From NCBI GenBank assembly GCA_023251775.1, contig JAHEYC010000035.1, positions 1-33,382 of the forward strand: a DNA stretch of 33,382 bases, written 5' to 3'. This DNA comes from Sphingobacteriaceae bacterium (GTDB taxonomy: Bacteria; Bacteroidota; Bacteroidia; B-17B0; Aurantibacillaceae). Of this stretch, positions 1 to 33,382 are shown in pieces; within the stretch, counting starts at the first letter, position 1, and the number at the start of each line of letters is the position of its first letter. A program made the position numbers and the translations under genes. The notes under the pieces are model-generated. The model was given only the letters and a program-made list of their open reading frames with translations, was not told the DNA's origin and made no database searches.

Positions 1-2935
1 TATAATTTACCGGAACGTTTGGTACAGGCGACGTTATAACAGTTGTCACTTGCATACTCGTAATACTTTTACTCGCGCAACCAATTGTAAAGTTAGTTGG
101 ACTCGTGACTGTAAATATTGGCACACCAACCGAAGCAGTTACCTGAACTGATTTTGTGGCTTTACATCCGGTAATATTGTAAACCGATTCTCCCCAATAC
201 ACACCAGGCTGACCCGGACAGAAAATATTTATAGTTCCTTGCGCAGCACCAACATAAACCGTATTTGATCCTGATACCTGAAACCAATTTGTTGTAACGT
301 TCGGGCCTAAATTACTTGTAAGTGTAAAACAGCCGCTTCCACCGGCACACGTAATATTATTTACAGTTGGTGTAATAACAATTGTTGGAGATTGCAAATT
401 CTGATACACTGTATATGTTTGCGCATATTGACAACCTGTAGAACTTGTTCCTACTACTTGTCCTGTACATGCCTGATTAAAACTCATAGTTGTTCCAACT
501 AACGAATTTGTACATACAGGGAACCACGTGAAAGTTAACGGAACACCATTTGTTATACTCGTCGTTAAAACTACATTTGGATTTAAGCATGTTACTGTAT
601 AATCTCCGCTTGGATTTACAACAACAAAACTAGCTTGCTGCGGTATTGGAGGAACCACAAACGAAACTGCAGTTGTACATCCGTTGGCAGTAGTTACCGT
701 AACATTATTTATACCCGGTACTAATCCGGCCGCAGTTCCACTATTTACAGTGGTTACAGTACTTGGCATTGGACTCCACGTTGTAGTATAATTTGGACTT
801 CCACTCGGATTAAATGTTATATTTAAATTTACGCTGCTGGTCACAGGATTTGCACAAGTTCCGTTAGTTAGAACCGTATTTGTAAATGGTGCAGGGAAAA
901 CCGTAACTGTTGCAATTGTAGTATTAGTAGTTAATACACTTGTTGAATTCAATCCGGTGATGTACAATGTATAATTTGTAGTTACTGTTGGAGCAACTGT
1001 AAATGTATTGCTTGACTGAATTGTTGCGCCAGGTTGAATAGAATAACTTGGACTAGTTAAGTTATTTGGATTACCAATACTTATAGCTGCTACCTGACCA
1101 AAACAAATGGCTGTGTTGGTTGCAGGAATATTATAATTACAATCAGGGGCTAATGCACATGTAATGCTATTTATTGCAGAGTATGTTCCACAAAAACCGC
1201 TTCCACTTACGTAAAGTACTTTATTTCCCTTATCCAATTTAATATCATACACATATTTATTTACTGTGGTAGCATTTGCGTTAATGCTTGGTAAAGCAAC
1301 AAAACTACTTCCTGTGTATTTATAAGACAAAATATTTCCATTACCTCCAATATAAACGTTATTGCAATCATCAACTGCAATACCACCCTGCTCTTTTAAG
1401 TTAAGTCCAGCCACTGTTGTAGCGGTGATCATATTTCCGGTTACTTTGTTGTATGCAGCAAGGTTAAATCCATCCCAATAAAACAAAAAGTTATTATTAG
1501 ACGCCAAGGCATTGAATCCATTAGAAGTTACAGCCCCGCCAACATAAAATGATTTATTTCCAGCTTCTGAGAACGTACTAAAATTTGTTGGTGCTATCCA
1601 AACAGAACTTGTGAACGCCGAATTGATCTTGGTGATCATATTGTTTAGATACGTAGTTTGAACCGAAGCAAACAAAAAATAGATCTCACCCGAATTATCG
1701 ATCGTATGCGAAGCAACGTCGTGTCCTTGTGTAGCAGTTGGTCCAAAAAATACAATAGGAACAATTGTTCCTGTAACCTGATCCATGATACCGGAACATT
1801 CATTTGAATAAATACTTCCTCCTAAACCATAGATCTTATCGGTAGCACAGTGGTAAGCCATATCCCATATCTCCGACCACGAAGCCACATTATTGCTCAT
1901 TAAATTATCGTAATTCCCAAATGGATCAAGGCGAATGATAGTTGCAGTTAAAGATTTTCCAACGTAAACCTTCCCACTGAAACGGTGAACAACAAAGTTG
2001 TACGCAGCAGCTATAGAAGATGACCAAGGCGGTGCAGCCATGGAACCGGGAAATGTCCATTGTAAAACTCCTAAACTATTGTACTTAGCAACGCTGTTCG
2101 TAGTTCCACCGTACACAAATAAATTTCCGAAATTATCAAAGTCAACATCATAACCATAACCGCTTCCGTTGAACGTGGTGATATTAACTACAAATGGATC
2201 TATCACTAGATCTTTAGATGTATCATAATCTCCTTGGATCGAAAATTCAATATTCTTCTTTTTTATCGTGAAATTAGTTTTGATGTCGCGTCCATCTTGA
2301 GTACTTACTGGTTTATATTCAATAATTGGCTCCATTGGAGTACCAATTCTTACATTACCGTTTTCATCTAATGAAATGCCGTTCACATCACCCGTATAAG
2401 CAATTTTTACTTGACTTGGATCTGCTCCGGGATGAAGAATAACATTGTATTTAATTCCGGCCTCTTTATCATCAGGAATGATATATTCGATATCAATTTT
2501 ATTATACACATTTAAATAAGTTATCTTTTTAAAACAATGCGCGTTGAGTTCCGGTCCGCCATAAGTAAAATAATGACTTTGTTTCTCACTTTCTATGATC
2601 TGTATATTAGAATTACAATTTACCCAGTTCATGTTCACGTAATAGATCTGATTTGGTTTTCTATACGACACCATTCTCTTTTCTTGCTCTTCGATCTCCT
2701 CTTGTGTTGGCTCAAAGCGTTTCACTAACACATAAGTTAATCCTTTTGGAGTGAAATAGATATTCTCATTTCCATTCTCTATTCCAAATTTTACTTTGTC
2801 TTGTGTTGGAAGATGTTTGTCGAACTGGCCTTTATTTTCAATAAAAACACGCGTTCCAAAAACGTCCTTGTCGCGAACTGCAAGAACATTCATACTTAAA
2901 AAAATAAGTAAACCAAATACCAGTAGTCGTTTCAT
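1..2935 (-). CDS. Giant secreted Ig-like repeat protein, DUF7948 N-terminus (3' end off window)
   Basis: The open frame runs from an ATG at 2935 to the left edge with no stop, giving 978 visible codons. The N-terminus is a signal peptide (MKRLLVFGLLIFLSMNVLA). A DUF7948-like domain follows: FIENKGQF near residue 30, then KYNVILHPGADPSQVKI. Next comes a region rich in GN-[VL]-[FY]-V-[YG] and D-N-GE-I-Y-F patterns that looks like a beta-propeller, but it lacks the YYGG repeats of its neighbours. From about residue 620 it enters the Cys-containing Ig-like repeats (TCLNPN, ITCAGGSGCF, IGCASKS) that its three upstream paralogues share almost word for word. The missing end very likely carries a PKD and a CHU_C type B T9SS sorting domain as in the paralogues; that is inference. 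It is the last visible gene of a four-gene tandem array, 117 bp after its neighbour. Likely a cell-surface or secreted adhesin-like protein; ligand unknown. Confidence 0.85.
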   Translation of the reverse strand, partial: MKRLLVFGLLIFLSMNVLAVRDKDVFGTRVFIENKGQFDKHLPTQDKVKFGIENGNENIYFTPKGLTYVLVKRFEPTQEEIEEQEKRMVSYRKPNQIYYVNMNWVNCNSNIQIIESEKQSHYFTYGGPELNAHCFKKITYLNVYNKIDIEYIIPDDKEAGIKYNVILHPGADPSQVKIAYTGDVNGISLDENGNVRIGTPMEPIIEYKPVSTQDGRDIKTNFTIKKKNIEFSIQGDYDTSKDLVIDPFVVNITTFNGSGYGYDVDFDNFGNLFVYGGTTNSVAKYNSLGVLQWTFPGSMAAPPWSSSIAAAYNFVVHRFSGKVYVGKSLTATIIRLDPFGNYDNLMSNNVASWSEIWDMAYHCATDKIYGLGGSIYSNECSGIMDQVTGTIVPIVFFGPTATQGHDVASHTIDNSGEIYFLFASVQTTYLNNMITKINSAFTSSVWIAPTNFSTFSEAGNKSFYVGGAVTSNGFNALASNNNFLFYWDGFNLAAYNKVTGNMITATTVAGLNLKEQGGIAVDDCNNVYIGGNGNILSYKYTGSSFVALPSINANATTVNKYVYDIKLDKGNKVLYVSGSGFCGTYSAINSITCALAPDCNYNIPATNTAICFGQVAAISIGNPNNLTSPSYSIQPGATIQSSNTFTVAPTVTTNYTLYITGLNSTSVLTTNTTIATVTVFPAPFTNTVLTNGTCANPVTSSVNLNITFNPSGSPNYTTTWSPMPSTVTTVNSGTAAGLVPGINNVTVTTANGCTTAVSFVVPPIPQQASFVVVNPSGDYTVTCLNPNVVLTTSITNGVPLTFTWFPVCTNSLVGTTMSFNQACTGQVVGTSSTGCQYAQTYTVYQNLQSPTIVITPTVNNITCAGGSGCFTLTSNLGPNVTTNWFQVSGSNTVYVGAAQGTINIFCPGQPGVYWGESVYNITGCKATKSVQVTASVGVPIFTVTSPTNFTIGCASKSITSMQVTTVITSPVPNVPVNY

Positions 2936-2952
2936 ATCTTTATTTTTATTTT

Positions 2953-2968
2953 AAGGACTAAAGCCCTT
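2953..2968. repeat. Imperfect palindrome between two giant genes
   Basis: AAGGACTAAAGCCCTT folds with AAGG/CCTT plus CT/AG and one mismatch. It lies just upstream of the ATG at 2935 in the 117-bp gap. It resembles, in degenerate form, the GGACTAAAGTCC-type palindromes common in Bacteroidota intergenic DNA. That match is from memory. A role is not shown. Confidence 0.4.
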
Positions 2969-3052
2969 GTATTATATATAACTGCCCTTCACTAATATAC
3001 TCAGAATTAGGCAAAATCAAAAGAAAACTTTTACCTGGTAAAAAGGCCTCTT

Positions 3053-6000
3053 TTAACGATATAAACTCACATTTCCCTTCATATCGTACTCTTCTCCATC
3101 CTTACCTGTAGCCTTGAGCACATAAAAGAAGGTTCCCGCAGCACAATCTTTACCAAATTGATTCTTTCCATCCCATGCAAAATTACCGGTATCGCTTGTA
3201 AGTTCGTAAACTTTAGTTCCCCAACGATCATAAATAATGATGTATACCTCTTTTAAATTTGTTGCTCTTAAACGGAAAATATCATTTGCTTTATCGCCAT
3301 TTGGTGTGAATACATTTGGAACTTCCAGTTTCGATGGAAGGTCAACTACGATCGTTCTCATGGCTGTTGCAGTGCATTTTCCTTTTTTCACCATCAATAT
3401 AACTGTAAATGTTCCCGAGCTTGTGTAAGAAGCCGAAGTTGGAACAGTATTGTAAACTGTTTGTGTTACTGCACCATTTCCATATCCCCAAGTAGAAATG
3501 ATGCTACTGGCGCCTGTACTCGTTGAACTTAAATTATTGAATGTAACAAGCAACGGAGCAAAACCATTATCCGGAGTTGCAGAAAAATTGGCTGTTAAAC
3601 TTCCAATAATAACGGGAATGCCAATGGTAGACTTGCAACCATTAATTGTATTTGTAACGATCACATGGTAATCGCCCGGCGTATTTGTAACTAACATCGA
3701 TGAAGTTAAATTAGACGTTAAAGCCCCCGGTGGTACGTGCCATTCATAAATAAAGCCTGTTGTTGTTCCTGTTATAGTTGCAAATATTCCTACAGTAGGA
3801 TTTGGCGCACAATCCAATGTAAAACTGGTTGAGGTCAATGGTGGTTCTGCAAAATCACTCGCTACATTATACGTTGCCGAATATGTACAGCCATTCACAA
3901 CGGAAGTTGAAATAGATGTATGGGTGCCCGCAGCAGTTGTATTATATTGAGTACCCGGAATTCCACTTCCTACCGGAGGATACCAAAAATAAGTTGGAAC
4001 TAATGCAGCCGCTAAAGTTGGTGTTACAATGGGAACGATCACCACATCGGCATTTTTACAGTTGATCACCGAATTGGTTAAAGCACTTATTGTGAATTTA
4101 GGTAAACGCACATCCTGATTTATTTGCACCGTTTTACTTGATACACACTTGTTATTATTGTCAACAGCCCCAACGGTAAATATTCCAACCATGGTAATAT
4201 TATTTGTTGCGTTGGTAATAGCCGAATTAATTGTGACTGTATGATTTGGTGTCGGATTTATTGAATTAGAAGGAACTGCCGGAACTGTCCATGTAATAGT
4301 TGTGTTTGTATTACTACTAATTCCATTCAACACCATACTCGGATCCTTACAACTTAAAATACTTAACGATTGTATAAAATCAATGTTTGGAGCAATGGTA
4401 TTTTGAATGATGGAAATGGATTGACTTGAGACACAATTATTGGTAAGATCTTTTACGTAGATCACATAAGTTCCCGGAATGGTGATATTGTTGAGATTTG
4501 GATTTGTTGTGAATGTTGTTGGTGTTCCGGTAACAGGTGGGATCATAAATGTATAATTCACCGGAGTATTGAGTACAGGAGATGTTATAACCGTTGTTAC
4601 CTGCATACTTGTGATGCTTGTGCTTGCGCAACCAATTGTAAAATTAGATGGGCTTGTGACCGTAAATACAGGAACGCCCAATGAGGCTGTTACCAAAACA
4701 GATTGCGTTGTTCTACATCCTGTAATATTATAAACCGATTCAAACCAATAAGTACCGGGCTGGCCGGGAGAAAAAATATTTATTGTTCCTTGCGCTGCTC
4801 CAACATAAATGGTACTTGTGCCTTGAATGATGAACCAATTAGTAGTAACGTTTGGTCCCAAAGTACTTGTTCCTGTAAAAGTTCCGGGCGGAACACCACA
4901 AATAATATTCATTACACTTGGCGTTACAACCACCGCAGGCGCTGTAAAATTTTGATAGACCGTAAATGTTTTTGCAACATTACATCCTGTTGAAGTTGTT
5001 CCAACTACTTGTCCCGTACACGCTGTTGTAAAATTAAAACTTGGCCCAGCCACAGTTGGCGAACACGCGCTCCATACAAATGTCAAAGGATTACCATTAG
5101 TAACGCTTGTAGTTAATAATACATTTGGATTTAAACACGTGATCGTATAATCATTACTTGGATTGATGATGATAAAATCAGCTGGTTGCATGATCGGTGT
5201 TACCGAAAAATTCACAACAGTTGTACATCCGTTAGAAGTAGTAATGGTTGCTGAATTTGGACCTGGAACTAATCCTGCTGCTGTGGCTGAATTTACAGAT
5301 GAATAACTTGCAGGTAGAGGACTCCATGTTGTTGTATAATTTGGACTTCCACTTGGTAAGAACGAAACTGCAATATTCACGCTATTATTTGTAGTTGTAC
5401 ACGAACTATTTAAAACAAGTGGGTTTGCTTGGGGTGCAGGATAAACTGTACCGTTAGCAGTGGTTGAATAAGTTACCATAACACTCGAACTATTTAATCC
5501 CGTAATGTAAAGAGTGTAAACAGTATTGGCCGTTGGCGAAACAGTAAAGTTTGGACTAGACTGCACCACCGCTGTTGGTTGAATAGAATAACTCGGATTA
5601 GTTAAATTAAAAAGATTTGGCATTGTTATCACCGTACTTGTTCCGTAGCATAAATAAAAATCAAAAGGCACAAGAGAACAACTGGCAATATTAAATTTGG
5701 CAATAAAAAAATCATCAGCATCCACGTTTGATTTATTATAAGCGCCGGCATAATTTTGCAAAGCATTACTAGTACTATAAAAACACCAATAACCAACAAT
5801 AAATAAATAACCGTTATTATCTACTTTAAGGGAAGTTCCTTTTTCGTCAAAACCATCCGTTCCACAATACGTTGACCACAACATACTATTTAAAGGAGTG
5901 AAAGCTGCAAACCAAACATCATCAGAAGTTTGTTTTGTAGGAATATAAAAAGCTCCGTTGCCGGGGTTTGCTAAAGGAAGATCGGTAGACTCTGTATTGC

Positions 6001-7966
6001 CCGTTGTGTAAATATGTCCGCAATTATCGCTTACAACAGCACAACCATCATCATTATCGCTACCACCATAATACGTTGACCATACTTGCGCGCCGGGATT
6101 TGTAAATCGAATGTAAAATACGTCACTCGTATTTGCAGGACCTAATTTTATTGATTGGTAATATGCGCCACTTCCCGGATTTGCTAAAGGAAAATTAGAA
6201 GAGTACGTTTGTCCGATAACATAAATTGCTCCGCCTGCACTTACATTTGCTCCCCTTGCCATATCATCTGTTGAACCTCCATAATAAGTTCCCCAACTTC
6301 GAACACCAGCGTTATTGATGCGCACAATAAATGCATCTTTTTGTCCTGCATTAGCGGGTTGATAATAAGCGCCACCACCGGGGTTTTGTATTGGAAAATT
6401 TGTTGAGGCTGTTTCTCCAACGATCATCATCCCTACTGCCATATCTCTTGTAATGTAATGCGCTACATCATCGCCGTTGCCTCCGTAATAACTCGACCAT
6501 ACCTGCGCACCCGCTGCATTAAATTTTACAACAAATGCATCAAGTCCACCACCATTTACACCTTGATAATAAGTTCCGCCACCGGGATTATTCAAAGGAA
6601 AATTAGTGGAAAGTGTCCAACCAACCATAAAAACATTTCCTGCAGCATCGGTCACAACTCCTCTGGCGCCTTCACTTGCCGATCCTCCATAATACGTTGC
6701 CCATTGTAAATTACCATTATTAGTAAATTTCATGATAACTGCATCGCCGCCTTCATTATTTGTATTAACTCCACCGGCATAAACACTTTGATTATACGAA
6801 CCTGCTTGATTTTGCAAGGGAAAATTACTCGACAAAGAACAACCTGCAACATAAACGTTGTTGTTATTATCAACAGTGATTGAAGCTCCATTATCATCAT
6901 TTGTTCCTCCATAATATGTGCACCAAATAAGCGCGCCTATATTTGTGAATTTGAAAATAACGATATCTCCACCATGTCCTTCAACACTACTTGAACTTCC
7001 GCCATATGTTCCCTGAAAATATGCTCCACCACCGGGATTTATCACTGGCATGTTGGCCGTAGAAAAAGAATTTCCAACAACAAATACATTTCCGTTGGCA
7101 TCGATCGCGTTAGAGACATCAGAATTTTTTTCCCACCAATCGCCGCCATAATACGTTCCCCAAATTAAATTAAGTGGTGGATCAATAGTTAGAGTTTGAG
7201 AGTGATCATAATCTTCAAGTTCATAAGAAATAATATTGTCTTTTAAACTATAAGATGTTCCAATTTCTTTTCCATTTACATAACTTACCGCTACACCTTC
7301 CTTTACTTCGCGCAAAGGCGTTTTTATAGTGATGGAGTTATTATGCTCTATCAATACATCAGCCCATTTATAAAGTAATTTTATTTGCGAGGGATCCGCA
7401 TTTGGATGAACAACAAAATCATATTTTATCAAACCATTTTCTTTTTCACTTACATACCAGATCCAATCAATGCCTTCATAAATATTTTTAAAGGTTAACT
7501 TCTGAAATTGTTTTACATTGGTGATGTGTTTATCCGAAAGATAATAGTTAGAGAAAAAAACCAATTCATTTTCGGCAATTATGTTCTCCTTTTCAATACG
7601 AGCACCTAACAGATCAACATCCACCCTGTTGTATAAGATAGAATCTTGCGAATGTTCGCCCTTTTTATGGGGTTTATGCTCGCCGGCCGACTTAAAGAAT
7701 AAATAAGAGATGCCCTTTTCCCCAAGGTAAATATCAGCATCCTTTGTTTTGAATCTGTAAAAATAATCTTCTAAGTAATTTCCTTTTTCATCGATAAATT
7801 GTCCTTTATTTTCTTCAAACCCTATCGCCGCTTTCTTATCTCCCGTACCAAAAGCATTCTGCATCGAAAAATTTGGTTTATCGTAAAGCAAACCATTGTT
7901 TGAAGCGATCAAATGAACGCTTAATGCTAAAAAAAGAAGAATATAATTAAAGATCTTTGAGCTCAT
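3053..7966 (-). CDS. Giant T9SS type B secreted protein: DUF7948, seven SBBP repeats, Ig-like array, PKD, CHU_C
   Basis: This protein has 1637 residues. A signal peptide (residues 1-22) precedes a DUF7948-like domain at about 48-265 (FEENKGQFID, GIDWIWY, KYDFVVHPNADPSQIKL). Seven SBBP beta-propeller repeats follow, each starting W-x-[ST]-Y-[YC]-G and containing G-N-V-[FY]-V-x-G and NFPLxNPGGGxYY. Then come about six Ig-like units opening with a conserved Cys (TCLNPN, IICGVPPG, IGCASTS, LSCKDPS, INCKNAD, LDCAPNP). A PKD domain (ANFSATPDNGFAPLLVTF) precedes the C-terminal 93-residue CHU_C/TIGR04131 sorting domain (VPNVFTPNGD, YDRWG, WDGK, GTFFYVLKA). It is probably exported by Sec, moved across the outer membrane by the T9SS and displayed or released. 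The start lies 9 bp after the stop of the upstream paralogue, so the two are probably cotranscribed and translationally coupled. No Shine-Dalgarno sequence is visible, which is usual in the phylum. Confidence 0.93.
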   Translation of the reverse strand: MSSKIFNYILLFLALSVHLIASNNGLLYDKPNFSMQNAFGTGDKKAAIGFEENKGQFIDEKGNYLEDYFYRFKTKDADIYLGEKGISYLFFKSAGEHKPHKKGEHSQDSILYNRVDVDLLGARIEKENIIAENELVFFSNYYLSDKHITNVKQFQKLTFKNIYEGIDWIWYVSEKENGLIKYDFVVHPNADPSQIKLLYKWADVLIEHNNSITIKTPLREVKEGVAVSYVNGKEIGTSYSLKDNIISYELEDYDHSQTLTIDPPLNLIWGTYYGGDWWEKNSDVSNAIDANGNVFVVGNSFSTANMPVINPGGGAYFQGTYGGSSSSVEGHGGDIVIFKFTNIGALIWCTYYGGTNDDNGASITVDNNNNVYVAGCSLSSNFPLQNQAGSYNQSVYAGGVNTNNEGGDAVIMKFTNNGNLQWATYYGGSASEGARGVVTDAAGNVFMVGWTLSTNFPLNNPGGGTYYQGVNGGGLDAFVVKFNAAGAQVWSSYYGGNGDDVAHYITRDMAVGMMIVGETASTNFPIQNPGGGAYYQPANAGQKDAFIVRINNAGVRSWGTYYGGSTDDMARGANVSAGGAIYVIGQTYSSNFPLANPGSGAYYQSIKLGPANTSDVFYIRFTNPGAQVWSTYYGGSDNDDGCAVVSDNCGHIYTTGNTESTDLPLANPGNGAFYIPTKQTSDDVWFAAFTPLNSMLWSTYCGTDGFDEKGTSLKVDNNGYLFIVGYWCFYSTSNALQNYAGAYNKSNVDADDFFIAKFNIASCSLVPFDFYLCYGTSTVITMPNLFNLTNPSYSIQPTAVVQSSPNFTVSPTANTVYTLYITGLNSSSVMVTYSTTANGTVYPAPQANPLVLNSSCTTTNNSVNIAVSFLPSGSPNYTTTWSPLPASYSSVNSATAAGLVPGPNSATITTSNGCTTVVNFSVTPIMQPADFIIINPSNDYTITCLNPNVLLTTSVTNGNPLTFVWSACSPTVAGPSFNFTTACTGQVVGTTSTGCNVAKTFTVYQNFTAPAVVVTPSVMNIICGVPPGTFTGTSTLGPNVTTNWFIIQGTSTIYVGAAQGTINIFSPGQPGTYWFESVYNITGCRTTQSVLVTASLGVPVFTVTSPSNFTIGCASTSITSMQVTTVITSPVLNTPVNYTFMIPPVTGTPTTFTTNPNLNNITIPGTYVIYVKDLTNNCVSSQSISIIQNTIAPNIDFIQSLSILSCKDPSMVLNGISSNTNTTITWTVPAVPSNSINPTPNHTVTINSAITNATNNITMVGIFTVGAVDNNNKCVSSKTVQINQDVRLPKFTISALTNSVINCKNADVVIVPIVTPTLAAALVPTYFWYPPVGSGIPGTQYNTTAAGTHTSISTSVVNGCTYSATYNVASDFAEPPLTSTSFTLDCAPNPTVGIFATITGTTTGFIYEWHVPPGALTSNLTSSMLVTNTPGDYHVIVTNTINGCKSTIGIPVIIGSLTANFSATPDNGFAPLLVTFNNLSSTSTGASSIISTWGYGNGAVTQTVYNTVPTSASYTSSGTFTVILMVKKGKCTATAMRTIVVDLPSKLEVPNVFTPNGDKANDIFRLRATNLKEVYIIIYDRWGTKVYELTSDTGNFAWDGKNQFGKDCAAGTFFYVLKATGKDGEEYDMKGNVSLYR

Positions 7967-7975
7967 ATGATTTTT

Positions 7976-10900
7976 TTATCTAAATAAACTTACATTACCT
8001 TTCAGATCATATTCCTGTCCATCTTTTCCTGTTGCTTTGATAATGTAAAAATACGTTCCTTCTGCACAATCTTTTCCATATTGTGTCTTACCATCCCAAG
8101 CAAAATTTCCTGTATCACTGGTAAGCTCGTAAACTTTATTTCCCCATCTATCGTAAACTATCAAATACACTTCCGCCAAATTGCTTGATATTAATCGGAA
8201 GATATCATTTACTTTATCGCCATTTGGTGTGAACACGTTTGGTACTTCCAGTTTTGATGGCAATTCAACCACAATAGTTTTCATCCTCACATCCACACAC
8301 ATCCCTTTTTGTGCTTTTAAATACACTGTATAAGTTCCCGACGCAGTATAAGATGCACTTACAGGAGATGTATTGTACACGGTTGGTGTTGTTGCACCAT
8401 TTCCATAACCCCAAGTTGAAATGATACTTGTTGCACCTGTACTTGTTGAACTTGTATTATTGAATGTAACCAGTAATGGCGCAAAACCATGGTCGGGACT
8501 TGGAACAAAATCAGCAATGATAGATCCGCCGATCACCGAATAATCTCCTTGGTTAACGCAACCATTCAATGTATTTGTAATAGTAACAAAATAATTTCCT
8601 GTCATGTTTGATGTTAATGCCGATCCGCTTAATGCAGATGTTAATGCTCCCGGAGGAACTGTCCACGAATATGTAAAGCCGGTTGTTGTTCCCGTTATTG
8701 CAGGGAATAATGTTACCGTTGGATTTGTTGCGCAATCTAAGGTAAATTCAGGAGAAACACCAACAGCAGGTGGCGTAACGTCAATTGCCACATTGTATGT
8801 TGCTGAATAGGTACAACCATTTACCACTGATGTGCAAATTGAAGTATGCGTGCCCGGTGCTGTTGAATTAAATTGCGTTCCCGGAATTCCACTTCCAACA
8901 GGTGGATACCAAACATATGTAGGAACTAATGCAACCGCTAATGTTGGTGTTACAATTGGAACGATCACAACATCGGGATTCTTACAATTGATAACAGAAT
9001 TTGTAAGTGCACTAATAGTAAATTTTGGTAAGCGTATATCTTGTAAGATCTGCACGGTTTTACTAGAACTACACATATTATTTTGATCAACTGCACCAAC
9101 GGTATAAATTCCTACCGCAGTAATATTATTTGAGGAGTTTGTTACCGCAGGATTTATTGTTACTGTTGTATTTGGTGTTGGATTAATAGAATTAGATGGG
9201 ATTGCAGGAACAGTCCAAGTAATGGTTGTATTTGTATTGCTGCTAATTCCATTCAACACCATGCTCGGATCTCTACAACTTAAAATACTTAAAGGCTGAA
9301 TAAAATCTACATTCGGTGCAAACGTATTTTGTATGATACTTATAGACTGTGATGAGATGCAATTATTAGTTAGATCTTTCACATAGATCACATAAATTCC
9401 GGGAACAGTAATATTATTTAAATTCGGATTTGTTGTGAATGTTGTTGGTGTTCCGGTAACGGGTGGTATCATGAATGTATAATTCACAGGAACGTTTAAC
9501 ACAGGAGAAGTAATTACCGTTGTTACTTGCATACTGGTTATACTTTTACTCGCGCAACCAATGGTAAAATTAGTTGGACTCGTAATTGTAAATATAGGGA
9601 CACCAACGGATGCGGTTACTTGAACAGACTTAGTAGACTTACATCCCGTTAAATTATTTACCGATTCTCCCCAATACACCCCTGGTGATCCGGCGCAGAA
9701 AACATTTATTGTTCCTTGCGCTGCGCCAACATATATGGTGTTTGTTCCCGAGACCTGAAACCAATTTGTTGTCACGTTTGGTCCTAAATTACTGGTAAGT
9801 GTAAAACATCCACTTCCACCCGCGCACGTGATATTATTTATAGTTGGCGTAATAGCAATTGTTGGAGATGTAAAATTCTGATAAATTGTAAACGTTTGTA
9901 CAAATTGGCAACCGGTTGGACTTGTTCCTATCACTTGTCCAGTGCATGGTTGACTAAAATTCATACTTGTACCTACAACCGAGCCTGTACAACTTGGGAA
10001 CCATGTAAAAGTTAGTGGCACGGCATTGGTAATACTTGTGGTCAACACAATATTTGTATTCAAACATGTAATTGTGTAATCGTTACTTGGATTAACGATC
10101 ACAAAACTTGCTGGTTGAGGAACAGGCGGAACAGTGAACGTAACACTGGTGGTACATCCTGCTGATGTTGTTATGGTAACATTATTTGCACCCGGCACTA
10201 ATCCGGAAGCGGTTCCACTATTTACGGTTGTAACTGTTCCGGGTAAAGGACTCCATGTGCATGTATAATTAGGACTTCCACTTGGATTAAAGGTTATATT
10301 TAAATTAACGCTGCTAGTGACTGGATTAGCGCAAGTTCCGTTCATTACAATTGGATTAGTAGTAGGTGTTGGGTTAACGGAAACTGTTGCAATAACCGAA
10401 TACGTTACAATTTGACTAACAGAATTTGTTCCTGTTACATACAATGAATACGTAGTAGAAGTTGATGGTGAAACAGTAAAAACAGGAGTTGCTTGAACTG
10501 TTGCGCCCGGTTGTATAGAATAACTTGGATTAGCTAATTGAAATGGATTTCCAATGCTTACGGTCGTTACAGCGCCATTACAAATAGCAACACTTGAATT
10601 AGCAGAACACATGAATGATGCTGCATCGCTAGACCCTGAAGTTGGTCCCGGAATAACATTCATTACAGTGAAAGACGTATTTGTAGCAAGGTTGATCGCA
10701 CCCAAAGTCCCGGACGCAGCAGCGCCTGCAATTCCATAAATATAACCATTCAATCCCATGGCAACTCCGCCCCAAGTGCTAGCGGGTGTATAAGTTGTAA
10801 TTGTAGAGGTAACTATGACACCTGCTGTAGTGATCTTGTGTGTTTGTGTGTACAAGTGGTTATCAAAAATATTATAAACTATATCAATGAAACCGCCTGT

Positions 10901-11365
10901 GTTTGGAATATTATAAGGGCCTAACACTTGCGAACATGTGGTCACATCCCATGCAACAAGATTTGTTCCGTTCATGGTCCAGAATCGATTTTGATTATCA
11001 AAACAACCGTAAGCACTAGTGAATCCAAGATTGCAAACCATAGTAGTTCCTCCTACAGCATCCAAACGCATCAAATTATTTCCTTGTAAAAAATATAAAA
11101 AACCATCCTGTGAATTCGCGGCGAGCGCATTATGTTGTGCTGTGTTCATTGCAAACATAGTTGTAACAACAGGCGTTGCGGTATAATTACTAACATAAGC
11201 CAATGATCCGTTTGCACCTACACCTTGAAAAAAGTAAAGGCGCATACCATTATCACAAGGAAATGTGTTTTGCGAAAAAGATACGTTGGTAAAACCGATG
11301 CAAATAGCAAAAAGAATAAGACTCCGTTGTATTCCTTTCAAAAATCGTGATGCTGTCATGTTCAT
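7976..11365 (-). CDS. Large T9SS type B secreted protein: propeller-like N-terminus, Ig-like array, PKD, CHU_C
   Basis: This protein has 1129 residues with a signal peptide ending near SFSQ (residue 32). The N-terminal ~220 residues differ from those of the neighbours. There is no DUF7948 and no SBBP motif. Instead there is a propeller-like series (DGFLYFLQGNNLMRLD, FWTMNGTNLVAWD, NGYIYGIAG) similar in style to DUF6923/NHL-type surface proteins. From about residue 260 (ISIGNPFQLANPSYSIQPG-like) to the end it is closely similar to the other three giants: Cys-opening Ig-like units, PKD (FVPSPDHGFAPLLVTF) and the CHU_C sorting domain (residues 1037-1129). It is the first of a tight pair with the gene starting at 7966. 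The 264-bp gap upstream (11366-11629) has no gene and no promoter I can defend. Start choice: ATG at 11365, with a second ATG two codons on; either leaves an intact signal peptide. Confidence 0.92.
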   Translation of the reverse strand: MNMTASRFLKGIQRSLILFAICIGFTNVSFSQNTFPCDNGMRLYFFQGVGANGSLAYVSNYTATPVVTTMFAMNTAQHNALAANSQDGFLYFLQGNNLMRLDAVGGTTMVCNLGFTSAYGCFDNQNRFWTMNGTNLVAWDVTTCSQVLGPYNIPNTGGFIDIVYNIFDNHLYTQTHKITTAGVIVTSTITTYTPASTWGGVAMGLNGYIYGIAGAAASGTLGAINLATNTSFTVMNVIPGPTSGSSDAASFMCSANSSVAICNGAVTTVSIGNPFQLANPSYSIQPGATVQATPVFTVSPSTSTTYSLYVTGTNSVSQIVTYSVIATVSVNPTPTTNPIVMNGTCANPVTSSVNLNITFNPSGSPNYTCTWSPLPGTVTTVNSGTASGLVPGANNVTITTSAGCTTSVTFTVPPVPQPASFVIVNPSNDYTITCLNTNIVLTTSITNAVPLTFTWFPSCTGSVVGTSMNFSQPCTGQVIGTSPTGCQFVQTFTIYQNFTSPTIAITPTINNITCAGGSGCFTLTSNLGPNVTTNWFQVSGTNTIYVGAAQGTINVFCAGSPGVYWGESVNNLTGCKSTKSVQVTASVGVPIFTITSPTNFTIGCASKSITSMQVTTVITSPVLNVPVNYTFMIPPVTGTPTTFTTNPNLNNITVPGIYVIYVKDLTNNCISSQSISIIQNTFAPNVDFIQPLSILSCRDPSMVLNGISSNTNTTITWTVPAIPSNSINPTPNTTVTINPAVTNSSNNITAVGIYTVGAVDQNNMCSSSKTVQILQDIRLPKFTISALTNSVINCKNPDVVIVPIVTPTLAVALVPTYVWYPPVGSGIPGTQFNSTAPGTHTSICTSVVNGCTYSATYNVAIDVTPPAVGVSPEFTLDCATNPTVTLFPAITGTTTGFTYSWTVPPGALTSALSGSALTSNMTGNYFVTITNTLNGCVNQGDYSVIGGSIIADFVPSPDHGFAPLLVTFNNTSSTSTGATSIISTWGYGNGATTPTVYNTSPVSASYTASGTYTVYLKAQKGMCVDVRMKTIVVELPSKLEVPNVFTPNGDKVNDIFRLISSNLAEVYLIVYDRWGNKVYELTSDTGNFAWDGKTQYGKDCAEGTYFYIIKATGKDGQEYDLKGNVSLFR

Positions 11366-11629
11366 ACGTTTTAGTTAGTAAAAAAGGTATTCGGGGTCAA
11401 AATGAGTACCCCCTATTATCACAATATTAGTGCCAAGAATTGTTAAAACCAATGCCAAAACAGAGGCATTCTTCGAAGGACAAACAAGGTAAAAATGAGC
11501 AACTAAATAATGAGTTTAAATAAGGTTCGTAAAACACCTATGAACAGGGCTATACAGGTCATTGCTCCAAAATAAATTAATAAAATGAGTGCTTAAGATT
11601 TGAAAGGCAAAACAGAAGTTTTTATGCTT

Positions 11630-14600
11630 TTATCTGAACAAACTTACATTGCCCTTGGTTTCATATTCCACGCCATCCTTGCCCGTGGCTTTTATCACAT
11701 AAAAATAAGCACCGTCGGCGCAGTTTCTTCCGGTTTGATCTTTCCCATCCCAACCAAAATTGCCTGTTTCGCTTGTAAGTTCATACACCATTCTTCCCCA
11801 GCGATCATAAATTCCAATGTAGACTTCTTTTAAACTGCTACCAATTAAACGGAAAATATCATTTGATCCATCACCATTTGGAGTAAATACATTTGGAATT
11901 TCCATTTTCGAACGGATCTCCACTTGAATTATTTTTGTTATTTGATCGGTACAAGTTCCTTTTTTCACCAGCAATATCACACTATAGGTTCCGGGTGCGG
12001 AATACGTTGCAGAAGTGAGAACATTATTTGGAATATTCTTATAAATATCACCATTACCAAAGCCCCAAGTAGAAGTTATACTCGTGTTTCCTGTACTTGT
12101 TGAACTTGTGTTTGTGAATGTAACACTCAGTGGCGCGTAACCAAACATTGGTTCTGCAATAAAATTAGCTTTTATTCCACCTTCGTTTACTTGAAACATT
12201 CCTTGAGATGAACATCCATTAATAGTATTTGTAATTGAAATAAAATAATTACCAATAATATTGCTGGTTAAATTCAAAGCGTTGAGATTGGATGTGAGTG
12301 CTCCTGCAGGAACTGTCCATGTATAAGTTAATCCCACAGTTGAACCGGTAATGGTAGGCGTAATTAATACCGTAGGATTTGTATTGCAATCAAGAATAAA
12401 TGGCAGAGAAAATTCAAGAGCCGGTGGTACAAGATCACTCGCTACATTATACGTTGCAGAATAGGTACAACCATTTACCACCGAAGTAGAAATTGCAGTA
12501 TGAGTTCCTGCCGCGGTTGAATTGAATTGAGTTCCCGGCAAGGCGTTCCCTACAGGAGGAAACCAAACATACGTTGGAACTAAAGCAACAGCAAGTGTTG
12601 GCGTTACAATTGGGACAATAACAACATCGGCATTTTTACAATTTATAACTGAATTAGTAAGTGCGCTTATAGTGAATTTCGGTAAACGCACATCTTGAAT
12701 GATCTGAACCATTTTTGTGGCGCTACATAAATTATTATTATCAACTGCACCAACGGTCCATGTTCCAAGTAAAGTTAGAACATCAGAAGCGCCGGTTAAA
12801 GTTGTATTTATGACAACTGTTGCATTAGCAGTTGGATTTATTGAATTGGATGGAATTGCAGGAACTGTCCACGTGATGGTTGTATTTGTATTACTACTTA
12901 TTCCATTCAATACCATACTCGGATCTCTACAGCTCAAAATACTTAAGGGCTGAATGAAATTTACGTTTGGTACAATTGTGTTTTGGATGATACTAATGGA
13001 TTGCGAAGAGATGCAATTATTTGTAAGATCCTTTACATAGATCACATAAGTTCCGGGGACAGTGATATTATTTAAATTCGGATTTGTAGTAAATGTTGTT
13101 GGTGTAGAAGTTACCGGCGGGATCATGAATGTATAATTTACCGGAACGTTTGGTACAGGCGATGTAATTACTGTTGTTACTTGCATGCTAGTAATACTTT
13201 TGCTTGAACAACCGATCGTAAAATTAGTTGGGCTTGTGATCGTGAAAATTGGAACGCCAACCGATGCAGAGACTTGAACTGATTTGGTAGATCTACATCC
13301 CGTTAAATTATAAACCGATTCTCCCCAATAAATACCCGGCTGGCCAGGACAGAAAATGTTTAGTGTTCCTTGAGCAGCTCCAACATAAACTGTGTTTGAT
13401 CCTGATACTTGAAACCAATTTGTTGTAACATTTGGTCCCAAATTACTTGTTAGTGTAAAACATCCACTTCCACCCGCGCACGTAATATTATTTACGGTTG
13501 GTGTGATAACAATTGTTGGTGAAGTAAGATTTTGGTAAACGGTAAATGTTTGAACAAATTGACATCCTGTAGAACTCGTTCCGATCACTTGTCCTGTACA
13601 CGCTTGATTAAAATTCATACTTGTGCCAACAACAGAGCCGGTGCAGCTTGGGAACCATGTATAAGTTAACTGAACACCATTAGTGATACTTGTAGTTAAC
13701 GCTACATTTGGATTTAAGCATGTAACTGTATAATCATTACTTGGATTTACAATAACAAAACTTGCCGGTTGAGGAATTGGAGGTACATTAAAACTAAACG
13801 AAGTAACACATCCATCGGAAGTTGTAACTGTAACGTTATTTATTCCAGGAACTAATCCTGATGCTGTTCCGCTATTTACAACAGTTACCGTGCTTGGCAA
13901 AGGACTCCAGCTCACTGTATAATTAGGACTTCCACTTGGATTAAATGAGATATTAAGATTTACGCTACTTGTTATAGGATTAGCACAAGTACCATTAATA
14001 ACACTTGGTGAAACAACAGGACCGGGAAGTAATGTAACAGTTACCATTGCTGATTGCGTAATTACAACACTATTCACATTTACTCCGGAAACGATCAAGG
14101 TATAAGTAGTATTTACTGTTGGGCTAACAACAAAAGATGGATTTACTTGAACAACAGGACCAGGTAATAGAGTGTAAACTGCTGCCGCTAAACAGTTTTG
14201 ACCATTAATGCTAATGGTTGCATTAGCCCCTGGACAAACAGAGGTAGTATAATTTGAAGGAACTCCTGTAGATGCAAATTTTGCAATAAAGCAATCATCA
14301 CCACCACCATTATTAATTGAATTATAAAATGCACCACCACCTGGATTTACTACAGGATAAGCCGTTGAATTAGTTGACCATTCTCCGGAGAGATAAAAAT
14401 TTCCATTATTGTCAACTGTAGTTGACTCACGAAAATCGCCTCCTACTCCACCAAAATAAGTTCCCCAGATCTGTGTGCCGTTATTTGCGAACTTAGTTAA
14501 AAATTGATCGTTAAACCCACCACTAAAAGTAGGATTATAATAACATGTACTGCAAGCGTTCAGCAATGGCATTACATTAGAGGTAGTGTAAAAACAAATA

Positions 14601-16501
14601 TAAATATTGTTACATAGATCAACTACTAAGTTATCATTCGCAAAAATACCTTCACTTCCGGGACCTCCAAAGTATGTAGACCAAAGACGCAGGCCTAAAT
14701 TATTGAACTTAATAATAAATCCATCATTACCTCCTGCAATAGTTGCTTGAAAAAATGTTCCAGCATTCAATAGCGGGAAATTCGTAGAACCTGTTACTCC
14801 TGATATAAATACATTTCCGTTTGAATCGCAATCAATTGAATTTGCAATATCCGAAGAGCTGCCTCCATAATAAGTAGCCCATAAACGATTTCCAAGATTG
14901 TCGAATTTTACGATGCAAGCTTCATTATTACCTGTATTTGTTGCTTGAAAAAAAGTAGCAGCGTTTTGCGTTGGAAAACCTAGAGAACTTGTTTGGCCTG
15001 TAAGAAACAAATTGCCATTATTATCTAACGTAAGTGCATTGAACTGATCTGTTAGTTCACCGCCATAATAAGTAGCCCATATACGATTTCCAATATTATC
15101 AAATTTCAAAATAAACGCATCGCTGGTTCCGTTTATGGCGCCTTGATAAAATGTACCTGAATTTAGTGTAGGAAAATTAGCTGACGAAGTACTGCCGCAA
15201 ACAAAAAGCTTTCCTGTTGCATCAACTCCAATTGAAGAGCCTTGATCTTGTGATACTCCTCCGTAAAATGTAGCCCAAAGTCGATTTCCTGAATTGTCAA
15301 ACTTTAGAATAAATGCATCAGATGAACCTCCCATTGTTCCTTGGAAAAAGGTGCCTGAGTTTTGTATCGGAAAATCGAATGAATTTGTAAGGCCTGTTAC
15401 AAATAAATTGCCGTTAGCATCGCAAACAGCACTGTATCCCATATCGCTGCTACTACCGCCATAGAATGTTGACCAAACCATTGCACCGGTAGCACTAAAT
15501 TTTGTTATGAAAAGATCGGTTCCGCCATTTATAGAGCCTTGAAAATAAGTACTATTATTTTGTAAGGGATAATTTACAGATATTAAATAACCGGTTGTAT
15601 AAACATTTCCGGCAGCGTCGTTGGTTAGAGTTAAAGGTCCTTCAAAACTTGATCCGCCAAAAAAAGTAGCCCATGTTAATTGTGGATCTATGATTAGATC
15701 AGATGTCCTCGAAGATAATTCTGTTCCCGAAAGATCAAATACAATAGAGGTTTCATAACCTTCATCTTCGTTATTTTCTATTTTCCTTTGATAATTTAAT
15801 TTGAATTCGCTTGGAATTTTAATATCGCTCAAAAAACTGATTGGAGCATTCTCCTTTATTTTTCCAAGAGTAGTGCTTATCTCAATTTCACCGTTCGCAT
15901 TCAGAAAAATAGGTTTTTTAGAAATGTAAACAAGCTCAATATCTTTTGGATTTGCATTTGGATGCACAACAAAATCGTACTTTACACCTTTTTCGTTGTT
16001 ATTATACAATACCCAATCAATTCCGGGATAAATTTCTTTGATAGTTATCTTTTCGTAATCATAAACCTGTCCTACTCCATTCGGGATATGCCCATTAAAA
16101 AACTGTTTAAAATAAGTAGACGCGCCCTCCTTAATTATATTTTCTTTTTTGATGTTAGCACCTTTGAGCAAAACATCAACTCTATTCCATTCTATCTCTA
16201 TATTCTCATCATCAAATCCGCCAAAATTTTCTTTAACGCCTTTTTCCTTTTCTTCTTCTTCGCCTTTAAAAAGCATATAGGTCAAACCCTTTTCGGTGAT
16301 GAACATATTTAAACCCGGACTTTCGGCTTTAAATAAAACAAACGGAACTGGATCTCCGTTTAAGTCAACCATCTGTCCTTTATTCTCGGTAAAAAAATTT
16401 GGTATTCTTGGAGCATTAGAAATTCCAGGTTTTTCGCCGGCATTGGCCGAAACAAAAATGAAGCAAAGGAATAAAATGAAGATATTTCTAAGGCCGATCA
16501 T
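11630..16501 (-). CDS. Giant T9SS type B secreted protein: DUF7948, seven SBBP repeats, Ig-like array, PKD, CHU_C
   Basis: This protein has 1623 residues. A signal peptide (FILFLCFIFVSANAG, cleaved near residue 22) is followed by DUF7948 (FTENKGQMVDL, YPGIDWVLYN, KYDFVVHPNANPKDIEL). It contains seven SBBP units (WATFFGG, WSTFYGG, WATFYGG, two WATYYGG, WSTYFGG, WGTYFGG), each with GN-[VLF]-[FY] strands and N-x-G-T-F-[FY]-Q-x-x-x-x-G. The Ig-like array shared with the neighbours follows, then PKD (ANFIAEPMFGYAPLSVTF) and CHU_C (VPNVFTPNGDGSNDIF, YDRWGRMVYEL; about residues 1531-1623). Where propeller meets Ig array, its sequence (YTLLPGPVVQVNPSF) diverges from the SYSIQP version in the other three, so the module joint differs. 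It is the most upstream of the four giants on the minus strand, separated from lysA by an inverted repeat. Probably a surface adhesin or matrix protein; ligand unknown. Confidence 0.93.
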   Translation of the reverse strand: MIGLRNIFILFLCFIFVSANAGEKPGISNAPRIPNFFTENKGQMVDLNGDPVPFVLFKAESPGLNMFITEKGLTYMLFKGEEEEKEKGVKENFGGFDDENIEIEWNRVDVLLKGANIKKENIIKEGASTYFKQFFNGHIPNGVGQVYDYEKITIKEIYPGIDWVLYNNNEKGVKYDFVVHPNANPKDIELVYISKKPIFLNANGEIEISTTLGKIKENAPISFLSDIKIPSEFKLNYQRKIENNEDEGYETSIVFDLSGTELSSRTSDLIIDPQLTWATFFGGSSFEGPLTLTNDAAGNVYTTGYLISVNYPLQNNSTYFQGSINGGTDLFITKFSATGAMVWSTFYGGSSSDMGYSAVCDANGNLFVTGLTNSFDFPIQNSGTFFQGTMGGSSDAFILKFDNSGNRLWATFYGGVSQDQGSSIGVDATGKLFVCGSTSSANFPTLNSGTFYQGAINGTSDAFILKFDNIGNRIWATYYGGELTDQFNALTLDNNGNLFLTGQTSSLGFPTQNAATFFQATNTGNNEACIVKFDNLGNRLWATYYGGSSSDIANSIDCDSNGNVFISGVTGSTNFPLLNAGTFFQATIAGGNDGFIIKFNNLGLRLWSTYFGGPGSEGIFANDNLVVDLCNNIYICFYTTSNVMPLLNACSTCYYNPTFSGGFNDQFLTKFANNGTQIWGTYFGGVGGDFRESTTVDNNGNFYLSGEWSTNSTAYPVVNPGGGAFYNSINNGGGDDCFIAKFASTGVPSNYTTSVCPGANATISINGQNCLAAAVYTLLPGPVVQVNPSFVVSPTVNTTYTLIVSGVNVNSVVITQSAMVTVTLLPGPVVSPSVINGTCANPITSSVNLNISFNPSGSPNYTVSWSPLPSTVTVVNSGTASGLVPGINNVTVTTSDGCVTSFSFNVPPIPQPASFVIVNPSNDYTVTCLNPNVALTTSITNGVQLTYTWFPSCTGSVVGTSMNFNQACTGQVIGTSSTGCQFVQTFTVYQNLTSPTIVITPTVNNITCAGGSGCFTLTSNLGPNVTTNWFQVSGSNTVYVGAAQGTLNIFCPGQPGIYWGESVYNLTGCRSTKSVQVSASVGVPIFTITSPTNFTIGCSSKSITSMQVTTVITSPVPNVPVNYTFMIPPVTSTPTTFTTNPNLNNITVPGTYVIYVKDLTNNCISSQSISIIQNTIVPNVNFIQPLSILSCRDPSMVLNGISSNTNTTITWTVPAIPSNSINPTANATVVINTTLTGASDVLTLLGTWTVGAVDNNNLCSATKMVQIIQDVRLPKFTISALTNSVINCKNADVVIVPIVTPTLAVALVPTYVWFPPVGNALPGTQFNSTAAGTHTAISTSVVNGCTYSATYNVASDLVPPALEFSLPFILDCNTNPTVLITPTITGSTVGLTYTWTVPAGALTSNLNALNLTSNIIGNYFISITNTINGCSSQGMFQVNEGGIKANFIAEPMFGYAPLSVTFTNTSSTSTGNTSITSTWGFGNGDIYKNIPNNVLTSATYSAPGTYSVILLVKKGTCTDQITKIIQVEIRSKMEIPNVFTPNGDGSNDIFRLIGSSLKEVYIGIYDRWGRMVYELTSETGNFGWDGKDQTGRNCADGAYFYVIKATGKDGVEYETKGNVSLFR

Positions 16502-16583
16502 AAGTAAATATAAACAAAATAATCTTTCTTTAAAATAATACTAATGAGCTCTTAATTCAGCTCCGTTGCCTACCCGCTTTAAA

Positions 16584-16728
16584 GCCACGAATTGCACTAA
16601 TTTTCACTAATCTGTGTGTGTCAAGCGATCAAATTACACTAATCTGTGCTTGCTAACTAGATCTAGTAACACATAGTTTGTGAAATTTTTGTAAACCCAG
16701 ATTAGTGAAAATTCGTGAAATTCGTGGC
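16584..16728. repeat. 31-bp imperfect inverted repeat with internal palindrome
   Basis: Arm 1 is 16584-16614 (begins GCCACGAATTGCAC, ends CACTAATCTG). Arm 2 is 16698-16728 (begins CAGATTAGTG, ends AAATTCGTGGC). They are inverted copies with 2 mismatches in 31. Between them lie a further partial copy of the arm end (CACTAATCTGTG, 16637-16648) and a perfect 12-bp palindrome ACTAGATCTAGT (16656-16667). Arm 2 ends on the first base of the lysA stop codon. The shape fits a small non-autonomous mobile repeat or a transcript-end hairpin. Which one is not shown. Confidence 0.75.
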
Positions 16729-17885
16729 TATTTTAACTCGTCCGAATAGATCACATGAGGGTCGGTGCGCAAATTGTAATGACTAGCCATTACTTCTCCG
16801 TAAGCCCCTGCGCTGCGAATAGCAATAAGATCGCCTCGTTTTGTTTCGGATAATAAAACTGCTTTTCCAAAACAATCGCTGCTTTCGCAAATTGGTCCTA
16901 CCACATCGTATTTTACGAAAGGCTGAGATGAATTTGAAATATTTTCGATCTTATGATAGGCTTGGTACAAAGCCGGACGGATTAATTCCGTCATGCCGGC
17001 ATCTAATATTGCAAAATTTGTAGCTATTCCCGTTTTGATATAAAGAACTTTACTAATTAAACTTCCACATTGTCCTACAAAAGCACGGCCCAATTCAAAA
17101 TGTACTTGTTGAGTAGGTTTTAATTCCAAGAACTGTTTGAATACATTAAAGAAAGATCCAAAATCTACAATAGCCTCCGAATCGGGTTGATGGTAATTAA
17201 TTCCTAAACCACCGCCTACATTAATGTTCGGTAATAAATATCCTTTTTCAATGAACCATTTATTTATCTCATTCACACGTTGACATAAATTTCTAAATGG
17301 GGTTAAACTTCCAATTTGAGAACCAATATGAAAATGTAAACCGATCAATTCAATATTTGGTAATTGTTTTATTAAAGCTAATACGTCGTCAAATTCGTAT
17401 GGATTAATACCAAATTTATTTTCTTCTAAACCTGTTGTAATATATTTATGCGTATGTGCATCCACATTTGGATTGATACGTAAAGCTATTCTAGCTTTTT
17501 TCTTTTTTGCTTTGGCTAATTCGTTTATAACGGTAAGTTCGGCTTTGCTTTCTGCATTAAAACAAAAAATATCTTTGTCTAAGGCGAAATTTATTTCCGC
17601 ATCACTCTTCCCTACTCCGGCAAAAACAATATCTGCAGGTTTAAATCCGCATAAATATGCGCGTTTAACTTCATTGCCACTTACGCAATCTGCTCCAAAG
17701 CCAGCTTCGCGAATTAATTTGAGAATTTTTGTATTTGAATTTGCTTTTAGAGCGTAATGAATATGATATTCCTTAGGTGCTGCTTTTTTTACAGCGTCTA
17801 ATGTTTTTTTGAGAAGATCAATATCGTAATAGTAAAAAGGAGTTTCTTTTGTACTAAACTGATCTAGTTGTTTTTTTGTGAACAT
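16728..17885 (-). CDS. lysA: Diaminopimelate decarboxylase
   Basis: This enzyme decarboxylates meso-diaminopimelate to L-lysine, the last step of lysine synthesis, in the cytoplasm. The 385-residue protein shows the fold-type III PLP enzyme signatures. These are the PLP lysine in HYALKANSN (Lys47), LHFHIGSQ (183-190), the phosphate-binding GGG (224-226), ELGRAF (264-269), DAGMTELIRPALY (295-307), the active-site CESSD (Cys333) and AGAYGEVMASHYN near the end. The length is slightly short of the usual ~400-420 but no motif is missing. It starts 11 bp after the lysC stop, so lysC-lysA is a likely operon giving the first and last steps of the lysine branch. Its stop codon overlaps an inverted-repeat arm. 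Confidence 0.96.
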   Translation of the reverse strand: MFTKKQLDQFSTKETPFYYYDIDLLKKTLDAVKKAAPKEYHIHYALKANSNTKILKLIREAGFGADCVSGNEVKRAYLCGFKPADIVFAGVGKSDAEINFALDKDIFCFNAESKAELTVINELAKAKKKKARIALRINPNVDAHTHKYITTGLEENKFGINPYEFDDVLALIKQLPNIELIGLHFHIGSQIGSLTPFRNLCQRVNEINKWFIEKGYLLPNINVGGGLGINYHQPDSEAIVDFGSFFNVFKQFLELKPTQQVHFELGRAFVGQCGSLISKVLYIKTGIATNFAILDAGMTELIRPALYQAYHKIENISNSSQPFVKYDVVGPICESSDCFGKAVLLSETKRGDLIAIRSAGAYGEVMASHYNLRTDPHVIYSDELK

Positions 17886-17896
17886 ATCCGATCGGT

Positions 17897-19213
17897 TTAA
17901 TAATTAAAAATTCCTTTGTTCAAAGCCATCATAGCCTCTTTCTTTTTATCGGCATTTACCAATACCGAAATGTTGTTTGCGCTTCCGCCATAAGAGACCA
18001 TCCGCAATGGAATATCTTTTAAAGCTTCCATCACTTTAAATCCATAACCTTGTTTTTCTTTTGATAGATTTCCTACAATACAAATAATAGCTTGATCTTT
18101 TTCTACTTCTACAACTGCAATTTCCCTTAGCTCTTTTAAGATCTCATCCAAATTTTTATCATTATCAATAGTTAAGGATACTGCCACCTCACTGGTGGTG
18201 ATCATGTCAATGGATGTTTTGAAACGTTCAAATATTTCGAATACTGCACGCAAAAAACCATGAGCTAAAAGCATTCGATCACTTTTGATATTAATAGCGG
18301 TAATTCCATCCTTTGCAGCAATGGCTTTAATTCCTTCTTTGGAATCTACATTAGCAATTAATGTTCCTTCCGCTTCGGGTTGCATAGTGTTCTTTAAGCG
18401 AACAGGAATATTTCTCTTTTGCGCAGGTAAAATGCAGGTTGGATGTAAAATTTTTGCTCCGAAGTACGCTAACTCAGCTGCTTCATCAAAACTTAATTCT
18501 TTAATAGGATGCGTTTTATTTACAATGCGCGGATCGTTATTGTGCATGCCATCAATATCGGTCCAAATTTGAACTTCTTCGCTGCGAATGGCCGCGCCAA
18601 CAATAGAAGCCGTATAATCGCTTCCGCCACGTTTTAAATTATCAATTTCTCCAAAAGCATTGCGACAAATATAACCTTGAGTAATAAATAAATTAGCACC
18701 CGGATATTTTTTTAATTCCGCCGTTAAATTTGTTTCTACATAAGCCATATCGGGCTCATCATTAGCGTCAATTCGCATAAAATTCAACGCGGGCAATAAA
18801 ACAGAGTTCACACCAATTTCTTGCAAATAAAAATGGAACATGGCAGTACTCAACAATTCTCCTTGGGCCAAAATGGCTTTTTCTTCATTGGCCGTGAACA
18901 TATCCAAGGTAAAATTTTTGATATACTCAAAATGATTATGGATAAGGTCTTTTGCTTTTGCTAATGACTCTTGTTTAGAATACAATTCTGAAATTTCTTT
19001 TTCGTACTTGGTCTTTAATTTTGAAATTAATTCGTTGGCTAGTACTGCATTTTTTGAGTACAAAGCATTATTTATTTCCACTAGCGAATTTGTAGTTCCG
19101 CTCATAGCACTTAATACCACAATTTTTGGTGTAGTATTCACCACCAATTTTGTGAGGTCTTTTATTCGTTGGGCGCTTCCTACACTGGTTCCGCCAAATT
19201 TTTGGATCAACAT
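17897..19213 (-). CDS. lysC: Aspartate kinase (monofunctional, two ACT domains)
   Basis: This enzyme phosphorylates L-aspartate with ATP, the committed step to lysine, threonine and methionine. The 438-residue protein opens with the KFGGTSVGS signature (5-13). It carries the kinase motifs TQGYICRN (178-185), GGSDYTA (196-202), WTDIDGMHNNDPR (217-229) and AYFGAKILHP (249-258). Two ACT regulatory domains follow, at about 303-368 and 374-436 (second: SYGGSANNISVLV). They suggest feedback control by an end product; lysine is likely given the lysA partner, but this is inference. No homoserine dehydrogenase domain is fused. The ATG at 19213 puts the FGGTSVG motif at the normal distance from the N-terminus. 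It is transcribed divergently from the VCBS gene across a 261-bp gap. Confidence 0.95.
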   Translation of the reverse strand: MLIQKFGGTSVGSAQRIKDLTKLVVNTTPKIVVLSAMSGTTNSLVEINNALYSKNAVLANELISKLKTKYEKEISELYSKQESLAKAKDLIHNHFEYIKNFTLDMFTANEEKAILAQGELLSTAMFHFYLQEIGVNSVLLPALNFMRIDANDEPDMAYVETNLTAELKKYPGANLFITQGYICRNAFGEIDNLKRGGSDYTASIVGAAIRSEEVQIWTDIDGMHNNDPRIVNKTHPIKELSFDEAAELAYFGAKILHPTCILPAQKRNIPVRLKNTMQPEAEGTLIANVDSKEGIKAIAAKDGITAINIKSDRMLLAHGFLRAVFEIFERFKTSIDMITTSEVAVSLTIDNDKNLDEILKELREIAVVEVEKDQAIICIVGNLSKEKQGYGFKVMEALKDIPLRMVSYGGSANNISVLVNADKKKEAMMALNKGIFNY

Positions 19214-19474
19214 ATATTATACAATTTCACTCGTTTTTGGGTGGGCTAAATTAAACTTTTATTCGGTTTTAAAATGAGTTTTTTATTAAGAAAAGGAGCA
19301 CATAGCCCCAAGGAACATTACATACGGCTTGGCAGCCATTTACACTTGGATTTTATAGTAAGCATGTGTTTCATTCGAGGGAATAAAGGAAATAAATTTC
19401 AACGAAATTGCAAAACTCGACTTTGTTTTAACAATAACTGGGATTTTTGGCATAGTAGTTGTAGATTAATAAGA

Positions 19475-20806
19475 ATGAAATTTTCAAGGATCGCCATATT
19501 CTATTTATTACTTATGAGCTTTTCAGCAAAGGCACAGAATACTGTGTGTTTAAATAATCAAACCTCTATTCCCTGCAATAAGTACTATGCGGCCGGTGAT
19601 TTTAATAACGACAATGTTGTCGATTTTGTAATGCCAGCTTACGTTGGTTATACTTTTGGAATCAATTTATCAAACGGCTCCCAATCGTATGCTTCCCCGA
19701 GTTTTTATACGGTTGCAGGAACACCTCTTTATTTGGCGGCTGGAGATTTTAATAATGATGGAAATGATGATCTAGCCATTAGCTGTTATGATTCAAACAG
19801 AGTTGTACTCAAATATGGAAATGGAGTCGGCAGTTTTACCTCTTCAACTAATTATGGCTTCGTTTTTCCTCCGGGGTTTATTAAAAGTGGTGATCTTAAT
19901 AACGATGGTCTCTTGGACTTTGCCGTTTCAACAAGCACAAATAGTTTTTGGGTTTATAAAAACAATGGCATAGGAGGATTTAATACTATACAATATACTT
20001 ATCCGGCTCAAACGATCGATATCGAGGATTACGACAATAATGGATCCAAAGATCTTTACATTACTGATTATTCCGGGGGCGCCTATTTTTTGCAGAATTT
20101 AGGAAACGGTACTTTTAATTCTCCAATTACAACCGGTTTGTACTTGAACTGCGCTTTTGATCTTAATAACGATGGCAAGAAAGACCTCTTTAGCTGGAAT
20201 TCATATAGCCTTCAAGTTTCATTAGGGACGGGGAATTTTAATTTTTCCGCGCCAAGTATTATCGCAAGTCCTTATCAATATACCGGTTTAGTGAATGAAG
20301 GCGACATTAACGGCGATGGCCTCTTAGACATTAGCTTTTATAGCATGACACTATCATCAATATATGAAGTAGCTGTTCGTCTTAATAATGGAAGCGGTGG
20401 ATTTTTGGCACCAATTATCTATACAGCAAATCCCGGTATTGGGTTAATGGAAGGAATTGCGTCAATGGATGTTGATGGGAATGGAAAGGCAGATCTTGTT
20501 ATATATGCCGATAACGCTCCAAGATTAACTATGCTCTATAATTGTTCAGTGACAGATGTAAAAAAAATAAAAGGCTCAAATTTATTGATCAAGATCTCTC
20601 CAAACCCTTCAAACAGCATTTTTAAAATTAGTTCTGAGATCGATATTAGAAGTATTGCAATACAAGATATCAACGGAAAAATTATTCTTCAATCAAAACA
20701 AACAAATTACATTGATCTTGGTAATTACTCAAACGGAATTTATTTCCTAAGAGTTGAAACCGTAGATGGAGAAATAGGCAATTACAAACTAATTAAGACA
20801 GACTGA
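19475..20806 (+). CDS. Secreted VCBS/FG-GAP repeat protein with Por-type T9SS sorting domain
   Basis: This is a 443-residue exported protein. The frame is open from 19274, but the start chosen is the ATG at 19475 because a clean signal peptide begins there (MKFSRIAIFYLLLMSFSAKAQ). The extra 67 upstream codons are Cys/Arg-rich and look noncoding. Seven Ca-binding-like VCBS/FG-GAP motifs are visible: DFNNDNVVDF, DFNNDGNDDL, DLNNDGLLDF, DYDNNGSKDL, DLNNDGKKDL, DINGDGLLDI and DVDGNGKADL. This count suggests a seven-bladed propeller like the integrin alpha head. The last ~70 residues (ISPNPSNSIFKIS, IQDINGKII, NGIYFLRVE, YKLIKTD) form a TIGR04183/Por_Secre_tail type A T9SS sorting signal. Likely a surface-anchored or secreted binding protein; ligand unknown. 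Its stop codon runs straight into a short repeat. Confidence 0.9.
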   Translation: MKFSRIAIFYLLLMSFSAKAQNTVCLNNQTSIPCNKYYAAGDFNNDNVVDFVMPAYVGYTFGINLSNGSQSYASPSFYTVAGTPLYLAAGDFNNDGNDDLAISCYDSNRVVLKYGNGVGSFTSSTNYGFVFPPGFIKSGDLNNDGLLDFAVSTSTNSFWVYKNNGIGGFNTIQYTYPAQTIDIEDYDNNGSKDLYITDYSGGAYFLQNLGNGTFNSPITTGLYLNCAFDLNNDGKKDLFSWNSYSLQVSLGTGNFNFSAPSIIASPYQYTGLVNEGDINGDGLLDISFYSMTLSSIYEVAVRLNNGSGGFLAPIIYTANPGIGLMEGIASMDVDGNGKADLVIYADNAPRLTMLYNCSVTDVKKIKGSNLLIKISPNPSNSIFKISSEIDIRSIAIQDINGKIILQSKQTNYIDLGNYSNGIYFLRVETVDGEIGNYKLIKTD

Positions 20807-20840
20807 TCTGCAATTTGCTCAATTTGCCAATCTGCAATTT
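20805..20840 (+). repeat. ATCTGCAATTT-type dispersed repeat, copy 1
   Basis: GATCTGCAATTTGCTCAATT continues as TGCCAATCTGCAATTT, so the unit ATCTGCAATTT occurs twice. The same opening 13 bases recur at 24699, also directly after the stop codon of a plus-strand gene. Confidence 0.6.
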
Positions 20841-20844
20841 AAAA

Positions 20845-21657
20845 TCACTTCTTCAACATCCCCAACCTGATCTGAGTCAATATTCGCTTAGTATACAAAG
20901 GGAAATCCCCATTCATCATCCAATTATAATAACTGGGCTCTTTTTCAAAAATTTCAACAATAAGTTTGTCCTTGTGCTTTCCGAAGTTAAAGACCTCCTG
21001 CCCTTTTTCGTTATAGGCTAATCGACCGGCCAGGTCAACAAATTTGTTCTTCATCGGACTTATCTCGCTCAGTTTGGCAATATTATTCACCACAGGTTTG
21101 TAGGTATTACCTTTTTCATCAATCAACTCTGCGTTTTCGTAACGTTCCAATTGTGCTTTAAATATTTCGAAGGTTGCAGTAGTATCAGCTTCCGCCGTGT
21201 GAGCATTCTCTAAAATTTTACTGCAATAAAATTTATAAGCGGCCGCTAAATTTCGTGGTTCCATCACATGAAAAATATTTTGAACGTCCACCAATTTTCT
21301 ATTCTTAAGATCAAAATCCAATTCTGCTCGCAATAATTCTTCAACCAACATAGGAACATCAAATTTATTACTGTTATATCCTGCCAGGTCGGAATTTCCA
21401 ATGAATTGTATTATTTGCGGACCAATTTGTTTTATAGTAGGACAATCTTTTATATCCTTTTCATAAATGCCATGCAATTTTGAAACTTTATCGGGAATTG
21501 GCATTTCGGGATTAATTCTCCAGGTATGTGTTTCGGTTGAATTATCCACATTTACTTTCAACATGCAGACCTCAACAATACGATCCAAACCAATGGTCAG
21601 GCCTGTGGCCTCAAGGTCGAAAAATACAATAGGTTTGGTGAGGTTTAGGTTCATCAT
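20845..21657 (-). CDS. DEDDh 3'-5' exonuclease (DnaQ/ExoX-like)
   Basis: This is a 270-residue DNA polymerase III epsilon-type exonuclease that should remove nucleotides from DNA or RNA 3' ends. All five DEDDh residues are visible. Asp14 and Glu16 sit in FFDLEATGL (Exo I), Asp100 in GYNSNKFDVPML (Exo II), and His153 and Asp158 in HTAEADTTAT (Exo III). Residues ~220-265 (FNFGKHKDKLIVEIFEKEPSYYNWMM) match the small ExoX-like/DUF3820 C-terminal module, GKxKGK...PxYxxWM. That module separates this protein from plain DnaQ proofreading subunits and suggests a repair or stand-alone exonuclease. It is between the VCBS gene and ispH on the minus strand, 58 bp after ispH. Two ATGs are adjacent at the start; the first is used here. 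Confidence 0.9.
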   Translation of the reverse strand: MMNLNLTKPIVFFDLEATGLTIGLDRIVEVCMLKVNVDNSTETHTWRINPEMPIPDKVSKLHGIYEKDIKDCPTIKQIGPQIIQFIGNSDLAGYNSNKFDVPMLVEELLRAELDFDLKNRKLVDVQNIFHVMEPRNLAAAYKFYCSKILENAHTAEADTTATFEIFKAQLERYENAELIDEKGNTYKPVVNNIAKLSEISPMKNKFVDLAGRLAYNEKGQEVFNFGKHKDKLIVEIFEKEPSYYNWMMNGDFPLYTKRILTQIRLGMLKK

Positions 21658-21715
21658 GGTAAATATATGAATTTTTTAGAGGCAGATACCATAACCATTC
21701 TAGAAACAGAAATCC

Positions 21716-22948
21716 TTAATTATTATACGATCTTAAATTCTTGAGAACTTCCTTTTCGTCCTTCGTTCCGCCCACTAATGCATTAATTTTATGCATCACA
21801 TCATCCAAAATTGAATCAGGACAACTTGCCCCGCTTGTAATGACAATGTTTAATGGACGTTTGGTTGGAAGAAAATTGTTTGTAGTAAGATCTTTCTTAT
21901 TATGATAATCAAAATGATGAATAGTTGTTCTATCAATCTCTTTAGCAGAAGAAATAAAATACGTTGGAAATTTTCGTTCGCATAATTCCACTAAATGCGA
22001 TGTATTACTGCTATTATATCCTCCAACAACAATAGCAAGGTCTGCATCAGTTTCTAATAAGCCATAAGTTGCATCTTGATTTTCGTTTGTAGCGTAACAT
22101 AAAGTATCATGGGTATCGGCATAATGATCTTTTATTTTATCAGCTCCAAATTTTTTGATCATTACGTGTTTAAAATATTCTGCTATCTCTTCCGTTTCAG
22201 TGGCCAACATGGTGGTTTGATTGATCACGCCAACCTTTTCGAAATGTTTTTTAATATCAAATCCTTTTGAGAATTTATCTTTGAATGTTTTCTCAAATTC
22301 CTCTTGGGTTTTATTTCCTGCGATAAACTCGGTTAATAATTTCGCTTCTTCCATATCGTGCAATACAATAACAGCTGCCGAATGTTTTTCGCTGCGAGAA
22401 AAAGTTGATCGCGTTTCCTCGTGCGTATTTTTTCCGTGGATAATGATGGTATGTTTACTTTCACCAATTTGTTCCGATTTTTTCCACACGCGCTCCACAA
22501 ACGGACATGTTGTATTATATGCTTCGGTTTTAATTCCTTTTTTCTCTAACAGATCTATCAATTGCAAAGGGGCGCCAAAAGCAGGGATCATCACCACATC
22601 TTCTTTTTTCAGAACATCAAACGAAATTAATTGCTCGCCATGAGTATCTTGTAAAAATTGTACGCCTCTTTCCGTTAAGTCTTTATTCACTTCCGGATTA
22701 TGGATCATTTGACTTAGCAAATAGATCTTCTTGCCTTTATTTTCCTCTAAAGCTTTAAATGCAATTTCAATCGCGTTCTCTACACCGTAACAAAAACCAA
22801 AATGACGAGCGATAAAATAATTTACGGGACCAAAATCCAAAACCGTGGGACTATTATCCTTTTTACGAGGATCTAGAATTTTTCTAAACTGTTTTACTTT
22901 AGAAATAATAGGGCTTCTATAAAATTCGGGAACGTTGAAGGTTTTCAT
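21716..22948 (-). CDS. ispH: 4-hydroxy-3-methylbut-2-enyl diphosphate reductase
   Basis: This enzyme performs the last step of the MEP isoprenoid pathway, reducing HMBPP to IPP and DMAPP with a 4Fe-4S cluster. The cluster cysteines match Cys53 (HFGFCYGVENA), Cys148 (YNTTCPFVERVW) and Cys284 (HDTLCYATNENQDA). Substrate-binding residues seen are His83 (QMIHNPEVN), His176/Glu178 (GKNTHEETRSTF) and NQTTM. The C-terminal TSGASCPDS replaces the TSGASTPD form of shorter enzymes. At 410 residues it belongs to the long IspH type known from Bacteroidota, cyanobacteria and plastids (the E. coli enzyme has about 316), with PAFGAP in place of the AHGV motif. The 174-bp gap upstream toward xerD holds an inverted pair of REP-like repeats. 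Confidence 0.96.
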   Translation of the reverse strand: MKTFNVPEFYRSPIISKVKQFRKILDPRKKDNSPTVLDFGPVNYFIARHFGFCYGVENAIEIAFKALEENKGKKIYLLSQMIHNPEVNKDLTERGVQFLQDTHGEQLISFDVLKKEDVVMIPAFGAPLQLIDLLEKKGIKTEAYNTTCPFVERVWKKSEQIGESKHTIIIHGKNTHEETRSTFSRSEKHSAAVIVLHDMEEAKLLTEFIAGNKTQEEFEKTFKDKFSKGFDIKKHFEKVGVINQTTMLATETEEIAEYFKHVMIKKFGADKIKDHYADTHDTLCYATNENQDATYGLLETDADLAIVVGGYNSSNTSHLVELCERKFPTYFISSAKEIDRTTIHHFDYHNKKDLTTNNFLPTKRPLNIVITSGASCPDSILDDVMHKINALVGGTKDEKEVLKNLRSYNN

Positions 22949-22978
22949 TTTCTATTTTTTGTCGTTGCCCTCAGGTCG

Positions 22979-23002
22979 CACTTCGCCTACGCTCAGTGTG
23001 AC
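22979..23002 (-). repeat. REP-like stem-loop, copy 1
   Basis: On the minus strand it reads GTCACACTGAGCGTAGGCGA then AGTG. The stem is CACT/AGTG around a conserved GAGCGTAGGCGA. It is inverted with respect to copy 2 at 23055, 52 bp away, in the gap upstream of ispH. Confidence 0.7.
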
Positions 23003-23018
23003 ATGCCTAGACAGAGGG

Positions 23019-23092
23019 CTTTCATAACCTGTAATTCCATTCATTAAAACCACAGTCACCCTGAGCGAAGTCGAAGGGCTGCGTTATGAAAG
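23019..23092. repeat. 10-bp perfect inverted repeat interleaved with REP-like pair
   Basis: CTTTCATAAC (23019-23028) and GTTATGAAAG (23083-23092) are exact inverted copies. Each lies just to the right of a REP-like unit, so the two inverted pairs interleave rather than nest. Confidence 0.55.
23055..23078 (+). repeat. REP-like stem-loop, copy 2
   Basis: GTCA is followed by CCCTGAGCGAAGTCGAAGGG. The stem is CCCT/AGGG where copies 1 and 3 have CACT/AGTG, so both sides changed together while the GAGCG-AG loop stayed. This is the common Bacteroidota CTGAGCGAAGTCGAAG repeat (recognised from memory). Confidence 0.75.
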
Positions 23093-23122
23093 AAATACAG
23101 AACACAAAGTTAACACTTAATT

Positions 23123-24031
23123 CTACTTTTTATTCCTCGGATGATAACTCAAAATATTCTCTCTAAGGTATTGTTTATCAAGGTGAGTATAGATCTCGGT
23201 TGTTGTAATACTTTCGTGGCCTAACATTTCCTGTACGGCTCTTAGATCCGCCCCACCTTCCACTAAATGAGTAGCAAATGAATGCCTAAATGTGTGCGGA
23301 CTCAATTTCTTTTTGATGCCGGCTTTTTTGGCAAGGTCCTTAATAATATAAAAAACCATCACGCGCGAGAGTTTTGCTCCTCTTTTATTCAAATACACAA
23401 CATCTTCATTTCCTTTTTTTATTGGGACATGATTACGAATAGCTTTCAAATAGTTCTCAATTAATTTTTTTCCTGAGCGCCCAATAGGAACCAAGCGTTC
23501 TTTATCACCTTTTCCGGTTACTTTAATATAATCTTCATTCAAGTGTAGATCACTAATTCTTAAATTAACTAACTCACTAACTCGTAACCCACAACTGTAA
23601 AGGGTTTCGAGCATACTCACATTTCTTTCACCATCAGGTTTACTTCTATCAATGAGGCTCATCATCTTATCAATTTCCTCCACATTTAAATAAACCGGAA
23701 GTTTACGCGCGAGTTTTGGTCCTTCAATTAAGTCGGCAGGACTAGAAGGAATGTCATTTTCCAAAACCAAAAATTTATAAAATGCTTTTATTCCCGAAAT
23801 TACTCTGGCTTGCGAAGAAGCTGTGATACCAAGCTCCGAGAGCCACTCAATAAATTTTAGTAATTGTTTGTAGGTGTATTTATCGGGACTTTTGCCTTTT
23901 AAAAAAAGTTCGGCGTATTGTTTTAATTTTAAAAGATCATCTGTATATGCTTCAATGGAATTTTTCGACAACGATCGCTCCAATTGCAAATACTGCTTAA
24001 ACCTTACTAAATATGTTTCCCAATTAGACAT
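23123..24031 (-). CDS. xerD: Tyrosine site-specific recombinase XerD
   Basis: This recombinase resolves chromosome dimers at dif, normally with a XerC partner and FtsK. From the ATG at 24031 the protein has 302 residues. It shows the N-terminal SAM-like core-binding domain (YLQLERSLSKNSIEAYTDDL) and the complete catalytic set: Arg150 (SCGLRVSEL), Lys174 (GKGDKERLVP), His246 and Arg249 (PHTFRHSFATHL), His272 (LGHES) and Tyr281 (IYTHLDK). These sit two positions after those of E. coli XerD. An upstream ATG at 24070 would add 13 residues, but they come from a dispersed repeat (24049-24061), so it is rejected. It is divergent from aroQ across a repeat-filled gap. XerC versus XerD cannot be separated with certainty. 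Confidence 0.93.
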   Translation of the reverse strand: MSNWETYLVRFKQYLQLERSLSKNSIEAYTDDLLKLKQYAELFLKGKSPDKYTYKQLLKFIEWLSELGITASSQARVISGIKAFYKFLVLENDIPSSPADLIEGPKLARKLPVYLNVEEIDKMMSLIDRSKPDGERNVSMLETLYSCGLRVSELVNLRISDLHLNEDYIKVTGKGDKERLVPIGRSGKKLIENYLKAIRNHVPIKKGNEDVVYLNKRGAKLSRVMVFYIIKDLAKKAGIKKKLSPHTFRHSFATHLVEGGADLRAVQEMLGHESITTTEIYTHLDKQYLRENILSYHPRNKK

Positions 24032-24048
24032 TTTTATTTTTATTATTT

Positions 24049-24180
24049 GGGCGTGCCCCTCACAGGACACACTCTGGAAAGCTCGGGTCGGGCTTTCGCC
24101 ACTCGCTCTTTTTTATCATTATGGAACTACCCACGATAAAAAAGGAGCTCAAACAATGGCTCTCCCGATAGCTATCGGGA
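24049..24180. repeat. Dispersed repeat block with hairpin and perfect 18-bp palindrome
   Basis: Three parts are seen. First, GGGCGTGCCCCTC (24049-24061) and GAAAGCTCGGGTCGGGCTTT (24077-24096) both recur, inverted, at 32113-32125 and 32079-32098. Second, a hairpin pairs GCTC-T6-ATC (24105-24117) with GAT-A6-(G)-GAGC (24135-24148) around a 17-nt loop. Third, TCCCGATAGCTATCGGGA (24163-24180) is a perfect palindrome of a kind scattered through Bacteroidota genomes. The block fills most of the xerD-aroQ gap and ends before the aroQ promoter. Confidence 0.75.
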
Positions 24181-24234
24181 CCCTCACGCGGCAGTTTGGA
24201 AAGTTGTTACTTAAAACTACCACGATATATTCAA

Positions 24235-24265
24235 TTGCTCAATTACCTATATAACGCTATCTTTG
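24235..24265 (+). promoter_or_regulatory. aroQ promoter, Bacteroidota type
   Basis: A -33 TTG (24235-24237) and a -7 TATCTTTG (24258-24265) are separated by 20 bp, matching the TTG-N19-21-TAnnTTTG consensus for the Bacteroidota primary sigma factor. The expected transcription start lies only a few bases before the aroQ ATG, so the mRNA would be almost leaderless. Confidence 0.72.
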
Positions 24266-24274
24266 CATTAAGAT

Positions 24275-24691
24275 ATGAAGCTCGCCATAATTAACGGACC
24301 AAATTTAAACCTTTTAGGCAAAAGGGAGCCGGGTATTTATGGACATGAGAGTTTTGATAGCTTTTTGTTTGACTTAAAGCAAAAGTTCAAGCATGTTGCT
24401 TTTGAATATTACCAAAGTAATGTGGAGGGCGAGCTTATCAATAAAATTCAGGACTTAGGTTTTACGTACGATGGCATTATTTTGAATGCCGGAGGATATA
24501 CGCACACTTCGGTGGCACTTGCCGACGCAGTTGCAGCTATTAAAACACCCGTTATTGAAGTCCACATAAGTAATATTTTTGCTCGGGAAGATTACCGTCA
24601 TGTTTCTTTAATTGCGCCAAAGTGCAAAGGAAGTATTAGTGGTTTTGGCTTAAAAAGCTATGAGTTGGCGGTGCAGAGTTTTTTGGAGTAA
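24275..24691 (+). CDS. aroQ: 3-dehydroquinate dehydratase, type II
   Basis: This enzyme converts 3-dehydroquinate to 3-dehydroshikimate in the shikimate pathway by trans-elimination. Type II enzymes are small flavodoxin-like dodecamers. The 138-residue length is normal. Visible motifs are NGPNLNLLGKREPGIYG (7-23, with catalytic Tyr22), the mobile loop before it, ILNAGGYTHTSVALADA (69-85; Asn71 and His77) and EVHISNIFAREDYRH (95-109; catalytic His97 and the lid arginine). It has its own promoter at 24235-24265 and is followed by a short repeat. The divergent placement next to xerD is seen in other Bacteroidota genomes (from memory). Confidence 0.97.
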   Translation: MKLAIINGPNLNLLGKREPGIYGHESFDSFLFDLKQKFKHVAFEYYQSNVEGELINKIQDLGFTYDGIILNAGGYTHTSVALADAVAAIKTPVIEVHISNIFAREDYRHVSLIAPKCKGSISGFGLKSYELAVQSFLE

Positions 24692-24698
24692 TGCAAAC

Positions 24699-24730
24699 GA
24701 TCTGCAATTTGTAATTTGCCATCTGAAATC
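24699..24730 (+). repeat. ATCTGCAATTT-type dispersed repeat, copy 2
   Basis: GATCTGCAATTTGTAATTTG then CCATCTGAAATC. It shares its first 13 bases with the copy at 20805 and lies 8 bp after the aroQ stop. Confidence 0.55.
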
Positions 24731-24731
24731 C

Positions 24732-24763
24732 AAAAAAAATCCGCACCGGTTTCCCAATGCGGA
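24732..24763 (-). terminator. Intrinsic terminator of the beta-solenoid gene
   Basis: On the minus strand, TCCGCA (24763-24758) and TGCGGA (24745-24740) form a 6-bp GC-rich stem with a 12-nt loop, followed immediately by eight T (24739-24732). It lies 23 bp after the stop at 24786. The plus-strand direction lacks a T run right after the stem, so it is assigned to the minus gene. Confidence 0.75.
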
Positions 24764-24785
24764 CCTTTAAAAAAAATTTATTTAA

Positions 24786-25478
24786 TTAAGAACAGCTACG
24801 GCAATTACTTGGCGTAGTGGTTTTACCTTCCACTGTATTTTTGCAAAGGAAACAATCGATAGGGCTTGTGATCTCGAGTTTACCTCTAATAATACAATTA
24901 GACACTGAAGCCAATTTATTTCCGGTTGATGTAACTTTGCCTTCAATTACACATCCTTGAAGCATTAAGGTGCTTGCACCTATAACCTCAATTTTACCTT
25001 CGGTTGTACCTCCATCAACAAACACAAAAGAATTTGCAGTTGTTGATTCAATTTTACCTTCTGATTTAGTATTATCTATAACAGCCAAAAAACCACCGCT
25101 TACAGTGATCTTTCCATCAAAATTTGCAGCACTAACAATGGCAAATTCGCCTGAACCAACCAAAATATTATCGGCAACAGTTCCGGTATATAAAGTTGCG
25201 CTTTTTCCTGAAGGCTTCAGTCCCGACGCGATAGACGAGCCATCCACATTAAAATCCACTAGATCACCTACGTTGGCGGTTGTTGCTTCGGTAAAAGTGG
25301 CATACGAACCCGCAGGTATAGTTGCTGTTGTGGTTGCAGTTAATGATGTTCCATCGCCACCAATGGTGCCTGATCCTGTTCCCGTTGTAGTAGCGGTTTC
25401 AGTTAGTAATATTCTGCCGCTGTTTGTACCACCGGAGCTTCCGCCGCCGGATTTTATTGTGATAATACCTTTTGCCAT
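24786..25478 (-). CDS. Hypothetical 19-residue-repeat beta-solenoid-like protein with Cys-rich end
   Basis: I do not recognise this 230-residue protein. It has no signal peptide (MAKGIITIKSGGG). Residues ~10-60 are low-complexity Gly/Ser/Thr. Residues 65-95 (VGDLVDFNVDGSSIASGLKPSG) look like a small beta module. From about 103 to 219 there is a regular repeat. A Gly-Lys pair followed by a beta-prone stretch recurs at 122, 141, 161, 180, 199 and 218, spaced 19-20 residues: DGKITVSGGFLAVI, EGKIESTTANSFVFV, EGKIEVIGASTLMLQ, EGKVTSTGNKLASVS, RGKLEITSPIDCFLC, EGKTTTPSN. This fits a right-handed beta-helix of about six turns, loosely like bactofilins but with a different pitch. The C-terminus has clustered Cys (CFLCKN, NCRSCS). 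It has its own terminator and faces away from the SpoIIE-type gene, 99 bp apart. Function unknown. Confidence 0.75.
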   Translation of the reverse strand: MAKGIITIKSGGGSSGGTNSGRILLTETATTTGTGSGTIGGDGTSLTATTTATIPAGSYATFTEATTANVGDLVDFNVDGSSIASGLKPSGKSATLYTGTVADNILVGSGEFAIVSAANFDGKITVSGGFLAVIDNTKSEGKIESTTANSFVFVDGGTTEGKIEVIGASTLMLQGCVIEGKVTSTGNKLASVSNCIIRGKLEITSPIDCFLCKNTVEGKTTTPSNCRSCS

Positions 25479-25577
25479 GATTTCTAGTTTTAGTGGTTTG
25501 TAATAATGTTATTGGTATACAAGATATAATCTTTTTTTTGAATATTCAATAATTTTCTTAATATTAGTATTCTATAT

Positions 25578-27551
25578 ATGAAGATAAGAGTTTTAACATT
25601 TCTGATCTGTGCTTTCGGTTGTAAACTCGGAATACCTTCCAATTTAGATTCGCTAAAAAAAGCGATCAAAACCGCTTCCCGTGAAGAAAAGCTGAAGATC
25701 CTTAGAGAGATATCTAATCATTACGTTACAGTAAACACTGATTCAGCTTTTAAATATGGTCAAATTGGTTTGGGACTATCAAAGAAATCAGGTTTTGAGT
25801 TATTTGAAGCGGATTTCTTTATAAACATAGGTAATTCATATGTACAGACAGGCGATTATCCAAGGGCAATGGAGAATTATATTGAGGCTGAAAAAATATA
25901 TGATGGAAAAAAAGATATGGGTGGAAGGGCTCTAACATTCATGAATATCGGCTACATTTTCCAACTCCAGAATTTGCCTGATAAGGCAACAACCAAATAT
26001 GAAAGCGGTTTACTAATTGCTAAGGATGCAAACAGAAAAGACATTGAAGCGCAGATCTATGGACACCTCGGGGGGCTATCCTACTCTCTAAATAACAAAG
26101 CCAAGGCTCTTGAATATTTTAGTCTTTCGCTAAAAACCAATCAAGAAATTAATAATATTCCGGGTATAATGGAAGGCCTGAATAACACAGCTGTTGTTTA
26201 TCAAGAATTAGGCCGTTATGAAGAAGCCTTACAAAATTTTAGAATTGATTTGAAGTATGCTGAAAAGACTGGCATAAAAAAAGATGTTATCGCTGTTTTA
26301 CATAATATTGGTTTAGTTTATAAAGACGGAAAAAAATACAATGAGGCGTTTCGATACCTTGATAGCAGCGTAATACTTGCAAAAAATATAAAAGATTTTG
26401 AAAATCTCCGAGAAATATATACTACCCTCTCTGAAATTTATAAAGCGCAAAATAATGTAGACAAAGTATTTGATTATTTAATATTGTCTTCTGCGGCAAA
26501 GGACTCAAGTATTAATCAAGCACGAGACAAGCAGTTTTTTGAAATGAATACCAAATACGACACAGAAAAGAAAGAAGCTGAAAATAAATTATTAAAGACC
26601 GAAGGAGAAAAACAAAGAGTGGTATTGTTTGGAATTGGAATTGGTTTAGTTTTAGTTCTTTTGTTGGCCTATTTTATTTATAGGAATTATAAAGTACAGC
26701 AAAGGGCCAATGTTTTATTAGGAGAACAAAACACTGAAATAAAAGAACAAAAGCACATTATTGAAGATAAACAAAAAGAGATCCTTGATTCAATTGCTTA
26801 CGCTAAAAAACTACAGGAAGCCATTTTGCCACCTTTAAATTTATTACACGAGTACTTGGATAAGATGTTTTTATACTACCAACCAAAGGATATTGTGGCC
26901 GGTGATTTTTATTGGATGGAAACAGTTGGTGCAAAAACTAATGAACAGGTTCTTATTGCAGCGGCTGATTCAACCGGTCATGGTGTTCCCGGCGCGATGG
27001 TTTCTGTAGTATGTTCAAATGCATTGAATAGAGCGGTAAATGAATTTAAAATAAGCGACCCGGGGGCAATTTTAGATAAAACCCGCGACCTTGTATTAGA
27101 AACCTTTGCCAAAAGCGAACGTGACGTGAAAGATGGTATGGATATTAGTTTACTTTCTATTAACAGAAACAGAGATGGTGAGAAAACGATGATCAAATGG
27201 GCAGGTGCCAATAATCCAATTTACATTTTATCTGATCATACAGTGAGAGAAATAAAAGGTGATAAATTCCCCGTGGGCGCCTATGTTTCGGAAGATAAAA
27301 AGAATTTTACTACCCATTCTATCGAAGTAAAAAAAGGAGACCGCATTTATTTATTTTCTGATGGCATGCCCGATCAATTTGGCGGACCCAACGAAAAGAA
27401 ATATAAATATAAACGCATGCAGGCAAAAATGATAGAATCATGTCATATGCCCATTGAAGTACAGAAAGAATATTTAAGGGCTGACCTTTTAGCTTGGCAA
27501 GGAAAACTAGAACAGGTGGATGATATTTTGATAATTGGGATTGAGGTGTAA
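25578..27551 (+). CDS. Membrane TPR sensor with SpoIIE-type PP2C phosphatase domain
   Basis: This 657-residue protein begins with a signal sequence (residues ~1-19). About six TPR units lie between residues 45 and 305 (for example FINIGNSYVQTGDYPRAMENY, LNNTAVVYQELGRYEEALQNF), probably periplasmic. A transmembrane helix (~348-368) and a coiled-coil linker (~372-412, ending IAYAKKLQEAILPP) follow. The C-terminal SpoIIE/PP2C phosphatase carries metal-binding Asp443 (VAGDFYW), Asp464 (AADSTGHGVPGA), Asp595 (FSDGMPDQFGG) and Asp648/649 (QVDDILI). Proteins of this layout act as Ser/Thr phosphatases. They often work on anti-sigma-factor antagonists and are controlled by what the TPR part binds; the partner here is unknown and no anti-sigma gene is adjacent. 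Upstream is AT-rich with a GAATATTC palindrome; no good -7 box was found. Confidence 0.92.
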   Translation: MKIRVLTFLICAFGCKLGIPSNLDSLKKAIKTASREEKLKILREISNHYVTVNTDSAFKYGQIGLGLSKKSGFELFEADFFINIGNSYVQTGDYPRAMENYIEAEKIYDGKKDMGGRALTFMNIGYIFQLQNLPDKATTKYESGLLIAKDANRKDIEAQIYGHLGGLSYSLNNKAKALEYFSLSLKTNQEINNIPGIMEGLNNTAVVYQELGRYEEALQNFRIDLKYAEKTGIKKDVIAVLHNIGLVYKDGKKYNEAFRYLDSSVILAKNIKDFENLREIYTTLSEIYKAQNNVDKVFDYLILSSAAKDSSINQARDKQFFEMNTKYDTEKKEAENKLLKTEGEKQRVVLFGIGIGLVLVLLLAYFIYRNYKVQQRANVLLGEQNTEIKEQKHIIEDKQKEILDSIAYAKKLQEAILPPLNLLHEYLDKMFLYYQPKDIVAGDFYWMETVGAKTNEQVLIAAADSTGHGVPGAMVSVVCSNALNRAVNEFKISDPGAILDKTRDLVLETFAKSERDVKDGMDISLLSINRNRDGEKTMIKWAGANNPIYILSDHTVREIKGDKFPVGAYVSEDKKNFTTHSIEVKKGDRIYLFSDGMPDQFGGPNEKKYKYKRMQAKMIESCHMPIEVQKEYLRADLLAWQGKLEQVDDILIIGIEV

Positions 27552-27611
27552 AACACTATATACTAATACCGATTAAAGATTCGTAAAGACGGAGTCAGGT
27601 GCAGTTTTTAA

Positions 27612-28301
27612 TTAAGCATTTTTTTTACCAGTTGATTTGTTCAGAATTTCCGTATAATAAAACTTTGATAGTTTTTTAGCTCTTGATGTAATGTTTGCGG
27701 TTTCCCAATTCTCAAATTCCTCAACAAAATCACGTATCCATTTGTAGGATGACTTTAAATATATTTTTTTCTTTTCCTTGTAGATTCCGTCTCCAGCTTC
27801 TCCGTTCAATGGGCCTTCCAACAAAATTAGATTTCCTATGTTTAAGGATTCTGCCCCCTTAGTCTCAGAAAGTATGTGTTCAATTGTTCCTGCCTCAGAA
27901 AACGTGTCTAGTTTTTCATAAAAAGAATTTATTTTCTGAATAACATATTTAGTTTTGACATTGTTTGGGTGATCTTTTTTTGAGAAAGTTAACTCGATGA
28001 AGCGTTTTGAAAAAGTCTGATAATCAGGAAAAAGTTTGTCTAAGGGTTTTATAAGCAAGTCGTCAATAGTTTTATGCGCTGCTGTTTTACTTGCGCATTT
28101 TTTTAAGGAAATTGCGAAACTTGAAAATATTTTTTCAAATCTACTTGCTCTACCAGTAGCAATTGAGTTATATGCAAAGTGAAAATTTTCCAAATACAAA
28201 ATAGCCTCTTTAAATTTGGTAGCAGATACTATGTCCTTTTCTTTCGCCTTAAACAACGCTAATAAAGCAATCCTAACCTGAACTATATTAAAATAATTCA
28301 T
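27612..28301 (-). CDS. GmrSD-type restriction protein, C-terminal (DUF1524/HNH-like) fragment
   Basis: This is the downstream half of a DUF262-DUF1524 protein, in a frame +1 relative to the upstream half. It reads 229 residues from the ATG at 28301. The frame is open back to about 28331. The DUF1524 signature is clear: TIEHILSE (the HNH histidine), NIGNLILLEGPLNGEAGDGIY, KKKIYLKSS, FENWETANITSRAKKLSKFYYTEI. In intact GmrSD proteins this domain is the nuclease that cuts modified (for example glucosylated hydroxymethyl) phage DNA, powered by the DUF262 half. The N-terminal part (NYFNIVQVRIALLALFKAKEKD) continues the helical linker expected after DUF262. It overlaps the upstream half by 14 bp. 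It may be translated by coupling, but a frameshift mutation or a sequencing error is more likely. Confidence 0.7.
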   Translation of the reverse strand: MNYFNIVQVRIALLALFKAKEKDIVSATKFKEAILYLENFHFAYNSIATGRASRFEKIFSSFAISLKKCASKTAAHKTIDDLLIKPLDKLFPDYQTFSKRFIELTFSKKDHPNNVKTKYVIQKINSFYEKLDTFSEAGTIEHILSETKGAESLNIGNLILLEGPLNGEAGDGIYKEKKKIYLKSSYKWIRDFVEEFENWETANITSRAKKLSKFYYTEILNKSTGKKNA

Positions 28302-29307
28302 TAGGACATATAGGCTTTGAGTCTTCTTCAATTTCTTTCAGGAAATCTTTATATCTTTTTTTTGTTTTAGGCTTTACATCCTTTTGAAAATCATCATAGA
28401 GTTTAGATCCAGGGGTTTTCTTGTAATTTGAAATCCAAAAGTGTCGATAAAAAGTCGCTAGACCAACTGATTCAGGTGGTCTTGAGTTAAGACTCTCTTT
28501 AATTTTTGTCCATTTAACATCTGCATAATCCGCTGCGCCTCCTTCATCAACAATTTCAAAAATTTTGTTTTTAATTAAGTCAACATACGATAGCCTTTTC
28601 CCTTTGGCATTAAGAATTTCAAAAATCATATTCGCGTTTTCCTTATCAGGAGTTGAAATTGAAATGAAGGCAGTCCCAAGAACCTGATCCCTTATAGCTT
28701 TCAAAATATCCAAATACGTCAATCGATCAACGTCGCCACTATTTAATTTTTTCTTAAGATGCGTTCTAATTTTTTTCTCCTCTAGATTTTCAAAAAGATA
28801 AATAAATGATTCTTTTATACTTTCCTCTTCTTCCGTTGCGGCTTGTTGAGCATCAGTTTTTTCTCTGTCTTGAATATAAAATGAGAAGTACGGATAATGA
28901 GTTTTACTTTGTAAAATTCTTACATCTTCACCGTCATCATTTTTGGTCATAATATATTTGAAAATTTGTTCACTGAGCGTCTCTTCGCCGATACTCCTAA
29001 ATCTATCTGAAAGAGCCGAAAAAAGAATAGTAATTGTAGTGATACGTTGTTGACCATCAACTACCAAAATAGGCTTACTAGTATCTTTTGATTCGGAATA
29101 TTCGCCGACAAACAGCATTGTCCCTAAAAAGTAACTACTTGTTTCTAATTTATTGTCCTTAATGGTTAGGCAAGCTAACATGTCATCCAGGAATTCTTGG
29201 TAGTTCTTTTTGTCCCACGAATATTCTCTTTGAAATCTTGGTATCGAAAATTGACAGCCCGATATTAGCAGAGATCTGATGCTTTCGTCTTTTGGTTTTA
29301 TATTCAT
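28288..29307 (-). CDS. GmrSD-type restriction protein, N-terminal (DUF262) part
   Basis: This 339-residue DUF262/GmrS-like domain has IPRFQREYSWDKKNYQEF (22-39), the DGQQR motif (84-88, in VVDGQQRITTITILFSAL) and FEILNAKGKRLSYVDLIKNKIF. DUF262 is a ParB/Srx-fold NTPase that drives the nuclease part in type IV restriction systems such as GmrSD and in related phage-defence proteins. The frame ends at 28288, just past the helical region, where a full-length protein would run on into DUF1524. That sequence is found in the +1 frame from about 28331. Deleting one C of the CC in AAGCCTATATG would give SKLYVLMNYFN and join the halves. No other defence subunit is adjacent. The 206-bp gap upstream (29308-29513) shows no gene. 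Confidence 0.82.
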   Translation of the reverse strand: MNIKPKDESIRSLLISGCQFSIPRFQREYSWDKKNYQEFLDDMLACLTIKDNKLETSSYFLGTMLFVGEYSESKDTSKPILVVDGQQRITTITILFSALSDRFRSIGEETLSEQIFKYIMTKNDDGEDVRILQSKTHYPYFSFYIQDREKTDAQQAATEEEESIKESFIYLFENLEEKKIRTHLKKKLNSGDVDRLTYLDILKAIRDQVLGTAFISISTPDKENANMIFEILNAKGKRLSYVDLIKNKIFEIVDEGGAADYADVKWTKIKESLNSRPPESVGLATFYRHFWISNYKKTPGSKLYDDFQKDVKPKTKKRYKDFLKEIEEDSKPICPNELF

Positions 29308-29513
29308 GATATTATCAAAAATTAATTAGAAGTGTATGTTCAATAGTATTTAAAATTGGACCTAGCTACCCTTTAGTACTGATTTCATCACTCCGTTCCT
29401 ACAATAATAGTAAGATTGGCGCAGTTTTATACTTCCTAATAGCTTAATAAATTTAACCTTTTTATTGCAATAAAAAAATCGTTAGTTTATAGAAAACATT
29501 GCTAGAATTAGCT

Positions 29514-30863
29514 CTAATTCGAACGAGTGATTTTTATAGGAGTTCCCAAACAACAAATGATTGTATTAATTTTTTCCACTCTATCCTTTATCACTTGCCT
29601 CCATTGTTCGTAAACCCATTCGGTTTTACTCGGAAGACCATGATAAACCTCGTATGGAGTTTGACCTTTAAATAAATCAAGGGGTTTCGTGTAATTGTGT
29701 TCTTTTATCGCTATTTCTAGCAATTTTTTAAGATCTCCTAGGGATTTTACCCGATCTCTATATAGATACATGTATTTTAAAGAATGATTATACCTTTCGA
29801 TCATTGAATTCGAATAAGGCGTGTCCTTCCTCGCAAGTATTAACTTTACATTTTTCAGTCCTTTAATATAATTTCTCACAACCTTCGCTTTGTTTTCAGT
29901 GCCAGAATCGGTTACGAAAGATGTTTCCATACCATCATTATTAAGATCTGCCAATGCTGCTTTAAAGGTTGAAACTCTTGTTGTCGCACTAATTGTATCT
30001 GAAATAGCCCACGACTTAATATATCTAGAGTAATTGTCTTTTACAAGATAAATGAAATATGTCTTTCTATTCTCTATTTTAAAGTAAGTAATATCTGCGT
30101 GCAAATATTGATTTGCATACTCAGCTCTTAAGCCCTGTCTATAATATTTTGGACTCTTTTTATGTCGTTTTCTAACAATCCCGTTTTGCTTTTTAATCCT
30201 GTCCCAAACCCCTCTGCATGCAAAGACATTGTGTTCTAAGCGAGCCTGCCACATTAAAGAACTTATTGGGAAGTGTTCATATCTTTTCTCAAGCAGAAGT
30301 TCAATAATTCTATCCTCTTCCTCTATTGACACTTGGTTTGGATGCCTTTTAATACATAATAAATTTTTTGAAAAATTGCACGTTCCCTTATCAAGTTGTT
30401 TCCATTCGTAATAGGTATTCTTGTTAAGATTTAGAAGTTTTGAAAAATTCGTTACGTTAAATAGTTTTTTATTTTTCTCAACACACTTGATAACGTGTGA
30501 TTTATTTTTAAAAATTACCCTTTCAAATTCTCTACTGTTTGATCCAATTTTAATTGCTAAACTAATAACCTCATTTTCTGCCCTTGCGATACTCAATTTC
30601 TTTTCAAGTGAGATAATTTCCATATTTAATATCCGAGAATCATAATCCTTATTATTATTGTTGTCCCTATCATTATAATAGTTATATCCAACTAATTTAT
30701 TCCATTTTTCTCTTTTCCATCTACTAATATTAAGTGGATTAACAATACCTTTGAATTCTCTAGGGATATATCCCTTTATTGCATCCAATTTCAATCTTGG
30801 ATCGAATTTCCTTTTTACCAATTTAAAATAATTTAATATTAAATCATTAGAAACGAAAGCCAA
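29514..30863 (-). CDS. DDE integrase/transposase (rve domain)
   Basis: This 449-residue integrase-core protein has catalytic residues Asp257 (QYLHADITYF), Asp319 (SFVTDSGTENK) and Glu356 (DTPYSNSMIERYNHSL), the DDx(~35)E set. The N-terminal ~60 residues (AIKGYIPREFKGIV, SRWKREKW) look like a DNA-binding helix-turn-helix. A coiled stretch (81-105) and a second HTH-like part (VTNFSKLLNLNKNTYYEWK) come before the core. The family is IS3/IS481-like in its core, but I cannot name an IS. The start is odd. The only upstream start in frame is TTG at 30863, which lies inside a promoter-like TACTTTTG (30868-30861); the first ATG is residue 81. An in-frame TAA lies just upstream. No second orfA and no clear terminal inverted repeats were seen, so it may be a relic or part of a larger element ending in the motif array at 30953-31170. 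Confidence 0.85.
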   Translation of the reverse strand: MAFVSNDLILNYFKLVKRKFDPRLKLDAIKGYIPREFKGIVNPLNISRWKREKWNKLVGYNYYNDRDNNNNKDYDSRILNMEIISLEKKLSIARAENEVISLAIKIGSNSREFERVIFKNKSHVIKCVEKNKKLFNVTNFSKLLNLNKNTYYEWKQLDKGTCNFSKNLLCIKRHPNQVSIEEEDRIIELLLEKRYEHFPISSLMWQARLEHNVFACRGVWDRIKKQNGIVRKRHKKSPKYYRQGLRAEYANQYLHADITYFKIENRKTYFIYLVKDNYSRYIKSWAISDTISATTRVSTFKAALADLNNDGMETSFVTDSGTENKAKVVRNYIKGLKNVKLILARKDTPYSNSMIERYNHSLKYMYLYRDRVKSLGDLKKLLEIAIKEHNYTKPLDLFKGQTPYEVYHGLPSKTEWVYEQWRQVIKDRVEKINTIICCLGTPIKITRSN

Positions 30864-30952
30864 AAGTAATAGTTATAAAAAACTATTAAAATATAATAAT
30901 TATTTTTTCTTTAAATAGGAATTCGTAATTTAAGATGAAGAAGAAAAAAAAC

Positions 30953-31075
30953 ATGTTGAAAAAAATGGAAAATTTCAACATATGCGTAAAGCTTCTTAAT
31001 AGGAATAGTTCAATATGTTGAAATTTTCGAGTTTTTTCAACATATTAATTCATTATGTTGAAGTGGTTAACATAT
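30953..31075. repeat. Array of alternating ATGTTGAA / TTCAACAT motifs
   Basis: Copies are: + at 30953-30960, - at 30974-30981, + at 31015-31022, - at 31036-31043, + at 31055-31062, and a variant - (TTAACATAT) at 31067-31075, with an outlying identical variant at 31162-31170. Two +/- pairs have the same 21-bp offset. The middle pair is a 12-bp perfect inverted repeat, AATATGTTGAAA/TTTCAACATATT (31012-31023, 31035-31046). Spacings of 21, 41, 21 and 19 bp are close to whole helical turns. This suggests a protein-binding array, perhaps transposase end sites or an operator. It is upstream of the transposase gene. Confidence 0.75.
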
Positions 31076-31170
31076 ACCGCAAGCGCTAAAAATTCGATAA
31101 TGTGCATAACAAAGACGATGTGCAATTTTACTTCACTCATAATATATTGTTTTTCAATTACTTAACATAT

Positions 31171-31191
31171 GTGGTCGCAAATTGCGACCAC
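31171..31191. repeat. Perfect palindrome, 10-bp arms
   Basis: GTGGTCGCAA (31171-31180) and TTGCGACCAC (31182-31191) flank a single central A, followed on the plus strand by CTCA and six T (31196-31201). It could work as a plus-strand terminator, but no plus-strand gene ends nearby, so a dispersed palindrome or a protein site is more likely. Confidence 0.7.
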
Positions 31192-31297
31192 CTCATTTTT
31201 TGGCGTGGTACGCAAAGCTTCACCATCAAATGGACCGTAAAACTACATCAAGATCTGAGGAAGTGTTGCCATAATTTATAGCAAAATGAAAAATAAA

Positions 31298-31927
31298 TTA
31301 TATAGAGAGATAAACCACCTTCTTCGTCTCAAAAAATTCTTCCGAAAAATAATTTTTAAGATCGTAAAGATCACATTTTTTATAAAAGTGTCCGAACTCT
31401 TGTTTAAGGTCGCCGCCTTTTAAATACAAAATACCATTGGAAAGCGTGTTTTTTTGTTCTTTCGCAAATTTTCCCTTCACCCAAGTATAAAACGTAGGAA
31501 ATTCCGTTACTGCCCTACTCACCACAAAATCAAATTTGCCTTCCACTTTTTCGGCGCGCTCGTGTTGGGAAGTTACGTTGGTTAATTTTAAAGCAGCAAC
31601 AACTTCGTTCACCACTTTTATTTTTTTTCCAATACTATCTACCAAATGAAAATGCACTTGCGGAAACATGATAGCTAATGGAATTCCCGGAAAACCTCCA
31701 CCCGTGCCTACATCCAAAATTTTTGTACCCGGTGCAAATTGAATCACTTTAGCAATTCCTAACGAGTGCAAAACATGTCGCTCGTAAAAATTATCCATGT
31801 CCTTGCGCGAAATAACATTTATCTGCTCGTTCCAAAAGTTATATAACTCTTTTAATTGCGCAAATTGTTCAACTTGCTGTTTGCTTAGATCGGGAAAATA
31901 TTTTTGTATGAGTTGCATGTTGTTCAT
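31298..31927 (-). CDS. rsmG: 16S rRNA (guanine(527)-N7)-methyltransferase RsmG
   Basis: This enzyme methylates N7 of G527 in 16S rRNA using S-adenosylmethionine. The 209-residue protein has the GidB/RsmG signatures: NEQINVISRKDMDNFYERHVLHSL (33-56), the SAM-binding loop DVGTGGGFPGIPLAI (72-86), VDSIGKKIKVV (95-105) and the conserved VSRAV. The length is normal. The start is the ATG at 31927 (MNNMQL); the ATG three codons on is also possible. The sigma-factor gene lies upstream on the same strand, with 234 bp of repeats between, so it may have its own promoter, which I could not identify. Confidence 0.96.
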   Translation of the reverse strand: MNNMQLIQKYFPDLSKQQVEQFAQLKELYNFWNEQINVISRKDMDNFYERHVLHSLGIAKVIQFAPGTKILDVGTGGGFPGIPLAIMFPQVHFHLVDSIGKKIKVVNEVVAALKLTNVTSQHERAEKVEGKFDFVVSRAVTEFPTFYTWVKGKFAKEQKNTLSNGILYLKGGDLKQEFGHFYKKCDLYDLKNYFSEEFFETKKVVYLSI

Positions 31928-31973
31928 TTACCGTACTGCAATACTGTAATGCCGCGTGAGCGATTGAAGCGAA

Positions 31974-32071
31974 AAGCCCTGCTTAGTACTTTGCATAATG
32001 TTTGTTGGGCGAGGAGGCGACCACAGGAAGCCACCGCAGCCCTACAAACATTGCAAAGGACAAGCAGGCTT
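31974..32071. repeat. Long imperfect inverted repeat between sigma factor and rsmG
   Basis: The left arm (31974-32010: AAGCCCTGCTT, CTTTGCATAATG, TTTGTTGGGC) pairs with the right arm (32039-32071: GCCCTACAAACATTGCAAAG, AAGCAGGCTT) with a few mismatches and small bulges around a 28-nt GC-rich loop. AGCGAAAAGC flanks it as a direct repeat at 31968 and 32074. Short open frames through here are artefacts of the repeat. Confidence 0.7.
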
Positions 32072-32074
32072 GTA

Positions 32075-32125
32075 GCGAAAAGCGCGACCCGAGCTTTCAA
32101 AATGTTTCCGGCGAGGGGCACGCCC
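32075..32125 (-). repeat. Dispersed repeat, inverted copy of the xerD-aroQ block
   Basis: On the minus strand it contains GGGCGTGCCCCTC (32125-32113) and GAAAGCTCGGGTCGCGCTTT (32098-32079), the same two blocks in the same order as at 24049-24096, with a different spacer. Confidence 0.7.
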
Positions 32126-32147
32126 ACACTTCGACTACGCTCAGTGT
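32126..32147 (-). repeat. REP-like stem-loop, copy 3
   Basis: The stem is ACACT/AGTGT (5 bp) around TCGACTACGCTC, the same unit as at 22979 and 23055. It directly abuts the previous repeat, making a composite block upstream of rsmG and just after the sigma-factor stop. Confidence 0.7.
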
Positions 32148-32161
32148 TACAGTTGCCCAAA

Positions 32162-32785
32162 TTATTTCTTATTGTGTTCAGAATTCTTTATTAATTCAAA
32201 TAAAAAATCTCTTGCTCTAAATAACTGAGCTTTGATGGTGCCTATTGGTAAATTAAGCTTTTCGGAGATCTCTTCATGACTCAATTCCTGAAAATAAAAT
32301 AACTCTACCAGCTCTTTGTACTTTGGTTTTAGTTTATCAATAACCGCACGCACCATTTCTACCTTCTGTTTTTTAATGTAGAATTCTTCCGGGTTCAAAT
32401 GCGTACTCCTCACCAAATTACTTGCATCATAATCAGAATTCTCGTTGCGAGTATCCATACTAATGGTATTGTTCAGCTTTTTCTTGCGTAAAAAATCAAT
32501 AGCATTATTACTGGCTATTTTAAACAACCAAGTACTGAACGCAAAATTGGGAGTGTATTGATCTAGTTTTTTAAATGCGCGACCAAAAGCTTCTATGGTA
32601 AGATCGTCGGCATCATCCTTATTATTCACCATTTTGAGCATCATATAATAAACGCTCTCTCGGTAACGGTGCAATAGTTCAGCGTAGGCCTTCTGATCAC
32701 CTTTAGCTATGGCCAGTTGAACTAATTTGTAATCGTAAACCCCTTTAGTGGTTAAATTATTTAGATTATCGTTTAGCTCGTCCAC
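32162..32785 (-). CDS. ECF-type RNA polymerase sigma factor
   Basis: This 207-residue sigma-70 family protein has only regions 2 and 4. Region 2: AYAELLHRYRESVYYMMLKMVNNKDDADDLTIEAF, then FSTWLFKIASNNAIDFLRKKK (-10 recognition and melting). Region 4: LPKYKELVELFYFQELSHEEISEKLNLPIGTIKAQLFRAR-like helix-turn-helix for the -35 element. The start is GTG at 32785. The next ATG would remove part of region 2. The gene overlaps the end of the glycosyltransferase gene by 13 bp, which suggests translational coupling. No anti-sigma gene is adjacent in the window, unlike many ECF factors, so its control is unclear. Confidence 0.93.
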   Translation of the reverse strand: MDELNDNLNNLTTKGVYDYKLVQLAIAKGDQKAYAELLHRYRESVYYMMLKMVNNKDDADDLTIEAFGRAFKKLDQYTPNFAFSTWLFKIASNNAIDFLRKKKLNNTISMDTRNENSDYDASNLVRSTHLNPEEFYIKKQKVEMVRAVIDKLKPKYKELVELFYFQELSHEEISEKLNLPIGTIKAQLFRARDFLFELIKNSEHNKK

Positions 32786-33382
32786 GTGTTAGGCTTATAG
32801 AATGCTTTTGCCAAGTGAAAGATAGGATAAATGAACAAAAGAAACAACTCATAAATGAAGCTCATGGCCCACAGATCGGGCTCATTTAGCTTAATGGCGG
32901 CTTTTCTTATGACTAACCATTGAAAGATAACCTTCAAAAGTAAAAGTCCGGCAGCTAAAATTGCCGTATTAAGCGAGAAAAATAATGGCGGTAAACTCAA
33001 CCAAAAAAGGTACTGCGAAAAGTAATTAAAGCCTATTTTGGCCTTAGTGCCGGCACTGTAGAACGGCGACGTAGTAAGGTGCCTGGCCTTTTGAAGCTTC
33101 CAACCCTTAAAATCGGTTTTTGCTTTTGAATAGGTGAAAGCCGTTTGCTGAATACAAGCATTTACATTGGTATCATTAGCCACCTGATTCACAAAAAGAT
33201 CATCGTCGCCCGAATTAATATGGTAATGACTTGAGAATCCTTTATTGCGGTAAAAAAGATCTTTTTTATAAGCCAAATTACGTCCAACCCCCATGTAAGC
33301 CTTACCCTTTATGGCATGCGAGAGGTATTGAACGGCTATCATAAAGGTGTCGAAACGAATTAATTTATTTAAAAAGGAGTCT
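32773..33382 (-). CDS. Family 2 glycosyltransferase, C-terminal part (5' end off window)
   Basis: The frame is open to the right edge (DSFLNKLIRFDTF precedes the first internal Met at 33342), so this is the C-terminal 202 residues of a longer protein. It shows the GT-A/GT2 acceptor region YMGVGRNLAYKKDLFYRNKGF and GDDDLFVNQ, then Q-x-x-R-H-type residues (KLQKARHLTTSPFY). Two or three transmembrane helices follow (YLFWLSLPPLFFSLNTAILAAGLLLLKVIFQWLV; SFIYELFLLFIYPIFHLAKAF). Membrane GT2 enzymes of this kind transfer sugars to lipid or polysaccharide acceptors at the inner membrane. The substrate is unknown. Its last 13 bp overlap the sigma-factor start. Confidence 0.9.
   Translation of the reverse strand, partial: DSFLNKLIRFDTFMIAVQYLSHAIKGKAYMGVGRNLAYKKDLFYRNKGFSSHYHINSGDDDLFVNQVANDTNVNACIQQTAFTYSKAKTDFKGWKLQKARHLTTSPFYSAGTKAKIGFNYFSQYLFWLSLPPLFFSLNTAILAAGLLLLKVIFQWLVIRKAAIKLNEPDLWAMSFIYELFLLFIYPIFHLAKAFYKPNTWTS

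What the first reader, a model, noticed from the sequence alone, without database searches (positions are those of the whole stretch)
30953..31170. Helically phased array of seven alternating ATGTTGAA-type sites next to the transposase
Copies lie at 30953(+), 30974(-), 31015(+), 31036(-), 31055(+), 31067(-) and 31162(-). Two +/- pairs have identical 21-bp offsets, and the next offsets are 41 and 19 bp, all near multiples of a helical turn, so bound proteins would sit on one DNA face. Multi-site ends of this kind are known for large DDE elements such as Tn7 and Mu. A regulator or partition-type site is the alternative. No annotated feature explains it.
Basis: partly seen in the sequence, partly recalled or inferred. 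Interest (0 to 1): 0.65.

Follow-up and report, generated by a model that had tools for sequence, protein, structure and literature searches.

The report
Stranded binding-site array of SoFic toxins
The repeated motif beside the transposase looks like the promoter control region of a phage-defence enzyme gene (SoFic, a self-repressing Fic toxin) that this genome no longer seems to carry, rather than the end of a transposon.

Summary
The array is real and far from chance: five exact ATGTTGAA copies and two degenerate ones, at the stated places. Read on the minus strand it has a precise layout: 9-base arms at 0(+), 16(-), 30(+), 56(-). Nothing else in the window comes close (score 48; next 33). 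The same layout lies upstream of SoFic-type fic genes (anti-phage AMPylators with a C-terminal winged helix) in Bacteroidota: 38 of 63 upstream regions reach the test's floor p, 25 do not. The half-site varies with the recognition helix (AKRQTAA/TGTCGA, AHRQTAS/TGTTGA, SRITASKYL/CATGTA; partial Mantel r 0.77, 0 of 2000 permutations, 23 genes), so SoFic itself is the likely binder. Nearly the same 29-bp module precedes fic in three MAG loci, one fic truncated. Relatives of the transposase lack it. This genome shows no SoFic, and two congeners also hold arrays without fic. Best reading: an orphan SoFic operator, probably left after the fic gene was lost. New here: the layout and the helix/half-site match. 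Binding is inferred, not shown.

The parts
31053..31075 (-). 23-bp inverted repeat: half-sites at offsets 0(+) ATATGTTAA (31067-31075) and 14-22(-) TTATGTTGA (31053-31061)
   Evidence: matches the first two arms of the SoFic operator layout
31013..31045 (-). 33-bp inverted repeat M1 (ATATGTTGA ... TCAACATAT), the main operator module; same layout position as the promoter-proximal pair upstream of fic genes
   Evidence: layout score 48 with the 23-bp repeat, next best in window 33
30951..30983 (+). 33-bp inverted repeat M2, a second module in the opposite orientation, 62 bp from M1
   Evidence: core 27 of 29 identical to the module upstream of fic in L085/L087
31162..31170 (-). isolated degenerate half-site ATATGTTAA; not in register with the rest (offset -95), may be chance
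29514..30863 (-). DDE (rve) transposase ORF, 449 aa, IS3/IS481-like by NCBIfam below cut-off; single copy in the genome; by comparison with its relatives the start may be the TTG at 30821
30861..30868 (-). TACTTTTG, a match to the Bacteroidota -7 consensus TAnnTTTG (consensus recalled), a possible promoter of the transposase that does not overlap the array
31298..31927 (-). rsmG (GidB) housekeeping gene; the array begins about 220 bp beyond its stop
28288..29307 (-). GmrSD N-terminal part (type IV restriction-like), downstream of the transposase
27612..28331 (-). GmrSD C-terminal part, a separate overlapping ORF

Best explanation
The array is an operator of the SoFic type: a row of half-sites of the TGTTGA class to which the C-terminal winged-helix domain of a SoFic-class Fic protein would bind as a dimer (or several dimers), two half-sites per inverted repeat, covering the promoter of its own gene and repressing it. 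SoFic proteins are toxic anti-phage AMPylators, so tight self-repression is expected. In this genome the fic gene is not found; the operator now stands alone between rsmG and a transposase/GmrSD island, most likely because the fic gene was lost or replaced. Shown here: the layout, its association with fic genes, the match of half-site and recognition helix, absence of SoFic from the assembly. Inferred: binding, repression, and loss of a resident fic gene.
For: Layout score of the array 48, next best in the window 33; 0 of 2000 shuffles of the gap reach it, maximum 39. 38 of 63 fic upstream regions reach the floor p of 0.016 in the same test, with scores up to 50. In 187 loci, 700 kb, every place scoring 40 or more is in a fic locus, in the window, or in G011. 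Half-sites are 11-19 per kb in the 200 bp upstream of fic against 0-1.3 per kb inside the genes and further out, in 45 classified fic loci. Recognition helix and half-site vary together: partial Mantel r 0.77 given the rest of the protein, 0 of 2000 permutations, 23 genes (alignment); the AKRQ/TGTCGA pairing recurs in a Mesorhizobium plasmid fic. A genome-collection scan for the module gave five contigs: three are fic loci (L083 truncated fic, L085 and L087 intact and near-identical), one is the congener G039, one is a chance-like site in a Firmicutes ORF. L085 Fic is SoFic by PADLOC (366 bits), has Fic_N, Fic and SoFic-like_C and matches solved SoFic structures. Precedent: the Fic-HTH protein CccR represses its own promoter through an inverted repeat (PMC9755527, abstract and passages).
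Against: No SoFic in this genome, so the presumed binder is absent from it, or missing from a draft of 98.5% completeness. No fic coding remnant beside the array: best tblastn E 0.03, in the GmrSD C part. 25 of 63 fic upstream regions do not reach the floor p, and some (L095, L101, L174, L177, L185) show nothing of the layout. In this genus the TGTTGA-class arrays found (G000, G011, G039) are all without fic, 3 of 3, which sits oddly with simple decay. The array is too well preserved for an old relic. The second module M2 is inverted, which is not part of the usual fic layout. The genes compared are related by descent, which Mantel permutation does not remove.
Confidence: 0.75

Rival explanations
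1. The array is a multi-site end of a transposon mobilised by the neighbouring DDE transposase (Tn7- or Mu-like).
For: Position about 90 bp upstream of the transposase ORF; several sites in register. The two closest transposase relatives (L004, L005, about 52% identical) also have palindromes upstream.
Against: Those palindromes are TAGGTAA-type, of another layout, and lie in front of opposite-strand genes; 22 relatives lack the array; no array at the other end of the island; a transposase of IS3/IS481 type, not TnsB/MuA; the layout belongs to fic upstream regions.
Confidence: 0.04
2. The array is a working operator for the transposase or the transposase-GmrSD row, bound by a winged-helix protein of the SoFic specificity encoded elsewhere or missing from the assembly.
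For: Orientation of the layout (minus strand) points to the transposase and GmrSD; the array is well preserved (score 48); the assembly is a draft.
Against: A promoter-like TACTTTTG lies about 80 bp beyond the array, outside it; 11 loci of GmrSD relatives have no array above background (best 39, an AT-only match); transposase relatives have none; no SoFic-like C domain over cut-off in the genome.
Confidence: 0.12
3. The array serves another regulator family (for example a stand-alone winged-helix or HTH repressor, or a partition-type protein) that happens to use a similar layout.
For: Three arrays of the TGTTGA class in this genus are without fic; in L085 and L087 a HipB-like HTH gene is divergent to fic across the array.
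Against: L083 has the module and a fic start without hipBA; layout and helix pairing are specific to SoFic proteins in all loci scanned.
Confidence: 0.08
4. Chance cluster in AT-rich sequence, or RNA hairpins (terminators) only.
For: AT-rich gap; the repeats can fold; whole-window frequency of the 8-mer is ordinary.
Against: 0 of 2000 shuffles reach the layout score; no Rfam match; the same layout recurs with different half-sites matched to the protein helix, which RNA hairpins would not explain.
Confidence: 0.01

Closest known systems
CccR autorepressor operator (Fic-HTH protein of Yersinia pseudotuberculosis; PMC9755527, abstract and passages read)
   Same: A Fic enzyme with C-terminal HTH represses its own gene by binding inverted half-sites near the -35/-10 region; dimer with DNA-binding helices far apart.
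   Different: One pair of 10-bp half-sites separated by 26 bp, against several half-sites in a 0/16/30/56 layout here; here the fic gene is absent.
SoFic anti-phage defence protein (PADLOC SoFic; PMC12249575, abstract, outline and passages read)
   Same: The proteins whose upstream regions carry the layout are SoFic by profile.
   Different: In the passages found with the terms searched nothing on promoter binding by SoFic; the window lacks the gene.
AbiEi antitoxin operators with multiple inverted repeats (PMC7319586, seen in search listings only)
   Same: Winged-helix protein of a defence/toxin system repressing its own promoter through several inverted repeats.
   Different: Different protein family; toxin and binder are separate proteins there.
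RptR defence-island repressor (PMC12255303, abstract and outline read)
   Same: Repeated palindromic sites controlling a phage-defence island.
   Different: Stand-alone small repressor; TAGCTA sites; not Fic.
Tn7 or Mu transposon ends (recalled)
   Same: Several regularly spaced protein-binding sites.
   Different: No such sites with the transposase's relatives; no partner end.

Membership tests
SoFic-type fic operator | Four arms at offsets 0(+), 16(-), 30/31(+), 56/57(-) with one shared half-site | tested here: met
   Score 48 of a maximum of 54; fic upstreams up to 50
SoFic-type fic operator | Half-site of a class used by known SoFic genes | tested here: met
   TGTTGA upstream of L083, L085, L087; closest class TGTCGA
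SoFic-type fic operator | A SoFic gene directly downstream | tested here: not met
   No SoFic in the genome, no coding remnant; therefore called an orphan, not an intact operator
SoFic-type fic operator | Binding by a SoFic winged helix | not testable with these tools
   Needs gel shift or footprint
SoFic-type fic operator | Half-site varies with the recognition helix of the protein | tested here: met
   For the fic genes, not for the window, which has no protein: partial Mantel r 0.77, 23 genes
Multi-site DDE transposon end (Tn7/Mu type) | Sites present with homologous transposases | tested here: not met
   0 of 22 upstream regions; no layout score of 40 or more in 27 loci
Multi-site DDE transposon end (Tn7/Mu type) | Matching sites at the other end of the element | tested here: not met
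   None in the window
Multi-site DDE transposon end (Tn7/Mu type) | TnsB/MuA-type transposase | tested here: not met
   Best profiles IS3 and IS481, both below cut-off; Pfam rve

The most novel reading that the evidence does not exclude
SoFic genes of the TGTCGA/TGTTGA class behave as a movable cassette whose own operator array marks both of its edges: in some loci an array lies on each side of fic (clearest in L088 and L173, where the two are direct repeats), and the arrays without fic in G000, G011 and G039 are the solo scars left when the gene is lost by recombination between them, ready to receive another fic.
Probability: 0.15. Interest if true: 0.75.

Novelty: new variant of a known kind. 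Interest (0 to 1): 0.6.

Why it matters
SoFic proteins are toxic phage-defence enzymes whose control is little known. The array led to a testable rule: each SoFic protein appears to read a half-site set by its own recognition helix, in a fixed multi-site layout over its promoter. That makes operators predictable from the protein sequence, lets stranded operators be used to trace where defence genes have come and gone, and gives a direct bench test of autoregulation for dozens of genes. For the window itself, it removes a proposed new kind of transposon end.

Tried and rejected
Transposon end: tested against 22 transposase relatives (L007, L017, L019, L026, L027 left out there as partial matches) and all fetched loci; rejected. 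GmrSD operator: 11 loci of GmrSD relatives, no array above background; weakly rejected. Fic pseudogene beside the array: 30 fic proteins against window, G039 and L083; only L083 gave a true hit. tRNA and Rfam searches of the window: nothing. Viral contigs for the module: none. Plasmid blastn for the transposase region: none. Protein-based scan of genome contigs for the transposase: none confirmed. Exact ATGTTGAA-N13-TTCAACAT in a phylum sample: 3 of 395 genomes, namely this one, G568 and G542; the last two were not followed up. Loose gap pattern: 47 of 297 genomes, mostly with other gap lengths; only the near-identical G039 hit was followed in depth; G013, G117 and G035 stretches were fetched but not analysed beyond the scan. 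The half-site classes were assigned by eye for 45 of 63 fic loci; 18 were left unclassified; the Mantel test used automatic arms instead. In one search the shuffles were first-order Markov resamplings, 60 per region; true dinucleotide shuffles.

Full report
Observation. Five are exact ATGTTGAA and two are degenerate. The gap between the rsmG stop (31298) and the transposase ORF (start 30863) holds 5 exact copies; 5000 dinucleotide shuffles gave a mean of 0.06 and at most 2. Over the whole window the 8-mer with up to one mismatch is not enriched, so it is the clustering that is unusual. The sites form a 23-bp inverted repeat (31053-31075) and two 33-bp inverted repeats (31013-31045, 30951-30983) that are mutually inverted. 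The exact pair is unique in the genome.

Surroundings. The transposase is a 449-aa DDE protein with Pfam rve, closest to IS3 and IS481 models but below their cut-offs, single copy in the genome. Downstream lie two ORFs with the N- and C-terminal parts of a GmrSD-type restriction protein. In 30 rsmG loci read of 40 found in the genus, the transposase follows rsmG only in this genome (29 of 29 others without it within the 1.5 kb held or less), so the island is particular to it.

Transposon-end test. Of 27 loci of transposase relatives, 22 were read for inverted repeats in up to 700 bp upstream; none has an ATGTTGAA-type array. L004 and L005 have TAGGTAA palindromes of another layout, in front of opposite-strand genes; L006 and L028 share a TGGCGCATG hairpin; a few others have unrelated hairpins. 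There is no matching array at the other end of the island.

The lead. A scan of one genome per species for the 29-bp module found five contigs. Three are fic loci: L085 and L087 (near-identical, intact fic 70-75 bp downstream of the module) and L083 (fic cut to 92 aa). One is the congener G039, where the module lies in a gap between two divergent genes, and one is inside a long Firmicutes ORF, likely chance. The L085 protein has Fic_N, Fic and SoFic-like_C domains, is SoFic in PADLOC (366 bits) and matches solved SoFic chains, E about 1e-83.

General layout. I took 63 fic upstream regions (30 loci from 150 relatives; 30 from a phylum sample of 395; and L083, L085, L087). Many carry inverted half-sites of gene-specific sequence at 0(+), 16(-), 30 or 31(+), 56 or 57(-). 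A score of mutual identity among the four arms gave the floor p (60 resamplings) in 38 of 63; 25 did not reach it and several show nothing (L095, L101, L174, L177, L185). The window's array scores 48 on the minus strand; the next best of the whole window, both strands, is 33, and 2000 shuffles of the gap gave at most 39. Over 187 loci and 700 kb, every place at 40 or more lies in a fic locus, in the window, or in G011; from 39 downward AT-rich background begins, and G039 (39) rests on its sequence rather than on this score.

Who binds. The half-site follows the recognition helix of the SoFic C-terminal domain: AKRQTAA with TGTCGA, AHRQTAS with TGTTGA (and, in L158, TGTCGA), SRITASKYL with CATGTA, KTVGNYL with GAGGGCAA or GAGAGTAA, SRTTLTKYM with TGTCCA. 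With automatically taken arms of 23 genes the correlation of operator and helix distance is 0.88, against 0.71 with the rest of the protein; the partial value given the rest is 0.77 (0 of 2000 permutations), while that of the rest given the helix is 0.29. Descent is shared, so this is strong but not independent evidence. In six plasmid fic genes chosen from 45 listed hits, a Mesorhizobium gene with AKRQAAS has TGTCGA half-sites, but with another spacing (layout score 26), and an Aureibacter gene with TRPTASGYL has TCATGTAAA sites; the others have further half-sites. Half-sites are concentrated upstream: 11-19 per kb in 200 bp against 0-1.3 elsewhere, downstream 200 bp excepted, in 45 classified loci.

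Orphans. This genome has five Fic-domain proteins but none with the SoFic C domain over cut-off, and no SoFic hit. G039 and G011 have no SoFic hit either (for G039; for G011). G011's array (23-7-33 layout, TGTTGA half-sites) ends about 40 bp from the 3' end of a convergent gene, in an island with a serine recombinase and other defence-like genes. No fic remnant was found beside the window's or G039's array. In L108 and L115 a CATGTA-class array stands just upstream of a TGTCCA-class fic, which looks like replacement of one fic by another with the old operator left in place.

Flanking arrays. In 7 of 63 fic loci a layout score of 38 or more also lies just after the fic stop (L088, L159, L166, L167, L173, L186 same orientation, L174 opposite). 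L159, L174 and L186 have it only there. In L088 and L173 the upstream and downstream arrays are direct repeats; in L088 even the spacers agree. By half-site counts 6 of 17 TGTCGA-class loci and 0 of 28 in the other classes have downstream sites.

Mechanism. Most likely: a SoFic dimer binds each inverted repeat and represses its own promoter, as shown by others for the Fic-HTH protein CccR (footprint of two 10-bp inverted half-sites 26 bp apart; PMC9755527, abstract and passages). A Coxiella Fic with HTH was reported to bind DNA without known specificity (PMC10628234, passages). In this genome the array has no resident binder, and a promoter-like TACTTTTG for the transposase lies outside it, so present function is doubtful. 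I found no paper on the multi-site layout or the helix/half-site rule in six searches of the held open-access library; subscription journals and preprints are not held there.

Noticed in passing
window 27612-29307: GmrSD is split into two overlapping ORFs (339 and 239 aa) that match consecutive parts of one defence profile (HEC-06), whereas relatives have frames of mostly 556-634 aa (one 389); the gene looks broken.
   Followed up: partly
window 31171-31191: Perfect 21-bp palindrome GTGGTCGCAATTTGCGACCAC between rsmG and the array; origin unknown.
   Followed up: no
L088, L173 (also L159, L166, L167, L174, L178, L186): Arrays or half-sites just after the fic stop codon; in L088 and L173 direct repeats of the upstream array.
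   Followed up: partly
L108, L115 upstream of fic: A CATGTA-class array stacked directly upstream of a TGTCCA-class fic, as if one fic had replaced another.
   Followed up: no
L004 around 950-1060, L005 around 1288-1332: TAGGTAA palindromes near the two closest transposase relatives, in front of opposite-strand genes; perhaps another operator family.
   Followed up: no
G163: 13 places matching the gapped pattern; those listed are mostly near-identical 21-bp palindromes such as ATGTTGAAACAAGTTCAACAT, a dispersed repeat of another kind.
   Followed up: no
L006, L028 (G144): Two copies of a transposase relative share a TGGCGCATG...TGCGCCA hairpin 60-115 bp upstream, perhaps the real end of that insertion sequence.
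   Followed up: no
L085, L087: fic lies divergent to a HipB-like HTH gene and a HipA-like gene across the array.
   Followed up: partly
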